NCBI GenBank assembly: GCA_934667175.1
Contig: CAKULN010000009.1
Coordinates: 1-64,000 of the forward strand
DNA: 64,000 nucleotides
DNA from: an uncultured Bacteroidales bacterium
GTDB lineage: Bacteria > Bacteroidota > Bacteroidia > Bacteroidales > UBA932
Direction: 5' to 3'
Position 1 is the first letter of the stretch; each line of letters begins with the position of its first letter. Under the pieces are notes generated by a model. It saw only the letters and a program-made list of their open reading frames with translations. It did not search any database and was not told the DNA's origin. Of the stretch, positions 1-64,000 are shown one piece after another. The position numbers were made by a program, and so were the translations under genes.

Positions 1-12
1 TTTGTCCGGACA

Positions 13-206
13 GTCCGGTCGCATCGGCAGGCTCAGCGACCGCGGTGTGGAAGTCCGAACTTGAATTGTCCGGTCGCTTCGGCAGGCTCAGCGACCGCGG
101 TGTGGCAGTCCGGACTTGAATTGTCCGGTCGCATCGGCAGGCTCAGCGACCGCGGTGTGGAAGTCCGAACTTGAATTGTCCGGTCGCATCGGCAGGCTCA
201 GCGACC
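13..206. repeat. Tandem array of a 55-bp REP-like repeat
   Basis: Four units begin at 13, 68, 123 and 178, exactly 55 bp apart; the fourth stops near 206. Each carries GGTCGC and GCGACC arms around a core of the type TCGGCAGGCTCA, so each can fold as a hairpin, and the unit junction has a second small palindrome around AAGTCCGRACTT. Units are nearly identical, with a few substitutions in the second. The array lies directly downstream of the ispH stop codon and may extend past the window edge. The same core occurs at 557, 12047, 62168, 62284 and 62336. There are no unique spacers, so it is not a CRISPR. Confidence 0.9.
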
Positions 207-216
207 AGTCGGTGGC

Positions 217-1314
217 TCAGAATCTTATAATAAATTCCGCGACCTGCTCCAGAAGCCATCCTGGAGTGGAGGTCGCGCCGCAGATCCCGACTTTGTCTTC
301 GTCCTGGAACCAATCCGGCATCAATTCCGAAGGCTCTGAGATATGATATGTGTGCGGATTCCGGGACTTGCATAAATCGTAAAGTACCTTTCCGTTGGAG
401 CTCGAAGCCCCTGAGACGAAGATGATGACATCGTGCTTCGACGCGAATTCCGCCAGTTCCTCATGCCGTGACGCCACCTGAGAACATATTGTGTTATGAA
501 CTGTCAGACTGGCTTGACCATATACCGATTCTCCATCGGAAGTCTCAGTTCTTAGCGGTCGCTGAGCCTGTCGAAGCGCCCGTCCAGATGGTTCGACAGA
601 GCTCACCAACCGTGGTTCGACAGAGCTCACCAACCGTGGTTCGACAGAGCTCACCAACCGTGGTTCGGCGGAGCTCACCAACCGTGGTTCGACAGGCTCA
701 CCGTCCTGGCGGTTGAACTGCCGGAGCGACTCCGAAAGCACCTTGCAGATCCGGGAATATTCCACAGGACTCTTGGTGGTCTGGGAGAAGATCTCCACGG
801 GACAGTCAGTGCGGATGATGCCGTCATCAAGGGCGGAGCGCAGCATCCCGATGTTCTCGATAACTATAGCGTCGCCCCCGACCTGCCCCAGCAGCCCGAG
901 CACTTCGGCATGGCCTATCTTCCCGAAGATGATGATCTGCCCTCCCGCCGGCTTGACCCTCTCGTAAGCCTCCCGGATGCTATTCTGAAGTCTCAGAACC
1001 ACTGGACAGGTGCAATCGATGACCGTCATGCCAAGCTTTGATGCCAATGAATATGTCTGCGGCGGCTCCCCGTGCGCGCGGATGAGAAGGGTCTCGGATG
1101 ACGGCGTGGGGATATTCATAAGTCCACTTTTGTCGATCGTGACAAGCCCTTTCTCTCCGAGTCGCCGCAGTTCCGCCTCATTGTGGACAATCGCTCCCAA
1201 TGAGTACAGCGTCTCCCCGGGATGCTCCGCAAGAAATTTTTCGGCACGGCTGATCGCCCTGATCACCCCTCCGCAGAAACCGGAATGCCTCTCTATCTCA
1301 ACCTGAAGATTCAT
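217..1314 (-). CDS. ispH: 4-hydroxy-3-methylbut-2-enyl diphosphate reductase (IspH/LytB) with in-frame repeat insertion
   Basis: Iron-sulfur enzyme of the last MEP-pathway step, reducing HMBPP to isopentenyl and dimethylallyl diphosphate. Family landmarks are in order: the first cluster cysteine in SGFCGGV near residue 12, IVHN, RAHGE, the second cysteine in DCTCPVV, GHAEVLG, the third cysteine in NTICSQV near residue 275, SSSNGK, and GATSTPGW near the end. The start at 1314 was chosen because it sits 4 bp after the cmk stop and begins MNLQVEIERHSGFCGG; an upstream start would overlap cmk. Length is 365 residues against about 290-320 normally. The excess is a segment near residues 200-268 encoded by REP-like 24-bp repeats (EPRLVSSV units), between LSESLRQF and the third cysteine. 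Outside it the protein looks intact, so activity is plausible but unproven. Confidence 0.93.
   Translation of the reverse strand: MNLQVEIERHSGFCGGVIRAISRAEKFLAEHPGETLYSLGAIVHNEAELRRLGEKGLVTIDKSGLMNIPTPSSETLLIRAHGEPPQTYSLASKLGMTVIDCTCPVVLRLQNSIREAYERVKPAGGQIIIFGKIGHAEVLGLLGQVGGDAIVIENIGMLRSALDDGIIRTDCPVEIFSQTTKSPVEYSRICKVLSESLRQFNRQDGEPVEPRLVSSAEPRLVSSVEPRLVSSVEPRLVSSVEPSGRALRQAQRPLRTETSDGESVYGQASLTVHNTICSQVASRHEELAEFASKHDVIIFVSGASSSNGKVLYDLCKSRNPHTYHISEPSELMPDWFQDEDKVGICGATSTPGWLLEQVAEFIIRF
557..577. repeat. REP-like core inside ispH
   Basis: GGTCGCTGAGCCTGTCGAAGC is the reverse complement of the core seen in the 13-206 array. Here it lies inside the coding sequence and is translated on the minus strand as part of the extra segment of IspH (residues around LRQAQRPLR). 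It adjoins the 24-bp array at 591-712. Confidence 0.8.
591..712. repeat. 24-bp tandem repeats inside ispH
   Basis: Five units of the type GTTCGACAGAGCTCACCAAC plus CGTG start at 591, 615, 639, 663 and 687, always 24 bp apart; the last is degenerate. Because 24 is a multiple of three, the array stays in frame and encodes repeated EPRLVSSV on the minus strand. The unit is related to the REP-like core (TTCGACAGGCTCA). Confidence 0.9.
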
Positions 1315-1318
1315 CGCT

Positions 1319-2005
1319 CTACTCCAGAATCCCGAAACGGCCCTGTGCAAGTCCTTGGAACCAAACAAGTTCCTCGTGCAGGTTCATGTCCGAGTTGTCC
1401 AACACGAAAGCGTCGGCGGCCCTGGAAAGAGGGGAGACCTCACGATGCGAATCAATGTAGTCCCTTTCCCGCAGGTTCTTCATCACGTCCTCCATCGTCG
1501 GCTCCTGACCTTTGGCTTTCATCTCATCGAAGCGCCTGCGCGCCCTGACCTCATCGCTTGCGGTCATGAATATCTTCAATTCGGCGTCCGGGAACACAGT
1601 CGTGCCGATGTCCCGTCCGTCCATCACGACCCTTTTCCTGCGCCCGAACGCGTGCAGACGCTCGTCGACATATTCCCTGACAAAAGGGATCGCCGAGACC
1701 GGGCTGACGTGGCCTGATACCTCAAGGGTGCGGATCTCTTTTTCCACGCGCCTCTCTCCGATGAAAGTCCCTCCGGTCTTGAAATCGAGATCCAGTTCCG
1801 GAAGGGCTGCCTTGAGGCTGGACTCGTCTATGACTCCGTCCTTCCCGATGAGGCCTTTCTCGATGGCGTACAGGGTCACTCCACGATAGAGGGCTCCTGA
1901 GTCCAGGTAAAGGAATCCGAAATGTTCAGCTATCAGTCTGGCAAGGGTGCTCTTGCCTGTTGATGAGTAGCCGTCTATGGCTATGATGATGTCCGGTAGT
2001 TTCAT
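1319..2005 (-). CDS. cmk: Cytidylate kinase
   Basis: Transfers phosphate from ATP to CMP or dCMP in pyrimidine nucleotide synthesis; cytoplasmic. The 228-residue length is normal for bacterial CMK. The P-loop GYSSTGKST is at residues 12-20, followed by LYLDSGALYRGVT (nucleotide-binding region) and RDIGTTVFPDAELKIFMTA, the signature of the family. The gene is followed 4 bp later by ispH, suggesting cotranscription, a pairing seen in other Bacteroidales as far as I recall. A TAATTTTG box sits only 4 bp upstream of the start codon, so the transcript may be almost leaderless. Confidence 0.96.
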   Translation of the reverse strand: MKLPDIIIAIDGYSSTGKSTLARLIAEHFGFLYLDSGALYRGVTLYAIEKGLIGKDGVIDESSLKAALPELDLDFKTGGTFIGERRVEKEIRTLEVSGHVSPVSAIPFVREYVDERLHAFGRRKRVVMDGRDIGTTVFPDAELKIFMTASDEVRARRRFDEMKAKGQEPTMEDVMKNLRERDYIDSHREVSPLSRAADAFVLDNSDMNLHEELVWFQGLAQGRFGILE

Positions 2006-2009
2006 ACGG

Positions 2010-2017
2010 CAAAATTA
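2010..2017 (-). promoter_or_regulatory. Candidate -7 box (TAATTTTG) of cmk
   Basis: On the minus strand TAATTTTG matches the Bacteroidota -7 consensus TAnnTTTG exactly. Only 4 bases separate it from the cmk ATG, so transcription would start at or next to the start codon. No convincing -33 TTG is visible, so the call is weak. Confidence 0.4.
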
Positions 2018-2145
2018 TCAATTTTTATGTAAAATTCCTTTTCATTTCCCTAAGAAAGAATTTTGTCCGATATTTGTACTGCGTTTTGCCTTGGTTGTCC
2101 CACTTATAATGTCGGGAAAGCGAACGTGAATAAAGACGAATTTCT

Positions 2146-3303
2146 ATGAAGATATTGATTGTTGATGACGAAAGGTCCATCAGGAACTCCTTGAAAGAGA
2201 TTCTTGGAGACGAGGGTTATGACGTGGATGTGGCCGAGGACGGAATGACCGCCCTTGCGATGGTGGACAAGGAAAGGTACAACGTGATCTTCTGTGACAT
2301 CAAGATGCCCGGGATGGACGGTACCGAAGTCCTGGACAAGATGATGGCAGAGGGCATAGATTCCGCTGTCGTGATGATCTCCGGTCACGGGGACATCGAG
2401 ACAGCTGTCGAGTGCATCAAGAAAGGAGCTTTCGATTTCATTCAGAAGCCTTTGGATCTGAACAGAATTTTGATAACCATCAAGAATGCCTCCGAGAAGG
2501 CGACCATCATTTCCGAGAACAAGAGCTTGAAGAAAAAGGTCTATGGCCAGAGGATGATAGGGGAGTCCGAGCCGATCAGGCACGTGCGCGACATCATCTC
2601 CAAGGTCGCCCCTACCGATGCCCGTGTGCTGATTGTCGGCCCTAACGGCTCCGGTAAGGAATTGGTGGCGAGGAGCCTTCATGAGCAGAGTGCCCGCAGT
2701 GCGATGCCTTACATCGAGGTGAACTGTGCCGCGATTCCCTCAGAGCTGATTGAGAGCGAGTTGTTCGGCCATGAGAAGGGGGCGTTCACCTCGGCCATCA
2801 AGCAGCACAAGGGCAAGTTTGAGCAGGCTGACGGCGGAACCCTGTTTCTGGACGAGATCGGTGACATGAGCCTTGCCGCGCAGGCGAAGGTGCTGCGTGT
2901 CCTTCAGGAGAAGAAACTCTCAAGGGTCGGCAGCGACAAGGACATCATCGTGGATGTCAGAGTCGTGGCGGCCACGAACAAAAATCTTCAGGAGGAGATC
3001 GCCAAGGGTAATTTCAGGGAAGACCTTTACCATCGTCTCAGCGTCATTGTCATCAAGGTCCCTTCGCTGGACGAAAGAAAATCAGACATACCCCTTTTGG
3101 CTGAATATTTTGTCAATCAGATCAGTACCGAATCCGGGATGCCTGTGAAAACATTTTCTCCCGAAGCGATTCAGTTGCTTCAGGAGAAATCTTGGACCGG
3201 AAACATCAGAGAGCTTCGCAATGTCGTGGAGCGCCTGATGATTCTTGGAGGCAATCCTGTCAGCGGGCAGGATGTAAAAGATTACGTGAGTCCGATTCAA
3301 TAG
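2146..3303 (+). CDS. Sigma-54-type response regulator lacking a DNA-binding domain
   Basis: NtrC-like architecture: receiver domain at residues 1-115 (acidic pair at 7-8, phosphoacceptor Asp51 in FCDIKMPG, Lys in IQKPLDL), then an AAA+ domain from about residue 133 with Walker A GPNGSGKE, Walker B GGTLFLDEIGD and sensor regions. The sigma-54 contact loop reads GAFTSA instead of GAFTGA. The protein ends about 20 residues after NIRELRNVVERL, so the Fis-type helix-turn-helix usual in ~450-residue family members is absent. It could activate from solution, as HTH-less activators such as FlgR are known to do, or act without DNA targeting. No histidine kinase lies nearby. Its last 44 bp overlap the convergent protease gene. 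Confidence 0.9.
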   Translation: MKILIVDDERSIRNSLKEILGDEGYDVDVAEDGMTALAMVDKERYNVIFCDIKMPGMDGTEVLDKMMAEGIDSAVVMISGHGDIETAVECIKKGAFDFIQKPLDLNRILITIKNASEKATIISENKSLKKKVYGQRMIGESEPIRHVRDIISKVAPTDARVLIVGPNGSGKELVARSLHEQSARSAMPYIEVNCAAIPSELIESELFGHEKGAFTSAIKQHKGKFEQADGGTLFLDEIGDMSLAAQAKVLRVLQEKKLSRVGSDKDIIVDVRVVAATNKNLQEEIAKGNFREDLYHRLSVIVIKVPSLDERKSDIPLLAEYFVNQISTESGMPVKTFSPEAIQLLQEKSWTGNIRELRNVVERLMILGGNPVSGQDVKDYVSPIQ

Positions 3304-4861
3304 CTTTCTTCAGCGTCGGATCCACGTTGAGGTACATCTTGTAGAAGGCGTTCTCGCCGAGTTTGGAATACCGCCCGACAAGGGCGCGGAGTTGTGGGAG
3401 GAGATATTCAGAAGTCTCTTCCCATTCTTTTTGCGTGCAGGTGATGCCGTCTTTCGTGGAGGCATATTCCCGGAAGGCGGAAGGAAGGTTCAGCCTGTCG
3501 AGGAAGTTGTTAAGCTCCTTGTAGTCGCTGATGGTGGAGAGAGTGCCTTTGTACCTGTCGAACATCGCCGAGGCAAAACGCATTTGGGTCGCTTTCTTGT
3601 TGCAGGCGATGAAGAATTTCGTGGCTCTGGTGGTGTCAACCGGCACGAACACGTCCGGAATGATCCCGCCTCCGCCGTAGACCGTCCTGCCGCCCACGGT
3701 CTTGTAGGCCGCTGTGGAATCCACCTTGATGCTGTCCGCATCGTACATCTCACCGTCGGCGTAGCGCTTGTAGATGTCGTACTGGTAGTCTTCTGAATAT
3801 GGCTTCTGAATGCACCGTCCCGATGGCGTGTAGAACCTCGCCACCGTGAGACGCACTCCTGAACCATCACTGAAATAGACCGGTTCCTGCACAAGTCCCT
3901 TGCCGAATGAGCGGCGCCCCATGATGACGCCTCTGTCGTTGTCCTGCATGGCTCCGGCGAAAATCTCGCTTGAGGAGGCCGTGGACTCGTTGATCAGCAC
4001 TGTCAGGCCAATGTCCTGAAGGATGCCCTTGCCGTCGGCCTTGTAGTCGTCCTTCTTGCGGTGCAGTCCCTGCATATAGACGATCTCGTCACCTTTCTTG
4101 AGGAACATGTCGCTGAGCAGCAGCGCCTGATCGAAATATCCTCCGGTGTTGTCGCGCAGGTCGAAAATCAATTTCCTCATACCATTTTCGAGCAGCCCCG
4201 CGCTGGCTTGGGAGAACTCGGAAAATGTCGTTCTGGAGAACTTGGAGAGCTTGATGTAGCCGGTCGTGTCGTTGATCATAAAGGACGCGTCCACGCAATG
4301 CATAGGAATCTTACCTCTGGTGATCTCAAACGGAATCACCTCGTTCCCTCTTCCGACAGTAACAGTGACCTTCGTCCCCGCCGGGCCTTTCATCCTGCGT
4401 ACCATGCTGTCCTGTGGAAATTTGACCCCGGCGATGTCCTTGTCCCCGACCTTGAGGATTCGGTCTCCTTGCTGCAGCCCGACTTTTTCGGAAGGCCCCC
4501 CAGGAATGACCTCAAGCACGATCGCGGTGTCGTTCGGGACGTTGAACTGGATTCCGATGCCGTCAAAATTGCCGGCCAGATCGGTTTCAGCTTCGGTCAG
4601 TTCCACCGGCGGCATGTAGACAGAATGCGGATCAAGCTCAGCCAACGCTGCCGTGATCGCCGCATCGGTGACTTTTTCCACATCTATCGTGTCGACGTAG
4701 TTCCTGTCAATCTGGTCAAGGATAAGGTTCAGTTTTCGCCAATCCTGATACTGTACGCGAAGCATCGCCTTTTTCTGGGTGTAGGCATTGTAGGACAGCA
4801 CGGCGAGCGCCCCCACGGCTATTCCCAGAACAGCGATCCAGACGGAAGATATTCGTTTCAT
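3260..4861 (-). CDS. S41 family C-terminal processing peptidase (CtpA/Prc-like)
   Basis: Periplasmic serine protease that trims or degrades proteins from the C-terminus. An N-terminal hydrophobic segment (residues 5-25) acts as anchor or signal. A PDZ domain follows around residues 90-180 (FDGIGIQFNV, PGGPSEKVGLQQGD). The catalytic Ser is in STASSSEIFAGA near residue 297, and the Lys is in RRSFGKGLVQ near 320, the Ser-Lys dyad of the family. The 533-residue length fits Bacteroidales homologues. It is the last gene of the minus-strand run that starts at asnS, 1 bp after dCMP deaminase, and its 3' end overlaps the response regulator gene by 44 bp. Confidence 0.93.
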   Translation of the reverse strand: MKRISSVWIAVLGIAVGALAVLSYNAYTQKKAMLRVQYQDWRKLNLILDQIDRNYVDTIDVEKVTDAAITAALAELDPHSVYMPPVELTEAETDLAGNFDGIGIQFNVPNDTAIVLEVIPGGPSEKVGLQQGDRILKVGDKDIAGVKFPQDSMVRRMKGPAGTKVTVTVGRGNEVIPFEITRGKIPMHCVDASFMINDTTGYIKLSKFSRTTFSEFSQASAGLLENGMRKLIFDLRDNTGGYFDQALLLSDMFLKKGDEIVYMQGLHRKKDDYKADGKGILQDIGLTVLINESTASSSEIFAGAMQDNDRGVIMGRRSFGKGLVQEPVYFSDGSGVRLTVARFYTPSGRCIQKPYSEDYQYDIYKRYADGEMYDADSIKVDSTAAYKTVGGRTVYGGGGIIPDVFVPVDTTRATKFFIACNKKATQMRFASAMFDRYKGTLSTISDYKELNNFLDRLNLPSAFREYASTKDGITCTQKEWEETSEYLLPQLRALVGRYSKLGENAFYKMYLNVDPTLKKAIESDSRNLLHPAR

Positions 4862-4862
4862 C

Positions 4863-5267
4863 CTAATCTATTTTTTCGACTTCTATTCCTGCCTTGCGGA
4901 GCAGGTCCACCCCGTCAGTGAGACGGTACTCATCCTTGTAGACGACTCTTTTGATGCCGGCCTGGATGATCAGTTTCGAACATTCGATGCAGGGCGAGGC
5001 TGTCACGAAGAGAGTCGCTCCAAGGCTGCTGTTACCTGACTTGGCCACCTTGGTGATGGCGTTGGCTTCCGCATGGAGGACGTACGGCTTTGTGGCTCCG
5101 TTCTCGTCCTCGCAGACATTCTCGAAACCGGAAGGGGTCCCGTTGTAGCCGTCAGAGATGATCATCCTGTCCTTTACCAGAATCGCTCCCACCTGCCGTC
5201 TCTTGCAGTAGGAATTCTTGGCCCAGATCTCGGCCATCTCAAGGTATCGCTGATCGAATTTTTCCAT
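4863..5267 (-). CDS. dCMP deaminase family protein (zinc-dependent deoxycytidylate deaminase)
   Basis: Converts dCMP to dUMP, supplying dUMP for thymidylate synthesis. The zinc site is complete: His65 and catalytic Glu67 in LHAEANA, and Cys93 and Cys96 in SPCIEC. Its length of 134 residues is compact but normal for bacterial ComEB/dCMP-deaminase types. Its ATG overlaps the stop of the upstream acyl-CoA synthetase by one base and its stop is one base from the protease start, so translation is probably coupled. Other cytidine-deaminase-fold substrates cannot be excluded. Confidence 0.9.
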   Translation of the reverse strand: MEKFDQRYLEMAEIWAKNSYCKRRQVGAILVKDRMIISDGYNGTPSGFENVCEDENGATKPYVLHAEANAITKVAKSGNSSLGATLFVTASPCIECSKLIIQAGIKRVVYKDEYRLTDGVDLLRKAGIEVEKID

Positions 5268-6937
5268 TATTTGTTTCTCTGGTAGAGGTATCTCTTGATG
5301 CTGCGCTTAGGAGTCCTTTCGAAATCCTCAGGCATAAACTCTATCTTTTTGATCTGAGCATAGTTAGGGATCTCCTTGTTCATCTCCGGGAGTTGCCCTT
5401 TAAGAGTCTTCTCAAGATCCTCGCGGTTCATTCCGTCCAGTTCGGCCTGATGGTAGTCCGGGTAGACGAGGGCAGTCAGACCTCCATTGTCCTCGATGAC
5501 GAGAGAGTCCACGACGTAGGCGAATGAATTGATCACGGACTCAAGCTCCTCCGGATAGATGTTCTGGCCGTTAGGTCCGAGAATCATGCACTTGGAACGT
5601 CCTCTGATGTAAAGGAAGCCTTCCTTGTCGATGACACCCATGTCTCCGGTCCTGAGCCAGCCGTCCTTAGTGAAGAGATCCTTGGTCGCCTCCTCGTTCT
5701 TGAAGTAGCCCAAGGCTGTGTTCGGCCCGTGAACCTGAATCTCGCCCTCTATGTTCTCCGGATCGGAGGAGTCGATTCTGATCTCCATGTTCAGAGCGGC
5801 CTTCCCGCAGGAGTAGAGCCTCTTGTCGTTGTAGTGGGCATAGGTGATGATAGGAGCGCATTCGGTCATTCCGTAGCCTACGGTGTAAGGGAATGCGATG
5901 TCCCAGAAGAACTTCTCGATCTCCTTGTTGAATGCGGCGCCTCCCATGATGACCTCTATGAAGTTGCCGCCGAAAGCGCTCACAAGCTCTCCGCAGATTT
6001 TTTTCTGGATCATCTTGTCGATGACCGGGACCTTCAGCAATGTCTTGACCGTCCCTTTCTCGACAAGTTTCTGGAGCTTGGACTTGTAGACTTTCTCGAT
6101 GATCAGAGGCACGGCGATGATGATGTTCGGCTTGACCTCGGCGAGCGCCTGCATGATGATCTTCGGGCTTGGCACCCTGGTCAGGAAATGCACGTGCGCG
6201 CCGATGCACATCTCGAAGAGGAACTCGAACATCATTCCGTACATGTGGGCGGACGGAAGCATGGCGACCACGTTGGTGTGGTTGTCCAGCTCGCTGAGGA
6301 CGTGCCTGGCGAACTGGATGTTCGAGCAGATGGCTCTGTATGGGATCATCACACCCTTCGAGAAACCGGAACTACCGGAGGTGTAGTTGATCAGAGCCAA
6401 CTCGTTAGGGGAGTCCTTGTAATAGTTGAGGTCCTCAGGCTCGAAACTGTTCGGGTGGCGTTTGCCGAAATATTCATTCATGTGCTCCCTGGCCTCGGTG
6501 ATGCGTGGCACCTTTGAATATAGCAGCTGGAACGTGTTGATCCGCACGACAGCGAACAATCCTGGCATCTCGTCGGCGCTGAGTCCTTCCCAGACCACAT
6601 CGTCAACGAAGAGCACCTTCGCCTCGGAATGATTCACAAGGTAATGGATATTCCCGGGCTTGAACTCGTGCAGGATAGGCACCGGCACGGCTCCGTAGGT
6701 CATTGTGGCCAGAAAGCTGACCGCCCAGTTGACCTGGTTGCGTGCGCAGATCGCCACCTTGTCGCCTTTGTGCAGGAAGCATTTCTCGAAGGCGATGTGA
6801 AGTTTCTCGATACGTCTTGCCACGTCTCTGTAGCAAAGGCTGACTCCCTGATAGTTGGAAAGAGCCAGTCTGTCCCAATTCTTCCTGAAGCTATCCTCCA
6901 GGAGCTTGTTCACTGATTCGAATTTGAATTCGTTCAT
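5267..6937 (-). CDS. AMP-forming long-chain acyl-CoA synthetase (AMP-dependent ligase)
   Basis: Adenylate-forming enzyme that activates a fatty or other carboxylic acid to its CoA thioester. Motifs: P-loop-like LINYTSGSSGFSKGV, substrate region GYGMTECAPI, ATP-binding WLRTGDMGVIDKEGFLYIRG, and the C-terminal hinge and lysine region near PKRSIKRYL. The start at 6937 (MNEFKFESVNKLL) was preferred because a start at 6991 would overlap the upstream gene by 43 bp; this gives 556 residues. The chain length of the substrate cannot be told from sequence. It lies in a compact run with an unknown anchored protein upstream and dCMP deaminase downstream. Confidence 0.88.
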   Translation of the reverse strand: MNEFKFESVNKLLEDSFRKNWDRLALSNYQGVSLCYRDVARRIEKLHIAFEKCFLHKGDKVAICARNQVNWAVSFLATMTYGAVPVPILHEFKPGNIHYLVNHSEAKVLFVDDVVWEGLSADEMPGLFAVVRINTFQLLYSKVPRITEAREHMNEYFGKRHPNSFEPEDLNYYKDSPNELALINYTSGSSGFSKGVMIPYRAICSNIQFARHVLSELDNHTNVVAMLPSAHMYGMMFEFLFEMCIGAHVHFLTRVPSPKIIMQALAEVKPNIIIAVPLIIEKVYKSKLQKLVEKGTVKTLLKVPVIDKMIQKKICGELVSAFGGNFIEVIMGGAAFNKEIEKFFWDIAFPYTVGYGMTECAPIITYAHYNDKRLYSCGKAALNMEIRIDSSDPENIEGEIQVHGPNTALGYFKNEEATKDLFTKDGWLRTGDMGVIDKEGFLYIRGRSKCMILGPNGQNIYPEELESVINSFAYVVDSLVIEDNGGLTALVYPDYHQAELDGMNREDLEKTLKGQLPEMNKEIPNYAQIKKIEFMPEDFERTPKRSIKRYLYQRNK

Positions 6938-6948
6938 TTTCTTCGTTT

Positions 6949-9123
6949 TTATTTGCCGGACTTGAAGGTTCGTTCTTTCCCATCGTAGCAAACCGCGCTG
7001 AACCCTTTGTCTGTTATCTCAATCTTACTGTCCGGCCGGATCATCCTGTTGCCCTCGCCTTTGACCAGAGGTTCTCCTCCCGTGAACGGGAAGATCATGG
7101 TCTGAGCCGATGTCCTGACCACCCAGTATCTGATGCCATTCCCTTCCAGCAGTTCGGGAAGGCTTTTTATAGTCTCACCGGCCGTTATTCCCTTCCAGGA
7201 AGGTACCTGTTTCCCATGCAGATCATAATAGCCTACGGTGTTGTCTGTGTGCAGGAGCATGGCGGTATAGCCTTTCGCTCCCGTGAAATCGTACACGGCC
7301 GGTCCTGCCGCAATTTTCTTGCCTGTCTCGGAAGGAAATCCGGAGACGAATCGTCCGAGCCTGTCTATCAAGAACATCTGTGATCCGGCCGCGAAAAGGT
7401 ACTGGATCTTCCCGTTGTTGTAGTAGTCCACTTCCTGGACGTATCCTCTGATCTTCGACTTGAAGGGAACTCCCCAGACATCCTTGCCGTTCTCGTCCCG
7501 CAGACATATTGACAGGTGGCTGTTCTGGTAGAGAGTGTTGATCTTCCCGGTGGCGCAGTTCAAGACCTTGAAGGGCCCTTGCGGCACATTCACGGTCGTG
7601 TCTCTCGCGGCGGACAGTGCGACTGTACCTTTGCTTACCTCGATTCTGTCGAGGTTGAGATCCAGTGCCATGCTACCTCCATCGGAGACCACCGACAGGA
7701 CAACCGGGACGTATGCCGCGCCTCTAAGGATACTCCTGATCCCTTTGGCCATCATCGGTGTGAAGTTGGCGTCAAGCTGATTCGGATCCTCGCTGAGCGA
7801 ATGGTATATCCATGCGTCGCAGTTCTTTTGCGGGATTCTGTCAAGACCCTCAGACTTCAGCCTGACAGAGAGCGTCTCTTTCAGAAAATCTGTCTCTGAA
7901 TATCCCGCCACGCAGTCCTCTGACCCGATGACGAGCCACTTCCCGACAAGCTTGCCGGCACTTTCGTCCTCTCCAGTGAAGAGCTCTCCGAAAATGGTTC
8001 TGGCAAAGCCGGCGTGGTTGACCGCACTTGCTTTCTCCTCAGACAGCCGGGCGCCGGGTCTCAGCAGGAGGATTTTCCGCAATTTGCCCCCGAAATGCAG
8101 GTTGACCGCCGCTATCTCCTTGATGTCAAGCGATTGCGCCCACTCTTCAGCATTCTTTCCGTGTTCCTTTTTCTGGGATTGAAGGATGGATTCGTATTTG
8201 TCAAGACGACTTCTGGAATCGAGGTGGTTTCTGTAGGCCTTGATGTAGGCGGTTATGTTGCCGATCGGGATATCGACTATGAAATCCACATTCCCCGGCA
8301 CCGCGTCAGCGATCTCGACGGAGGATGAGCCGGCGTGGCTGAGGACATTCAGGTAATAATAAGGGTCATTGCTGTAGAGCAGGGTTCCCCGCATCCCCGC
8401 CCCGGTTTCGGAGTGCCTGGTGACACGGAAGGCCGTCCATTCGGAGATGTCCTTGACAAAAGCGTTGGCTTTTCGGTGCCTTTTGGAAAGGAATGCGCCC
8501 AGAATGTTGTCAGCGTAGGCGTTTGAGAAGAAAATCACATCGTCCCCGGTCTCCATGCCTGACGAGGCGATCTCCTTGAACCCTTTTGTCTCCAGAATGC
8601 TGTGTCCCTCCTCGAGGTGCCTGACGGATGAGTTTATGATAGTTTCCGATGAAGAGATGAGGATCAAATCTCCGTTGATCCTGGTCAGCAGGCCTGAAGA
8701 GTCCGCCACGGCCAGAAGGTTCTTTAGCTCGGCCGTGCTGTCGGCTATGGCTTTCTTGGCCTCAATGATCAGAAGCGGAGGAATGTCCTTGCTGTAGTGC
8801 ACAGACATGATGGCCGGAACCCTCCTGAGTTCGCCGTTCCTGGCGGCCGCTATCCTGTCAAACTTGTTTGAGGCGAGTTCTCCGAAAACGGCCAGAGTGT
8901 CCCCAAGAAGTTCGCAGGCATGCCCGAAGTTCTTGAAACAAAGAACTATCGCGGCATCAGACGGCACCGCCTTGATCAAACTGTTGTTTTCCAGAAATCT
9001 GGAATCGATTTCCGGTTCCGGGCCTCTTTCTGTCCCTGAATATAATTCCACCACGGCAAAGACGATCCCTCCGATCAGGATCACAGCCGTGGCGATCAGT
9101 ATGGTCAGTATCTTTCTGTTCAT
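6949..9123 (-). CDS. Membrane-anchored extracytoplasmic protein of unknown function
   Basis: I do not recognise a named family with certainty. The 724-residue protein has one N-terminal hydrophobic segment (residues 4-26, ILIATAVILIGGIVFAVV) and is otherwise soluble, so most of it should face the periplasm. The N-terminal half has features like DUF3352-type proteins (VPSDAAIVLCFKNF, then a long alpha/beta region). The last 200 residues have short strand repeats such as YYNNGKIQYLFAAGS and IDRLGRFVSGFP that resemble propeller blades. It sits between a TonB-like protein and an acyl-CoA synthetase, with gaps of 28 and 11 bp, so it is probably cotranscribed with them. Confidence 0.75.
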   Translation of the reverse strand: MNRKILTILIATAVILIGGIVFAVVELYSGTERGPEPEIDSRFLENNSLIKAVPSDAAIVLCFKNFGHACELLGDTLAVFGELASNKFDRIAAARNGELRRVPAIMSVHYSKDIPPLLIIEAKKAIADSTAELKNLLAVADSSGLLTRINGDLILISSSETIINSSVRHLEEGHSILETKGFKEIASSGMETGDDVIFFSNAYADNILGAFLSKRHRKANAFVKDISEWTAFRVTRHSETGAGMRGTLLYSNDPYYYLNVLSHAGSSSVEIADAVPGNVDFIVDIPIGNITAYIKAYRNHLDSRSRLDKYESILQSQKKEHGKNAEEWAQSLDIKEIAAVNLHFGGKLRKILLLRPGARLSEEKASAVNHAGFARTIFGELFTGEDESAGKLVGKWLVIGSEDCVAGYSETDFLKETLSVRLKSEGLDRIPQKNCDAWIYHSLSEDPNQLDANFTPMMAKGIRSILRGAAYVPVVLSVVSDGGSMALDLNLDRIEVSKGTVALSAARDTTVNVPQGPFKVLNCATGKINTLYQNSHLSICLRDENGKDVWGVPFKSKIRGYVQEVDYYNNGKIQYLFAAGSQMFLIDRLGRFVSGFPSETGKKIAAGPAVYDFTGAKGYTAMLLHTDNTVGYYDLHGKQVPSWKGITAGETIKSLPELLEGNGIRYWVVRTSAQTMIFPFTGGEPLVKGEGNRMIRPDSKIEITDKGFSAVCYDGKERTFKSGK

Positions 9124-9151
9124 CAGCCTTAACCGCTATAGATAAGAAATG

Positions 9152-9853
9152 TTATTGAGCCACAAACAAATAAACAATGTTCCCCACCTGCCTTGCAGGG
9201 GCCGTTCCAGAGGCTGAGAACCGTGAAAGTCTGGCTGCTCTTATCGCGAAGTCCCTCAGGCACTTGTCATCAGATGAAACCTCGTCCCGGACCTTTGCGT
9301 TGAGCACCTTGCCGGAGGGGTCGACTGTGATGATCACTGTCACATGACCGGCTCCCAGGCATCTGTAAGCAGGGATCGAAAGCTTGCTCGCCTTCCTGCC
9401 TTCAAGCTCATAGGAGACTACGGACGGCCCCTTGTAGGATGAACTTTTCGGCTCCTCCCTTTTCTTTACAGGTTTGCTTACAGCGGCATAGTCCTCGTCA
9501 GGCTCGTCAATCTTAGGACCGTTCTTCAAGTCCTGAGCCAGCTTCTCGGCCTCCCTGTAGAGTTCCTCCGCATTGGTGTTGCGGTCATCCTTGAGAGCTC
9601 CTCTGTCCACAGCCACATTCCGTACCGGCACTCCCGCCGCCTCCGCAAGCATCCTGTCAAGTCTTTCGCTGACCTCTTCCTTGAGATTACGCTCCGCGCG
9701 CTCTTTTTCGACCTTCTCCTGTTTCGAGAAGTCGAGCACAAACGTGTTCTCCCTCTTCAGCGCGGAGGAAATCTGGCAGACAAGCAACACAATCACCACC
9801 ACCAGATGGAATATGATGGTGATGTAAAGTCCTGCCTTGTCGTCGCTCCTCAT
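9152..9853 (-). CDS. TonB-like energy transducer protein
   Basis: Has the usual TonB layout: a short cytoplasmic start, a transmembrane helix at about residues 9-28 (LYITIIFHLVVVIVLLV), a charged region rich in Glu, Lys and Arg, and a C-terminal domain (VTVIITVDPSGKVLNAKV, then DFAIRAARLSRF) like the TonB C-terminal fold. At 233 residues it is typical. TonB proteins pass proton-motive energy from ExbB/ExbD to outer-membrane receptors such as SusC; the ExbB/D genes lie 2.3 kb upstream at 12138-14453. Whether this one serves SusC or another receptor, or is a TolA-like protein, is inference. Confidence 0.75.
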   Translation of the reverse strand: MRSDDKAGLYITIIFHLVVVIVLLVCQISSALKRENTFVLDFSKQEKVEKERAERNLKEEVSERLDRMLAEAAGVPVRNVAVDRGALKDDRNTNAEELYREAEKLAQDLKNGPKIDEPDEDYAAVSKPVKKREEPKSSSYKGPSVVSYELEGRKASKLSIPAYRCLGAGHVTVIITVDPSGKVLNAKVRDEVSSDDKCLRDFAIRAARLSRFSASGTAPARQVGNIVYLFVAQ

Positions 9854-9893
9854 AGCGTAATGAATATTCTTCTGTGTTGAGTCTCTTCCTCCA

Positions 9894-10520
9894 CTATCCT
9901 GCGGCCTCCCGCTCCCTCAGTGATTTCTCGATCGTCGCCGAGATGATGTCGATAGCGACCTTGTTGTGGCCGCCCTGAGGAATGATAAGATCGGCGTAAC
10001 GCTTGCTCGGTTCGATGAACTGGAGGTACATCGGCTTCACCGTCTTTGTGTACCTTTCTATCACCGTCTCGACGGTCTTGCCCCTTTCCAGAATGTCTCT
10101 GGCCATGACCCTCATCAGGCGGTCGTCATCGTCTGCGTCCACGAATATCTTGATGTCCATCTGATCCCGCAACTCCTTGCAGGTGAACACCAGAATCCCT
10201 TCGATGATGATGACCTCGGCCGGTTCCACGGTGACGGTCTCGGTCTTGGACCTCGAGCATGTGATGTAGGAATATACCGGCTGCTCTATCGCCTTGCCAT
10301 TCTTCAAGTCGCTGAGCTGTCCGCAGAGAAGCTTGAAATCTATGGCGTCAGGATGGTCGAAGTTGATCCGCTGCCTCTCCTCCAACGGAAGGTGGCTGGA
10401 GTCCTTGTAGTAGGAGTCCTGCGGAATCACCACAACCCTTTCCTTAAGTTTTTCGGTTATCGCGTTGACCACCGTTGTCTTTCCGGAGCCTGAGCCACCG
10501 GCTATTCCGATCACTAACAT
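9894..10520 (-). CDS. udk: Uridine kinase
   Basis: Phosphorylates uridine and cytidine to UMP and CMP in pyrimidine salvage. The P-loop is GGSGSGKTT at residues 8-16; further signatures are DHPDAIDF and EGILVFTCKELRDQMDIKIFVDAD. Length 208 is normal. It lies 12 bp downstream of asnS and 40 bp upstream of the TonB-like gene on the same strand. Confidence 0.96.
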   Translation of the reverse strand: MLVIGIAGGSGSGKTTVVNAITEKLKERVVVIPQDSYYKDSSHLPLEERQRINFDHPDAIDFKLLCGQLSDLKNGKAIEQPVYSYITCSRSKTETVTVEPAEVIIIEGILVFTCKELRDQMDIKIFVDADDDDRLMRVMARDILERGKTVETVIERYTKTVKPMYLQFIEPSKRYADLIIPQGGHNKVAIDIISATIEKSLREREAAG

Positions 10521-10532
10521 ATTCGTTGATTT

Positions 10533-11930
10533 TTAGAATTCGGCGTTCTTTGGAGTCCTTGGGAACGGGATCACGTCACGGATGTTGGCCATGCCGGTGA
10601 CGAAGAGCAGCAGTCTCTCGAATCCGAGGCCGAATCCGCTGTGAGGAACTGTTCCGTAGCGGCGGGTGTCGATGTACCATTCGAGATTCTTGCGGCTCAT
10701 CTTCAGCTCGTCAATCCTCCGCTCCAATTTCTCAAGGGATGCCTCCCTCTCTGACCCTCCGATGATCTCGCCTATCTTCGGGAAGAGCACATCCATCCCG
10801 CGCACGGTCTTTCCGTCCTCGTTCTGCTTCATGTAGAAAGCCTTGATGTCCTTAGGGAAGTCCGTGAGGATCACAGGTTTGCCGAAATGCTTCTCCACAA
10901 GGAAGCGCTCATGCTCGCTCTGGAAGTCGGTTCCCCAGTGGACTGGGTACTCGAACTGAGTGCCGTTCTTCACCGCTTCCTCGAGAATCTCGACAGCCTC
11001 GGTGTAGGTCACTCTCTGGAATGCGATTCCAAGCACGCTCTTGAGCCTTTCGATCAGGCCGTCATCGTACTTGTCGTTGAGGAATTTCAGGTCATCAGCA
11101 CAGTTGTCGAGCGCATACTGCACGAGGTATTTCACGAATTCCTCGGCAAGGACCATGTTGTCGTTGATGTCGTAGAATGCCATCTCCGGCTCGATCATCC
11201 AGAACTCTGCCAGGTGTCTTGGGGTGTTCGAGTTCTCCGCCCTGAATGTCGGGCCGAACGTGTAGATCTCACCGACGGCTGTCGCTCCGAGTTCTCCCTC
11301 AAGCTGTCCGCTGACGGTCAGGCTGGTCTTCTTTCCGAAGAAATCCTTGCTGAAGTCTACCTTGCCGTTCTCTTTCTTCGGCACGTTCTCAAGATTGAGT
11401 GTCGTGACCTGGAACATGTCTCCGGCGCCTTCGGCGTCCGATTCTGTGATCAGAGGCGTGTTAAGGTAGACGAATCCCTTGTCGTTGAAGAACTTGTGAA
11501 TCGCGAAAGCCATAGCGTGGCGAATCCTCAGCACGGCTCCGAATGTGTTGGTCCTCGGACGTAGATGAGCCACGGTGCGGAGATATTCAAGAGATGTGTT
11601 CTTCTTTTGAAGCGGGTATCTTACCGGATCGCATTCTCCAAGCACCTCGATCTCCTTAGCTTGGATTTCCACGGCCTGACCGCTGCCGACAGACTCTATC
11701 AGGTTTCCGATCACGCTGATGCTGGCTCCGGTCGTGATCCTGGCGATGATGGCCTCGTCGAAATTGGCCATGTCGACCACAACCTGGATGTTATTCACTG
11801 TCGAGCCATCGTTCAGAGCGATGAACTTGATCTGTTTGTTGCCTCTTTTTGTTCTGACCCAACCTTTGGCTAGCACTTCCTGTCCCGGAGTCGCCTTGAG
11901 CAGGTCCTTCACTTTGCTCCTCGTTACCAT
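10533..11930 (-). CDS. asnS: Asparaginyl-tRNA synthetase
   Basis: Class II aminoacyl-tRNA synthetase that charges tRNA-Asn. An N-terminal OB-fold anticodon-binding domain (residues 1-110, [19 protein letters not shown]) is followed by the catalytic core: motif 2 region [21 protein letters not shown] near 230-250 and motif 3 [13 protein letters not shown] near 435. The ending [15 protein letters not shown] is typical of AsnRS. Length is 465. A good promoter lies at 11958-11965, making asnS the likely first gene of the minus-strand run to 3260. Confidence 0.97.
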
Positions 11931-11957
11931 ATTTGTTTGACATTTAATTCAATCTCA

Positions 11958-11965
11958 CAAAGATA
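11958..11965 (-). promoter_or_regulatory. -7 box (TATCTTTG) of the asnS operon
   Basis: The minus strand reads TATCTTTG, matching TAnnTTTG, about 27 bp upstream of the asnS ATG, an ordinary leader length. The 16 bp TATCTTTGTGAGATTG is repeated exactly upstream of the porin gene at 55461-55476. Confidence 0.7.
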
Positions 11966-12046
11966 GTATAAAATTTACGGCGGTCAAAGACCTTTTTGAA
12001 TATTCCGCTTACGGTCATAGAGCATGTTGAACCGTTCATTGCGGAC

Positions 12047-12078
12047 GGTTGTCACTTCGACAGGCTAAGTGACCAACC
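12047..12078. repeat. Solitary REP-like hairpin between asnS and exbD
   Basis: GGTTGTCACT at 12047-12056 pairs with AGTGACCAACC at 12068-12078 around the core TCGACAGGCTA, the same core as the arrays at 13-206 and 62168-62358. It lies between the asnS promoter and the terminator of the exb operon and is the only copy in the window found alone in a short intergenic gap. Confidence 0.75.
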
Positions 12079-12089
12079 GAATAAAGAAA

Positions 12090-12113
12090 GGGACTGACTT
12101 TCCGGCCAATCCC
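12090..12113 (-). terminator. Rho-independent terminator of the exbB/exbD operon
   Basis: On the minus strand a 9-bp stem (GGGATTGGC against GTCAGTCCC, with two G-T pairs) encloses a 6-base loop and is followed by CTTTCTTTAT. It lies 24 bp past the stop codon of the last exbD gene. Confidence 0.75.
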
Positions 12114-12137
12114 TCTCTAAAAGAATTTCAAGAATGT

Positions 12138-12599
12138 TTATTTCTCTGCCTTTCTTGCAGCGTACATGATCTTGAGGGCGGAGCAGCGCCTAAGCTCCTG
12201 CTTGACGTCCGTCACGATACCCATTCTCGCGTCTTCGTCTGCCTTGATTGAGACCTGCATCAACTGGCGGTCAGCCTCGCTCATCGCGTCGCGTTCTGCG
12301 GCGATGAAGTCACGGATGTCGTTTGTCGTCTTGAAAGAGTCGTTCAGCTGGATACGAGCCTCGGTTCCGTACTGGCTCTGATACTGAGCGGTCGGGGATC
12401 CGATGTAGATGTATGAAGCCAAATCCTTTCTTTCAAGCTTGGCGACCTCTGTGGCTTCAGGAAGTCTCACTCTGACCTTAACCTCCGTTGAACGGAGCTG
12501 AGAGGTTACCATGAAGAAGAACAGGAACATGAACACGATGTCTGAGCTGGTTCCCAACTCCGGCATTTCTTTTTTACCACTTCTTTTAAAATTAGGCAT
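12138..12599 (-). CDS. ExbD/TolR-family biopolymer transport protein (second copy)
   Basis: Small inner-membrane subunit of a proton-driven ExbB/ExbD motor. One transmembrane helix (residues about 19-37, SDIVFMFLFFFMVTSQL) preceded by a conserved acidic residue (TSSD), which in ExbD proteins is the proton-carrying Asp, then a periplasmic domain. Length 153. It is the last gene of the exb operon and is followed by a terminator. Two different ExbD proteins after one ExbB is the usual Bacteroidales arrangement. Confidence 0.88.
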   Translation of the reverse strand: MPNFKRSGKKEMPELGTSSDIVFMFLFFFMVTSQLRSTEVKVRVRLPEATEVAKLERKDLASYIYIGSPTAQYQSQYGTEARIQLNDSFKTTNDIRDFIAAERDAMSEADRQLMQVSIKADEDARMGIVTDVKQELRRCSALKIMYAARKAEK

Positions 12600-12616
12600 T
12601 GTCTTGTCCTCCTGTT

Positions 12617-13192
12617 TTACTTTTTGGTAACATCCTTAGGCTCAGCCTCGGAAATGTTCTGTGGAATAGCTTCCCTGACAATCTTCTGCTGCTCGTCTGT
12701 GAGGAAGGCGTAAGCCTTTCCGTAGTTCTGCTTGCAGAAGTCGTCACGGACTTCGTTGATGGCCTTCACGAGTTCGTTCTGAACCGCGATGTAGGCCCTG
12801 TAGCTGGTTCCACGGTCATTCTGAAGTGAGATGACTCCCTTGGAAACCGGATATTCACCGTAGCCCTCGATCATCTTCATCTCCCTTTCAGGAAGGTTTG
12901 GATCATTGCTTGGGTTTGTGATGAATTCCTTGATCTTATCCTTGAGCTGGCTAACATCCAAGATCTGGTCACCGGCATACAGTCTGTCGGAAGAGTTGAT
13001 CTTCACGATGATGATGTTACGCTTGTTGACCTTCGTGTCTTCCGTTTTCTGATTCTGGTCAGGCATAGGAGGGAGACGGCGCTGCAGACCTGACTGCTGG
13101 TCCATGGTGGACGTCATCAGGAAGTAGCAGAGCAGAAGGAACGCGATATCGGCTGTCGATTGTGTGTTCAGTCCCGGTGTTTTTCTTGCCAT
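12617..13192 (-). CDS. ExbD/TolR-family biopolymer transport protein (first copy)
   Basis: N-terminal segment TQSTADIAFLLLCYFLMTS (residues 10-28) is the single transmembrane helix with the conserved Asp (TAD). The 150-residue periplasmic domain (VNKRNIIIVKINSSDRLYAGD) resembles ExbD and then extends with a less typical region near residues 130-180, making it longer (191) than its neighbour. Gap to the next exbD is 17 bp. It probably forms a mixed ExbD assembly within the ExbB channel. Confidence 0.87.
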   Translation of the reverse strand: MARKTPGLNTQSTADIAFLLLCYFLMTSTMDQQSGLQRRLPPMPDQNQKTEDTKVNKRNIIIVKINSSDRLYAGDQILDVSQLKDKIKEFITNPSNDPNLPEREMKMIEGYGEYPVSKGVISLQNDRGTSYRAYIAVQNELVKAINEVRDDFCKQNYGKAYAFLTDEQQKIVREAIPQNISEAEPKDVTKK

Positions 13193-13201
13193 AGCTTGAT
13201 G

Positions 13202-13612
13202 TTATTTGTTGTTGATCGCGTCTCTGACGGCACCAACGATGATGGCGATGATCGCGGCGCCACCGAGGACGTAGGTCAGAAGAAGCATAGTGTCTGTCAG
13301 TTTCAGCCACTGGGTGGTAGGCTGTGTCTTGACGTTCAGTGCCGGTGCGCCCGATGAGAGCACATAGGCCAGGATAACCAGAACCGCGATTCCAACCACC
13401 ACTCCGGCGGCCTTGAGCAGGTTCTTAGGGTTGTTCCTGCCGGAGATGAATATTGACAGTCCGATCCAGATAACCACGGCCGCGATGAACAGCACGTAAG
13501 TGTACCTGAGGAGAAGGTCGATGGCGGAGCCTCCGTTTACGAAAGCCAGGATGCCAAGGACTATTCCCAGTAGACCCAATACCCATCCGGTTATTTTGAA
13601 TATCTTATTCAT
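13202..13612 (-). CDS. Small multi-pass membrane protein of the exb operon
   Basis: 136 residues with about four hydrophobic stretches (near residues 5-25, 30-55, 68-90 and 106-130) and short polar loops such as SGRNNPKNLLK. I know no named function, but it is regularly found between ExbB and ExbD genes in this group as far as I recall. Spacing is tight (9 bp to exbD, 31 bp to exbB). It may be an accessory subunit of the proton channel; this is inference from position alone. Confidence 0.75.
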   Translation of the reverse strand: MNKIFKITGWVLGLLGIVLGILAFVNGGSAIDLLLRYTYVLFIAAVVIWIGLSIFISGRNNPKNLLKAAGVVVGIAVLVILAYVLSSGAPALNVKTQPTTQWLKLTDTMLLLTYVLGGAAIIAIIVGAVRDAINNK

Positions 13613-13643
13613 TATAATCAGATTCTAAAATTGTTGCTACAAA

Positions 13644-14453
13644 TTATTTCTTCTGGTTCTTTGCAAGAACGTCTACGAGATCGATTGAAGCGTTCTCCAT
13701 GTCGATGGAGAGGGCGTCGATTCTGGAAAGAATATAGTTGTAGAACACCTGAAGAATCATGGCGACGATAAGACCACCGACGGTGGTGATAAGGGCGACC
13801 TTCATACCTCCGGCGACGATGTTAGGAGAAATGTCTCCGGCAGCCTCGATGGCGTCGAACGCCTGAACCATACCGATAACTGTTCCCAAGAATCCGAGTG
13901 AAGGGGCAAGGGCGATGAACAGGGCGATCCATGAGAGGTTGTTCTCCATGAGGCTCATCTGGACGCCGCCAGCAGAGGTGATTCTCTTCTCGACAACATC
14001 AATACCCTCCTCATAGTGGTTGAGACCGTCGTAGAAGATGCTGGCGACAGGTCCCTTGGTGTCACGGCATACAGCCTTGGCTTTCTCTACTCCGCCTTGT
14101 GCCAGAGCGGCCTCGACGTTCTTGATGAGCTTCTTGGTGTTTGTCTTAGAGAATGAGAGATAAAGGATTCTCTCAATAGCAAGCGCAAGACCGATGATGA
14201 GGCAGAGGAGGATCATGGACATGAAGCCTGGACCTCCCTGGATGAAGTAGGTCTTGATCTGCTGGTGCATAGGGACGTCCTCTCCGGTACCCTTGAGGAG
14301 ATCCTCTGCGGACATTGGCTGGGCTGGAGCGGCAGTCTCAACTTGCTCTGTTGCGGCTGCGTTGTCAGCGGCTGGCTGATCCTGAGCGGATGCGATGTTT
14401 GCAGTGAAGGTGAGAACGCCTGCTACTGCCAAAAACATGAAAAACTTTTTCAT
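13644..14453 (-). CDS. MotA/TolQ/ExbB proton channel family protein
   Basis: Proton-conducting subunit that, with ExbD, energises TonB or Tol-type functions. After a cleavable signal-like N-terminus (residues 1-23) and a short Ala/Pro-rich linker there is one transmembrane helix near 78-98 (MSMILLCLIIGLALAIERIL), a cytoplasmic loop, and two helices in the conserved block IALAPSLGFLGTVIGMVQAF and KVALITTVGGLIVAMILQVFY. The 269-residue length and periplasmic N-terminal extension are typical of Bacteroidales ExbB. It begins an operon of four genes and probably powers the SusC transporters encoded elsewhere in this window. Confidence 0.92.
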   Translation of the reverse strand: MKKFFMFLAVAGVLTFTANIASAQDQPAADNAAATEQVETAAPAQPMSAEDLLKGTGEDVPMHQQIKTYFIQGGPGFMSMILLCLIIGLALAIERILYLSFSKTNTKKLIKNVEAALAQGGVEKAKAVCRDTKGPVASIFYDGLNHYEEGIDVVEKRITSAGGVQMSLMENNLSWIALFIALAPSLGFLGTVIGMVQAFDAIEAAGDISPNIVAGGMKVALITTVGGLIVAMILQVFYNYILSRIDALSIDMENASIDLVDVLAKNQKK

Positions 14454-14582
14454 AACTGTTTTTGTGTGTTTAATTTTAATTGATAATGTATTAAATAGTT
14501 ATCTTTTCCTATGGCTTGGCGAGGGCAAAATACCCTCTACAAAACCGTTGCAATTTACTAAATTATTTCCAAATGGCAATAA

Positions 14583-15617
14583 TTATAGGGAAATTTCTCC
14601 TTGCAGGTTGTCGGCGAGCCTGGACTTCACCCATTCGTTGTCCGTGGTCTTGCCCATCAGATGGAACAGCTTGGCAAGGGCGCTCTCCGTCGTGATGTCA
14701 GAGCCCGAGACCACTCCGGCTTTTTCCAGAGCCTTTCCGGTGGCATAGATGTCCATGTTGACAGTGCCTGACAGGCATTGTGTCACATTCATAAGCACCT
14801 TTCCCATGCCGCAGGCTTCCTTGACGATGTCCAGAAACCATTGTCTTGACGGGGCGTTGCCTGAGCCGTATGTCTCAAGGATGGCCGCGCGGATGTCCGG
14901 GCCGCAGAGGAAATACTTCATGACCTGGGGGGTTATGCCTGGGTGAACCTTCAGAATCGAGACTCTGGTGTCAAGCCTCGTGTTGATTCTCAATGGCTCG
15001 CCCCAACCATTCGGTCTGCGGATGACGCTGTCGTTGTACTTTATGCTGATCCCGGCCTCTGCCAGCGGGGGGCAGTTCGGTGACTTGAAGGCGCTGAAAT
15101 CCTCGGAACTGATCTTGACGCTGCGGTTGCCTCTCAGCAGTTTTGAGTTGAAGAATATGCTCACTTCCGGCACACGCGGATGTCCCTCGGAATCCTTGGC
15201 GGAGGCTATCTCCACGGCGGAGATCAGGTTCTCCTTGCCGTCGGTACGCGGGACTCCGATCGGCAGTTGGCTTCCGGTGAACACGACAGGCTTGGCAAGG
15301 TTCTCCAACATGAAACTTAAAGCTGACGCCGAATATGCCATCGTGTCGGTTCCGTGAAGGACGACGAAGCCGTCATAGTCCTCGTACCGTTCATGAATCA
15401 GCGACGCCAGAGCCTGCCAGAAAGATGGTTCGACGTCTGAGGAGTCGATCAGCGGGTTGAAGGTGTAAGAATCGATGCGCAGGGCGAATTTCTGCAGTTC
15501 GGGGACTTCCTCGAGAATCTGGTGGAAGTCGAACGGCTTGAGAGTCAGATCGACGGGGTCCTGCTTCATGCCGATGGTGCCTCCTGTGTAAATCATCAGG
15601 ATGGAAGATTTTCTCAT
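14583..15617 (-). CDS. ansA: Type I (cytoplasmic) L-asparaginase
   Basis: Hydrolyses asparagine to aspartate and ammonia. The first catalytic threonine is in YTGGTIG at residues 10-16 and the second in VLHGTDTMAYSA near residue 88; the block VFTGSQLPIGVPRTDGKEN follows. There is no signal peptide, so it is cytoplasmic. Length 344 is normal. Its ATG overlaps the tatD stop in an ATGA junction, so it is translationally coupled to tatD. Confidence 0.93.
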   Translation of the reverse strand: MRKSSILMIYTGGTIGMKQDPVDLTLKPFDFHQILEEVPELQKFALRIDSYTFNPLIDSSDVEPSFWQALASLIHERYEDYDGFVVLHGTDTMAYSASALSFMLENLAKPVVFTGSQLPIGVPRTDGKENLISAVEIASAKDSEGHPRVPEVSIFFNSKLLRGNRSVKISSEDFSAFKSPNCPPLAEAGISIKYNDSVIRRPNGWGEPLRINTRLDTRVSILKVHPGITPQVMKYFLCGPDIRAAILETYGSGNAPSRQWFLDIVKEACGMGKVLMNVTQCLSGTVNMDIYATGKALEKAGVVSGSDITTESALAKLFHLMGKTTDNEWVKSRLADNLQGEISL

Positions 15618-16396
15618 ATTCCGAAAAGTGTTTTTGCGTTGAGGGTGGTGGTTTCCGCGACCTCTTCGACCGTCAAGCCTTTCAACTCGGCTATCTTCGC
15701 GGCTATCAAGGGAATGTAGGCGCTTTCGTTCCGTGTGCCTCTGTGCGGGACCGGAGTCAGGTAAGGCGCGTCGGTCTCAAGCACGATTCTCTCAAGCGGG
15801 ACATTTCTGACCACATCAGCCAATCCTGCGTTTTTGAACGTCACCACGCCTCCGACACCGATGCGCCAGTCTCCGAGTTTTTGTATTTCAAGGTAGGACT
15901 CCAGGCTTCCGCTGTAGGCGTGCATATTCCCTCTCAATCCTTTGTGCCTGTGGAGAATCTCCAGAAAATCACCCATCGCGTCGCGCAGGTGGATGTTGAC
16001 CGGAAGATCCCTTTCCAAGGCGAAATCAAGCTGCCATTCCAAGGCTTCCTTCTGTTCCTGCGCGAACTCTTTCCCCTCGTGGTAGTCAAGGCCTATCTCG
16101 CCGACAGCCACGACCTTGCGTCCCGTACGGGTCTCCCACTTGTCGAGGAAGTCCACCATCTCGTCGACCTCTGTACGCCAGTCTTTCCCGACCGAGCCGG
16201 GGTACAGGCCGATCATCGGACGCAGAGCCTCTGGATACCTGTCCACGATGTCGAACATCTCCTGACGCTCCGACCTGTCGATGTCGGGCTGAAGCATGAT
16301 GCGGACGCCTTCGGCCTGGGCCCTGTCGATGTACGCCTTTTCCTCTCCGGAATACGCCTTGTCGCTGATGTGGCAATGTGTGTCTATGAATATCAT
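15614..16396 (-). CDS. TatD-family metal-dependent DNase/hydrolase
   Basis: TIM-barrel metal-dependent hydrolase; TatD relatives act as 3' exonucleases on DNA and in tRNA quality control. Metal ligands: the HxH pair in FIDTHCHIS at residues 3-9, the Glu in AVGEIGLDYH, His residues in NIHLRDA and NMHAYSG, and the Asp in LETDAPYLTP. The start at 16396 (MIFIDTHCH) was chosen because family members begin this way and a promoter box lies just upstream; an earlier start would add 25 unrelated residues. Length 260. First gene of a two-gene operon with ansA. Confidence 0.92.
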   Translation of the reverse strand: MIFIDTHCHISDKAYSGEEKAYIDRAQAEGVRIMLQPDIDRSERQEMFDIVDRYPEALRPMIGLYPGSVGKDWRTEVDEMVDFLDKWETRTGRKVVAVGEIGLDYHEGKEFAQEQKEALEWQLDFALERDLPVNIHLRDAMGDFLEILHRHKGLRGNMHAYSGSLESYLEIQKLGDWRIGVGGVVTFKNAGLADVVRNVPLERIVLETDAPYLTPVPHRGTRNESAYIPLIAAKIAELKGLTVEEVAETTTLNAKTLFGI

Positions 16397-16401
16397 ACCG
16401 T

Positions 16402-16409
16402 CAAAGATA
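16402..16409 (-). promoter_or_regulatory. -7 box (TATCTTTG) of tatD-ansA
   Basis: The minus strand reads TATCTTTG, an exact match to TAnnTTTG, with 5 bases before the tatD ATG. Transcription would then start almost at the start codon, implying a leaderless or near-leaderless mRNA. Confidence 0.6.
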
Positions 16410-16576
16410 GGAAAATTCGCGGGATGCGCCTTGGCGGGAATGAAAAAAACAGAAATATTCAAAAGAAACATAAATATTTTCCTGTCAAACCCCCGAAGAA
16501 TCGTCTGAATGTCGCAATTTGTTCCGCTGCTTCATGGGCGTCGGTCGCCATCGTGGGCAAGAAGAGAATATCTGCA

Positions 16577-17743
16577 ATGGAAATGTCATTTGAAGAAAGG
16601 GCAGGGCTCTGTGCCCTGAACAGGATTTTCGGGTTCGAGCCGAAAGTCGGATTGAGGTTGGTGGAGGAGTCCGGAGGCGCGGAGGAGGTGTTCCGGAAAC
16701 CTGAGGAGGCCGGGCGGATCCTGGGGCTATGCTCAAGACTGAGATTCGCTCCGTTGATCACAGGCAGCGCGTTTGAGTCGGCCGCCATGGAACTGGAGGC
16801 CTTGGAGAGGAATGGATGCCGGTTTATCGGGATCGGGGAGAAAGGCTATCCTGCCTTGCTCATGGAATGTGAGGATCCTCCCTTGGGACTATATTATAAA
16901 GGGATGTCGCCACCGGAAGATGTGTTCGATGGTCTTCCGCAGATTGCCGTGGTGGGGACCAGAGGTTTGACCTATTACGGTAAGGATTGGTGCCAGAGGA
17001 TTGTGAAAGCGATGTCTTGTGCCAAGATCAAACCATTGATAGTAAGCGGTCTGGCTTTGGGCGTCGACGTGACGGCGCATCGGGTGGCGCTGGATTGCGG
17101 GCTTCCGACAGTGGCGGTCATGGCCACCGGGATTGATGACATCTATCCTTCCAGAAACATGGACGTGGGTGAGGCCATCGCGTCAACTCCAGGGTGCGCC
17201 CTCGTCACGGATTACCCTCCAGGCACCGGGGCGGTGAAGATCAATTTCCTCCGGCGCAACAGGATAATCGCCGGGATATGCCGGGCGACCGTTCTGGTTG
17301 AGTCCAAGATCAGGGGCGGTGGCATGATGACCGCACGTCTCGCCGCATCCTACGGCCGGGATGTCTACGCATTGCCAGGCAGGATAGACGATCCGGTCTC
17401 CCAAGGATGCAATCTGCTTATAAGAGAGAATGTCGCCGAACAGATCGGGGATCTTGGGGAGCTTGTGGCCAAACTTGGTCTGGGCCGGGCTGATATGGGC
17501 CTGAAATCGGACTACAAGGAGGAGGTGGAGTCTTGCTACAAAGGACGACTGCCTGATGATGAGTATGAAGATGTCGTCAGGCTGGCTTGTCTGATAAAGT
17601 CACACCGTGGTGTGTCCGTGGATGAATTATGTCAGAAACTGAAATGGACCTACAGCCGGGTCAGCCGTCTTGCCACAACCCTGGAGTGCGACGGATTCAT
17701 CACCATAGACCTCCTCCAGCACTGCAATGCTCAAACAAAATAA
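16577..17743 (+). CDS. dprA: DNA-processing protein DprA
   Basis: Loads RecA on incoming single-stranded DNA during natural transformation; also found in species not known to be competent. The Rossmann-like core has VVGTRGLTYYG, IVSGLALGVDVTAHRVAL, GIDDIYPSRN, NFLRRNRIIAG and LVESKIRGGGMMTARLA. N-terminal helical region (residues 1-110) and a C-terminal winged helix (residues 325-388, SVDELCQKLKWTYSRVSRLA) complete the protein. The frame is open far upstream, but that part has no family similarity; the start at 16577 (MEMSFEERAGL) gives a normal 388 residues. No other competence gene is visible nearby. Confidence 0.94.
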   Translation: MEMSFEERAGLCALNRIFGFEPKVGLRLVEESGGAEEVFRKPEEAGRILGLCSRLRFAPLITGSAFESAAMELEALERNGCRFIGIGEKGYPALLMECEDPPLGLYYKGMSPPEDVFDGLPQIAVVGTRGLTYYGKDWCQRIVKAMSCAKIKPLIVSGLALGVDVTAHRVALDCGLPTVAVMATGIDDIYPSRNMDVGEAIASTPGCALVTDYPPGTGAVKINFLRRNRIIAGICRATVLVESKIRGGGMMTARLAASYGRDVYALPGRIDDPVSQGCNLLIRENVAEQIGDLGELVAKLGLGRADMGLKSDYKEEVESCYKGRLPDDEYEDVVRLACLIKSHRGVSVDELCQKLKWTYSRVSRLATTLECDGFITIDLLQHCNAQTK

Positions 17744-17754
17744 ACGAAGGGTCT

Positions 17755-17793
17755 AGACGCGACGCTGGTCGTCAGACGACCAGCATCGCGTCT
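17755..17793. terminator. Long hairpin over the dprA/queA 3' ends
   Basis: An inverted repeat of 19 bp arms (17755-17773 and 17775-17793) around a single A, with one mismatch. It lies between convergent dprA and queA and covers the last codons and stop of queA. It has no long U tract on either side, so it may act as a bidirectional transcription barrier or an mRNA 3'-end stabiliser. Confidence 0.6.
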
Positions 17794-18821
17794 CCGTAAG
17801 GACCGAAACGATAGCCCTCGTCCAGAGCGACCTGGTAGGCGTTCATGACGTGATCGAAGCCACCGAATGCGGCGACAGCCATCAGCATGGTGGATTCCGG
17901 AAGATGAAAGTTGGACACCACGGCGTCCGGGACCGAGAAGTCGTAAGGCGGGAAGATGAACTTGTTCGTCCAACCGTCGTATGGCTTGACCTCGTGTGTG
18001 GTCGTGACATAGGTCTCAAGGCCCCTCAGAACTGTCGTACCGACCGCCAGCACCTTATGTCCGCCATTCTTGGCCTTGTTGATGATCTCGCACGCCTCGG
18101 GGGTGATGATGAGCCTCTCGGAGTCCATCCTGTGCTTGGAAAGATCCTCGACATCCACCCTGCGGAACTGGCCGATACCCATGTGTTCGGTGATGAAAGC
18201 CTTGTCGATGTCCTTGAGAATCATTCTGTTGAACAGCTCGCGGCTGAAATGGGTCCCAGCCGCCGGAACCGCCACCGCGCCTTCGTTTTTGGCAAAGATG
18301 GTCTGATAGTTCTCGTTGTCCTCCGGAGAGATCTTTGACTTCACCCATTTCGGCACCGGAATCTCACCGAGGCTGAAAAGCGAACGTTTGAACTCCTCGT
18401 AAGGGCCGTCGTAGAGGAAGCGTAAGGTACGTCCTCTGGAGGTGGTGTTGTCGATGACCTCTGCCACAAGACTCTGGTCGTCACCGAAATAGAGCTTGTT
18501 GCCGATCCGGATCTTCCTCGCCGGATCCACAATCACATCCCAAAGGTGCTGCTCGCGGTTGAGCTCCCTCAGAAGGAAGACCATGATGTCCGCTCCTGTC
18601 TTCTCCTTCTTGCCATAGAGACGGGCCGGAAACACCTTTGTGTCGTTGAACACGAAAGTGTCACCTTTGCCGAAATAGTCTATGATGTCTTTGAATATCC
18701 TGTGCTCGATCTCGCCTGTGTCCTTGTGCACGACCATGAGTCTGCATTCGTCACGCCACCTTGTCGGCTCCTGAGCCACACGCTCCTTCGGAAGAAGGAA
18801 TTGGAATTGTGAAAGTTTCAT
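17772..18821 (-). CDS. queA: S-adenosylmethionine:tRNA ribosyltransferase-isomerase
   Basis: Transfers and isomerises the ribosyl group of AdoMet to 7-aminomethyl-7-deazaguanine in tRNA, making epoxyqueuosine. Family blocks: [54 protein letters not shown] and [25 protein letters not shown]. The start at 18821 ([11 protein letters not shown]) matches other QueA; an ATG 12 bp upstream is possible. Length 349. Its final codons form the long hairpin at 17755-17793. Confidence 0.96.
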
Positions 18822-18898
18822 ATTCGATAACAAGCGTTATAGTCAATCCTTTAATATACGGCATTGGCTCCGGAAAAGTTTCAAGTTTCTTGATTATC

Positions 18899-19510
18899 CT
18901 ATATTTTCGCCTCTCTGAACACCTCCACGATGGATGGATAGGTGTTCTTAAGGTAAGGGGAAAGTCCTGACCTGGCGACCCACGCCGCCTTTGTGATGTC
19001 CTCGTCCCGCTGCGGTGTAAGATTCACCGGATCGGTGTAAAGCATGTCGTACCACCAGGTGTGCTTGAGATGCCATATTCCGTCACGCCGGTAGCAATGG
19101 TCGGTGACGCAGATGAGCCCCCGGAGCTCCAGATCGCCCACTCCGGTCTCTTCCCGGACTTCCCGAAGAGCTGTCACCCTGATGTCCTCTCCTGCCTCCT
19201 GATGTCCTTTGGGCAGGTCCCAGAGACCGTTCCTGTTTATGAGGAGCACGTCTTCCCGGCGGTTTGACACAAGCCCTCCGGCGGCGTTTACCTCCTTGAA
19301 CCGGTGACAGAACTTCTTGTAGGTGGTCTCGATGTCATCTGTCGGAATGTAGATTCTGGCCAGAGTGTCGGATGTCTCGAACATCTCAACCAATGATTTG
19401 ATGTCCGGGCTGTCCCCGAGGTGGAGCTCGACGGAGTTCGGATCGGACAATGCCTGTTCCCGCGGAGAACAGATGATCATGCATCTCTTTTCAAGGTAAA
19501 TCCTGTGCAT
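18899..19510 (-). CDS. Nudix hydrolase
   Basis: Hydrolyses a nucleoside diphosphate linked to another moiety; substrate unknown. The Nudix box is complete at about residues 102-124: GHQEAGEDIRVTALREVREE, then TGV. About 75 residues precede the Nudix fold and look like an added alpha/beta segment (MIICSPREQALSDP, then DIKSLVEMFETSDTLARIYI). Length 203. It lies divergent from pyrE with overlapping promoters, and 77 bp upstream of queA on the same strand. Confidence 0.9.
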   Translation of the reverse strand: MHRIYLEKRCMIICSPREQALSDPNSVELHLGDSPDIKSLVEMFETSDTLARIYIPTDDIETTYKKFCHRFKEVNAAGGLVSNRREDVLLINRNGLWDLPKGHQEAGEDIRVTALREVREETGVGDLELRGLICVTDHCYRRDGIWHLKHTWWYDMLYTDPVNLTPQRDEDITKAAWVARSGLSPYLKNTYPSIVEVFREAKI

Positions 19511-19535
19511 CCCGTGAAAATTGGAGTAAAACCAT

Positions 19536-19543
19536 TATATTTG
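19536..19543 (+). promoter_or_regulatory. -7 box (TATATTTG) of pyrE
   Basis: TATATTTG matches TAnnTTTG, with a TTG at 19521-19523 suitably placed as the -33 element. The pyrE start is about 33-39 bp downstream. It faces the Nudix promoter at 19555-19562. Confidence 0.7.
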
Positions 19544-19554
19544 TATGTTACGTG

Positions 19555-19562
19555 CAAAGTTA
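19555..19562 (-). promoter_or_regulatory. -7 box (TAACTTTG) of the Nudix hydrolase gene
   Basis: Minus strand TAACTTTG matches TAnnTTTG, 45 bp before the Nudix ATG. Its start site would fall inside the pyrE promoter region, so the two promoters overlap. Confidence 0.55.
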
Positions 19563-19575
19563 ACAATCATTTTTA

Positions 19576-20214
19576 ATGAATATGGAAAACATCGACAGAA
19601 AACTTGCTTCTGAACTTCTCCGCATAAAAGCCGTCCTGCTCAGGCCTGACGAGCCTTTCACATGGGCTTCCGGTTGGCGTTCCCCGATCTATTGCGACAA
19701 CCGCAGGATCCTTTCCGATTCGGTCCTTCGTTCCAAGGTCGCGGGCTGGCTGGCCGAGACTGCGTCAAGTGAGTGCCCTGAGGCTGAGATTGTGGCGGGA
19801 GTCGCCACGGGGGCGATCGCCCATGGTGTTCTGGCCGCGGACAGGATGGCCAAGCCTTTTGTCTACGTCCGTCCCAAACCGAAGGATCATGGCACGGGAT
19901 CTCAGATCGAGGGCGTACTTCCGGTAGGGGCTAAAGTTGTTGTGGTCGAGGATCTCATCTCGACAGGAATGAGCAGTCTCGCGGCGGTGAAGGCTTTGCG
20001 TGACGCCGGAGCGGAGGTGTTGGGAATGGTCGCCATATTCACTTATGGCTTTGATCTGGCCGCTCGGCGCTTTGAGGAGGAGGGCGTGAGGTTGAAGACT
20101 CTTTCCTGCTACGACGCTCTGATTGAGGAGGCCACGGCGACGGGCTATGTCAAGGAGTCGGATGTGGAGATCCTTCGCCAGTGGCGGCTGAATCCGTCGG
20201 AATGGAACAGATAG
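19576..20214 (+). CDS. pyrE: Orotate phosphoribosyltransferase
   Basis: Makes orotidine monophosphate from orotate and PRPP in de novo pyrimidine synthesis. The PRPP-binding loop is VVVVEDLISTGMSS near residues 117-130; substrate residues occur in ASGWRSPIYCDNRR and FVYVRPKPKDHGTGSQIEG. Length 212. A second ATG two codons in (19582) is equally placed and lies in the context GAATATG. It starts a plus-strand operon with the SRPBCC protein, rsmF and a TPR protein. Confidence 0.95.
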   Translation: MNMENIDRKLASELLRIKAVLLRPDEPFTWASGWRSPIYCDNRRILSDSVLRSKVAGWLAETASSECPEAEIVAGVATGAIAHGVLAADRMAKPFVYVRPKPKDHGTGSQIEGVLPVGAKVVVVEDLISTGMSSLAAVKALRDAGAEVLGMVAIFTYGFDLAARRFEEEGVRLKTLSCYDALIEEATATGYVKESDVEILRQWRLNPSEWNR

Positions 20215-20266
20215 GCGTTTCGCCTCGGCCGGTTTTTGTGTGAACCAAGAATAAATCAGGAATATT

Positions 20267-20743
20267 ATGACTACAGAGATAACAAGCAAACACGGATTGG
20301 TCTCAAAGCAGCCGTTCGAGCTGTACATGGCCTTTGTGGACATGCGTAATTTCCTTCAGTTCCTTCCGGAGGACAAGAAGGCGGACGTCGAGGCGGATTA
20401 TGACACGATCTCCGCGACAGTGCAGGGATTCAAGATCGGAATGATGGTCAAGAACAGGACTCCGTACTCAAGCATTGAGTTCATAGACAACGGGGCACCG
20501 TTCCAGTTCGGCGGCACGCTGCATTTCGACGCGGTTCCGGGCGACCCGTCAAAGACGGACTTCCACATCGAGTTCCACGCTGAGCTGAACCTTATGATGA
20601 AGATGATGCTTGGCGGGAAGATCCGTGAGGCCATGAACAGGATGGTGGACGGTCTCGTGGCGATGTCCGAGGGCAGGATGCCGGATGGAATCGACGAGGA
20701 GACCCTCCGCAGGATGAAAGAGAAGCTAGGCGGGAATCAGTAG
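20267..20743 (+). CDS. SRPBCC (START-like) domain protein of unknown role
   Basis: 158 residues with the alpha-beta layout of the SRPBCC ligand-binding fold: N-terminal strand and helix (SKQPFELYMAFVDMRNFLQFLP), a run of beta strands, and a long C-terminal helix (MMLGGKIREAMNRMVDGL). No catalytic motif is visible and no signal peptide. It lies 52 bp after pyrE and directly abuts rsmF (TAG then ATG), so it is cotranscribed and possibly coupled with the RNA methyltransferase. The ligand is unknown. Confidence 0.75.
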   Translation: MTTEITSKHGLVSKQPFELYMAFVDMRNFLQFLPEDKKADVEADYDTISATVQGFKIGMMVKNRTPYSSIEFIDNGAPFQFGGTLHFDAVPGDPSKTDFHIEFHAELNLMMKMMLGGKIREAMNRMVDGLVAMSEGRMPDGIDEETLRRMKEKLGGNQ

Positions 20744-22081
20744 ATGCGCGGACTGGACGACATCTGTCTTCGGGACATTCTGACCAGGGCGATAGGTGAC
20801 CGTAGGGCCGAGGTCGCTGTGGAGGCGTTTCGTGAACCCGCGTCGGTGTCTGTCCGGATCAATCCTTTCAAGGTGGATGATCCAGGGAACTTCGTCAAGG
20901 AACATTTTGGCGGAGATGCCCGAAGGGTTCCGTGGAGTCCGTACGGGTTCATGCTCGGTGAAAGGCCTAAATTCACTCTGGATCCGTTGTTCCATTGCGG
21001 TTGTTACTATGTCCAGGACTCCTCGGCCATGGTCACCGGGAGTATATTCAGAGATGTCCTTCCAGATTGTGGGAATTGCTTAAGGCCGGTCAGGGTCTTG
21101 GATTTGTGCGCGGCTCCAGGCGGGAAAAGCACAGACCTTGCCGCTTCTCTGCGTGAGGCGTTCGGGGACAATTTTATTTTGGTCTCCAATGAGGTGATGC
21201 GTTCCAGGGCTTCCGTCCTGGCTGACAACATGGCCTTGTGGGGTGATCCGAATGTGGTTGTCACGAGTGTGGACCCAAAGGCGTTCGCGAGGTTGGAGGG
21301 CTTTTTCGACATCATCGTGACTGACGTTCCGTGCTCTGGTGAGGGAATGTTCCGCAAGGATGCCAAGGCGGTTGAGGATTGGTCGGAGAGCACGGTCAAC
21401 CTTTGCTCGATGAGGCAGAAAAGGATCCTGGCCGATGTCTGGCCTTCGCTTCGCTGCGGAGGAGCTCTGGTCTACTCGACATGTACTTTCGAGGAAGCGG
21501 AGAACGACACCATTATGGAATGGGCGTCCACCGAACTTGGTGGCGACATTTATGAATATGATTACCAGTCTCTTCCGGGCGTGATTCCGACAAGAACAGG
21601 CGGACTGCTTGTCCCGGGATTCGTGAAGGGGGAGGGGCAGTTTGTCTCGGCGCTGGTGAAGGACACAGGAGTCAACGGCTTCAGGCTTTCCGGAAAGCCT
21701 GCCGTCGGAGCGACCGAAAAACGGAAAGGGGACCTGCTCATACATATTCCCGGAGCGATTTCCCGTGAGGTCACCGCCCTTGAGCAGTTGCGTCCAATTC
21801 AAGCGGGGGTGGCCAAAGGTGAGCTGAAGGGGCGTGATCTGGTGCCGTCGGCGGACTGGGCTTTGAGTATCGCTCTCCCCGGGGAAGAGTATCCTGTGGC
21901 TGATCTTGACCGTGAGACGGCTCTCAGGTTCCTGCACCGTGACAGCATATTCCTGAAAGATGCTCCCAAGGGATTTGTGTTGGTTTGTTTCGAGGGGCAT
22001 CCGCTCGGCTTCGTGAAGAACCTCGGCGTCAGATGCAACAATCTTCATCCACAGGGCCGCAAAATCAAAATGGATGTGTAA
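20744..22081 (+). CDS. rRNA (cytosine-C5-)-methyltransferase, RsmF/NOL1-NOP2-Sun family
   Basis: AdoMet-dependent enzyme placing 5-methylcytosine in rRNA. AdoMet-binding motif LDLCAAPGGKSTDLAA at about residues 123-138; catalytic cysteines in DVPCSGEGMFRKD and YSTCTFEEAEND. The C-terminal third carries the RsmF-type extension ending in LGFVKNLGVRCNNLHP, a PUA-like RNA-binding part. The 445-residue length fits this subgroup. The exact target base cannot be told from sequence. Confidence 0.92.
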   Translation: MRGLDDICLRDILTRAIGDRRAEVAVEAFREPASVSVRINPFKVDDPGNFVKEHFGGDARRVPWSPYGFMLGERPKFTLDPLFHCGCYYVQDSSAMVTGSIFRDVLPDCGNCLRPVRVLDLCAAPGGKSTDLAASLREAFGDNFILVSNEVMRSRASVLADNMALWGDPNVVVTSVDPKAFARLEGFFDIIVTDVPCSGEGMFRKDAKAVEDWSESTVNLCSMRQKRILADVWPSLRCGGALVYSTCTFEEAENDTIMEWASTELGGDIYEYDYQSLPGVIPTRTGGLLVPGFVKGEGQFVSALVKDTGVNGFRLSGKPAVGATEKRKGDLLIHIPGAISREVTALEQLRPIQAGVAKGELKGRDLVPSADWALSIALPGEEYPVADLDRETALRFLHRDSIFLKDAPKGFVLVCFEGHPLGFVKNLGVRCNNLHPQGRKIKMDV

Positions 22082-22091
22082 ATTATTGAAT

Positions 22092-23015
22092 ATGAAAAGA
22101 ATATTATTGACGATTTTGTCCGTTATCACCCTTCTTCCGCTTTCGGCGCAGACCAAGACTACTCAGAAGGAATATCTTGACCGCTATCAGTTGCTGGTCT
22201 CAAAGCTTGGCGCCTCAGGAGTGGGCATCGAGACGCTTCTCCAGCGTTGGGGAAAGGATTACCCGGAGGACACTGATATGCTGCTCGGTAAATTCACTTA
22301 CTATCTGTCCAAGTGCCAGACATCCTCGATCGAGGTGATGGATGCCGCGAAGTATCTGGGAAACGCCCCGGCTTTGACCCTGAAGGACTCGCTCGGCAGG
22401 GATGTGAACTATTTTCAGGTTGTCTCCTACGATGACGAGCTTTTCGGCAAGGCCACCCAGGCCATAGACAAGGCCATTGAACTGAACCCGGATCGTCTGG
22501 ATCTGCGGCTCTTCAAGATCTCCGCCTTGATCGGCTACGAGAAGGACAGCCCGGACATGGCCCTCGCAGGCTTGAAGGCCCTCATCGACTATAACGGCCA
22601 CAGCCACCCGAAGTGGGAATATCCCGAAGTCGAGGCAGGCGATGACCTTTTCCCGTCAGTGATGCAGGAATATTGCTACGCTTTCTTCAAGATAGGCACT
22701 CCGCATTGTTTCGAGGCCTTTAAGGAACTTTCGGAGAAGATGTTGAGCTACTATCCGGGCAACACTGTCTACATGACCAACATCGGTTCGTACTACCTGG
22801 TCTGCAAGCATGACAGCAAGGCCGCGCTCAAGATGTACAACAAGGTCTTGAAAAAGAGCCCCGATGACTACACCGCCATCAAGAACTGTGTCCTCCTTGC
22901 CCGCAGCGACAAGAACACCAAACTGGAAAGGAAGTACCTCCCGATGCTCGTCCGCGTCACCCCGGACGAGTCTGAGAGACTCTCCGCCCAAGCCCGTCTG
23001 GATGCGTTGAAATAA
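22092..23015 (+). CDS. Secreted TPR-containing protein
   Basis: A signal peptide (MKRILLTILSVITLLPLSAQ) precedes about 285 residues of mostly helical repeats resembling tetratricopeptide repeats, e.g. KATQAIDKAIELNPDRLDLR and KAALKMYNKVLKKSPDDYTA. It therefore probably acts as a periplasmic protein-protein scaffold. The start at 22092 was chosen because the signal peptide begins there and the preceding gene ends at 22081. It is last in the pyrE operon and is followed by a strong terminator. A 21-bp-period duplication of its final codons lies at 23004-23039. Confidence 0.82.
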   Translation: MKRILLTILSVITLLPLSAQTKTTQKEYLDRYQLLVSKLGASGVGIETLLQRWGKDYPEDTDMLLGKFTYYLSKCQTSSIEVMDAAKYLGNAPALTLKDSLGRDVNYFQVVSYDDELFGKATQAIDKAIELNPDRLDLRLFKISALIGYEKDSPDMALAGLKALIDYNGHSHPKWEYPEVEAGDDLFPSVMQEYCYAFFKIGTPHCFEAFKELSEKMLSYYPGNTVYMTNIGSYYLVCKHDSKAALKMYNKVLKKSPDDYTAIKNCVLLARSDKNTKLERKYLPMLVRVTPDESERLSAQARLDALK

Positions 23016-23039
23016 ATACTTGACGCGTTGAAATAAATA
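23004..23039 (+). repeat. Short duplication at the TPR gene stop
   Basis: GCGTTGAAATAAATA occurs at 23004-23018 and again at 23025-23039, 21 bp apart. The first copy contains the stop codon; the second is non-coding. Confidence 0.85.
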
Positions 23040-23040
23040 A

Positions 23041-23073
23041 GGGACCACCTGGATTCCAGGTGATCCCCTTTTT
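23041..23073 (+). terminator. Rho-independent terminator of the pyrE operon
   Basis: GGGACCACCTGG (23041-23052) pairs with CCAGGTGATCCC (23056-23067) around ATT, with one mismatch, and is followed by CTTTTTT. It may also serve the convergent SusC locus A transcript ending at 23106. Confidence 0.92.
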
Positions 23074-23105
23074 TGGTCGCAGAGCTTGCCGGAGCGGCCG
23101 TCGGA

Positions 23106-24740
23106 TTACTTGAGTGAACGCACAACGCGGAATCCCATGATGTCGTAGATCACAGCGCCGCTGCCCGGACTGTCGCTGGTCTTGCAGTTGGCGTTCTGCA
23201 TCCGCCAGGTCTTCACTGAGCAATTGCCTGTGTAGGTTCTGTAGCATCCGCCTCTTGTGATGACATACTGATCAATCATATCTCGTGGAGTCTCAGGTCC
23301 CCAAGGGTCTGTTTCCTCGGCATCCGAGGCATAGTCCAATGAGATGTACCATTCGCCGGTCATCTCTTCGATGTTGCCGCAAAGATCGTAAATGCCAAGG
23401 GCGTTCGGCTTCTTAAGGCCGACCACATGGACATGCTCCTCGTCCCCTATCTTGGAGTTATCCTCGTACCATCCGACCTCGTCGATGTTGTCGCTTCCGG
23501 CGAAATAGAAAGGATACTTCTCGTTTTCGGGGCCGCCTTTGGATGCATATTCAAACTCGGCGTTGGTCGGAAGGCGGTAGCCGTTGGCCTCCTTGTTTCT
23601 GGTGACTGTGGCCTCCAGCAATTCCTTGCCGGTCTCCTTGTCCCACTGGGTGTTGGAGAACGTGTAAACCGGAGTGTAGCCTTTCTGCTCGCTAAGTTTG
23701 TTGCAGTAGTTCATCGCCTCGTAAAGGGTCACTTTTGAGACAGGGTAAAGGTCGTTGCTCTTGTCGTTTGACGGATTGTAGCCCATCACCTGAAGGAATT
23801 CCCTCTGGGTGACCTCGTAGCGTCCCATCTCAAAGGCTGAGATGTTCACCTTGTGGGAGTTCTTTTGGTCCTGAGCGTTCTTTACCGTCTTGAAATACTC
23901 GCTTGGCTGCTTGCCGAGGATGAACGAGCCAGCTCCGATGGCCACCATGTCGAACGCCTTGAAGTTCGGGTTGGTCTCCTTTTCGGTTCCGGGAGTTGTT
24001 CCGCCACCGCCTGTGGAATTGGTTGTAACCACCGCGAAATAGGTCTTGCTGTCCATTGTCTTCTCGTTGATGACAAGGTATTGGACAGCCTCCGTGAAGT
24101 CAGCGGCGACTCCGCTGCCCGGAGTGACCGTAGAGCCTTCCGTGACGACTATGACCGGCTTGAGTGCGGTGACATCCGTGCCTTCTGGCATGGTGATCGT
24201 GATTGTCGGGTAGCTGATCTGGCTTGAGATCTGTCCGGGGATGATGAACTGTGTGATAGCCGCGCCGGTCTCGGTGCCGGGTGTCGGATCCTCGCCCCCA
24301 CCGCCGCTCCCGGCATTCTGCATGACAGTTATCGTGTAGGTGCTGACTGGTGTGTCATTCTGGTAGGCGGTGACGTCAATCGTGGTCTGGCGCGGATTGG
24401 CGGTCGTGTTCTTGGCCACAGACAGGGACAGACGCGCCTTGCTGCAGGTAGCGACGCACCAAATCTTATCCGCCGTCGGAATCTCGGTCTTCAATTTGTA
24501 ATCACCGAGGTTGTTGTCATTGATGTCAACGAAAGAGATGGCGCTTGTCATCACTCCCGACTTATCAACGGTAAGTATGCCGTTCTCCTGGTCGAAAGAG
24601 ACAATCCCTTCCGGGATCTGCGAGATTTCCGCCGAAAGCTCGACTTTCGCTACCGGGTCATCGCCGGTCCCTTCGCATGAAGCGAAGGCGAACAGCGCGG
24701 CGAGTCCGGACAGAATGTATGATGATATCCTGAATTTCAT
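23106..24740 (-). CDS. BACON/SUMF1-domain lipoprotein (locus A, second copy)
   Basis: Lipoprotein signal with cysteine at residue 22 (ALFAFASC). Residues about 75-145 look like a BACON domain (WCVATCSKARLSLSVAKN), followed by a Ser/Gly-rich linker, a second all-beta domain near 160-245 resembling DUF5018-type modules, and a SUMF1/FGE-like domain from about 265 (MVAIGAGSFILG, MGRYEVTQREFLQVMG, YRLPTNAEFEYASKGG, LGIYDLCGNIEEMTGEW, ending MGFRVVRSLK). FGE enzymes oxidise a sulfatase cysteine, but many SUMF1 proteins are non-catalytic binding proteins. The C-terminal motif has RGGCYR and GNCS, not the usual copper-site spacing, so oxidase activity is doubtful. Last gene of the locus A operon. Confidence 0.85.
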   Translation of the reverse strand: MKFRISSYILSGLAALFAFASCEGTGDDPVAKVELSAEISQIPEGIVSFDQENGILTVDKSGVMTSAISFVDINDNNLGDYKLKTEIPTADKIWCVATCSKARLSLSVAKNTTANPRQTTIDVTAYQNDTPVSTYTITVMQNAGSGGGGEDPTPGTETGAAITQFIIPGQISSQISYPTITITMPEGTDVTALKPVIVVTEGSTVTPGSGVAADFTEAVQYLVINEKTMDSKTYFAVVTTNSTGGGGTTPGTEKETNPNFKAFDMVAIGAGSFILGKQPSEYFKTVKNAQDQKNSHKVNISAFEMGRYEVTQREFLQVMGYNPSNDKSNDLYPVSKVTLYEAMNYCNKLSEQKGYTPVYTFSNTQWDKETGKELLEATVTRNKEANGYRLPTNAEFEYASKGGPENEKYPFYFAGSDNIDEVGWYEDNSKIGDEEHVHVVGLKKPNALGIYDLCGNIEEMTGEWYISLDYASDAEETDPWGPETPRDMIDQYVITRGGCYRTYTGNCSVKTWRMQNANCKTSDSPGSGAVIYDIMGFRVVRSLK

Positions 24741-24766
24741 AGTATTGTCTTGTTTGTTTATTTTAT

Positions 24767-26011
24767 TTATTTGATGTATCTGACCACACGGAATCCGGTT
24801 GTGCCTCTTGTCTCAGGACCAGGCTGATAGTTCGAGTCCCAGAGCTTGCCTTTGTATTCCGGGCCGTTGTAGTAGCCGCCTTTGATGATCTTGCCTCCGT
24901 TCCTGCTTTCCGGCGCTCCTACAGGGTCGGTCTCAGGATCGGTTGTCTGGAGTTCGTCGTTGTACTTGTAGGCCCAGTCGTAGCACCATTCCGAGACGTT
25001 GCCGCTCATGTCGTACAGCCCAAGGGCGTTCGGTTTTTTCTTGGCGACCTCGTGAAGGGCCTCGTTATCGCCTATCTTTGAGTTATCCTTGTACCAGCCG
25101 ACCTCGTCAAACACGTCGGAGCCGGCGAATATCGTAGGATTCTTGAGTCCTTCCTCTCCTCCTTTGGCCGCGAATTCCCATTCCGCCTCGGTAGGAAGCC
25201 TGTAGCCGTTGCCGGCAGTGGCAGGATCGAACTTATAGTCCTGCATTTTCATGTAGCTCCAGCCATCGGACACTTCGATGATCTCTCCTGGAGTGTAGAC
25301 AGGAGCCAGCCCTTCTTTCTCGCTGAGCTTGTTGCAGAACTCGCAAGCCTCAGACCATGTCATTTTGTTTACAGGGTAGTTGTCTCCGACAAATTTTGAA
25401 TAGGAAGGGTTCTTCCCCATAATCTCTTCATAGAGTTTCTGGGTGACGACAGTGGTCGCGATGTAGTAGCCCTTGGAGAGAGTCACGTCATGGGCGTAGG
25501 CCTGCGCATACGTTGTGCCGTCCACATTGTTCTTATTCTCCGCAAACCTAAATGTTCCTGGCTTCACGATGACCATGTCGAACGCTGACGCGAAGGCGTT
25601 CTGGTTCACTGTCAGTGTCAGAGGGGTGAGAGTGGCTGTCTCGTCGCTGCACACGACAGCGAGGTCCACAGTGCCTGTCTTTGCGGTTTTCTCGGCTGTA
25701 GGCTCTGTGGACAGTGTGAGCACATCGCCTTCAATGCTGGCGACGCACCAGTCAGCGTTGGATTTTGCTGAATATGTGTAGGTGACATCCGCCTCCGGAG
25801 CGTTTGTGACCATCGCGAGCGGCAGGGCTATCTGTCCGCCGGAATATTCAAAGGTGACTTCGGTTCCGTTCGCGGAAGCACCCTCGGAGGTCTGTGGCTC
25901 TGAGATGGTGAGATTTCCGTTGATGATCAACTTGTCATCCTTGCAGGATGAGAATGCGGCGCAGAACAGCGCGCAAGCGCAACTCAATGCGTAAAATCTA
26001 CTTGTTTTCAT
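24767..26011 (-). CDS. BACON/SUMF1-domain lipoprotein (locus A, first copy)
   Basis: Lipoprotein with cysteine in AAFSSCKDD near residue 23. A BACON-like beta domain (residues 35-140, DWCVASIEGDVLTLSTEPT) is followed by a SUMF1/FGE-like domain (MVIVKPGTFRF, YYIATTVVTQKLYEEIMGKN, YRLPTEAEWEFAAKGG, LGLYDMSGNVSEWCYDW, TGFRVVRYIK). It is a tandem paralogue of the neighbour; both share the stretch DEVGWY-DNSKIGD. The C-terminal region IIKGGYYNG has no cysteine, so it cannot be a copper FGE and is more likely a surface binding or structural protein. 414 residues. Confidence 0.85.
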   Translation of the reverse strand: MKTSRFYALSCACALFCAAFSSCKDDKLIINGNLTISEPQTSEGASANGTEVTFEYSGGQIALPLAMVTNAPEADVTYTYSAKSNADWCVASIEGDVLTLSTEPTAEKTAKTGTVDLAVVCSDETATLTPLTLTVNQNAFASAFDMVIVKPGTFRFAENKNNVDGTTYAQAYAHDVTLSKGYYIATTVVTQKLYEEIMGKNPSYSKFVGDNYPVNKMTWSEACEFCNKLSEKEGLAPVYTPGEIIEVSDGWSYMKMQDYKFDPATAGNGYRLPTEAEWEFAAKGGEEGLKNPTIFAGSDVFDEVGWYKDNSKIGDNEALHEVAKKKPNALGLYDMSGNVSEWCYDWAYKYNDELQTTDPETDPVGAPESRNGGKIIKGGYYNGPEYKGKLWDSNYQPGPETRGTTGFRVVRYIK

Positions 26012-26044
26012 TCGTTTTTTGATTTAATTGTTAAAATGGGATTC

Positions 26045-27361
26045 TTAATTGTTCAACGGATAGTACTGCGTGGCGCGGTAGACAGTGAAATAGTTGTCCT
26101 TGTCTTCCTCGTCAGTGAACTTGATCCATTGAGGGTTCTTGATGTCATCGACTGTCAGGGTGAAGGTGCGCTGCTTGTCGTTGCCCAGCGGGGTGATGAT
26201 GTAGTTGAAGTAGTAGCCGGTGTAGTAGTCCTTGCCTGTCTGGCTGCCTTCCTGGCTGAACTTCATAGAGATCCTGTCCTCCCCTTTTATCTCATAGTCA
26301 AAGGCCAGATAGCCTTTGCCGCCTGAGTTGGTGCAGTAGAAGTTGAAGGCGTAGAAGTCCCCGTAATAGTTACTGATGTTTCCTAAATAGCAATAGGTGA
26401 TGTTGTCTCCGGCGGCTTTAAGGGCCTCGGCAGCCTTGTCCCAGAGTCTTTTTCCGTAATCGCTGAGCCCCTTGTAGGAGAAGAACCAGTTCTTGTCCAT
26501 CAGATAATCGGTGATCGTCGGGTAAGTCGGGGCAAAGTACCCTTCGGCACCGTCGTTGACAGGAATGAAAGCTCCGTCATCGCCCATGTCAGGGCTGTAG
26601 ACAAGTCCGTCAATCTTTTCCTCGCCAAGTTCGACCGGCTTGTAGAAAGAGACTCCCATCAGATTCACAATGAACGGATAGGACGTTGTGACCTGCTCTC
26701 CGTCAACCTCACTGAAGACTTCGAGGGTTCTGCCGTTGAAACGGGCGTCATATTTCGTCCCGTCGGCTTGGTATCTCACCCGGGTGTATCTGGAAATGGC
26801 GCTCTCCTCTTCCTTTATCGCGGAGATGTAGTCATCCCAGGAGATAGATATCGGCATCGGGGTCATCGTCATCCTTGAGCCACTCTTCCGGCCTTTGAGG
26901 ATTATCTTGTCATCATGCAGTTCAAGGACGTTGAACTCGAAATCGCCTTCGAATCCATAGCCGGCTCCATTCCCTCCGCTTGTCTCGGGATCGGCAAAGT
27001 AGTGTATCACCTCGTTGTAGGTGTCGAAGGCCAAGACGCAGCCTGCGCTTTGGTAGATGGTGTAGGTGCTTGTGGCTGTCTTGCCTGGGCCTGCCACCTC
27101 GCTTCCGGCCTTCACCTTGTTCCCCTCGGTGAACGACAGAAGGACGTTGAAGCCGCCGTAGTACTGTCCGGAGGATGGGTAATATTCAAGTAGCCAACCG
27201 TTCGGACAGCTGGTCAGGGTCTCGTTCAGCTTCTCGGCGAGAGCTTCCGCGCGGTTCGCGGATGATTCGTCAAAGATTGGGTCGATCTTCGACACGCACG
27301 CCTGTGCCATCAGTGCGGCCAGAGCCGCGGACAGTAAATATTCAGTGATTCTCTTGATCAT
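26045..27361 (-). CDS. DUF4302-family lipoprotein
   Basis: The N-terminal lipoprotein signal ends in ALMAQAC (cysteine near residue 22). The next part, EALAEKLNETLTSCPNGWLLEYYPSS, is characteristic of DUF4302 proteins, which occur in Bacteroidales SusC/SusD loci next to zinc metallopeptidases. The remaining 390 residues are rich in aromatic residues and beta structure. Function is unknown; a surface-exposed ligand-binding role fits the context. 438 residues; 12 bp from the metallopeptidase gene. Confidence 0.85.
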   Translation of the reverse strand: MIKRITEYLLSAALAALMAQACVSKIDPIFDESSANRAEALAEKLNETLTSCPNGWLLEYYPSSGQYYGGFNVLLSFTEGNKVKAGSEVAGPGKTATSTYTIYQSAGCVLAFDTYNEVIHYFADPETSGGNGAGYGFEGDFEFNVLELHDDKIILKGRKSGSRMTMTPMPISISWDDYISAIKEEESAISRYTRVRYQADGTKYDARFNGRTLEVFSEVDGEQVTTSYPFIVNLMGVSFYKPVELGEEKIDGLVYSPDMGDDGAFIPVNDGAEGYFAPTYPTITDYLMDKNWFFSYKGLSDYGKRLWDKAAEALKAAGDNITYCYLGNISNYYGDFYAFNFYCTNSGGKGYLAFDYEIKGEDRISMKFSQEGSQTGKDYYTGYYFNYIITPLGNDKQRTFTLTVDDIKNPQWIKFTDEEDKDNYFTVYRATQYYPLNN

Positions 27362-27372
27362 AAATCAGTCTT

Positions 27373-28242
27373 CTAAAGTGTTGTCAAATCGAGTTGGGAG
27401 AGATTCCCGGAACGTGTCTGGACGATGTCCCGGAGTTTGTCTATGTCAATGCCCCAACTTTCCTGAAGGTAGCTCCTTACGATTTCGAATTTCTTTGTCA
27501 GTTTCTCTCCGCCTTCCTCTCCGGCGTTGGCCATGACGCTTTCCCAGTAGCCTTTAGCGTGGGTGACATAGTTTGAGATGATCTCCACGAAATCCTCGTC
27601 CGGACTGTAGCTGGCGTAGCGTGTGACGTAGCCCATGGCATTAGCCGCCGCGTCATTCTCAAGGTTCAGCCAGCTCGGCCCCTGGTAGTCAGTTGAGATC
27701 AGATTGAAGTCTGTGGAATAGTTCTTCGTCTGATGCAGGATGTGGGCGAACTCGTGGTGCATGGTCTTGAAGAACCATTCGTTGAGGAAGTCAATGCTCA
27801 GACTGGCCGGGTTGAGCTCGTTGACGTTGTAGAGTGTGATCTTCAAACCTCCCTCCGCTGTTCCCAGCACAACCGAACCCTGGCTGTTGTAAGCCTTGGA
27901 GCCGATGAGCTGGATCATTCTCGGACAGTAGGTCTTGATGAAAGTGTCGCCGAGCAACTCGTTGTAAGAGTCTATCCAAAGGTACTTTGTCAGTTTGGCC
28001 ATCGCCACGGCCTTGTCATATTCGGCTGGAATCAGGTTGTAGCTGTTGTCTGACTCGCGGTCGATGTACTTGTAGTTGAACTGAATATTATAGGGCTCCA
28101 CATAGTTCAGCAGCAGCCATGTGTCGAACGCGCCTCTTTCCGGAGCATCGGTGTCGAAGATGCTCTTCGGATCAAGTTTCTCCTCTGAGCAGGAGACCAG
28201 CGCGGCGGCCATAATGAAGAATGAATATATCAATTTTCTCAT
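27373..28242 (-). CDS. Putative zinc metallopeptidase lipoprotein
   Basis: Lipoprotein (cysteine 18 in AAALVSCSEE) with the zincin motif HEFAH at residues 163-167, followed by ILHQTKNY. A third zinc ligand is not obvious, but acidic residues lie downstream in FVEIISNYVTHAKGYWE. It matches the family annotated as putative zinc-binding metallo-peptidase, found beside SusC/SusD and DUF4302. Probably cleaves protein or peptide at the cell surface to supply the SusCD importer. 289 residues, 14 bp after the SusD gene. Confidence 0.87.
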   Translation of the reverse strand: MRKLIYSFFIMAAALVSCSEEKLDPKSIFDTDAPERGAFDTWLLLNYVEPYNIQFNYKYIDRESDNSYNLIPAEYDKAVAMAKLTKYLWIDSYNELLGDTFIKTYCPRMIQLIGSKAYNSQGSVVLGTAEGGLKITLYNVNELNPASLSIDFLNEWFFKTMHHEFAHILHQTKNYSTDFNLISTDYQGPSWLNLENDAAANAMGYVTRYASYSPDEDFVEIISNYVTHAKGYWESVMANAGEEGGEKLTKKFEIVRSYLQESWGIDIDKLRDIVQTRSGNLSQLDLTTL

Positions 28243-28256
28243 CGTGTTTTCTCCTT

Positions 28257-29807
28257 TTAGTTGTTTCTCGGATTCGCCTCAAGCCCGGCGGCGATCACTT
28301 CCTGTGGAATCTGTACGGCTCTTCTCGGATCGTTCACAAGCAGCTCGTCATCGGACTTGCCGCTTCTTGCGTGCGAATATTCCATCCCGTACCTCTTTAT
28401 GTCATTCCATCTCAACCCTTCGTGCACCGTGATCACCCTTCTCAGATGCAGGACACACTGGATAAGGTTCTCTGTGTCGCTGTCTGGTATGGTGAATCCT
28501 TGAGGGTGCAGTTCCTTTTTGATGGACCGTTGGCTGCTCTTCTTAAGGTGCAGAGGCATGTAGGACTTGGATGCGAAATAGTTGATGATCTGACTCTCTG
28601 TCATGTGTGTTCCTGCCATGGAGTTCAGAAGCACATTGATGTCAGCCACGGCCCCGTCCTTGTCCTGAGGCGTTTTCAACAGTTTCGCCTCGGCCCTGCA
28701 AAGCAGGAGTTCGTCGGTGGAGAAGGCCACGTTGACAAGGTGCAGGTAGCCGATGCCGGCGGTCTTGTCGGTATATTCAAAATACCCGAGAAGCTTAGGC
28801 AATGAATATTTCTGCTCGAATCCCCAGATTCCGTTGGACATGTAGAGTTTGTTGTAGCCTCCCCAAGGGCCGGGAAGTATCTCGTTCAGCATTATGTCGT
28901 AGGCACTGCCGTAGCGAAGCCCTATGGCGTAGGGACCCTGGACATAAGGCCAGGATGAACTGGCTGTCAGGAGAAGCAGATTGCAGGATTCGTTGTTGGA
29001 GATGTAGGAGTTGCATCTGAGCTCGAAGTCCGTGGCCAGTTCGCTGAAGGCTTTCCAGTTTCTCACCGAGCCGGCCGGATTTGAGCCCAGAACCTTGTCG
29101 GCATATTCGATCACCTTGTCGAATCTGTGGTAGTAGAGGTTGAACCTCGCCGCGAATGCGTAGGCGGCCTTTTGGTTGAAGTGGTACTTGGGAACCGTGT
29201 AGATGTCGTCGTTGATCAGTGGCAGCGCTTCCTCTATGTCGCGGTCGATCATCTCGTAGGTGTGCGCGAGCGTTCCGCGCTCGATTCCTTCCGGGAGTAC
29301 CGTCGTTTCCGGCTCGGTGGTGTAAGGAATCCCGAGGACTGTTTCAGCCGTGGCCGCGTCGTACGGCAGGCAGAACAGGTTCGCGAGCTGGAAATGAGCG
29401 AAGGCCCGGCAGATGAGGGCCTCGCCTCTTTGCGCGTCATAAGACGATCCACCTCCGAGTTCTTCTATGGCGTTGAGTGCCTGGTTGGCGGAAGCGATCG
29501 CGTTGTAGTGCGCGTCCCAGACACTTTTCGGGGCGTCCGTGTCATCGGTTGTGATGTCTTTCCATTGGTAGGCGTCTCCGCACACCTGACCGTAGGTGTC
29601 GTATTGCGATCCGTTGTCGGTCACATTGTCGGAGGATAGTTCTGAAATCAGCATCGTGGAGACCGTCGGGTAGGCGGAGACGAGCATTTTCGTGACCTTG
29701 TCCTTTGAGTCGATCTCGATTCTGTCGTCCGGAACCGTGTCCAGAAATCCATCGCATGAGACGGCGGCCAGCGGAATGACCGATAAGTATAATAATGCTT
29801 TGTTCAT
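28257..29807 (-). CDS. SusD/RagB-family nutrient-binding outer-membrane lipoprotein (locus A)
   Basis: Surface lid protein that binds substrate above its SusC partner. Lipoprotein cysteine 18 in PLAAVSCDGFLDTVP, a typical SusD start. Helical TPR-like framework segments (ALNAIEELGGG, RGEALICRAFAHFQLANLFCLPY, then KAAYAFAARFNLYYHRFDK) match the family. The C-terminus has the usual RRVITVHEGLRWNDIKRYGMEY and DPRRAVQIP. 516 residues; lies 21 bp after SusC. Confidence 0.93.
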   Translation of the reverse strand: MNKALLYLSVIPLAAVSCDGFLDTVPDDRIEIDSKDKVTKMLVSAYPTVSTMLISELSSDNVTDNGSQYDTYGQVCGDAYQWKDITTDDTDAPKSVWDAHYNAIASANQALNAIEELGGGSSYDAQRGEALICRAFAHFQLANLFCLPYDAATAETVLGIPYTTEPETTVLPEGIERGTLAHTYEMIDRDIEEALPLINDDIYTVPKYHFNQKAAYAFAARFNLYYHRFDKVIEYADKVLGSNPAGSVRNWKAFSELATDFELRCNSYISNNESCNLLLLTASSSWPYVQGPYAIGLRYGSAYDIMLNEILPGPWGGYNKLYMSNGIWGFEQKYSLPKLLGYFEYTDKTAGIGYLHLVNVAFSTDELLLCRAEAKLLKTPQDKDGAVADINVLLNSMAGTHMTESQIINYFASKSYMPLHLKKSSQRSIKKELHPQGFTIPDSDTENLIQCVLHLRRVITVHEGLRWNDIKRYGMEYSHARSGKSDDELLVNDPRRAVQIPQEVIAAGLEANPRNN

Positions 29808-29827
29808 AGTGTCTTGATCAATAAATT

Positions 29828-32800
29828 TTAGATTCCAAGTCTTAACGTCATGGTGAACTGTCTCGGGACAGGGGAGGCCACGCCTCCGGTGTTGAAGAAT
29901 TCAGGATCCTGTCCGTTCAGTTTCTTGTCCGAATAGATAAGGAACAGGTTGGTCGCCTGGATCTTGAGCGAAAGGTCACTAACTTTGAGCTTAGAGATCA
30001 TATTCTTTGGAAATGAGTAGGTGATCGAGATCTCTTTCATTCTGATGAAATCGCCTTTGGCTATCCTCTCTGTGGAGTAATTGTAGGCGTTGTAGGCGTA
30101 ACTCAGGTACGGATCCTGCTGGTTCGCCCGCTTGTCCGCGATCACCGGCACGTTGGTGACTTTCTCGTCGCCGCCGGCGGTCCATCTGTTGATGAACTCC
30201 CGAGGCATGGCGTCAAGGTCGCTGTAGACATTGTGGAACACCGGGTCGAGGCGGATGACATTGCCGAATGAATATGTGATGAAAGCGTTCAGGGTGAATC
30301 CTTTGTACCGGAAAATGTTGCCGAGGCTTCCTGTCACGGTCGGATCTGTCGGTCCCTCGTAGACCAGATGGTCTTTCTTGAGCTGTTCCTGAAAGTTGAT
30401 GTCGCTGACTGTCAGTTCTCCGTCCTCGTTGATGAAAGTAGGGTAGCCGTTCTCGTTGAGCCCTTGGAAGTCCATTGAGAACAGGGCCCTGACCGGATAG
30501 CCTTCCATGGCGAAGCCGTTGCCGCTGATCATGTCCATCACAGAAGCGTTGGACTGCAGGTCGGTTACCTCATTCTTCGCATTGGAGAAGATGAAGTCTG
30601 TGTTCCAGCTGAAATCCTGAGTCTTGATGTTGTGTGTGGAGACAGTCAGTTCCACTCCGCTGGATTTCATGCTGGCGACATTGGCGAACTTCGCCAGCTG
30701 GCCGCCGGTGCCTTTGGTGTAGATCAGACCGATCAGGTCGAAGTTGTTTCTCTTGTACCAATCGGCCTCTACGTTGATCCTGTTGTCTATGAATCCGATT
30801 TCCGCTCCGATGTTGAGCTCGTGCTTCTTCTCGTAGGTCAGCTCGCTGTTCTCGACATTGGACAGTATGAGGCCGGACTCTTTGACGGAGGTGAACGGAC
30901 GCCATGTGTTGTAGCTGTTTATGATCGCCTTGGAGTTGCTCACGCTTGCCGGGCCCCTGTCCGCGGTCAATGAATATGATGCCTTCAGCGTCATGTTGGA
31001 GACCACGTCCCTGATCGGCTGCCAGAACTCTTCCTCATGGGCGTTCCATGCTGTGGAGACGTTCCAGGTAGGCAGCCATCTGGCCTTGCGGCTCTTGCCG
31101 AGCTTGTTTGATCCCTCGTAACGGATGGTCCCGTTCAAGGTGTATTTCCCTTTGTAGGAATATGTCCCAGTCCCGAAGAATGAGACTTCCCGCTGCCTGG
31201 TTCTGTCCACAGAGTAGTAGCCGGCGTTCTCCTCGTTACCCTGCTTGAAGTAGAGGTAGTCGTACGATGGAAGCATACCTAAGTCGTACTGCATTCCGAC
31301 ACCGTTGAACCAGGTCCTCTCCCTGTCCACGGCATTGGTCTCCATTCCGCCGAACATATTCATTATGTGATCTTCTCCGAAGACATTATTGTAGCTTGCG
31401 GTGGCCCTGAAGTCGTAGCTTTCCATTGAATATTTCGTCTCGCGGTAAAAGCCTCCGACCGGAAGCACCGAGACCGGAAGGGAATTGGCCTTGTCGGGGT
31501 CGGTGTAGAGCCAAGGGTTGGCGCTGCGCATTGTGGCGTCGTCCATCGCCCTGAACGCCCATGCCTGGTTCGAGTAGTCGGTAATGGTGTGCGCCTGGAC
31601 TGTCGATGATGTTTTGTAGGCTCCCAGCACGGACAATTCCAGAGGCTTGACCGGATGCCATTTCATCTCTCCCTGGAACTTGAGGTCGGTGACCTTCAGG
31701 TCGATGTAGTTGTTCTCAAGCTCGTGCAGGATGTTGAACGGCGCGTAGTTGCGGACATAATATTCATTGGCGTCCAATGTCCTGGACGTGTTGAGGGCGT
31801 AGGAGTACGGGTTGATGTCGAAATCCCTTCTGACCTCGCCGCTGAGCGGATCCACTGAAGAACTCAACGTCCCCGGAGCTCTCTGCTTTCTGTAGGAGGC
31901 GTTGCCGATAAGGTTCAGGGACAGCGTCTCTGTGATGTGATAGAGAGCGTTCAGGTTGGCCGTGTAGCGCTTTACAGAGCTCTGCTTTGTCCATCCCGGA
32001 TCGTTCATCACGCTGAGTGAAGTGTAGTAGGACGCTTTCTCCGTGCCGCTTGACATGCTTACAGCATGGTTTCTGGAGATGTTGTCGTTGAACAGGATGT
32101 CGAACCAGTCGGTGTTTCTGTATTCGGCTTCCTGAAGGTAGGCTTTCCTGGCCTCATCCGTGTTCATCAGACCGAACGAGCCGCTGGTCGCGTCGTATTC
32201 GTTGATCAGGTGGTACATTTTTCCGTACACGCCACTGTTGGACGCCCGGTAGACATCCGCGAGATTAAGGTAGCCGGCCTGCTCCATCTCTTTGTAGACA
32301 CCCATCTGCTCCTGTGAGTTCAGAATGTTGAAACGTCGGTAGGTAGGTTTGAGACGGTAGCTGTACTCTCCCGTGTATGTGATTTTGTTGCTTCCGGCAT
32401 GTCCTTTCTTTGTGGTGACGACGATTACACCGGCCATCGCGCGGGCTCCATAGATTGAGGTCGCCGAGCCGTCTTTCAGAATCTGAAAACTCTCGATGTC
32501 GTCGGCGTTGAGGCCTGCTATGGCGGAACTGATCAGGGTGACCGCGTCTCCGCTGGAAAGGTTGTCCGCATCGACTTCGGCCACGTCCTCCATGATCACT
32601 CCGTCCACAACCCACAGCGGTTTGGAACTGCCGTAGATGGAAGTCGCGCCCCGGACTCGGATCTTAGGGGATGTTCCGAAAGTTCCCGACACATTCTGTA
32701 CGGACACTCCGGCGGCTCTCCCCTCAAGAGCCCGGCTTATCTCGGCGACTCCGTCCAGTTTGACATCGTCGGCGCTCAGTTTTGTGGTGGCTCCGGTGAA

Positions 32801-33154
32801 GAGACGCTTGTCCATCTTCTGCATTCCGGTCACGACGACTCCCTCAAGGACTTCAGTGTCTGGATCCAGGGTGATATTCATCTCTCCGCCTGTGATGGAC
32901 ACGTCCTTGGGCTTCATGCCAAGACAGCTGATTTCAAGGATTTTCGCAGACGTACTGACTCTCAAAGAGAATTTTCCGTCAATGTCTGTGATGGTGGCGT
33001 TTTTCGTTCCCTTTTCCAAGACGGCGGCCCCTATGACGGGCAGGTTGTCTTCGGAGGAAATGACCACACCGTTGACAATCCGGGAGTCTTGTCCAAACAA
33101 ACACCCGAAGCCTGCGATGACGCAGGCGATCATCAAGCATAAGAAGTGCTTCAT
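29828..33154 (-). CDS. SusC/RagA-family TonB-linked outer-membrane transporter (locus A)
   Basis: TonB-dependent importer, here of unknown substrate, possibly peptide given the peptidase neighbour. A signal peptide (residues 1-21) is followed by a carboxypeptidase-D-like domain (VNGVVISSEDNLPVIGAAVLEKG), the plug (LEGVVVTGMQKMDKRLFTG, ALEGRAAGVSVQ, WVVDGVIM, FQILKDGSATSIYGARAMAGVIV) and a long beta barrel ending in FTMTLRLGI. 1108 residues is normal for SusC. It is the first gene of the locus A operon and has a long, structured leader upstream. No FecR or anti-sigma gene is adjacent. Confidence 0.95.
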   Translation of the reverse strand: MKHFLCLMIACVIAGFGCLFGQDSRIVNGVVISSEDNLPVIGAAVLEKGTKNATITDIDGKFSLRVSTSAKILEISCLGMKPKDVSITGGEMNITLDPDTEVLEGVVVTGMQKMDKRLFTGATTKLSADDVKLDGVAEISRALEGRAAGVSVQNVSGTFGTSPKIRVRGATSIYGSSKPLWVVDGVIMEDVAEVDADNLSSGDAVTLISSAIAGLNADDIESFQILKDGSATSIYGARAMAGVIVVTTKKGHAGSNKITYTGEYSYRLKPTYRRFNILNSQEQMGVYKEMEQAGYLNLADVYRASNSGVYGKMYHLINEYDATSGSFGLMNTDEARKAYLQEAEYRNTDWFDILFNDNISRNHAVSMSSGTEKASYYTSLSVMNDPGWTKQSSVKRYTANLNALYHITETLSLNLIGNASYRKQRAPGTLSSSVDPLSGEVRRDFDINPYSYALNTSRTLDANEYYVRNYAPFNILHELENNYIDLKVTDLKFQGEMKWHPVKPLELSVLGAYKTSSTVQAHTITDYSNQAWAFRAMDDATMRSANPWLYTDPDKANSLPVSVLPVGGFYRETKYSMESYDFRATASYNNVFGEDHIMNMFGGMETNAVDRERTWFNGVGMQYDLGMLPSYDYLYFKQGNEENAGYYSVDRTRQREVSFFGTGTYSYKGKYTLNGTIRYEGSNKLGKSRKARWLPTWNVSTAWNAHEEEFWQPIRDVVSNMTLKASYSLTADRGPASVSNSKAIINSYNTWRPFTSVKESGLILSNVENSELTYEKKHELNIGAEIGFIDNRINVEADWYKRNNFDLIGLIYTKGTGGQLAKFANVASMKSSGVELTVSTHNIKTQDFSWNTDFIFSNAKNEVTDLQSNASVMDMISGNGFAMEGYPVRALFSMDFQGLNENGYPTFINEDGELTVSDINFQEQLKKDHLVYEGPTDPTVTGSLGNIFRYKGFTLNAFITYSFGNVIRLDPVFHNVYSDLDAMPREFINRWTAGGDEKVTNVPVIADKRANQQDPYLSYAYNAYNYSTERIAKGDFIRMKEISITYSFPKNMISKLKVSDLSLKIQATNLFLIYSDKKLNGQDPEFFNTGGVASPVPRQFTMTLRLGI

Positions 33155-33156
33155 GT

Positions 33157-33174
33157 ATTAAATTAGTTAATTAA
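33157..33174. repeat. Inverted repeat, SusC-proximal arm
   Basis: ATTAAATTAGTTAATTAA is the exact reverse complement of 33323-33340. It begins 3 bp upstream of the SusC start codon of locus A. Confidence 0.85.
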
Positions 33175-33176
33175 TA

Positions 33177-33211
33177 GGATGCGGCTTACCTTGTCACAAG
33201 ACAGCGCATCC
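33177..33211. promoter_or_regulatory. Leader hairpin upstream of locus A SusC
   Basis: GGATGCG (33177-33183) pairs with CGCATCC (33205-33211), and within it CTTG at 33190-33193 pairs with CAAG at 33197-33200. It lies just ahead of the SusC start in the probable 5' leader and could influence translation. Confidence 0.5.
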
Positions 33212-33392
33212 ATTTGTTAATGTTCATTCACCGCACCCACCAGTCAAAGACATCGAATGTTGGGGAAAATGTCTTCTGTGGCTTTTGACGCGGCATTTTT
33301 ACTCATGTCGGCGTGAAGTTAGTTAATTAACTAATTTAATCAAAGAAAATTTTCAACTATAACGTTTTTTCGTTCCGCGCACCTTGAAAAGA
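33212..33392. other. Non-coding leader/promoter region of locus A
   Basis: No gene is seen. The stretch has a further imperfect nested inverted repeat (33248-33253 against 33269-33274) and the distal arm of the 18-bp inverted repeat (33323-33340, in which 33319-33334 is itself a 16-bp palindrome). The locus A promoter must lie here, but I find no exact TAnnTTTG box for it. Confidence 0.5.
33323..33340. repeat. Inverted repeat, distal arm
   Basis: Exact reverse complement of 33157-33174, 148 bp away. It overlaps the perfect 16-bp palindrome TTAGTTAATTAACTAA at 33319-33334, which looks like a possible protein-binding site. Confidence 0.85.
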
Positions 33393-33509
33393 CTATTTCT
33401 TGCGCTGTCCGGTGCGATGCCCCTGCTCGTAGAGCTCGAGGGAGTTGATGACGTTCTGCCAGATGCTGTAGAGGCCGCCGGCGACGGAGGTCACCGGGGT
33501 CATGTAGGA
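33393..33509 (-). pseudogene. Displaced 3' fragment of the BASS transporter gene
   Basis: Reads in frame as the last 38 codons of the transporter at 34728-35735 (SYMTPVTSVAGGLYSIWQ onward) but ends GHRTGQRKK and a TAG stop at 33393-33395, where the intact gene ends GHRTGQHHKASK. It has no start codon. It looks like the original gene end, separated from the gene by insertion of the ATPase unit. Confidence 0.85.
33404..33509. repeat. 106-bp direct repeat, left copy
   Basis: Matches 34748-34853 over 106 bp with a single difference that I can see (C or T after GATGCCC). Copies are 1344 bp apart and bracket the ATPase gene. Confidence 0.92.
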
Positions 33510-33521
33510 CATATCAAATTA

Positions 33522-33554
33522 GTTCACAATTTTGTGGACCACAAGATTGTGAAC
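33522..33554. promoter_or_regulatory. 16-bp-arm palindrome in the ATPase promoter
   Basis: GTTCACAATTTTGTGG (33522-33537) and CCACAAGATTGTGAAC (33539-33554) are inverted around one A with a single mismatch. The right arm covers the TTG at 33547-33549 that would serve as the -33 element, so a bound protein would block transcription. It lies 13 bp inside the left direct repeat, so it could instead be an end of the inserted unit. Confidence 0.75.
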
Positions 33555-33570
33555 TTTTGATTTATTTATA

Positions 33571-33578
33571 TATATTTG
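33571..33578 (+). promoter_or_regulatory. -7 box (TATATTTG) of the ATPase gene
   Basis: Exact TAnnTTTG match 18 bp before the ATG at 33597, with a TTG 21 bp upstream inside the palindrome. Start site near 33584. Confidence 0.7.
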
Positions 33579-33596
33579 CGTAAAAACCAATGTGCT

Positions 33597-34724
33597 ATGG
33601 ATAAACCTTTTGTGTATGGCGTGGCTGTGTCCGGGGATAATTTCACGGATAGGGAAAAGGAAACCAAACGCCTGAGGATGAATTTTGAGTCGGGAGTCAA
33701 TACTATCCTGATTTCACCTCGGCGTATGGGCAAGACCTCTATTGTAGGCAAGGTTATGTCTTCCGTTACTGACCCTAAGATCAAGGTCGTGATGATGGAC
33801 ATATACGATTGCAGGAGTGAGTTTGACTTTTATGAGCGGTTTGCCACGTCCATCGTGAGAGGTGCTGCAGGCAAGATTGAAAACGTGGTTGCGTATGCCA
33901 AGGAATTTCTTGGGCGTTTTTCCGCGAAAATCTCGGTAAGCCCCGGACCGTCAACGGACTATTCAATTTCTTTCTGCATGTCTCCAAAAGAAATTGATCA
34001 TGCTGAAATTTTGGATCTTCCTCAACGGATCGCTGCAAGGAAAGGTATTCACATTGTCGTGTGCATTGATGAGTTCCAGCAGATTGGGGAATTTCCAGAC
34101 AGCCTTGCCGTCCAAAAAAGGTTGCGTGGATTCTGGCAACATCAAGAAAATGTCTCTTATTGTTTGTTTGGAAGCAAAAAACACCTGATGGAAAAGATTT
34201 TCCAGAGAAAGAGCATGCCTTTCTATCAGTTTGGTGACATGATTTTTCTTGACCGGATTCCTACGGAGGATTGGATTGATTATATCTGTTCTAGATTCAA
34301 GAGTTGCTCAATGTCAATAACAAGGGAACAGGCTGAAAGAATATGTGCGCTCGTTGAGAATTATTCATCTTATGTCCAGCAATTATCATGGAATGTCATG
34401 ATAGAGGCGGACAGGGTTGTGTCCGATGCGGACATTGATGCCGCATTTGAGGAATTGCTCCACCAGACTTCGTCTTTGTTTATGGAACAGATAGGGTCTC
34501 TGACTTCTTTTCAGATGAATTTCCTTAAGGCTGTTGTCGAGGGAGTTCATTCTGGTTTCACATCATCGGACATTCTTGCAAGATATTCCATGGGTGCGAA
34601 ATCTAATGTGGCCAGAATACAGAAAACTTTGATCGAGAAAGAGTTGATTGAAAAGCAAGGCAAGATGATATTCGCCTCGGATCCTGTTTTCTCGACGTGG
34701 TTCAAAAGGGAATACTGCCGTTAG
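33597..34724 (+). CDS. AAA+ ATPase with C-terminal winged helix (archaeal-type ATPase family), in a repeat-flanked unit
   Basis: P-loop ATPase: Walker A SPRRMGKTSIVG at about residues 43-54, Walker B IHIVVCIDEFQQI near 160, and a sensor-like region CLFGSKKHLM. The C-terminal part (EQIGSLTSFQMNFLKAVVEG, SDILARYSMGAKSNVARIQKTLIEKELI) is a winged helix-turn-helix. It resembles the archaeal-type ATPase family (PF01637-like), expanded in many Bacteroidota and mostly of unknown function. No nuclease domain is attached. The start was moved to ATG 33597 because 33576 is a TTG inside the promoter box. Its base composition is AT-richer than its neighbours, it has its own promoter and operator, and it sits between 106-bp direct repeats. 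Confidence 0.85.
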   Translation: MDKPFVYGVAVSGDNFTDREKETKRLRMNFESGVNTILISPRRMGKTSIVGKVMSSVTDPKIKVVMMDIYDCRSEFDFYERFATSIVRGAAGKIENVVAYAKEFLGRFSAKISVSPGPSTDYSISFCMSPKEIDHAEILDLPQRIAARKGIHIVVCIDEFQQIGEFPDSLAVQKRLRGFWQHQENVSYCLFGSKKHLMEKIFQRKSMPFYQFGDMIFLDRIPTEDWIDYICSRFKSCSMSITREQAERICALVENYSSYVQQLSWNVMIEADRVVSDADIDAAFEELLHQTSSLFMEQIGSLTSFQMNFLKAVVEGVHSGFTSSDILARYSMGAKSNVARIQKTLIEKELIEKQGKMIFASDPVFSTWFKREYCR

Positions 34725-34727
34725 GAT

Positions 34728-35735
34728 CTATTTTGAGGCCTTGTGGTGCTGTCCGGTGCGATGCCCTTGCTCGTAGAGCTCGAGGGAGTTGATGACGTTC
34801 TGCCAGATGCTGTAGAGGCCGCCGGCGACGGAGGTCACCGGGGTCATGTAGGAATATCCCAGCCAGATCAGGAAGCCGGAGTTCTTCTGGCCGAGGGCCT
34901 GGCCGGCGGTGATCTCGTCCGCTTTTATTGACTTCCGGTCTGCGGTTCCGTCGGCTTTCCTGCCTGCCAGTCTTCCGACGGCGAACTGGATGAGAGTGCA
35001 GACCAATGAGATGACACCTATCATTACTGCTGTCCACACGGAGATTCCGCTGTTCACAAGCGATCTTGTCGCCAGATAGATCGAGAAGGTCAGGGCCATG
35101 CCCCAGCAGTAGAACGCCCAATCAGTGAACCGCATCAGCCAACGCTGAAGCCTTTTCATCGTGTAGCGTATGAGCCATGCCAGCAGCAGAGGCAGGACAA
35201 GCAGGGGGAATACCCTTGCGCAGATGGCTGTGAAACCCTCAATGAATGAGGATCCTGTGTCAGGATTTACAATCGGTATGGCGACCGGGAGGATAACAGC
35301 GACCGCTATGTTGATCAGTACTACGTATGAGACTGTGTCTGAAAGGCTTCCTCCTAATTTGCTTGTGATCACCCCGGCCGCCGCCGCGGTAGGACATATC
35401 AAACAGAGCATCGCGCATTCTGCAAGTATCCTTAAGTCGCCGTCCGGCATCGTGGCGACCAACCATGTGAGTGGGATGAATGTCGCGATCTGAAAAGCAA
35501 GCACAATGAAATGCCATTTTCTGAACCGGAGGTCGTGTGGAGAGATCGTGTTGAACTGAAGGAACAGCATCGTGGCCATGAAAACCGGCTGGACATCCTT
35601 GGCGAATCTGGAGAACCATGGTTCGATGCCAGGGGATAATGGCTTGATCAAGAATAAAATCAGATAAGAAACGATTCCTATGATGATTGCCAGAGGCAAC
35701 ATCCAATCCTTGATGAATTTCACAATTTTCGCCAT
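34728..35735 (-). CDS. Bile acid:sodium symporter (BASS) family transporter
   Basis: 335 residues with about nine or ten hydrophobic segments, starting WMLPLAIIIGIVSYLILFLI. The conserved block CLICPTAAAAGVITSKLGGSLSDTVSYVVLINIAVAVILP is typical of BASS and related transporters. Substrate unknown; relatives carry bile acids, pantoate or other organic anions. Its last codons (HHKASK) derive from the boundary of the inserted ATPase unit, while an older version of the 3' end (QRKK) is stranded at 33393-33509. An exact promoter box lies 20 bp upstream. Confidence 0.85.
   Translation of the reverse strand: MAKIVKFIKDWMLPLAIIIGIVSYLILFLIKPLSPGIEPWFSRFAKDVQPVFMATMLFLQFNTISPHDLRFRKWHFIVLAFQIATFIPLTWLVATMPDGDLRILAECAMLCLICPTAAAAGVITSKLGGSLSDTVSYVVLINIAVAVILPVAIPIVNPDTGSSFIEGFTAICARVFPLLVLPLLLAWLIRYTMKRLQRWLMRFTDWAFYCWGMALTFSIYLATRSLVNSGISVWTAVMIGVISLVCTLIQFAVGRLAGRKADGTADRKSIKADEITAGQALGQKNSGFLIWLGYSYMTPVTSVAGGLYSIWQNVINSLELYEQGHRTGQHHKASK
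34748..34853. repeat. 106-bp direct repeat, right copy
   Basis: Second copy of 33404-33509, here inside the 3' part of the BASS transporter gene. Confidence 0.92.
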
Positions 35736-35754
35736 AATCCTTCGATTCGACTGA

Positions 35755-35762
35755 CAAAGTTA
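35755..35762 (-). promoter_or_regulatory. -7 box (TAACTTTG) of the BASS transporter
   Basis: Minus strand TAACTTTG matches TAnnTTTG, 19 bp before the start codon. Confidence 0.6.
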
Positions 35763-36028
35763 ATCAAAGCCTTTGACCTAAAAAAATCCTTATATATTCA
35801 GAAGCGGGGGCAGAAGCGGGTGATGTTTGATGGCTCGGGATCTTTTCCCGAATATAAATGAATGTTTATTCGTGGTATTCATGGCTCTGCGAAATCGTTT
35901 GTTTCTTGAAATTGTGTTCCAAAGTATTGTAAAATTCGCATTTATTACTTGTTGGTTATCTTGAAATAGAAAAATATTCCTATATTGGTAAGTACTCATT
36001 ATTCAAACTTATTTAATAATTATTGCCA
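35763..36028. other. Intergenic region ahead of locus B
   Basis: No gene is seen. It is AT-rich and holds a small hairpin TCGGGA/TCCCGA (35835-35851), a doubled CAGAAGCGGG, and near 35976 a TATATTGG one base off the -7 consensus with a TTG about 20 bp upstream. The locus B promoter is probably this last element. Confidence 0.45.
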
Positions 36029-39000
36029 ATGGGTAAACGAACTTATCTGAGAAGGACTTTGGTTTTTCTCCTGTCGTGGTGTATTATGTCCACCATGACA
36101 ATCAGCGCCCAGAACGTCTCCGTCGGGTCTGCCGTGACTCTGACGGGTACAGTGCTGGACAAATCATCTGAACCTTTGCCTGGAGCGTCAGTGCTGGTGA
36201 AGGGTACTTCAAACGGAGTCGCCACGGATGTGAACGGCAAATTCACAATCAGGCTGCAACCGACCTCCTCAACGGTGCTTGTCTTTTCATTTGTCGGAAT
36301 GAAATCGCGGGAAATCCCCTACTCCGCGTTCAGGGACGGCGCCAAGGTTGTGCTTGAGGATGATTCGAACAGTCTTGACAACGTGGTGGTCACTGGCTAT
36401 GCCAACATCCGGAAGGACAGCTTCACGGGAACCTCCACGACGGTCGGCAGGGAAGACTTGATGAAAGTCTCTCCGAACAATCTGATGAAGGCCTTGAGCG
36501 CTTTTGATCCGTCTTTCAAGATGATCACCGACAACGCGCAGGGTTCCAACCCGAACAACATGTCCGAGTACTACATCCGAGGCCGCTCTGGCGTGTCTGA
36601 GGTGAAGGAACTGGACAGGGTGACTGGAGATGTCAGCGAATTCGCACTGAAGAATAATCCGAGTGCGCCGATATTCATTCTCGATGGCTTCGAGGTGGAT
36701 CAGGCCACCATTTACGACTTAGACATGAACCGTGTACAGAGTGTCACTACCTTGAAGGATGCGGCAGCCACCGCTGTTTATGGCTCGAGGGCTGCCAACG
36801 GCGTCATCGTCATAGAGACTGTGACTCCTGAGCCTGGTCTCGTGCACCTGACATATTCAAACACGACATCGGTCGATGCTCCCGACCTCAGCAGTTATCA
36901 TCTGATGAATGCCAGGCAGGCTCTTGAGGCTGAATATTATGCCGGCCTGTACGAGTCCGCGACGGCAGATGACAAGAATGCCGGAGGATTGATCAACTAC
37001 GGGGAACTGTACAACAATGTGATAAGGGGTGTTGACACAGACTGGATCGCCAAACCGGTCCGCACAGCGCTGAGCCACAAGCATTATCTGTCGGTCAGTG
37101 GTGGCTCTGAAGATCTCCGTTGGAACGCTGACATCAACTACCAGCGCAAGAATGGCGTGATGAAAGGTTCTGACAGGAACACTTATGGCGCGTCGATGTC
37201 CCTTGACTACCGCTACCGCACTCTACAGATCAGAAACAAGGCCTCCTTCAACGTTGTCGATGCCTCGGATTCTCCATACGGCTCGTTCAGCGACTACGTC
37301 AGGATGAAACCATATCTCGCTCCGACCGATCCGGAGACCGGGCAGTATTATAAGGTGTTCAGCATTTACAGGAACGTCCGCTCTTCCATCAGCGAGCCGG
37401 TATATGTCACCAACCCTCTTTACGAGGCCTCGCTCGGAAGCTTCAACAGGACAAAGTACCGCGAGTTCATCGACAATCTCAGCCTCAGGTGGAACATCAC
37501 TCCTTACCTCATGGCCAAGGGCACTTTCAGCGCCTCCTACAAGATTCAGGACGAGGATGTTTTCACCGACCCGTCATCTGGAGTCTACACGAAATCAGAT
37601 GTCAAGGAAAAAGGCAGCTACAGGGATGGGGATGTACGTTCGCTGAGATGGACCCTTAACGGAATGATTTCCTATAACAGGGACATCCGTAAAAATAACA
37701 TCAACGCATCCCTTGGTGTCGAGGCGTCCGAGACTCAGTCAAGCTCTCGGTACGCGACATACATAGGCTTTGTGGAAGGAGCCAAGGCGGCTCCCGGCAA
37801 CGCCCTCAAAATCAAGGATGAGCCTACGTTCAATGACAGCAACTCAAGGCGTTTCGGGACCTATCTCCAGGGCAACTGGTCTTACGACAACATCTACCTT
37901 CTGGATGTCTCCGGACGTTACGAGGGATCCTCTGCGTTCGGAGCCAAGAAGAAAATGGGACTCTTCTGGTCTTCGGGAGCGGGACTCAATGTCCACAACT
38001 ATGCTTTCATGAAAGACGTGGACTGGCTGGACAGATTCAAGGTGAAGGCTACCTACGGAGTCACCGGAAAGGCCAACTTCAGCCCGTATCAGGCCAGGAC
38101 CACGTACGACATAATGTACGACAACCCTTACATCGACCAGTGGGGTATGGCTCTGAAGGCTCTCGGCAATGAGAACCTTAAATGGGAGAAGGTAAACAAA
38201 CTGAATGTCGGAACGGAACTGTCGTTCTTTCGCAACGCCGTGACGATCATGTTCGACTGGTACCATGAGCTGACGACCGACCAGGTCGAGTCCGTGTCCA
38301 TCCCTTCGTCTTCCGGATTCACATCCTACAAGGGTAATCTGGGAAAAGTCCTGAACCAGGGAGCTGACCTGAGGCTCAACGTCAGGGCTTTCTCGAACCG
38401 AGACTGGGATGTCTACGTGTTCACGAATCTGAACCGCAACACCAACACCATCAAGGAGATCGGTGACGCTCTGAAAGACTACAACACCAGCATCGACAAC
38501 TTCTTCAAGGGGTATTCGTCCTCCAACACGGACAGCAAGTACAGTCAGCCTTTTACCAAATATGAGGTGGGTAACTCACTGTCGGCGATCTATGGCATGA
38601 AATCTTATGGCATCGATCCGGCTAACGGAAAGGAACTGTACGTGAAACGTGACGGCACTGTCACCTACGACTGGACCTCTTCCGAGCAGCAATGTTTGGG
38701 CGACTACGATCCTAAACTCTCCGGAGTGTTTGGCTTTAATGTACGCTGGAGAAACTGGACGGCCTACACCACGATGTCTTTCAAGTGCGGAGGTCAGGCT
38801 TACAACAGCACGCTGGTCTCCATCGAGAATGTGGATCTTGAGAAGTACAGCGGAGACGAGCGTGCCCTTACCGACCGATGGATTCAACCGGGGGACAACG
38901 CCACCCTCAAGAGCATCAAGGACAGGACCCATGTCACAAGACCGACCTCAAGGTTCGTGCAGGATGACAACGAGATGACAATGTCATCGTTCTCCGTAGG

Positions 39001-39163
39001 TTACCAGTTTGACAGGAATCTAGTGAAACGGATCGGTCTTGATGCCGCGCGTATTCAGTTCAACGCCGAGAATGTCTTTACCGTTTCTTCCATCAGACAG
39101 GAGAGAGGTACGACCTATCCTTATGCCCGCTCTTTCAACATCAGTCTGAACGTTACCTTATAA
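36029..39163 (+). CDS. SusC/RagA-family TonB-linked outer-membrane transporter (locus B)
   Basis: TonB-dependent importer of unknown substrate. Signal peptide MGKRTYLRRTLVFLLSWCIM to about SAQ (residue 29), then a carboxypeptidase-D-like domain (LTGTVLDKSSEPLPGASVLVKG), plug (NSLDNVVVTGYANIRKDSFTG, YYIRGRSGV, FILDGFEVDQATIYDL, VTTLKDAAATAVYGSRAANG) and a barrel ending SFNISLNVTL. 1044 residues. The ATG at 36029 is used because the upstream alternative is a TTG. The plug has an extra segment (SGVSEVKELDRVTGDVSEFA) not seen in locus A. The five-gene operon it starts is tightly spaced. Confidence 0.95.
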   Translation: MGKRTYLRRTLVFLLSWCIMSTMTISAQNVSVGSAVTLTGTVLDKSSEPLPGASVLVKGTSNGVATDVNGKFTIRLQPTSSTVLVFSFVGMKSREIPYSAFRDGAKVVLEDDSNSLDNVVVTGYANIRKDSFTGTSTTVGREDLMKVSPNNLMKALSAFDPSFKMITDNAQGSNPNNMSEYYIRGRSGVSEVKELDRVTGDVSEFALKNNPSAPIFILDGFEVDQATIYDLDMNRVQSVTTLKDAAATAVYGSRAANGVIVIETVTPEPGLVHLTYSNTTSVDAPDLSSYHLMNARQALEAEYYAGLYESATADDKNAGGLINYGELYNNVIRGVDTDWIAKPVRTALSHKHYLSVSGGSEDLRWNADINYQRKNGVMKGSDRNTYGASMSLDYRYRTLQIRNKASFNVVDASDSPYGSFSDYVRMKPYLAPTDPETGQYYKVFSIYRNVRSSISEPVYVTNPLYEASLGSFNRTKYREFIDNLSLRWNITPYLMAKGTFSASYKIQDEDVFTDPSSGVYTKSDVKEKGSYRDGDVRSLRWTLNGMISYNRDIRKNNINASLGVEASETQSSSRYATYIGFVEGAKAAPGNALKIKDEPTFNDSNSRRFGTYLQGNWSYDNIYLLDVSGRYEGSSAFGAKKKMGLFWSSGAGLNVHNYAFMKDVDWLDRFKVKATYGVTGKANFSPYQARTTYDIMYDNPYIDQWGMALKALGNENLKWEKVNKLNVGTELSFFRNAVTIMFDWYHELTTDQVESVSIPSSSGFTSYKGNLGKVLNQGADLRLNVRAFSNRDWDVYVFTNLNRNTNTIKEIGDALKDYNTSIDNFFKGYSSSNTDSKYSQPFTKYEVGNSLSAIYGMKSYGIDPANGKELYVKRDGTVTYDWTSSEQQCLGDYDPKLSGVFGFNVRWRNWTAYTTMSFKCGGQAYNSTLVSIENVDLEKYSGDERALTDRWIQPGDNATLKSIKDRTHVTRPTSRFVQDDNEMTMSSFSVGYQFDRNLVKRIGLDAARIQFNAENVFTVSSIRQERGTTYPYARSFNISLNVTL

Positions 39164-39173
39164 TTGTGAGATC

Positions 39174-40694
39174 ATGAGAAAGATAAAAATAATAGCATAC
39201 ATATTCGTTGCCCTTTCCCTGACAGTTTCCTGCAATGATTGGCTGAATGTCGGGTCGGAGGAGGAGGTTTTCGAGGATGACGCTTTCGCCTCGACGAAGG
39301 GCTACAGGAGCGCACTGATCGGCATCTATAAGACAGTCGCCTCACCTGCTCTTTATGGCCAGGAACTGACCTGGGGCTTGAAGAGCAACCTTGCATGGAA
39401 CTACAAACTGAACAATTCCGTGACAGCCTACCGTTCCATACTCAACGAGGAAAGCCTGGACAACAGCGCCGCCAGGAGCATAGCCAACTCGATCTGGAGC
39501 AAGGCCTACTATGCGATAGCCAACTGCAACGAGTTACTGCAGAAGATAGAGGACTGTGACGACACGTTTGAATATTCATGGGAAAAGCAGATGATAATGG
39601 CGGAGGCCAGAGGGCTGCGCGGACTTCTGCATTTCGAGATGCTTCAGTTGTTCGTTCCGGCTCCTGTGACCGGCTATGAAGGCCAGGCTCTTCCATATGT
39701 CACATCGTATCCGGACCTGAAGCCGGCTTACAAATCCATGAAGGAGTATCTGGATCTGGTCATTGAGGATCTGACGTACGCCCAGGAGATGCTTGCCCCG
39801 ATAGACATCGACGAACTGCGTAACAAGAGCCATTTTGTCTCAGGGACAACGCGTCTGGACAACATGGATTACGTCCTGTTCCAGGGGGTTGGCAACATAC
39901 ATTCCGACGGAGCGAAGCGTGACAATGCGTTCGGAGACGGATTCTTCGCCTTCAGAGGTTACCGCTTCAATTATTGGAGCGCCACCGGTCTGCTTGCGAG
40001 GGTATATTCCTACATGCGGGATTTCGACAATGCCGAGAAATATGCCGACACGATCATCAACGACTGGGTTGTGCAGTATCAGTTCAACCTCTACAGCTCC
40101 AATCCGAAGGCGTCCTCGAATCCAGCCCGTGTCGATGGCAAGCGCCGTCCGGAGCCTATCTGTGCGTTCTGGAATGATCAGGTCTGCGACAATTACATCA
40201 CGGTTGCGGGTACATCCTACAATAAGATGGTGGAACTTAAGTACTTGTTTGCGGGAGACGAGACTGCTGACTACCGCTACACGGATCTGTACAACTCGTC
40301 GTCCAAGACCTACAGGGTCTGGGACAAGTCTGATGACAGGACTGTCAGCAAGTACAGCAATCCACTGCTTCCGGTGATGGAACTTCCGGAGGTGTTCTAC
40401 ATCAAGGCGGAGTGCCAGGCGCGCAAGGGGGACATTTCCGGGGCCGATGCCACGCTGAAGAAGATCCGTGACGCCAGAGGATGCACAGCTGCCCTTTCGG
40501 ACACGGATCTTGAATCATTCATGAACACTTTGGTCAACGAGGCGCAGCGGGATTTCCTGACACGAGGCACAACATATTGCTTCCTTAAAAAACTGGATTG
40601 GCGTGTCATCTATGACGGGACACCAGCCGGAAAGACAGTGTCTGAGGAGTGGTATGTCCTTCCTATACCTGATTCAGAGACAGCATATTATTAA
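39174..40694 (+). CDS. SusD/RagB-family nutrient-binding outer-membrane lipoprotein (locus B)
   Basis: Partner of the locus B SusC, 10 bp downstream of it. Lipoprotein cysteine 20 in ALSLTVSCNDWLNV, followed by DDAFASTKGYRSALIGIYKT, the SusD/RagB N-terminal pattern. Framework helices include MIMAEARGLRGLLHFEMLQL and FYIKAECQARKGDISGADAT. The C-terminal part ends in TRGTTYCFLKKLDWRVIYDG and LPIPDSETAYY. 506 residues. Its stop overlaps the next start as TAATG. Confidence 0.93.
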   Translation: MRKIKIIAYIFVALSLTVSCNDWLNVGSEEEVFEDDAFASTKGYRSALIGIYKTVASPALYGQELTWGLKSNLAWNYKLNNSVTAYRSILNEESLDNSAARSIANSIWSKAYYAIANCNELLQKIEDCDDTFEYSWEKQMIMAEARGLRGLLHFEMLQLFVPAPVTGYEGQALPYVTSYPDLKPAYKSMKEYLDLVIEDLTYAQEMLAPIDIDELRNKSHFVSGTTRLDNMDYVLFQGVGNIHSDGAKRDNAFGDGFFAFRGYRFNYWSATGLLARVYSYMRDFDNAEKYADTIINDWVVQYQFNLYSSNPKASSNPARVDGKRRPEPICAFWNDQVCDNYITVAGTSYNKMVELKYLFAGDETADYRYTDLYNSSSKTYRVWDKSDDRTVSKYSNPLLPVMELPEVFYIKAECQARKGDISGADATLKKIRDARGCTAALSDTDLESFMNTLVNEAQRDFLTRGTTYCFLKKLDWRVIYDGTPAGKTVSEEWYVLPIPDSETAYY

Positions 40695-41398
40695 TGGAGA
40701 AACTTTACATGAAAGCAAAGAATATATTGATGGCTGCCGCCGCCCTGGTCGCGATGGCATGCGCGAAGGAAAGCATTCCTACATACGAAAAGGCCACAGG
40801 AGAACGTTATATCTACTTCTCGAAGGCGGAGACCGATTCTTCAGATGTCTCTTTTTACTCATACCCGGGACAAACGACAATCGAATACCCTGTCGTGGTC
40901 AAGAGCACCGGCTACAGCACTGGCGCGCAGACTTTCTCGGTGAAAGTGCTGAATGAATATACCACCGCCGACGCCGGTGACTTCTCTCTCCCGGACAAGT
41001 TCACCTTCCGTCCGCGGAGCGAGGTCGACACGTTCTACGTCAAACTGAACTATTCCTCCAAACTGGATACTGAAAAGTTCAGGATAGTCCTTGAACTGGA
41101 TGAGACTCCGGATTTCAGGCTGGGTATGAGTGACTCAAGGGTGGCGATTATCTGGTTCCACAACAACCTCGTGAAGCCAGGTTGGTGGACCTCCACTGTG
41201 ACGTCTTACTACCTTGGCTCATACTCGGAAGCGAAGTACAAACTTTTTCTTGAGGTGGTCAAGGTTGACCTTGACGGAGCGGACAACAGCCTGATACGCC
41301 ACTATACCTTGGTGTTCAAGAAATATCTTGAAGACCGCAAGGCGGCGGGAAATCCGGCGCTGGAGGACAATGGCACTGAGATGACGGTGGTCGCCTGA
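40694..41398 (+). CDS. DUF4843-family lipoprotein
   Basis: Lipoprotein with cysteine near residue 23 (ALVAMACAKES). The remainder (YIYFSKAETDSSDVSFYSYP, then YPVVVKSTGYSTGAQTFSV, FTFRPRSEVDTFYVKLNYS) matches DUF4843, an all-beta family found after SusC/SusD pairs. An ATG five codons in (40709) is an alternative start; the first is kept because it overlaps the SusD stop. Likely surface-exposed and substrate-binding. 234 residues. Confidence 0.85.
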   Translation: MEKLYMKAKNILMAAAALVAMACAKESIPTYEKATGERYIYFSKAETDSSDVSFYSYPGQTTIEYPVVVKSTGYSTGAQTFSVKVLNEYTTADAGDFSLPDKFTFRPRSEVDTFYVKLNYSSKLDTEKFRIVLELDETPDFRLGMSDSRVAIIWFHNNLVKPGWWTSTVTSYYLGSYSEAKYKLFLEVVKVDLDGADNSLIRHYTLVFKKYLEDRKAAGNPALEDNGTEMTVVA

Positions 41399-41427
41399 TG
41401 TACGTGAGAATATTCATGAATATTTAA

Positions 41428-43035
41428 ATGATTGACAAAATGAAATTTAGAAATATTATATTCTCTTTGACTTTGGTTGCCTTTGCCAGCGGCTGCTATA
41501 AGGATGATTCCCAGAATTTTCAGATTCCTCTGGCCGATGTGAGTATAGCAGCGGATGACGCCATCTCGTTCTCTGTCGGGGTCGAGGGTACTTATGAGCC
41601 AGTGATTGAGTGGGGCGGGACCTCGGAGAGTGACTATGACTACAAATGGACCGACAACGGCCGGGAGGTAATCTCGACGGAGCGTGTCCTTAAGCATCTA
41701 TTCACCGAGGCAGGGGATCATTACCTGACATTCCAGATGACAGACAAAAAGACTGGACTTGTCTACGGCCGGGACTTCAAGATGACCGCCAACAGCGAGT
41801 TCTTTCTCGGATGGCTTGTCCTTTCGGAGGGAACTGACGGGTCGTCAAGACTCAGTTTCGTGAACCTGAGCACATTCCAGTCATATCCTGACATCTATGC
41901 CAAGATGTTCCCGGATTCTCCGCTCGGAACTTCACCTGTCGGGCTGGCCTGCTATGGAATCCGTAAGACTGACCAGGTGACTGTCATCCAGAATGGCGGT
42001 GCCGGCTCTGTCGTGCTGGACGGATCTTCGTTCAAGAAGGTTGTTAATGTCGCGGATGAGTTCATCGGAGGCAAATTTCCTGATGAGGATGGAGGGTTCG
42101 CAATCAAGGCCATAGGCTACACGCACAGAGGACCGGATCTTGTCCTGACAGAAAGCGGAAACATTTATGACAGAGTTGGTAAGACCGGTTATTCGGCCGC
42201 TTTTCAGAGCGCCATGTACTCGACGGAACCGTACATTTCCGCCGGAGGCCCAGCCAAGTTCACCTACATGACTTTCCCTGGGGCCAACTCCTATTTCACC
42301 CCGTTGTTCGACGGGGCGGGCAACAGATGGCTTGCGTATTACACCACGACCGCGATTCCTGTTCAGATCCCGGCTTTTGACAAAGGCGGTGACTTTGAGT
42401 TCGAGGAGGGGTTTGACTATTGCGCTGGCATGTCTTCCGATGTGACGATGCGCTATGCCCAGACCTATGAGGAGGGCACCATGAGATCGGCCAGGCTTGC
42501 GAACGTGCTTGAGAAAGGCGGATCGTACTATGTGAACACCGCGAAGTTGGATCTGAACAATGCCAACGGGCATGTGACAGTCTCAGGACTTGTTCAGAAA
42601 CCTCTTGCGGAGGGGTATTCCATAAGCTCTGGCTCACGGTTCTTCATCCCCCGCGGATCCGGAACCGACTACAATGACGAACTCTATGTGTTCTTCAATG
42701 TGGGCAGAAGAGTCTATTTCTATCATTTCGACACTGGCTTGACCTATCTCTACCATGACTTCGGCAAGGATGCCAATGTCCCTTCAGGTGAGATTGTCTC
42801 TATGATTCAGAACGGGAACGCATCCCAACTGGGCGTCGCTTTTACGGATGGACATTTGTTCATCTGTGATCTGGCGAAGACCACCTTGACTGCCATTCGC
42901 CAGAACAACATAGACCCGGAGACATCTGACAAGATTGTCAAGGCTCACATCGATGATATTCCAGGGACCGTTGTCTCGCTTGCTTTCAAGTACGGCAAAG
43001 CTGACAACTACACCGGATCCAAAATCGCCAGGTAA
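41428..43035 (+). CDS. PKD-like family lipoprotein
   Basis: Lipoprotein (cysteine in AFASGCYKDDS near residue 23) with a PKD-like domain at roughly 40-125 (YDYKWTDNGREVISTERVL, GDHYLTFQMTDKKTGL) and a C-terminal region of about 400 residues with propeller-like short strands. Such proteins regularly follow DUF4843 in Bacteroidota loci. Function unknown; cell-surface ligand binding is likely. A second ATG at 41440 begins MKFRNIIFS and would also give a good signal peptide. Confidence 0.83.
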   Translation: MIDKMKFRNIIFSLTLVAFASGCYKDDSQNFQIPLADVSIAADDAISFSVGVEGTYEPVIEWGGTSESDYDYKWTDNGREVISTERVLKHLFTEAGDHYLTFQMTDKKTGLVYGRDFKMTANSEFFLGWLVLSEGTDGSSRLSFVNLSTFQSYPDIYAKMFPDSPLGTSPVGLACYGIRKTDQVTVIQNGGAGSVVLDGSSFKKVVNVADEFIGGKFPDEDGGFAIKAIGYTHRGPDLVLTESGNIYDRVGKTGYSAAFQSAMYSTEPYISAGGPAKFTYMTFPGANSYFTPLFDGAGNRWLAYYTTTAIPVQIPAFDKGGDFEFEEGFDYCAGMSSDVTMRYAQTYEEGTMRSARLANVLEKGGSYYVNTAKLDLNNANGHVTVSGLVQKPLAEGYSISSGSRFFIPRGSGTDYNDELYVFFNVGRRVYFYHFDTGLTYLYHDFGKDANVPSGEIVSMIQNGNASQLGVAFTDGHLFICDLAKTTLTAIRQNNIDPETSDKIVKAHIDDIPGTVVSLAFKYGKADNYTGSKIAR

Positions 43036-43074
43036 GCGTGGTATGATTCAGAAATTACTAAATAACCAAAATTA

Positions 43075-43968
43075 ATGAATATGAAGTTCTTATTATTTAA
43101 AGTGATCGTCGCTCCGGCGCTCATGCTGTCGGCTCTGTCCGTTTCGGCACAGGAGAAAAAGATTGAAAAGATACCGGGAGTTCCGCCGACGAAAAGCGAA
43201 CTTGTCTTCGACTATGACACGGTTCTGCCGGAGGGCATCGAACTGAAAGGGGCTCCGCAAGGCTTCGCAATTTCAGGGAAGTACGGCTTCTCGCTGAGAA
43301 ACAGGGGACAATGCCTTGTGTTTGACCTTAAGAAGAACAAGTTGGTGAACTCATTCAAGCTGGAGGGCAACACATCTCACTGCAACAGTGCCGGATTCGG
43401 GAAGGTGAAATATTCAAAGGATTCCAAGTTTCCGCTCCTTTACGTTTGCGAATGCACCGGCCAGAGGAGCTGCTATGTGACAGACATAACCACCGAGGGC
43501 TCGAAAATCGTCCAGAGGCTTTTCTACGATTCCGATGAGTTTAAGATTGCGATGGACTGGATCGTGGATGCGGAGAACGGCTTCATCTATGTGTACGGTG
43601 GCCGTCATTTCGGTCCTAAATATCTGAAGAAACTGCCGTTGCCGAAACTTTCCGACTCTGACGAGAACGGTGAGGTGCATTTCACGAAGGATGACGTGCT
43701 CCAGACCATCGAGATCGAGGGCCTGATGATCAGCCAGGGCAGCGTGATCAAAGGCGGGAAGGCCTATCTTCCTGACGGCTGCTCACCTTACGGCAACAAA
43801 CTGCACATCATTGACCTTGCCACCGGTCAGAAAGTCTCAGTGGTGGACTTCCAGGATCAGGTCAACGAGCCGGAAGGCCTCGCCTTCAAAGGCAAATGGC
43901 TCTACGTCGTGTTCCACAACGTGACCGAATCCATCCGCCACACATTGATGTATAGGATGAAAATATAA
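43075..43968 (+). CDS. Secreted protein of unknown function, propeller-like
   Basis: A cleavable signal peptide (FKVIVAPALMLSALSVSAQ) is followed by about 270 residues of beta-rich sequence with repeated blocks of the type GYGLY or YFIYVYGGRHFG, e.g. KYGFSLRNRGQCLVFDLKKN and NKLHIIDLATGQKVSVVDFQ, suggesting a beta-propeller. I do not recognise the family. It is last in the locus B operon and is followed by a clear terminator, so it probably contributes to the substrate handling of that locus. Confidence 0.75.
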   Translation: MNMKFLLFKVIVAPALMLSALSVSAQEKKIEKIPGVPPTKSELVFDYDTVLPEGIELKGAPQGFAISGKYGFSLRNRGQCLVFDLKKNKLVNSFKLEGNTSHCNSAGFGKVKYSKDSKFPLLYVCECTGQRSCYVTDITTEGSKIVQRLFYDSDEFKIAMDWIVDAENGFIYVYGGRHFGPKYLKKLPLPKLSDSDENGEVHFTKDDVLQTIEIEGLMISQGSVIKGGKAYLPDGCSPYGNKLHIIDLATGQKVSVVDFQDQVNEPEGLAFKGKWLYVVFHNVTESIRHTLMYRMKI

Positions 43969-43994
43969 TCTGGTTCAAGCTGTTGAATATTCAT

Positions 43995-44038
43995 GGATGG
44001 TTGAAAGGAAAACTTTCGGCCATCCTCTTCCGTTTTTA
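43995..44038 (+). terminator. Rho-independent terminator of locus B
   Basis: GGATGG/CCATCC and GAAAG/CTTTC form a stem with a TT/GG internal loop (43995-44025), followed by TCTTCCGTTTTTA. Confidence 0.88.
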
Positions 44039-44073
44039 TGGATTCATCCTTTCTCCGTGAGTGTAGGTCTGGA

Positions 44074-44283
44074 CTAGTCGAAAAATCGCTCTATGTGCTC
44101 AAGCAGCAGAAAGGCGAAGATCAGCATCGATGTCTTGAAGTAGTTCTTTCTCATCGCCTTGATCTCGTCTGGAGACAGGTTGACGTTGTCCTTGTTTTTG
44201 GTGTAGTCAACGATGAGAACGATACCGATGGCAAGAATCACGATGGTAAGGAATATATTCAGAAAGACGAACACTGTTTTCAT
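44074..44283 (-). CDS. Small two-helix membrane protein
   Basis: 69 residues: an N-terminal transmembrane helix (residues 4-25, FLNIFLTIVILAIGIVLIV), a charged loop (DYTKNKDNVNLSPDEIKAM), and a second hydrophobic helix near 50-64 (TSMLIFAFLLLEHIE). An exact promoter box lies 27 bp upstream, supporting it as a real single gene. Function unknown. Confidence 0.75.
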   Translation of the reverse strand: MKTVFVFLNIFLTIVILAIGIVLIVDYTKNKDNVNLSPDEIKAMRKNYFKTSMLIFAFLLLEHIERFFD

Positions 44284-44310
44284 TTTCTGAGGACGTTTTG
44301 TTTAGCGCTG

Positions 44311-44318
44311 CAAAGATA
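44311..44318 (-). promoter_or_regulatory. -7 box (TATCTTTG) of the small membrane protein gene
   Basis: Minus strand TATCTTTG, exact TAnnTTTG match, 27 bp before the start at 44283. Confidence 0.65.
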
Positions 44319-44423
44319 TACAAATTAATTTGCTTATGACTCTTTTGACTCTGCCGTTGCTCACGAAAAGGACATCAGTTCCCGGAAAAAGATGTATATT
44401 AGCGAATATAAAGAACTACTGCT

Positions 44424-45074
44424 ATGCGGAAACTTTTGATTTGTGTGGTGTGCTCTCTATTGGCTTTGTCGATGAGGGCCGGATTTATCGACGGAATCAG
44501 AATCGGCGGATGGGACAGGCCGTTTGTTGTGACCATTGACAATGAGGATGTCTCGATGTCGGCGACTTCATGCTTTGTGGCAGGCCTTCCCTCTGGCTAT
44601 CACACGGTAGAGGTGTATGAATCTCGCTCGACATTCAGTGACAGTGCCTGGAAAGGCAGGCTGATCTACAGCCGAAGGATCTACTACAATGGCATAGGAA
44701 CCATGGACATTCGTCTTGATGACCGCACGGACACAGGAGTCATTCGCCCCGGGCATGGGACATCGACATTTGGAAAGAATGTGATGTCCTCCGATGTGTT
44801 CGAGGATTTCTTCCAGAGAATGAAGGACGAGCCGTTCAGCGATGGGAAAAACAGGTTGTTGACGACAGCACTGGCCAGCACCGCCTTCACTTCGGCGCAA
44901 TGCGAGCGTCTCATAGACCTTTATACATTTGATGACGACAAGGTTGAGTTCCTGAAACTGATCTATCCCAATGTGGTTGACAAAGAGGCGTTTTTCAGAG
45001 TCATCGACAAACTGACCTTCCTAAGCAGCCGTGACAAGATCCGGGATTTCATTCAGGCCTATGACCGAAACTGA
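44424..45074 (+). CDS. DUF4476-family secreted protein
   Basis: Short signal peptide (MRKLLICVVCSLLALSMRA), a beta-rich N-terminal half (VVTIDNEDVSMSATSCFVAG, YHTVEVYESRS) and a C-terminal helical half that matches DUF4476 (SSDVFEDFFQRMKDEPF, AFTSAQCERLIDLYTFDDDK, AFFRVIDKLTFLSSRDKIRD). DUF4476 proteins are common in animals and Bacteroidota and their role is unknown. 216 residues. Monocistronic by layout. Confidence 0.85.
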   Translation: MRKLLICVVCSLLALSMRAGFIDGIRIGGWDRPFVVTIDNEDVSMSATSCFVAGLPSGYHTVEVYESRSTFSDSAWKGRLIYSRRIYYNGIGTMDIRLDDRTDTGVIRPGHGTSTFGKNVMSSDVFEDFFQRMKDEPFSDGKNRLLTTALASTAFTSAQCERLIDLYTFDDDKVEFLKLIYPNVVDKEAFFRVIDKLTFLSSRDKIRDFIQAYDRN

Positions 45075-45169
45075 CATAGTGCATTCAGACTGAGAATGAA
45101 ACCACTGCCCTGGCCGTGGGCCGTCTGAGGTTATTGTCGATTGGTTAAACGTTGGAATAAGTTGAGTGA

Positions 45170-46450
45170 TCATGGCTTCAGAAGCAGGTTGGGCTTGATG
45201 GTGTCGATCATATTTTGTGGCACGTCGCATTCTTTGGCGATTCCTGCCCATCTTGAAGTGGCTTCGCAGACTTGATCTATTATTTCGCCGGCGTTCCTGA
45301 TGTTGTTCAAGGCGGCACATTCCAACATGTCTTTTCTGGTTATATTGTCGAATTTCCCGTTGGCAGACATTTGGTGTGTGGCGGTCCAAAGCCCGGACGG
45401 ATTGTAGGCATACCCCATGTCGTAAGCCGGTGAGAGCCTCCAGATGCCGCTTTCGTCCATCAGAAAAGAAATATTCTTTGTGTGGTCATCCTGATTCCTT
45501 ACCACTACATTGAACACCATCCGGCGGAACATTTCCTGCGCTTGTGAATATGGAAGCCTGAGACGTCGCATCACGGTGAACGCCTGCTCGTATGAATATC
45601 CTCTCCGAAGACGGAAATCGTAGTGAGCAATGCCGCACAAAGTCTGCATGTGTATCTTCCGGACGTTGTCCCTGTCGAATCTCTTGGTGAGGAAATGTGC
45701 CCTGCCGTTCTCCTCGATCAACGAGCACTCTGACATTTCTATTCCACATTCCCTGACCAATCTATAAAAGGAATATTCCAGCCTTCCTAAGTTCTCCGTC
45801 TGTCTGAATCCGGCTTCTGAAGACACTCCGTCCAATTTGATGAGGTAATAATCAAATCCTTTTGGTGCGTCAACCTGTCCTGACCGTACTTCACCGGTGT
45901 CTTTGTTGTAGGCTATGACTGCTTTGGCTCTCTGCCCTCCGGCTGAAGTCCCGAGTCGCAGTATCTCCGCAATGGCCGCCTTTTTGTCTTGGTTCAGATT
46001 CGCACCGAACGTCTGTTTTTTAGATAGAGCTTCTTTTGCGATTTCGACCAATGAGTCAATCTCAAAACGAATTCCTGGACTCGCCACAGGGTTTGTGGCC
46101 GGCTCGAACTCCAGAGCTCCCATACATCTTTTCCCAAGATAACACAATGTCTCCACCGGGTTTCCGGAAGTCCTTCCTGTCAGATTCAGCCATCTGTCAA
46201 ACAAAGCGCGTCCATAGGTGTCCGGAAGAGAATCGGCCAGCATTCCCGGCAGACCATTGAATGTCTCCCAATCCAGACCACCGAATGAATATACACGACC
46301 TTGCCTTACCGGCATCATGAGGGGAGAGGGCTCGATGTTTTTACTGACAAAGTTGTCATCGTACTCAAACAGAGCCACATCACGCCTGTTGTCCCAGCGG
46401 AAAGTTCCGACATTCAGTCCGAACATACTGACTTTTGCGACATCTACCAT
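45170..46450 (-). CDS. hipA: HipA-family serine/threonine kinase toxin
   Basis: Kinase toxin of a type II toxin-antitoxin pair; E. coli HipA phosphorylates glutamyl-tRNA synthetase and causes persistence. All kinase parts are seen: N-subdomain 1 (residues 1-110), the glycine-rich loop GTSAGGQRAKAV at 167-178, the catalytic NQDDHTKN at 319-326 and the metal-binding PAYD at 341-344. 426 residues, so it is a full-length HipA, not a split HipS/HipT. It overlaps hipB by 7 bp. The true target in this organism is not known. Confidence 0.93.
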   Translation of the reverse strand: MVDVAKVSMFGLNVGTFRWDNRRDVALFEYDDNFVSKNIEPSPLMMPVRQGRVYSFGGLDWETFNGLPGMLADSLPDTYGRALFDRWLNLTGRTSGNPVETLCYLGKRCMGALEFEPATNPVASPGIRFEIDSLVEIAKEALSKKQTFGANLNQDKKAAIAEILRLGTSAGGQRAKAVIAYNKDTGEVRSGQVDAPKGFDYYLIKLDGVSSEAGFRQTENLGRLEYSFYRLVRECGIEMSECSLIEENGRAHFLTKRFDRDNVRKIHMQTLCGIAHYDFRLRRGYSYEQAFTVMRRLRLPYSQAQEMFRRMVFNVVVRNQDDHTKNISFLMDESGIWRLSPAYDMGYAYNPSGLWTATHQMSANGKFDNITRKDMLECAALNNIRNAGEIIDQVCEATSRWAGIAKECDVPQNMIDTIKPNLLLKP

Positions 46451-46788
46451 TCTGATTCCTCCTTTTCGGTTTTGGGTTTGCCGGCCGCGCGTTTCCTTGA
46501 GTTCTTTTTCCCGGTGTTGACTAATTCATAATAATCGTTAGGGCTTAGTTGTTCCTCCGCGATGAGGTTTTGGAAGGTGTCAAGCTTGCCTAAAACTCTC
46601 ATGACACGTAATAACGATTCGAAAGAGCCAATCTCACCGCTCTCTATCTTTTTTATTGAGGACAACGAGATGTCCGCTTCCTCAGAAAGGTTTTTCTGCG
46701 TTATGTTCTGCTTCAACCTTACAGACTTGAGCTTTTCTCCGATGCGTTTTTGCATCTGTGTGTCTGATAAACTGTAGATGTCTTCCAT
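46444..46788 (-). CDS. hipB: HipB-like XRE-family antitoxin and repressor
   Basis: Helix-turn-helix protein of 114 residues: IGEKLKSVRLKQNITQKNLS, then EEADISLSSIKKIESGEIGS (residues 15-54) is the XRE fold. A C-terminal basic tail (KKNSRKRAAGKPKTEKEE) is longer than in E. coli HipB. It precedes and overlaps hipA, the usual order, and its promoter holds a perfect inverted repeat, so autoregulation is very likely. Confidence 0.92.
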   Translation of the reverse strand: MEDIYSLSDTQMQKRIGEKLKSVRLKQNITQKNLSEEADISLSSIKKIESGEIGSFESLLRVMRVLGKLDTFQNLIAEEQLSPNDYYELVNTGKKNSRKRAAGKPKTEKEESEW

Positions 46789-46800
46789 AACGGTTTAATA

Positions 46801-46839
46801 TTAAACTATTATTGGGCAAATATAGCAATAATAGTTTAA
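46801..46839. promoter_or_regulatory. hipBA operator: perfect 14-bp inverted repeat
   Basis: TTAAACTATTATTG (46801-46814) and CAATAATAGTTTAA (46826-46839) are exact inverse copies separated by 11 bp. The spacer contains the promoter box on the minus strand, TATATTTG at 46817-46824. HipB dimers binding the arms would cover the promoter. Start of hipB is 13 bp away. Confidence 0.9.
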
Positions 46840-46937
46840 GATTAAGCTGTAATTCTTTTCTTGTTTCGTCAAGTATTGATTGGCGATACAGTAATTGCCC
46901 AGAATTGCTTATATTCGTACATTAAATGGAATTGATT

Positions 46938-48230
46938 ATGAGAAAGTTTTTTATCGTGGTGTCAGTGGTTTTGGCTGCCGTGGTGCCTGTGAACGCGCAG
47001 ACGGGGGCGTGGACGGGCAAGTTGAAGGTTTCGGGCGTTGAGTTGGCGCTCATATTCAACATTGGGGAAGAGTCTGCCACGCTTGATGTGCCGGATCCGG
47101 GCGCCAAGGAGATTCCGGTCGAGGTGTCGAGGGATGCTGTTGGTGGCATAACGCTGAATGTTCCGGTGATCAACGCCTCGTTCAAGGGGCTTTGGGCCGG
47201 GAAGATGATCGCGGGGACTTTCACACAGCACGGAATGTCGTTCCCGATGACGCTTACACCGGGCGCGCCGGTCATCAGACGGCCGCAGACTCCGGTCGGA
47301 CCTTTCCCTTACACTACCGAAGAGGTTTCGTTCACGAACGGTGACGCTGTCCTGAAAGGGACGCTGACGCTTCCCGAGAAGTGTGACAGGAATACTCCGG
47401 TGCTGATCATGGTGACAGGCAGTGGTCTCCAGAACCGTGATGAGGAGATGTTCGGACACAAGCCGTTCGCTGTCATCGCTGATGCTTTTGCGAGAGCTGG
47501 GATAGCCACGTTGAGGTACGATGACAGAGGTTTCGGGGAGTCAACCGGAGATGTTGTCTTTTGCACCACCGAGGATCTGAAGAATGACGCGTTGTCGGGA
47601 ATCAAATTATTAAAAGGTCGCTTTGATCGTGTGGGAGTCCTTGGACATAGCGAGGGCGGCACCATCGCTTTGATGCTTGCCGGTGAGAAACAAGTTGATT
47701 TTGCCATAAGTCTGGCCGGGATGATTGTCTCGGGAGCCGAGACGTTGCTGGAGCAGAACAGGCATGCGTTAAAGGCCGCCGGTATGCCCGAATCTGAGGT
47801 TGATGCCTACTGTCGGCTTCTGTCCGACACCTTCGAGGCAGTCAAGACAAAATCACCGTTGCCTTCCGTGGACAATTATGACCTTTCTGAGGCCTTGCGA
47901 CAAAACTATGCTCAGGTGCTGAACCAACTCCAGTCTCCTTACATGAAGTATTTCATCGGTCTTGACATGTCCGGTAGTCTTGCCGGAATCACTTGCCCTG
48001 TGATGGCTTTGAACGGCACGAAAGACACTCAGGTTCAGTGCGAAAGAAATCTGGATGTCTTGAGGTCCGGTCTCCCGTCAGGAGATAAAAACCTCATCAA
48101 GGCCGAAACCGGATTGAACCACCTCTTCCAGCACTGTACAACCGGGGCGTTCTCTGAATATAAAGAAATAGAGGAAACCATCTCCCCGGAAGTCCTCTCC
48201 GAGATGATCACCTGGATTAAGGCTCTGTAA
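46938..48230 (+). CDS. Secreted alpha/beta-hydrolase (S33-like)
   Basis: Signal peptide (MRKFFIVVSVVLAAVVPVNA). An N-terminal beta domain of about 110 residues is followed by the alpha/beta hydrolase fold: oxyanion region TGSGLQNRDEEMFGHKPF, nucleophile Ser in GHSEGG near residue 238, Asp in LNGTKDTQVQ, and His in TGLNHLFQHC. Such proteins act on esters or N-terminal peptides; substrate unknown. Start at 46938 gives the signal peptide; an ATG 12 bp upstream is possible. Near-consensus promoter TATATTCG at about 46910. Confidence 0.85.
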   Translation: MRKFFIVVSVVLAAVVPVNAQTGAWTGKLKVSGVELALIFNIGEESATLDVPDPGAKEIPVEVSRDAVGGITLNVPVINASFKGLWAGKMIAGTFTQHGMSFPMTLTPGAPVIRRPQTPVGPFPYTTEEVSFTNGDAVLKGTLTLPEKCDRNTPVLIMVTGSGLQNRDEEMFGHKPFAVIADAFARAGIATLRYDDRGFGESTGDVVFCTTEDLKNDALSGIKLLKGRFDRVGVLGHSEGGTIALMLAGEKQVDFAISLAGMIVSGAETLLEQNRHALKAAGMPESEVDAYCRLLSDTFEAVKTKSPLPSVDNYDLSEALRQNYAQVLNQLQSPYMKYFIGLDMSGSLAGITCPVMALNGTKDTQVQCERNLDVLRSGLPSGDKNLIKAETGLNHLFQHCTTGAFSEYKEIEETISPEVLSEMITWIKAL

Positions 48231-48234
48231 TTCC

Positions 48235-48265
48235 TCGTGCGTCAGGGCCAAAGTTCTGCGCACGA
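48235..48265. other. Small hairpin after the hydrolase gene
   Basis: TCGTGCG (48235-48241) pairs with CGCACGA (48259-48265) around a 17-base loop, 5 bp past the stop. No U tract follows, so a terminator role is uncertain. Confidence 0.4.
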
Positions 48266-48326
48266 AGCCAATGAATAAGCCTCTCTCGTGAGTGAAAAGG
48301 CCAGTTCCACGCACAGAAAAAATTAT

Positions 48327-48334
48327 TACCTTTG
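48327..48334 (+). promoter_or_regulatory. -7 box (TACCTTTG) of the M13 peptidase gene
   Basis: Exact TAnnTTTG match 33 bp before the ATG at 48368. No clear -33 TTG. Confidence 0.55.
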
Positions 48335-48367
48335 TAGTTTGAAGTTGAATGAATATATTCATGGAAT

Positions 48368-50386
48368 ATGAAAAAAAGTTTTGTGATCATGGCTTCAGCG
48401 CTTGCGATGGCGGCCTGTAGCCCTAAACAGCAGGTTGAGAAGGTTCCGGCCATTGATCTAGCGAACCTTGACACGACCGTCTCACCGGTGGTGGATTTCT
48501 ACCAGTATTCCACCGGCGGATGGCAGAAGAACAACCCTTTGAAGCCTGAATATGCCCGTTTCGGCTCCTTTGATCAGCTGAGGGAGAACAACGTCAAGAG
48601 ACTCAATGACTTGTTTGCCGAGATGGGGACGTTGAAGACGGAAAAGGGGACGGTCGAGCAGAAGATCTCCGACCTTTACAAGCAGGGTCTCGACTCCACA
48701 AGGCTGAACGCCGAGGGTGCGGCTCCATTGAAGAGATATGTCGATGAGATCTACGCCGCGGCGGACAAGGAGGCCCTTGTGAAGATCATCGCAGGGCTGC
48801 ACAATGTATCCGAGAGCTCATTCTTCGGGGCTTACGTGATGTCAGACCTGGCCGACAGCGACAACCAGATCCTTTACCTTGGACAGGGCGGACTCGGAAT
48901 CGGTGACCGTGACTATTATGTCGAGGCTGAGAATGCGGCGATCAAGGAAGGCTACCGTAACTTCCTCGCCAAGGTGTTCACACTGACTGGAATTGCCGAG
49001 CCGGAGAAAGCGGCAGCCAACGCCCTCGCGGTTGAGGACGTTCTCGCAGTGAACTCTTGGACCAGCGTTCAGGAAAGGGATATCCAGGCTCAGTACAACC
49101 CTTGCGGCACCGAGGAACTTGTAAAGAACTATCCGGGCTTCGACTGGAAACTCTACTTCGGGACCAGAGGAATCGCCGACCAACAGAAGCTTATTGTCGC
49201 CGAGCCGTCTTTCTTCAAGGCTTTCTGTGAATATTTCGGCGGAGCGGACCTCGCTGTCCTGAAGGACTATGTGGCCGGGCAACTGATCCAGGGCGCCACC
49301 GGATCCCTAAGCGACGACTTCTACACCGCGTCATTCGACTTCTTCAGCACCCAGATGTCAGGCATCAAGGAGCAGAAGCCTCGTTGGAAGAGGGCGATGC
49401 AGGTTCCGAACAGCATCCTCGGTGAGGCTGTCGGAAAGATGTACGTGGCGAAATACTTCCCGGAGTCCTCGAAGACAAAGATGCTTGATCTTGTGGAGAA
49501 CCTCAAGAAGGCATTCAGCCAGCACATCGACGAACTGGATTGGATGAGCGACTCCACCAAGGCCAAGGCCCACGAGAAACTGGACAACTTCACTGTGAAG
49601 ATCGGCTATCCTGACAAGTGGAAGGATTACTCTACACTTGACATCGATCCAGGGAAGAGCTACTACGAGAATCTTCGCGCCGCAGGAGCATGGTACGTGG
49701 CGGACAATATGTCCAAGCTCGGCCAGCCGACCGACAGGACAGAGTGGGGGATGTCTCCTCAGACGGTCAACGCCTACTACAATCCTACGACCAACGAGAT
49801 CTGCTTCCCTGCTGCCATCCTTCAGCCTCCGTTCTTCAACGCCGACGCCGACGATGCAGTCAACTACGGTGGTATCGGAGTCGTGATCGGACACGAGATG
49901 TCTCACGGATTCGACGACCAGGGCCGTCTCTTCGACAAGGACGGGAATATGGCTGATTGGTGGACAGCCGAGGATGCCGAGAAGTTCAACGCCAAGGCCC
50001 AGGTGCTTGTCGCTCAGTTTGACGCAGTTGAGGTTGTGCCAGGCGTCCATGCCAACGGCCAGCTCTCCCTCGGTGAGAACATCGGTGACCATGGCGGACT
50101 CAGCATCTCGTTCACTGCGATGCAGAACGCCAACGCCGGCAAGAACATCGGCCTTATCGACGGATTCACTCCGGAGCAGAGGTTCTATCTCTCCTACGGC
50201 GCCATCTGGGCTCAGAACATCACGGACGAGGAAAAGGCCCGTCTGACCAAGCTTGATGTCCACTCTCTCGCGGTGAACCGTGTGAACGTTTCCTTGAGGA
50301 ACTTCCAGACGTTCTTTGACGCTTTCGGAATCAAGGAAGGCGATCCGATGTGGCGTCCTGAGAGTGAAAGGGTACATATCTGGTAA
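48368..50386 (+). CDS. M13-family (neprilysin-like, PepO) zinc metallopeptidase lipoprotein
   Basis: Endopeptidase for small peptides in the periplasm or at the cell surface. Lipoprotein cysteine near residue 17 (ALAMAACSPKQQ). The zinc motif is HEMSH in VVIGHEMSHGFDDQGR near residue 510, with the third ligand Glu in ENIGDHGGLS near 570; the usual N-A-Y-Y substrate motif is seen as VNAYYNPTTNEI. The C-terminal residues WRPESERVHIW are conserved in the family. 672 residues. A LolC/E-type permease gene starts 23 bp downstream. Confidence 0.95.
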   Translation: MKKSFVIMASALAMAACSPKQQVEKVPAIDLANLDTTVSPVVDFYQYSTGGWQKNNPLKPEYARFGSFDQLRENNVKRLNDLFAEMGTLKTEKGTVEQKISDLYKQGLDSTRLNAEGAAPLKRYVDEIYAAADKEALVKIIAGLHNVSESSFFGAYVMSDLADSDNQILYLGQGGLGIGDRDYYVEAENAAIKEGYRNFLAKVFTLTGIAEPEKAAANALAVEDVLAVNSWTSVQERDIQAQYNPCGTEELVKNYPGFDWKLYFGTRGIADQQKLIVAEPSFFKAFCEYFGGADLAVLKDYVAGQLIQGATGSLSDDFYTASFDFFSTQMSGIKEQKPRWKRAMQVPNSILGEAVGKMYVAKYFPESSKTKMLDLVENLKKAFSQHIDELDWMSDSTKAKAHEKLDNFTVKIGYPDKWKDYSTLDIDPGKSYYENLRAAGAWYVADNMSKLGQPTDRTEWGMSPQTVNAYYNPTTNEICFPAAILQPPFFNADADDAVNYGGIGVVIGHEMSHGFDDQGRLFDKDGNMADWWTAEDAEKFNAKAQVLVAQFDAVEVVPGVHANGQLSLGENIGDHGGLSISFTAMQNANAGKNIGLIDGFTPEQRFYLSYGAIWAQNITDEEKARLTKLDVHSLAVNRVNVSLRNFQTFFDAFGIKEGDPMWRPESERVHIW

Positions 50387-50409
50387 TATATTCATAAAGG
50401 AATAATTTT

Positions 50410-51585
50410 TTGGACGCGTCAAGGTTCATAGCCGGACGCCTCCGTTTCGGAGGAAGGATAGCGATGGTCTCCATCGCTGTCTCTTTCCTCATCATGATTG
50501 TCTCCGTCTCCGTCTCGTCGGGATTCAGGAATGAGATCAGGGACGGCATTTCAGACCTTACGGGTGATGTTCAGTTGATGCCTATGGACATGAACTACAT
50601 CAGCGAGTCGTCTCCGATTTCGGTCAATCAGAGTTTCATGCCTGACATCGAGGCGATTCCTGAGGTGAAGAGTGTCACTCCGGCTGTCTATCGGGCTGGG
50701 ATTGTCAAGAAGGGGGAGAGCATTCACGGAGTGTTGTTCAAAGGAATCCCTCGGGAGGGATCCGAGACCGACACGATCAAACTTGGGGTCTCGATTCCGG
50801 TCAGGCTTTCGCAGATGCTTGGTCTGGGAGCGGGGGACAGGCTTTTGACGTACTTCGTCGGAGAAAAGGTCAAGGTCCGTAACTTCAACATTACCAGTGT
50901 CTATGAGGGTGTCATGGACGGAACGGACAACATCCTTGTGCTTGCCGACATCGCTGATCTCCAACGGCTTGACGGATGGGCTTCCGATGAGGCCTCTGTC
51001 CTTGAGCTGACTCTGGCCTCGGGAGCCAAGACTGATGCCGGAATGCGGGCTGTGACTGACGAGGTCGGACACATCGCCTTGGACAAGGCCGGAGAGGATG
51101 ATGACACTTTGATCGCGACCTCGGTGATCAGCCGCTATCCGCAGATTTTCGACTGGCTGAACCTCATAGACTTCAACGTGCTTTTCATCCTCGTCCTGAT
51201 GACGATCGTGGCTGGGTTCAACATGATTTCAGGTCTGCTGATCATGTTGTTCCGGAACATTTCCACGATCGGAACCCTCAAATCTTTGGGAATGACCGAC
51301 GGTGCCATCGCCAAGGTTTTTCTGCGTGTCGCTTCAGGGATTGTCTTCCGGGGAATGTTGATCGGCAACGGTGTGGCTCTGGTCCTTTGCGGAATCCAGA
51401 AATGGACCCATGTCATAAAACTCAACCCGGAGAACTACTTCGTGCCTTTTGTCCCGGTACGCCTTAACCTATCTGCGGTGCTTGCCGCCGATGTTGTCTC
51501 CTGGATTGTCATCATGCTTCTCCTCCTGATTCCTTGCCTGTTCATCTCCAAGGTCGATCCGGCCCAGACTGTCAGGGCTCAGTAG
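50410..51585 (+). CDS. ABC transporter permease, LolC/LolE-like (FtsX family)
   Basis: Layout is that of lipoprotein-releasing permeases: RFIAGRLRFGGR, a first transmembrane helix (about residues 15-38, IAMVSIAVSFLIMIVSVSV), a large extracytoplasmic domain, and three C-terminal helices around 255-290, 300-335 and 350-380. No ATG lies at a suitable place; TTG at 50410 is the best start because FIAGRL belongs to the conserved N-terminus, and the next Met falls inside helix 1. The ATPase partner is not in the window. The last 117 bp overlap the convergent lytic transglycosylase gene. Confidence 0.85.
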   Translation: MDASRFIAGRLRFGGRIAMVSIAVSFLIMIVSVSVSSGFRNEIRDGISDLTGDVQLMPMDMNYISESSPISVNQSFMPDIEAIPEVKSVTPAVYRAGIVKKGESIHGVLFKGIPREGSETDTIKLGVSIPVRLSQMLGLGAGDRLLTYFVGEKVKVRNFNITSVYEGVMDGTDNILVLADIADLQRLDGWASDEASVLELTLASGAKTDAGMRAVTDEVGHIALDKAGEDDDTLIATSVISRYPQIFDWLNLIDFNVLFILVLMTIVAGFNMISGLLIMLFRNISTIGTLKSLGMTDGAIAKVFLRVASGIVFRGMLIGNGVALVLCGIQKWTHVIKLNPENYFVPFVPVRLNLSAVLAADVVSWIVIMLLLLIPCLFISKVDPAQTVRAQ

Positions 51586-52704
51586 GATCCGCTCCACATC
51601 TTCCGTTTCCTCGATCATCACCAACGCCGTGTCTGTCGGCTGAACCTTGTATCTCGGTGGATGACCATTGAATATGTCGTACTGGTTCAGCACGGCCTTG
51701 ACGTAGGCCACTGTTTCCTTCCCTTTGAACTTTCCGTGCCTGACATCTTCCACGAATCGGATAGAGTCTTGACTCATCTGCGGCATGACTGTGCACAGAC
51801 TTTCCCATGTGCCTGTGTCAATGCCTTGTGCGCGGGCCAGTTTTATGCAGTCGTAGATTCTGCCTTCCCCTGCGTTGTAGGCTGCCAATGTGAATTTCAA
51901 CAGCTCTTCGTCGTTGGCTGCGGTGTCCTTGAACTTGTTCTGGAGACGGGCGATGTAGGAGGCTCCGGCCACGATGTTCTCTCTTGGATCGAGCAGATCC
52001 TCGATTTCGTAACGGTCGGCTGTCCGTGGCATCATCTGCATGAGTCCGAGCGCCCCCGTCGGGGAACTTGCCTGGATTCTGAATCTGGACTCGCTCCAGA
52101 TAAGCGCCGCGAACATCTTCCAGTCCCAACCTATCCTCTTGGCGTTTTCCTTGATCAGATCGTCGTAGGGGCTTATGATGGACGGATCCTTTTTGACTCC
52201 TTTCCGGTACGGGTTGTAGCCATGAAAGAAACGGGAAATCATGTCGGCATATTCAGTGCTCCCTTTGAAATTGTTGAGCCAGCGGATGATCCCCTTTTGC
52301 TTTCTTTTGTCGGCAGACATAACCCAAGAGACCGGAACCTCGCCAAGAGGAAACGTCATGAACTCATTGCTTTCGGGAACACTTTCGGTCGGCAGCGCGA
52401 GAATGTCAATGCCGCCTGCCCTTAGAGAATCCAGACATGACCAGTCATCCGCAGCAAGGAATATTCTCACGGAATCCTCCAGATAGTCCGCCAACCTTTC
52501 GGCCACCTCATAGCAGTAACCGGTCTGATAGCCGTCAGACAACTTGTCTTCCAGTTTCAGGGCGCAGCGGATCAAGTCATCGCTGAATATGTCCTTAGGG
52601 TTGTCTTGATTCCCGCTCCGTTCGCTGAAAGGAATAATAAGAAGCACCAACAAAGTTGGTATCAAGTACTTGAGAAACTTCTTTGTCACTCTTTTCAGCC
52701 CCAT
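51469..52704 (-). CDS. MltF-like membrane-bound lytic transglycosylase
   Basis: Cleaves peptidoglycan glycan strands. An N-terminal membrane segment (residues 12-28) is followed by a solute-binding-protein-like regulatory domain (about 45-180) and an SLT domain with the catalytic Glu in LIWSESRF near residue 205 and the motifs SPTGALGLMQMMPRTAD and FTLAAYNAGEGRI. The C-terminal about 40 residues are very hydrophilic and encoded antisense to the last membrane helix of the convergent permease gene (117 bp overlap). 411 residues. Confidence 0.92.
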   Translation of the reverse strand: MGLKRVTKKFLKYLIPTLLVLLIIPFSERSGNQDNPKDIFSDDLIRCALKLEDKLSDGYQTGYCYEVAERLADYLEDSVRIFLAADDWSCLDSLRAGGIDILALPTESVPESNEFMTFPLGEVPVSWVMSADKRKQKGIIRWLNNFKGSTEYADMISRFFHGYNPYRKGVKKDPSIISPYDDLIKENAKRIGWDWKMFAALIWSESRFRIQASSPTGALGLMQMMPRTADRYEIEDLLDPRENIVAGASYIARLQNKFKDTAANDEELLKFTLAAYNAGEGRIYDCIKLARAQGIDTGTWESLCTVMPQMSQDSIRFVEDVRHGKFKGKETVAYVKAVLNQYDIFNGHPPRYKVQPTDTALVMIEETEDVERILLSPDSLGRIDLGDEQARNQEEKHDDNPGDNIGGKHRR

Positions 52705-52706
52705 GG

Positions 52707-55445
52707 TCAGAATCTGCTGTTACTTCCGCCTCCGGAACCGCCTATGCCTCCAAAGCCGCCGAGACCGCCGAATCCTCCGCCGGAGCTTCCGCCGCTTCCT
52801 CCTGACAGGCCACCGCTGGCGTTGACTGCCTTATTCGGGCTTGGCTGAGTGTAGAACGGCCAGTAGATTCCGATCTTGAAAGCCGTCTGGGTCCTGATGT
52901 AATGGTGCGCGCTGAAATAGTCCGCCTTGTCCATCGGCCATCCGTTACCGATGTTCTCAAGTTTCACGAATATGCAGGCCCTCTTCCATTGGACATTGAC
53001 GAAAGCGTCGATGACCGGACCGTTGTTGTACTTTTCCTCTTTCTGGTTGTAGAACGCTCCCACGGCCGGATTCCATGCTGGAGAGTAGAACTTGGTGTTG
53101 TACCATCCCTCGGCTCCGAGCTGCATCTGCATGATGTTCCTCTTCACGTTGAACTGGAGATAAAGCCTTGAGTTGGCCGCAAGGCTTGGCAAAGGGAGCA
53201 CGTCCTGGTTTGATGAGACTTGAAACAGAAGCCTGTTGTCCAGGTGGACAGGTCCGAGAACGAAATCCTTGTCCAGCGAGGCGCTCAGAACACTCATCGG
53301 CGAGTTGTTCTGACGCACGACCCCGGTAGAGTCGTAGTAGACGTTGCCCGACAGAAGCGCATAGCCGAATTTCGCGCCTATCCTCCATCTTGGCACGTCC
53401 AGCCCGGCCTGGATCTTGGTCGTGGAGATCTTGCCGAATTCGTTGTCCCATTTGAAATGGTTGGAGTAGTAATGCTGGTGGTAGTACTCCGGCTCTTCCA
53501 GACTTGTCTCGAAGTGCAGATTCATCCTGACCGGACTCTTTCGGGCCCTTCTGAACGGAAACATTTCGAACCTTGCGTTCGCCTTGACGGACAGATCATT
53601 CATCTGGTCGCCGAGGAAGACGTAGTCACCGGTCGCGTCCCAACGTATGAAGTTCCTTAGCTGTCCCTCGACTCCGGCGTAGACAAAAGCGGAGTTCCAG
53701 ATCTTGTTGGTCGTGCCTTTGAGGAATGTCGGATCGAAAACACTGTAGCTCAGGATCCTGTTGCCTATCCCTCCGTTCAGTTTGGAGACAATCGCCTCGT
53801 CTGACCACGGTTGCAGTCGGAGGAACACCCTGTTCTCCAGTTTCATCACCCTCACTGAGTCAAAGGATGTTGTAGGATTGTAATTGAATATGTCATTGTA
53901 GAACTTGCGTCCGGCCGCATCCGTGATCTGGTCTTCATAGCTCTTGCGGAACACGGAGTATTCACTGCTGTGTCCTATGAAAGCGGTCGTGATGTTGTCG
54001 TCGCCAAGGGTGTCGGCGGCCTCTCTCGCCGCTATCCTTCTGCTTAGGAAAACATCAAGGGAATCTATCATGGTAGAGTCACCGGAGGCCATTACGCTGT
54101 CCCTGTACGCCTTGTCGATTTTCCTGTACTTCATGTCCTTTATGAAAGTGAACGGAATCCGGTACTGCTGGTCAAGGAAGAATGTGTTCCTGATGATGTT
54201 GGTCGAAGCGTTGTTTAGGTTTATGGGATATTCCCTTGCGTCCAGTGTCGTGTCCCTGACCATCGAGTTGTCGCTGGTTCCTCCGTTCTCTTTACGGATT
54301 ATCTTGTTGTGGATGTAGCCGGCATGCATCATGTAGCGCTTGCCCAGATAGTTGGCCGATGCCACGAACGTCTTGTTGGTCGTCTTCTCGCCCTGCATGA
54401 TTCCGTTACCCCCGAAACGGTCATATTCAAGAGTGAAATTCAACTCCGGGAAGATGTTCTGCGTTGTCAGGATGTGCAGGTTGTCGGATTCTTTCTGGGA
54501 ATCCGCGAAGATGGTGCCGAAATAGGCCAGTTCGGTGTAAGGCGTTTTCGTGTTGTACATGGGGAGCGTCTTCGCCGAGTAGGTCCACGACTCGTAAGGC
54601 GTGTAGAACGACACCCCGTTCTCGCTTTCGCGGTTGAACCAGTTGTAGTACTGAACGGCGGATCCGGCGACTCCCAACCATGTGGCGTTCACGTCATTGC
54701 GGTAGAAAGGGTAGTCGTGCAGCCAATGGTTGTAGCTTGTGTCCGGAACGCTGATGTCCATCTTGTGGAACTCCCGCTCGTGGGTCCACTGGATTATGCG
54801 CTTGTAATGAAGTGAATCGGGGATTGCGAAAGTCTCCAGAATCCTTGGCGTCGCTTCCTTGACACTGTCCCTGTAAGCCTTGAGGCTGTCCTTCACGTTG
54901 AGGATGCTGTCCGCAAGATGTTTCTTTATCTTTTCCTTTACCTCGAAGTCGTATTTCTTTCTGTCCGTCTTTGAAAGTCCAGCGTACCAGGCGTCGAACG
55001 CCGCCTTTTTTCTGATGGCCGAGTCAAGGCGGTAGAGGGAATCGACTATCGGCCAGTCAAGCGAATCTCCCGCCGCCCTCAGAGAGTCCACCACAATCCT
55101 GTGGGTCAGCGAGTCCAGGATCGCCACATAGTACTTGTAGCGGAACGGATCGGTCTCCTTCAGCGAGTCGGGCGGGAATATGGTGTCCCTTGCCGTCAGC
55201 TGAGGCGTCGTGTCGATAGGGGTCAGGAAGAACGAAGAGTCATCCTTGCCCGCGGCTCCGCCGATGAACTGATTCCTATAGCGGATCGTGTCCGGTTGCA
55301 GAGGTCTGTCCGCCAAGATGAATCCATAGCCCGGATCCCCGGCAAGCGGACGGTTACCCATGCCGACGGCCTGCATCGTGATGACACACACGACAGCCAC
55401 CGGAAACCATATTCTTTTCAAAGTCTCTTTCACTTTCACTTTCAT
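52707..55445 (-). CDS. Large outer-membrane porin (Porin_10-like) with glycine-rich tail
   Basis: 912 residues. After a signal-like segment (residues 10-28) comes a helical, charged region of about 200 residues (KAAFDAWYAGLSKTDRKKYD) and then a beta barrel of alternating amphipathic strands ending FKIGIYWPFY near residue 870; it resembles the large Bacteroidota putative porin family. After the last strand there is a 37-residue tail made almost only of Gly and Ser (residues about 880-912), which is unusual, since barrel proteins normally end on an aromatic residue. The start at 55445 was chosen because an earlier one would overlap the promoter. Stop lies 2 bp from the transglycosylase start. 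Confidence 0.82.
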   Translation of the reverse strand: MKVKVKETLKRIWFPVAVVCVITMQAVGMGNRPLAGDPGYGFILADRPLQPDTIRYRNQFIGGAAGKDDSSFFLTPIDTTPQLTARDTIFPPDSLKETDPFRYKYYVAILDSLTHRIVVDSLRAAGDSLDWPIVDSLYRLDSAIRKKAAFDAWYAGLSKTDRKKYDFEVKEKIKKHLADSILNVKDSLKAYRDSVKEATPRILETFAIPDSLHYKRIIQWTHEREFHKMDISVPDTSYNHWLHDYPFYRNDVNATWLGVAGSAVQYYNWFNRESENGVSFYTPYESWTYSAKTLPMYNTKTPYTELAYFGTIFADSQKESDNLHILTTQNIFPELNFTLEYDRFGGNGIMQGEKTTNKTFVASANYLGKRYMMHAGYIHNKIIRKENGGTSDNSMVRDTTLDAREYPINLNNASTNIIRNTFFLDQQYRIPFTFIKDMKYRKIDKAYRDSVMASGDSTMIDSLDVFLSRRIAAREAADTLGDDNITTAFIGHSSEYSVFRKSYEDQITDAAGRKFYNDIFNYNPTTSFDSVRVMKLENRVFLRLQPWSDEAIVSKLNGGIGNRILSYSVFDPTFLKGTTNKIWNSAFVYAGVEGQLRNFIRWDATGDYVFLGDQMNDLSVKANARFEMFPFRRARKSPVRMNLHFETSLEEPEYYHQHYYSNHFKWDNEFGKISTTKIQAGLDVPRWRIGAKFGYALLSGNVYYDSTGVVRQNNSPMSVLSASLDKDFVLGPVHLDNRLLFQVSSNQDVLPLPSLAANSRLYLQFNVKRNIMQMQLGAEGWYNTKFYSPAWNPAVGAFYNQKEEKYNNGPVIDAFVNVQWKRACIFVKLENIGNGWPMDKADYFSAHHYIRTQTAFKIGIYWPFYTQPSPNKAVNASGGLSGGSGGSSGGGFGGLGGFGGIGGSGGGSNSRF

Positions 55446-55468
55446 ATTCCCTTGAGGGTGCAATCTCA

Positions 55469-55476
55469 CAAAGATA
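55469..55476 (-). promoter_or_regulatory. -7 box (TATCTTTG) of the porin gene
   Basis: Exact match to TAnnTTTG, 23 bp before the chosen start codon. The 16 bp reading TATCTTTGTGAGATTG is the same as at the asnS promoter. Confidence 0.7.
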
Positions 55477-55511
55477 CTGTTTTTCCGTTTTTTGCACAAA
55501 TTCAGTGCTAA

Positions 55512-55544
55512 GGTGCCTCGGAGGTGCCTCGGAGGTGTCTCGGG
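55512..55544. repeat. Three 11-bp tandem repeats
   Basis: GGTGCCTCGGA occurs at 55512 and 55523, then a variant GGTGTCTCGGG at 55534. They lie in the non-coding gap between the porin and glgB. Confidence 0.8.
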
Positions 55545-55620
55545 TGCGAATATGCCGTTTCCGCCCCCGTGGTTCCTGAAATTTGGATGTACGGGTGCGG
55601 GAATCCGGAATTCGCACCCG
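55541..55620. repeat. 11-bp inverted repeat with 58-bp loop upstream of glgB
   Basis: CGGGTGCGAAT (55541-55551) and ATTCGCACCCG (55610-55620) are exact inverse copies. They end about 62 bp before glgB, near a possible promoter TATCTTTA, so they may be a regulatory site or a cruciform. Confidence 0.7.
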
Positions 55621-55682
55621 GGGGCCTTTGCTGATATTTAATAAATATTTAGTATCTTTATTGTTGCAAATCGAGTCAAACC

Positions 55683-57668
55683 ATGAAGAAGAAACTCTGG
55701 ATATATGACACCGACCCGTACCTAAAGCCGTTTCAGGCGGCGATCGAGGCGCGGCACAAGAGGATAGTTGACGCGGCGGAGAAGATAACAGGCGCAGGAG
55801 TCGAGGAACTTGCCTCCAGTGTCAACAATCATCTTTACTACGGGCTGCACAAATGTGCGGACGGCTCCTGGGTGATCCGGGAATGGGCCCCGAACGCCAG
55901 CCGGATCTATCTCATAGGAGAGTTCAACAACTGGAGGCGCACGTCGGCCTACGAGTTCAAACCGGCCGGGAGCGGCAACTGGGAACTCAAGTTGGATGCC
56001 ATGTTCCTGAGCCACGGAGAGTTGTACAAGTTGTTCATCGAATGGCCCGGTGGAGGAGGCGAGAGGATTCCGGCCTATTGCACAAGGCTGGTGCAGGATG
56101 ACGAGACGAAGGTTTTCTGCGCCCAGGTCTGGGATCCCGCGCGAGGATATTCATGGAAGAATGACAGGGTGCTGAGAAGACCTCATCCCCTCATCTACGA
56201 GTGTCACATCGGGATGAGTTCGGAGGAGCGCAAGGTGTCCACGTTCGCTGAGTTCAGGGAGAATGTGCTGCCGAGGGTCAAGAGGCTTGGGTACGACACC
56301 ATTCAGGTCATGGCCCTTCAGGAGCATCCGTACTACGGCTCGTTCGGCTATCAGGTCTCGAACTTCTTCGCGCTGAGCTCGCGTTTCGGCACGCCGGAGG
56401 AGTTCAAGGAACTGGTGGACACCGCGCACGGGATGGGGATAGCCGTGGTGATGGACATCGTGCATTCGCACAGTTGCAGCAATGTGGATGAGGGACTTGG
56501 CCTGTTTGATGGTCGTGAGGATCTCTATTTTTACAAAGGCCCGCAGGGACATCACCCGGCTTGGGGGTCCCGCTGCTTCGACTATGGGAAAGACGAGGTG
56601 GTGCGCTTCCTTCTGAGCAACTGCAAGTTTTGGATGGAGGAATATCATCTTGACGGCTTCCGTTTCGATGGCGTGACGAGCATGATGTACTGGGATCACG
56701 GGCTCGGAAAGGACTTCAACGGCTACGAACCGTATTTTGACTCTGGAGTCGACGAGAATGCCGTGACCTATCTCGGGCTGGCCAATCTGCTGATCCGCCA
56801 GATCAGGCCGGAGGCTGTCACGATCGCGGAGGATGTCAGCGGGATGGCCGGTCTGGCAGCTCCGTTCGAGACCGGAGGAGTCGGTTTCGGATTCAGGATG
56901 GCGATGGGTGTGGCGGACCATTGGATCAAATGGATCAAGGAGAAGCGGGACGAGGAATGGAGTCCAGGAGAGATTTGGTACGAGCTGACCAACAAGCGGG
57001 CGGATGAGAAGACCATCAGTTACGCGGAATGCCACGATCAAGCTCTTGTCGGAGACAAAACATTGATATTCAGACTGCTCGATAAAGAGATGTACTTTTC
57101 CATGAATATGGACTCGAAGAATCCGGTGGTCGATCGCGGGATAGCCCTGCACAAATTGATCCGTCTGGTCACGCTCGGTACCGCCGGGGACGGCTATCTG
57201 AATTTCATGGGCAATGAGTTCGGTCATCCCGAGTGGATTGATTTTCCTCGTGAGGGGAACGGCTGGAGTTACGAGCATGCCCGCAGAATGTGGTCTCTGG
57301 CGGACAATGGACTGCTGAGATACCACTGTCTCGAGAACTTTGACAAGGCGATGATTCATCTTGTAAAACGATACGGCGCACTTGCGGCAAGGCCTGAGCT
57401 TCTTCGGGCCGATGAAGAAAAGAAAATCTTGATTTTCAGGCGTAAAAGCCTTATCTTTGCGCTTAATTTCAATCCTGTGGAGTCGTTCGCCGACTATGCT
57501 TTCCCGGCTCCGTCCGGAGACTATGTAAAGGTGCTTGATTCCGACGCCAGGGAATTTGACGGATTCGCGAGACTCGAAAATGACGGGGAGCATTTGACGG
57601 CCGAAGGCTGTCTGAGCCTCTACCTTCCGAGCCGTTGCGCTCTTGTGCTGATTGAAAGGAAAGGATAA
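55683..57668 (+). CDS. glgB: 1,4-alpha-glucan branching enzyme
   Basis: Forms the alpha-1,6 branches of glycogen. An N-terminal beta-sandwich module (CBM48, about residues 55-140; SWVIREWAPNASRIYLIGEF) precedes the GH13 barrel: DIVHSH, the nucleophile Asp in DGFRFDGVTSM near 328, the acid Glu in TIAEDVSGM near 382, and YAECHDQA near 450. The C-terminal beta domain ends in SRCALVLIERKG. 661 residues. The first gene of the glycogen operon; the next begins 13 bp downstream. Confidence 0.96.
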   Translation: MKKKLWIYDTDPYLKPFQAAIEARHKRIVDAAEKITGAGVEELASSVNNHLYYGLHKCADGSWVIREWAPNASRIYLIGEFNNWRRTSAYEFKPAGSGNWELKLDAMFLSHGELYKLFIEWPGGGGERIPAYCTRLVQDDETKVFCAQVWDPARGYSWKNDRVLRRPHPLIYECHIGMSSEERKVSTFAEFRENVLPRVKRLGYDTIQVMALQEHPYYGSFGYQVSNFFALSSRFGTPEEFKELVDTAHGMGIAVVMDIVHSHSCSNVDEGLGLFDGREDLYFYKGPQGHHPAWGSRCFDYGKDEVVRFLLSNCKFWMEEYHLDGFRFDGVTSMMYWDHGLGKDFNGYEPYFDSGVDENAVTYLGLANLLIRQIRPEAVTIAEDVSGMAGLAAPFETGGVGFGFRMAMGVADHWIKWIKEKRDEEWSPGEIWYELTNKRADEKTISYAECHDQALVGDKTLIFRLLDKEMYFSMNMDSKNPVVDRGIALHKLIRLVTLGTAGDGYLNFMGNEFGHPEWIDFPREGNGWSYEHARRMWSLADNGLLRYHCLENFDKAMIHLVKRYGALAARPELLRADEEKKILIFRRKSLIFALNFNPVESFADYAFPAPSGDYVKVLDSDAREFDGFARLENDGEHLTAEGCLSLYLPSRCALVLIERKG

Positions 57669-57681
57669 AATTTTAACCGAT

Positions 57682-59619
57682 ATGGCTTTTTTGAAGTTCA
57701 ACAAGTCCGAGTTGGTCAACCTCTCATATTCACTGAAGAGGGAGATTATCTGTGCCAACAAGACCGGCGCTTACTGCAACACTTCCATAGTGACTTGCAA
57801 CACAAGGCGTTACCATGGTTTGCTGGCAGTGCCGGTTGACGCTTTCGGAGGCAGGACGCACCTGCTCCTGTCCTCTCTGGACGAAAGCCTCATCCTCAAT
57901 GGAAAACAGTTCAATCTGGGCATTCATTGCTATGGCAGCGTCTACGAACCGCGCGGCCACAAGTACATCATTGATTTCGAGGCTGACCCTGTGCCTAAAA
58001 TTACCTACAAGGTGGGTGAGATCGTGCTCACCAAGAGCATCCTTCTTGTGCCGGATTCGGATCAGGTGATGATCCGTTTCGACCTTGTCAAGGCTCCGGC
58101 GAAAGTCAAGCTGCTGCTCACTCCGTTTCTGGCATTCAGGGACATCCACGCTCTTACCTACGAGAACCCTAACGCGAGGACGGAAGGTTGGGAGATCCCT
58201 AACGGAATGTCCTTCAATCTTTACGAAGGCTTCCCTGATCTGAACATGCAGTTCAACATCAAGGATGTCTCTTTCGTGGCCGCTCCGTGCTGGTACAAAG
58301 GGGTGACATATTCCGATGAATATCGCCGCGGGTTCGCCTGTAAGGAAGACCTTTACGTTCCGGGACATTTCGAGACCGGGATGAAGCCGGGGGACTCGCT
58401 TGTCTTCTCCGCTTCTGTGGATCCCGCGACTCCGTCCGGACTTAAGAGAAAGTTCGAATCCTATGTGGCCAGGGCCGCGAAGATCACCACCTACCATGAG
58501 CAGCTTGTGCACTGCGCCGATCTGCTGAAACAGGACCGTGGAGGCCACAAGATGATAACAGCGGGGTTCTCATGGCTTTACACCGGCCTGTTGAGGGAGA
58601 CGCTGGAAGCCCTTCCTGGCCTTACCCTCTATGCGGACGGCAACAAGGCCGAGTTCGAGGAGATCCTCGACAACCTCATCGCAGACAATCAGGAACGCCT
58701 TTTCCATAGGACAACACAAGTCGAGGCGCCGCTCAGGCTGGCGGACACTTTGACTCACTACATTGAGTTCGGCGCTGATCCAAAGGCTGTCTGGAAGAAG
58801 TACGGTCCGGTGGTCAAAGGCATACTTGAAAGCTACTTGCCAGGCAAACGCATCGAAGTCGCGATGCAGCCGAACGGACTTCTCTGGGCACAGCTTGACC
58901 ATTGGGCTCTTTCTTGGATGAACACTTATGTGAACGGCAATCCTGTGACAGAAAGGGCTGGCTATCAGGTGGAGACGAACGCTATGTGGTTCCAGTCCAT
59001 TCTCTTCGCGGTGACGATGGAACGAAAATATTCACCGTCGGACAGCGCTTTCCTTAAGGAATGGTCCCGCATCCTGGATCTTGTCCGCGCGAACTTCCAG
59101 AGCACTTTCTGGAACGCCCGCGCCGGCTATCTCGCTGACTATGTGGACAACGCAGGGCAGCACCTTGAGGTTCGTCCGAACATGCTCTACGCCCTTGTGG
59201 GTGAGAATATTCCTGTTGAACCGGAAGTCGCTCAGAGGGTGTTGCAGGTGATTGACAATGAGCTTGTGACAAGAAGGGGAATCCGTACGCTTTCTCCTCG
59301 CCATGCTGAATATAAGGGAGTCTATGAAGGCTCTCAGACAGACAGGGATCTGGCCTACTACAACGGCTGCTGCCTAACTTCGCTCCTTGGACCTTATTGC
59401 GAGGTCTGCTTCAAGATGAAGGGGGCTGCTTTCCTGAACAAGGCCCAGTGGCTCGTCAACGGCTTCTACGAGGATCTGAACAAGCACGGGGTAGGGGCGT
59501 TCTCCGAACTCTATGACGGCGACCCGCCTCATGAGCCTCACGGAGCGATCTCGTCGGCCCTCAGCACGGCTGCCTTGCTGGAAGTGGAGTACCTTAAGAA
59601 TAAATACAAGGAGGAGTAG
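57682..59619 (+). CDS. Glycogen debranching enzyme (amylo-alpha-1,6-glucosidase, GH133-like)
   Basis: Removes alpha-1,6 branch points. N-terminal beta domain (NTRRYHGLLAVPVDAFGGRTH, residues about 40-70) is typical of bacterial GDE N domains; the C-terminal (alpha/alpha)6 barrel carries TAGFSWLYTGLLRETLEALP, NGLLWAQLDHWALSW, QVETNAMWF and ending YNGCCLTSLLGPYCE. Start at 57682 (MAFLKFNKSELV) follows glgB by 13 bp; the earlier start overlaps it. 645 residues. Confidence 0.92.
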   Translation: MAFLKFNKSELVNLSYSLKREIICANKTGAYCNTSIVTCNTRRYHGLLAVPVDAFGGRTHLLLSSLDESLILNGKQFNLGIHCYGSVYEPRGHKYIIDFEADPVPKITYKVGEIVLTKSILLVPDSDQVMIRFDLVKAPAKVKLLLTPFLAFRDIHALTYENPNARTEGWEIPNGMSFNLYEGFPDLNMQFNIKDVSFVAAPCWYKGVTYSDEYRRGFACKEDLYVPGHFETGMKPGDSLVFSASVDPATPSGLKRKFESYVARAAKITTYHEQLVHCADLLKQDRGGHKMITAGFSWLYTGLLRETLEALPGLTLYADGNKAEFEEILDNLIADNQERLFHRTTQVEAPLRLADTLTHYIEFGADPKAVWKKYGPVVKGILESYLPGKRIEVAMQPNGLLWAQLDHWALSWMNTYVNGNPVTERAGYQVETNAMWFQSILFAVTMERKYSPSDSAFLKEWSRILDLVRANFQSTFWNARAGYLADYVDNAGQHLEVRPNMLYALVGENIPVEPEVAQRVLQVIDNELVTRRGIRTLSPRHAEYKGVYEGSQTDRDLAYYNGCCLTSLLGPYCEVCFKMKGAAFLNKAQWLVNGFYEDLNKHGVGAFSELYDGDPPHEPHGAISSALSTAALLEVEYLKNKYKEE

Positions 59620-59623
59620 GAAT

Positions 59624-60919
59624 ATGAGAGTTTTGATGTTTGGATGGGAGTTTCCTCCTCACATCGCCGGTGGATTGGGGACAGCCTGTTATGGAATTGT
59701 CAAGGGCTTGGCCTACAATGGTGTGCAGACTTTGTTCGTGATGCCGTCCGCTTCGGGAGACGAGGATCAGAGCGCTGCCAGGATCATCAACGCCAGCGAT
59801 GTTCCGGTCGAGTCGTTCGGCTCCACAGTCGATGAGTTTCTGGATAAGGTGAAGTTCGTGCGTATCGGCTCGAACATGATCCCGTACGTCGATCCGGAGG
59901 AATTTCACGAGATGGTGGAGTCGGAGCGCAGGCTCCAGAGCGAGAATTTGACAAAGTGCATCGGCACGAAGTTCCGTTTCTCTGGCCGCTATGGCTCCAA
60001 TCTGATGGAGGAGGTAGCCCACTACGCCATGGTCGGTGGCACGATCGCCATGGAGCACAAGGATGAGTTCGACATCATCCACGCCCATGACTGGCTGACC
60101 TATTTGGCCGGAATCGCCGCCAAGGAACTGACCGGCAAGCCGTTGGTTGTCCATGTGCACGCCACGTCGTTCGACCGCGGGACAGAGGACCAGATCGACA
60201 GCCGTGTCTATGACATCGAGAAGAGGGGCATGATGGCGGCTGATAAGGTGATCGCGGTCAGTGACCTCACGAGGAACATTGTCATCAATAAATACGGGAT
60301 TGATCCTGAGAAGGTTGTGACCGTCCATAACGCAGTGGACTTCAGCGGCCGCGAGAATGTGAAGGTCGAGAGGGGAGTGCGCGACAAGGTCGTCACTTTC
60401 CTGGGCAGGATCACTTTCCAGAAGGGACCTGAATATTTCATCGAGGCGGCCGCCAAGGTTCTCAAGAGGACCACGGGAGTGCGTTTCGTGATGGCGGGAA
60501 GCGGGGACATGATGAACCGCTGCATCCGTCACGTCGCCAAGCTGGGAATATCCGACCGTTTCCACTTCACGGGATTCCTGCGCGGAGCTGAGGTCCAGAA
60601 GATGTTCGCGATGTCGGACGTGTACATAATGCCTTCTGTGTCAGAACCTTTCGGAATATCTCCGCTTGAGGCTATGCGCTCCAATGTGCCGGCCATCATC
60701 TCCAACCAGTCCGGAGCCGCCGAGGTTCTGAAATATGCGTTCAAGGTGGATTTCTGGGATGTGGATGCTATGGCTGACGACATCTATGCTCTTCTGAAGT
60801 ACCCGGCTTTGGCCGATTTCGCCGCCAGAGAGGGCTATGAGGAGGTCAACCGCCTGAAATGGAACATCGCCACGGCGAAACTTAAGAATATTTACGAATC
60901 AGTGGTTAACAATAAATAA
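59624..60919 (+). CDS. GT-B family glycosyltransferase (GT4-type) in glycogen operon
   Basis: Starts MRVLMFGWEFPPHIAGGLGT, the nucleotide-sugar synthase/GT4 N-terminus. The C-terminal Rossmann fold has FLGRITFQKGPEYFIEAAAK and the donor-binding EX7E motif in SEPFGISPLEAMRSNVP near residue 340. 431 residues. In the position of glycogen operons of Bacteroides it may make or extend alpha-glucan chains, but donor and acceptor cannot be told. Its ATG lies 4 bp after the debranching stop in the context GAATATG. Confidence 0.9.
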   Translation: MRVLMFGWEFPPHIAGGLGTACYGIVKGLAYNGVQTLFVMPSASGDEDQSAARIINASDVPVESFGSTVDEFLDKVKFVRIGSNMIPYVDPEEFHEMVESERRLQSENLTKCIGTKFRFSGRYGSNLMEEVAHYAMVGGTIAMEHKDEFDIIHAHDWLTYLAGIAAKELTGKPLVVHVHATSFDRGTEDQIDSRVYDIEKRGMMAADKVIAVSDLTRNIVINKYGIDPEKVVTVHNAVDFSGRENVKVERGVRDKVVTFLGRITFQKGPEYFIEAAAKVLKRTTGVRFVMAGSGDMMNRCIRHVAKLGISDRFHFTGFLRGAEVQKMFAMSDVYIMPSVSEPFGISPLEAMRSNVPAIISNQSGAAEVLKYAFKVDFWDVDAMADDIYALLKYPALADFAAREGYEEVNRLKWNIATAKLKNIYESVVNNK

Positions 60920-60928
60920 GGGAATATT

Positions 60929-62410
60929 ATGAAAAAGAGCATTTGCCTGTATTTCCAGGTTCATCAGCCTACAAGACTGAGGCAGTACCGATTCTTTGAC
61001 ATCGGCAAGGATTCCCACTACTATGATGATTTCGCTGACAGGACTATCCTTCGCAGGATAGCCCAGCGATGCTATATTCCGATGAACAACCTCCTGCTGG
61101 ACCTTATCAAGCGGTACGGAAGCGACTTTAAGGTGACATTCTCGATCACCGGTTCCGTTCTGGAGCAGTTCGAGAGGTACGCACCGGATGTGCTGGACAG
61201 CTTCCGGGAACTGGCTAAGACCGGTTGTGTGGAGTTCCTCGGGGAGACATATTACCACTCCCTCGCCTCGCTTGCCAATTTCGGAGAATTCAAGCATCAG
61301 GTGGAGAAGCACTCCGCCGCGATCGAGAGGTATTTCGGAGTGAAGCCTACGGCTTTCAGAAACACTGAACTGATATATTCAGACTCCATCGGCCGCGATG
61401 TCTATGACCTTGGCTTTAAGGTCATGCTCGCTGAGGGTGCCCGGCATATTCTTGGATGGAAGAGTCCGGACTACATCTACACTGACAGTCAGCAGAAGCA
61501 CTTGAAACTGCTGCTTCGCAATTATTCTCTCAGCGATGACATCGCGTTCCGTTTCTCCGACAGAGGATGGAAGGACTGGCCGCTTACGGGTGAGAAGTAC
61601 CTATCTTGGCTTAAGGCCGCCGACGGAGACATCGTGAATCTGTTCATGGACTACGAGACATTCGGAGAGCATCAGAAAGAGAGTACGGGAATATTCGATT
61701 TCATGAGATATCTGCCTGAGATTCTGCTGAAGGACGGTTCGTTCGAGTTCACCACTCCGACTTTGGCCGCCAAAAAGCTCAAGCCTATAGCTGAGATCGA
61801 GGTTCAGGATCCGATCTCATGGGCCGATGAGGAGAGGGATGTGACCGCATGGCTTGGAAACGAGCTCCAGCAGGATGCTTACAACAAGCTTTATGGACAG
61901 GCCGAGAAACTGGCCATTCTGAATGACCCGGTTCTCTGGGAGGATTTCGGGCACCTTCAGGAGAGTGATCACCTTTATTATATGAGCACCAAGTTCTTCT
62001 CTGACGGTGAGGTTCATAGTTATTTCAATCCTTACAACACTCCTTACGAGGCGTTCATCAACTACATGAACGTGCTTAGTGACTTTATCATCAGGATTGA
62101 TGATGCGATGACCACTTCTGGAAAGAAGGTGAAGGACAGCGCTTCGGCAGGCAAGTCATCGAAGAAAGTCGCTTCGGCAGGCTCAGCGACCGGCGTGAAG
62201 AAGGCCGCTGTCAGAAAGAAAGTGGCTGAGGAATCTTCATCAAAGGTCTCTGTTTCTAAAAAAGCGACAAAGCCGGTCACGTCGGTCACTGAGCTTGTCG
62301 AAGTGACCGCCCCGTCGAGTAAGTCTTCAAAAAAAGTCGCTTCGGCAAGCTCAGCGACCGCAAAAAAGAGTCCAAAAACAAAGACAACCAAACAAGTAAA
62401 AAAGAAATAA
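60929..62410 (+). CDS. GH57-family alpha-amylase/glucanotransferase with REP-bearing C-terminal tail
   Basis: Acts on alpha-glucans; family GH57. The N-terminal motif YFQVHQPTRLRQYRF, the catalytic Glu in AFRNTELIYSD near residue 145 and the Asp in LFMDYETFGEHQ near 240 are present. The core ends about residue 395 with RIDDAMTT. It is followed by a tail of about 95 residues rich in Lys, Ser, Ala and Val, encoded largely by three copies of the REP-like repeat (e.g. SVTELVEVTAPSS). The tail is likely disordered. 493 residues. Directly abuts the glycogen synthase gene. Confidence 0.9.
   Translation: MKKSICLYFQVHQPTRLRQYRFFDIGKDSHYYDDFADRTILRRIAQRCYIPMNNLLLDLIKRYGSDFKVTFSITGSVLEQFERYAPDVLDSFRELAKTGCVEFLGETYYHSLASLANFGEFKHQVEKHSAAIERYFGVKPTAFRNTELIYSDSIGRDVYDLGFKVMLAEGARHILGWKSPDYIYTDSQQKHLKLLLRNYSLSDDIAFRFSDRGWKDWPLTGEKYLSWLKAADGDIVNLFMDYETFGEHQKESTGIFDFMRYLPEILLKDGSFEFTTPTLAAKKLKPIAEIEVQDPISWADEERDVTAWLGNELQQDAYNKLYGQAEKLAILNDPVLWEDFGHLQESDHLYYMSTKFFSDGEVHSYFNPYNTPYEAFINYMNVLSDFIIRIDDAMTTSGKKVKDSASAGKSSKKVASAGSATGVKKAAVRKKVAEESSSKVSVSKKATKPVTSVTELVEVTAPSSKSSKKVASASSATAKKSPKTKTTKQVKKK
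62168..62190. repeat. REP-like copy in the GH57 gene (1)
   Basis: GTCGCTTCGGCAGGCTCAGC followed by GAC; arms GTCGCT/AGCGAC are inverse copies. It is translated as part of the C-terminal tail. Confidence 0.8.
62284..62308. repeat. REP-like copy in the GH57 gene (2)
   Basis: GGTCACT and AGTGACC arms are perfect inverse copies around GAGCTTGTCGA. This copy lies in the opposite orientation to the others in the gene. Confidence 0.8.
62336..62358. repeat. REP-like copy in the GH57 gene (3)
   Basis: GTCGCTTCGGCAAGCTCAGC followed by GAC, same orientation as copy 1 with one base change in the core. Confidence 0.8.
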
Positions 62411-64000
62411 ATGACAAACGAACTGACAAATCCAGACTATTTGTTTGAGGTCAGTTGGGAGGTGTGCAACAAGGTCGGCGGCATCTACACTGTGATCGCC
62501 ACCAAATCGCTTTATTTGAAGCAGCAGCTTCACAAGCACCACATCCTGATTGGCCCTGATGTTTGGATGGACACTGAAAGCAATCCGGATTTCATAGAGG
62601 ATCCGCATCTTTACAGTCTATGGAAAGCCCAGGCCGCGTCTGAGGGAATCAGAGTACGGATCGGCAAATGGAACGTTCCCGGAAATCCTATTGCTATCTT
62701 GGTGGATTTCAAACAGTTCCTTACGAGCCAGAACGACATTTTGTCCAAATACTGGGAGCGTTTTCAGGTCGATTCCATCACCGGCAACTGGGACTACAAG
62801 GAGAATTTCCTTTTCGGCTATGCGGCTGGAAAAGTTATAGAGAGCTTCAGAAACTTCAATCTGAGTGCATCTGACAAGGTCGTGGCACAGTTCCATGAGT
62901 GGCAGACGGGAGCCGGCCTCCTTTATCTGAAGTACAAGCAATTGCCAATCGCCACCGTGTTCACGACCCACGCCACGGTTGTCGGTCGCTGCATCGCCGG
63001 CAACAACCTGCCTCTGTACGATTCGATGAACCTCTACGATGGAGACCAGAAGGCCCGCCAGTTCAATGTGATTGCCCGTCACTCGCTTGAGAAGAAATCG
63101 GCTCAGAACGCTGACATATTCACAACCGTCAGTGAGATCACCGCGAAAGAGTGCGAGCAGTTCCTTCAGCGCAAGGTGGATGTCGTGACACCGAACGGCT
63201 TCGAGAACAGTTTCACTCCGGCCACGGATGAGGAATATGACGAGAAGCGCCGTGCCGCGCGCGCGAAATTGATTGAGGTGGCCACAGCGATGTCGGGCGA
63301 AGAGGTATCGAAGGATGCCATCCTCATAGGCATCGGTGGGCGTTATGAATATCGCAACAAAGGCATTGATGTGTTCATCGACGCTCTGAAAAAGCTTCAG
63401 GACACCGAGGCGCAAGGCCGTGACATCCAGGCGTTCATTATGATCCCTTCCGGTCACAACGGAGCCGACAAGGATCTGGTCGCCAAACTCTCCGGTACCG
63501 GTTCAGCGGACTACACCACACAGGTCTCCCACTATCTGATGGACAATGAATATGATGTCATAACTCATCGTTTCAAGGAGTTGGGCTTCACCAACGCCAA
63601 GGGGAGCCGTGTGAAGGTCTATTTCATTCCTTCCTATCTGAACGGGACGGACGGTGTGTTCAACATGAAGTACTACGACCTGCTTGTTGGACTCGACCTG
63701 ACCCTGTTCCCGTCTTACTACGAGCCTTGGGGCTACACTCCTTTGGAGAGCCTTGCGTTCAGCATTCCGTCTCTTACCACAAGTCTGGCTGGTTTCGGCC
63801 TTTGGGTAAGGTCGCATTATGGCAAGGAACACCCTGGCATCACTGTCCTTGACAGAAATGACTCCAATTATTTCGAGGTCGTGGACGGAGTCGTGGCGAG
63901 AATCAAGGAGATCGCCGCCCTTGACAGCGAAGGCCGTAAGGCGTACATGGCTTCGGCGAAGGATGTCTCCACGATAGCCCTGTGGGAAAACCAGATTCAG
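62411..64000 (+). CDS. Glycogen synthase, GT3-like (partial, cut by window end)
   Basis: Builds the alpha-1,4 chain of glycogen from a nucleotide-glucose donor. The start MTNELTNPDYLFEVSWEVCN directly follows the GH57 stop (TAA then ATG). The motif NKVGGIYTVIATK is the KVGG-type donor loop of eukaryote-like GT3 synthases, and the EX7E-like motif is in PSYYEPWGYTPLESLAFSIP. Bacteroidota are known to use GT3-type enzymes. 530 codons are seen and the 3' end lies beyond the window. No glucose-1-phosphate nucleotidyltransferase is in the window. Confidence 0.92.
   Translation, partial: MTNELTNPDYLFEVSWEVCNKVGGIYTVIATKSLYLKQQLHKHHILIGPDVWMDTESNPDFIEDPHLYSLWKAQAASEGIRVRIGKWNVPGNPIAILVDFKQFLTSQNDILSKYWERFQVDSITGNWDYKENFLFGYAAGKVIESFRNFNLSASDKVVAQFHEWQTGAGLLYLKYKQLPIATVFTTHATVVGRCIAGNNLPLYDSMNLYDGDQKARQFNVIARHSLEKKSAQNADIFTTVSEITAKECEQFLQRKVDVVTPNGFENSFTPATDEEYDEKRRAARAKLIEVATAMSGEEVSKDAILIGIGGRYEYRNKGIDVFIDALKKLQDTEAQGRDIQAFIMIPSGHNGADKDLVAKLSGTGSADYTTQVSHYLMDNEYDVITHRFKELGFTNAKGSRVKVYFIPSYLNGTDGVFNMKYYDLLVGLDLTLFPSYYEPWGYTPLESLAFSIPSLTTSLAGFGLWVRSHYGKEHPGITVLDRNDSNYFEVVDGVVARIKEIAALDSEGRKAYMASAKDVSTIALWENQIQ

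Follow-up and report, generated by a model that had tools for sequence, protein, structure and literature searches.

A single-gene AAA+ ATPase unit set between direct repeats of a transporter 3′ end suggests a small mobile unit in Bacteroidales

A gene for an AAA+ ATPase lies between two copies of a transporter-gene 3′ end in the 64,000-nt stretch of DNA that we analyzed (hereafter the window), which belongs to a contig of an uncultured Bacteroidales bacterium. That the ATPase unit moves is well supported. Furthermore, we consider it fairly probable that it is a mobile unit of one gene, ragged at its ends, which enters the 3′ ends of genes and leaves long target duplications of variable length. 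It may be moved by the ATPase itself, by an enzyme acting in trans, or by illegitimate uptake plus selection.

The two repeat copies (Table 1) are 106 nt long and differ by a single C/T (the repeat finder gave 113 nt at 96%), and the repeat search found no other pair longer than 28 nt within 31000–37500. The unit between them contains an operator-like palindrome, a promoter, the ATPase gene, and 23 nt past the ATPase stop codon, the ATPase being the only fully contained ORF of at least 100 aa. Its GC content is 42–44%, compared with 48–57% in most of the nearby 500-nt segments, with the exception of 35500–36249 (~40%). No integrase or transposase was found among the ORFs of at least 80 aa between the copies, no transposase match was returned for the unit by the Pfam, NCBIfam, or PHROGs scans, and the repeat search detected no inverted pair of at least 16 nt linking the two ends. 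RNA families above the cut-off and tRNAs were not found in the window. These results bear out a first-pass annotation of the same DNA, which had described the 106-bp repeats at the same coordinates with one differing base, an AT-richer insert, a promoter belonging to the ATPase gene itself, and the lack of an integrase or transposase between the repeats.

Table 1. Features of the inserted unit and the adjoining transporter gene (positions in the window).
Feature	Position	Strand	Basis
Stranded original transporter 3′ end (codons RKK + stop), just beyond the left repeat	33393..33403	-	left-copy translation; coordinates by eye
Left direct-repeat copy, 106 nt (transporter 3′ end, duplicated)	33404..33509	no strand	repeat search
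Inserted unit, 1238 nt	33510..34747	+	extent delimited by the two repeat copies
Palindromic operator-like sequence, two tandem CACAA..TTGTG dyads	33521..33555	no strand	repeat search, family comparison
TAnnTTTG promoter box	33571..33578	+	by eye; family comparison
AAA+ ATPase gene, 375 aa; Walker A PRRMGKTS, DE motif CIDEFQQ, C-terminal winged-helix-like part	33597..34724	+	ORF list, Pfam, alignment, structure model
Transporter gene, now ending HHKASK encoded by the insert side	34728..35735	-	ORF list, translation
Right direct-repeat copy, 106 nt, inside the intact transporter gene	34748..34853	no strand	repeat search

The transporter ORF, which currently ends ...HRTGQHHKASK, has the right copy as its 3′ end, and the left copy translates to ...HRTGQRKK, followed by a stop at 33393–33395 (coordinates by eye). 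Translation therefore confirmed the earlier reading of an intact gene with an HHKASK ending and a stranded QRKK remnant. The name "transporter" is taken from that reading; the product looks like a membrane protein by eye, and a Pfam scan of its ORF gave no match. The closest transporter homologues that we found are 66% identical to the one in the window. The ATPase is present at none of the 42 fetched transporter loci, 40 of which extend 1200 nt or more past the end of the gene (only 62 nt in L081 and 297 nt in L119), so that the transporter relatives without the ATPase for which the first-pass annotation had proposed a search were indeed found. The absence of the ATPase from all 42 loci indicates that its presence in the window is an insertion. 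The main alternative in that annotation was a tandem duplication followed by loss; here the transporter 3′ end would have been duplicated next to an ATPase that is an old neighbor, and direct repeats would be the mark of such an event too. This alternative, like an assembly artifact, is disfavored by these 42 loci, by the different repeats that bracket ATPase-class genes elsewhere, and by the recording of the window protein's cluster from 19 contigs, and we regard the two as extremely improbable.

Does the ATPase gene also occupy unrelated sites in other genomes? Copies that are 90–98.8% identical were found in unrelated neighborhoods, with the homology stopping 40–174 nt before the ORF and no more than 197 nt after it. 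Such near-identical units include the pairs L014/L016 (97.6%), L124/L125 (97.3%), L042/L049 (96.4%), L027/L028 (95.6%), and L197/L198 (98.8%). At 80–90% identity, neither flank was common in 64 of 70 ATPase pairs versus 5 of 13 control pairs; at 90–100% identity, this was the case for 15 of 43 ATPase pairs (one of them a same-genome pair) versus 0 of 4 controls. The dN/dS values of 12 ATPase pairs, ten of which are listed with neither flank in common, were 0.02–0.10, which shows strong purifying selection on the protein even as the gene changes places. The flank alignments read as ragged unit ends with host DNA carried along (L123, L014/L016). By eye, the units share no terminal sequence.

At E ≤ 1e-6, direct repeats bracket 28 of 153 ATPase loci, compared with 5 of 303 flank pairs that were mismatched. 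When 400-nt flanks were used, the counts were 30/150 for the ATPase loci, 13/445 for the mismatched flanks, and 0/66 for control genes. The 303 mismatched pairs and the 66 control genes are the cleaner controls. In the first, rougher controls, random placements gave 40/563 versus 26/80, and other ORFs in the same loci gave 19/329 at E ≤ 1e-6. The latter set was contaminated, since a number of the genes hit belong to ATPase families themselves or look like a REP-associated transposase. The sequence and length of the bracketing repeats vary between loci. In 8 of the 28 cases, the repeat is the gene's own operator-like sequence on both sides; the 20 that remain after their removal are 28 to 234 nt long. 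More than two repeat copies occur in L078 (two entries), L017, L041, L065, and L072, and at a weaker E in L052. The view that all bracketing repeats are target duplications was dropped, as the operator repeats and the loci with more than two copies can be explained otherwise. The other 125 loci lack a bracketing repeat at this threshold; we assume that it was lost by decay, the sole series being L136, with at least 162 nt, versus L142, with 16 nt left. The first-pass annotation had also proposed looking for the ATPase at other loci and for duplicated host gene ends there; this too came out in its favor, as ATPase relatives occupy many other loci and a minority of these have bracketing repeats.

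As in the window, some of the repeats are the 3′ ends of host genes. The 119-nt repeat of L164 consists of the 3′ ends of two convergent ORFs, the 31-nt repeat of L165 is the 3′ end of a FecR gene, and in L136, which is outside the 28, a repeat of at least 162 nt is the 3′ end of a gene read as exonuclease-like. The L165 site was without the ATPase in all six relative loci examined. In one of these (L243), there is a single repeat copy and the sequence is continuous across the site; in another (L248), both neighbors lie ~200 nt apart without the ATPase; and in four of the six, other sequence follows the FecR gene. Both L165 copies bear the strain's own ending, CTCTGGTAG, which is present in 0/6 relatives, and this indicates that the second copy was derived from the recipient. 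This private ending also argues against a Campbell-type event, in which a circle carrying the ATPase and a host gene end would recombine homologously and leave direct repeats, with new sites being rare. Such recombination would fit the R-cargo-R-cargo-R arrays of L078, L041, and L017, the boundaries of which are similar, and recombination between the repeats would yield the single-copy state; however, it gives no account of how the first copy acquires the sequence of each new target, and we think it very improbable.

Other sites were examined in the same way. In the two relatives with both L166 genes near each other, the site is without the ATPase; in eight of the other genomes, the flanking genes are 10–12 kb apart. 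For L164, the search found no contiguous empty site; in G408, G320, and G446, the flanking genes are split between contigs. The left gene of L126 is without the ATPase in 14/14 loci examined, one of which ends 3 nt past the match, out of 17 matching loci that were fetched; since the neighbors of these relatives are variable, no duplication can be defined there.

How does the unit compare with known mobile elements? Integrative elements with tyrosine integrases rebuild gene or tRNA 3′ ends, and the window unit resembles them in its 3′-end insertion, direct repeats, and rebuilt gene end, but it is a 1.2-kb single gene without an integrase, and the repeat varies by locus. Insertion at gene 3′ ends with direct repeats, the pattern put forward in the first-pass annotation, is seen in the window, L164, L165, and L136. 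Classical site-specific integration was dropped, as the repeats differ in sequence and length between loci, there is no integrase, and no constant attachment core is present. Insertion sequences and DDE/Y1 transposons have a transposase, terminal inverted repeats, and short target duplications of fixed length. The unit family is like them in its one-gene size, multiple sites, and target duplication, whereas the window unit has no transposase and no inverted pair of at least 16 nt between its ends, and the duplications are long and variable, with 106 nt in the window and a span of 28 to 234 nt among the 20 cases other than operator repeats. Free-standing homing endonuclease genes differ in that the ATPase has no nuclease domain by Pfam, NCBIfam, or PHROGs. 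The minimal mobile unit hypothesized earlier is partly supported: it agrees with the transporter loci and with the many unrelated loci of the family, but the unit ends are ragged and some of the bracketing repeats are dispersed repeats. We found no published account of such ATPase genes as mobile units in the open-license literature.

It is fairly probable that the unit, consisting of a dyad operator, a promoter, and one gene for a winged-helix AAA+ protein of the Orc/Cdc6-like (ATPase_2-type) kind, entered the transporter 3′ end and that 106 nt of target were duplicated there. As a result of this duplication, the transporter gene would have stayed intact with a slightly changed tail. For new copies to arise, a DNA copy of the gene may be joined to a break that is staggered or undergoing replication. 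In the repair, a target stretch of 30 to several hundred nt might then be copied a second time, either by the filling in of widely spaced nicks or by a backward template switch during replication. Where a gene 3′ end is duplicated, the insertion would persist because the gene is spared. A bolder proposal, which we hold to be doubtful, is that the operator-bearing gene promotes its insertion by way of replication or repair, having neither a transposase nor fixed ends and leaving target duplications of tens to hundreds of bp, and that the same principle lies behind the large expansions of DUF4143 and PDDEXK_9 ATPases.

On the other hand, the ATPase gene could be passive cargo, that is, a useful or addictive gene taken up as random fragments through illegitimate or homology-assisted joining and then selected, with no dedicated mobility mechanism. 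This would account for the ragged ends with carried host fragments (L123, L014/L016), the strong purifying selection, the lack of a nuclease, transposase, and integrase in the unit, and the presence of bracketing repeats at only about a fifth of the loci. It is harder to reconcile with the scale of the family (7990 of 7999 scored candidates are homologues), with the repeated re-insertion of a single-gene unit while control genes are without bracketing repeats, and with similar hints in other expanded ATPase families, such as the DUF4143 genes (3/26 bracketed versus 1/74 mismatched flanks). We judge it fairly unlikely. In the PF09820 sample, 1 of 19 loci was bracketed; only 12 of these are strong matches, and the other 7 are weak, several being ATPase_2-type.

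The bracketing of other genes bears on mobilization in trans, in which a different enzyme (for example, a REP-associated Y1 transposase or the nuclease of a DUF4143 or PDDEXK_9 ATPase) would move the unit and make the duplications. Repeats of a similar kind stand on both sides of a DUF4143 gene, a PF09820 gene, and an ATPase_2 gene in the fetched loci, and also of a gene that weakly, below the cut-off, matches REP-associated tyrosine transposases; furthermore, some of the bracketing repeats are dispersed intergenic repeats, and the L166 repeat is partly dispersed in its own genome. However, the repeats of the best cases are host coding 3′ ends and not REP-like, and no terminal sequence is common to all units by eye, which makes mobilization in trans improbable.

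The mobile-unit reading, if correct, would turn a large class of "hypothetical" genes into a class of mobile elements, as the AAA+ ATPases of these families number thousands of copies in Bacteroidales. To our knowledge, these families have no established function. Gene-sparing insertion by long target duplication would need a biochemistry beyond that of known transposases, and the repeats, unit ends, and operators make the mobility directly testable in culturable Bacteroidales. The DUF4143/AAA_14 and PF09820/PDDEXK_9 ATPases are likewise expanded, often with many copies per genome, and sometimes repeat-bracketed, but they have an extra domain (the PDDEXK_9 nuclease by Pfam, or DUF4143) that is missing in the window protein. 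DUF4143 is a nuclease. For the Cardinium DUF1703 genes, expansion and recombination are reported, and no unit of movement is described in the passages concerned (PMC6387759).

The window protein scored 25.9 bits (E 1e-5) against PF01637 (ATPase_2), where the Pfam cut-off is 33.2, so that it falls short; a precomputed PF01637 annotation is nevertheless carried by the protein's own database cluster and by many homologues. G44, K45, and T46 of Walker A and D157 and E158 of Walker B are invariant in the 19 aligned sequences. Foldseek matched the AAA+ plus winged-helix fold of the archaeal proteins PABY2304 (2qen, E 3.5e-12) and SSO1545 (2fna, E 6.2e-11), as well as Orc1/Cdc6-like proteins (E ~1e-8 to 1e-7). 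The TM-scores of the top ATPase and Orc matches are low (0.26–0.38) and the structure model is weak (pLDDT 69), so the fold matches were taken for the general class only. A sequence-profile search found no solved structure. The protein is like the archaeal ATPases in its AAA+ plus winged-helix architecture and conserved Walker motifs, but it falls below the family cut-off and ends after the winged-helix region, with no nuclease domain in the Pfam, NCBIfam, or PHROGs scans. With respect to Orc1/Cdc6 initiators and TnsC-type AAA+ proteins, the differences are the low TM-scores of this weak model, and no origin, helicase, or transposase partner was found. Among described defense proteins, only PDC-S01 gave matches, all weak (best E 0.0014). 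A viral origin was considered and rejected, as neither the ATPase alignment nor the transporter retrieved a relative from viral_contigs.

The palindrome of the window unit, which the first-pass annotation had not noticed, consists of 17 + 17 nt that are 94% complementary and lies directly ahead of the promoter. The TAnnTTTG box is of the Bacteroidetes promoter type, and a box of this kind is found no more than 70 nt from the start codon in 145/163 family loci. The winged helix may bind the operator-like dyad, serving either autoregulation or the marking of the unit's own DNA. The dyad occurs in 114 of 162 family loci, compared with 3 of 162 shuffled sequences and 1 of 71 controls, and in ten relatives it is found on both sides of the unit.

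The first-pass annotation had described near-identical direct repeats around an AT-richer ATPase gene, together with a stranded left remnant that has a different ending, and this description was correct (see the table). The two repeat copies, 106 nt long, differ at a single base, and the 1238 nt between them hold one gene only, with a GC content of 42–44%, below that of most of the surrounding DNA. The Walker motifs of the ATPase are intact, and its match to PF01637 (ATPase_2) is weak and falls under the Pfam cut-off.

Features of the ATPase unit and its insertion site in the window
Feature	Position	Strand	Remark
Left repeat copy	33404-33509		stranded duplicate of the transporter 3' end; ends RKK-stop
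Palindrome	33521-33555		upstream of the ATPase promoter
AAA+ ATPase gene	33597-34724		375 aa
Right repeat copy	34748-34853		3' end of the transporter-like gene
Transporter-like gene	34728-35735	minus	no match in a Pfam scan

Relatives of the transporter without the ATPase had been anticipated, and all that we fetched were of this kind. We searched 12 genomes of a related family, then 398, and obtained 42 loci, 12 at 27–52% identity and the best 30 of the second search at 50–66%. None of the 42 carries the ATPase (at least 1200 nt lie past the transporter 3' end in 40 of them; 62 nt in L081 and 297 nt in L119), and the window ATPase unit is therefore an insertion at the transporter gene.

Homologues of the window ATPase made up 7990 of 7999 scored candidates at E ≤ 1e-3; among 120 homologues listed, the few that are named belong to Bacteroidales, Bacteroidaceae or Cryptobacteroides, and matches occurred in 88 of the 398 related genomes. 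Loci came from named genomes (80 kept of 455 confirmed) and from a second set (90 of 106 places listed, contig ends and the weakest being omitted), leaving 163 entries after duplicate removal, window included, a few of which are one genome region entered twice (e.g., L012 and L131).

Comparison of these loci showed that the ATPase gene changes places, and does so as a single gene. Among 43 pairs with 90–100% nucleotide identity and at least 600 nt of both flanks, neither flank was common in 15 (one of these, L012/L131, is the same genome and is to be dropped), one flank in 17 and both in 11. Neither flank was common in 64 of 70 pairs at 80–90% identity, the other 6 having one, or in 83 of 83 at 75–80%; the pairs are not independent of one another. 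For control genes (PF00155 aminotransferases and the transporter), both flanks were common in 4/4, 7/13 and 8/23 pairs in the same three classes, and neither in 0/4, 5/13 and 13/23. In the remaining 14 moved pairs with more than 90% identity, the segment in common begins 40–174 nt upstream of the start codon and stops anywhere from 5 nt short of the ORF end to 197 nt past it; by inspection, it takes in the promoter box and usually the palindromic operator, and its ends are ragged. By inspection, too, the L123 unit includes the first 138 nt of a neighbour gene (TfoX-like), truncated at L123 2626–2763 and complete in L125, which is a sign of a carried-along flank, and the L014 unit brings with it a short fragment of a gene end, of which L016 has a longer stretch.

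The unit comes with its own regulatory DNA: 114 of 162 ATPase loci have a strong dyad in the 150 nt upstream, a feature seen in 3 of 162 sequences after shuffling and in 1 of 71 control genes, and 145 of 163 have a TAnnTTTG box no more than 70 nt upstream. The dN/dS ratio was 0.02–0.10 in twelve ATPase pairs, ten of them listed as neither-flank pairs, which indicates that the protein matters to whatever retains the gene. In an AlphaFold model of moderate quality (pLDDT 69), the best Foldseek likeness was to the archaeal AAA+ ATPases 2qen and 2fna, followed by Orc2 and Cdc6; VIA-align placed TnsC among its top matches with a large rmsd. On this model, we take the protein as a probable AAA+ plus winged-helix ATPase akin to Orc/Cdc6 and ATPase_2 proteins, and claim no more.

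Are the repeats of the window a general feature of the family? We allowed flanks of at most 1490 nt and required the left copy to end no more than 400 nt from the start and the right copy to begin no more than 350 nt from the stop; under this rule, a direct repeat (E ≤ 1e-6) brackets the ATPase at 28 of 153 loci, window included, compared with 5 of 303 mismatched flank pairs. Relatives of the ATPase do occur at many other loci, where the first-pass annotation had proposed to look for them, but most lack a bracketing repeat at this threshold. With 400-nt flanks, the counts were 30 (E ≤ 1e-6) and 37 (E ≤ 1e-3) of 150 loci, and 13 and 19 of 445 mismatched pairs; two control families gave 0/27 and 0/39 even at E ≤ 1e-3. 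At eight of the 28 loci (L026, L033, L050, L036, L029, L080, L059, L034), the repeat is the operator of the ATPase family, which stands on either side of the gene. Those of L078 (two entries), L017, L041, L065 and L072 occur in more than two copies within the locus and may be dispersed repeats. Candidates for target duplication number 14: the window, L164, L165, L166, L181, L209, L027, L057, L060, L064, L069, L074, L132 and L172. The L166 repeat is in part dispersed through its own genome, the L060 repeat is similar to that of L065, and L069 adjoins an apparent insertion sequence (by inspection).

Among the clear cases of duplicated host-gene ends, the best is L165, where the end is the recipient's own. 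Its repeat, 31 nt in identical copies, comprises the final codons of a FecR gene, and the ATPase was absent in all six relatives examined with this gene. L243 aligns over the entire joined site in single copy, L248 has both neighbour genes about 200 nt apart, and four of the six have differing sequence beyond the FecR gene. Both L165 copies end CTCTGGTAG, an ending found in none of the six relatives, which makes the recipient the source of the second copy. Two convergent ORFs end within the L164 repeat (119 nt, 96.6% identical), and both therefore retain their ends after insertion; contrary evidence is that the genes flanking L164 lie on different contigs in three relatives. The L166 neighbour genes are close together without the ATPase in two relatives and 10–12 kb apart in eight other genomes. 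At L136, left out of the 153 loci because of its short right flank, a 162-nt repeat at 87%, reaching the contig end, corresponds to the 3' end of a gene that we read as exonuclease-like (by inspection; no Pfam match); its relative L142 has 16 nt of the repeat left. The L197 and L198 units, 98.8% identical, lie in a nested locus that contains recurring 3' ends of two genes, one for an RsmF-type methyltransferase and one for an outer-membrane protein (partly by inspection). This one locus (L197/L198 and L297/L298; G030, G049) combines ATPase_2-type and DUF4143 ATPases with OMP genes, with repeated methyltransferase gene ends between them (partly by inspection).

These results lend strong support to the minimal mobile unit proposed in the first-pass annotation. 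How might it insert? The winged helix might bind the operator, the unit would insert at a staggered or replicating break, and repair would re-copy tens to hundreds of nucleotides of target. Selection would retain insertions that keep the host gene whole, which would explain the 3'-end sites without target recognition. The chief rival reading is passive, a useful gene being taken up at random and joined by illegitimate recombination; movement driven by the unit itself we consider rather unlikely.

There are hints that other expanded ATPase families resemble the window family in repeat pattern. Of 26 DUF4143 loci, 3 have a bracketing repeat at E ≤ 1e-6 (two being the same place in related genomes), vs. 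1/74 for mismatched flanks; a PF09820 sample of 19 loci, 12 of them strong matches, gave 1. Several repeat-bracketed "control" ORFs turned out to be DUF4143, PF09820 or PF01637 genes, and a weak match to a REP-associated transposase was among these ORFs as well. A strong dyad lies upstream of 11 of 30 DUF4143 ATPases. Counting fragments, genomes of about 2–3 Mb (G048, G052, G059, G029, G042) have 20–23 DUF4143 matches each, and PF09820 reaches 17, in G059. A DUF1703 expansion is reported in Cardinium, and the passages cited here describe no mechanism of spread (PMC6387759).

Other genes also lie between repeats. At L078 4494–7224, a 99-nt repeat resembling a terminator plus promoter occurs three times, between and on either side of two ATPases in series (24% identical). 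Further copies of the ATPase-bracketing repeat enclose toxin–antitoxin-like genes at L041 3901–6095 (a HigB-like one, just under the Pfam cut-off, together with one for an HTH protein); at L017 3707–7202, they enclose a cellulase gene. The gene at L046 3771–4784, with a 61-nt bracketing repeat at 88.5%, weakly matches a REP-associated tyrosine transposase, under the NCBI cut-off.

Elsewhere in the window, tandem arrays occupy 13–206 (55-nt period) and 589–702 (24-nt period), and the motif CGGCAGGCTCAGCGACC of the former recurs at 62175 (region 62140–62360), near the opposite end. A 150-nt repeat pair with 71% identity (23370–23519 and 24995–25144, 1625 nt apart) perhaps represents paralogous genes.
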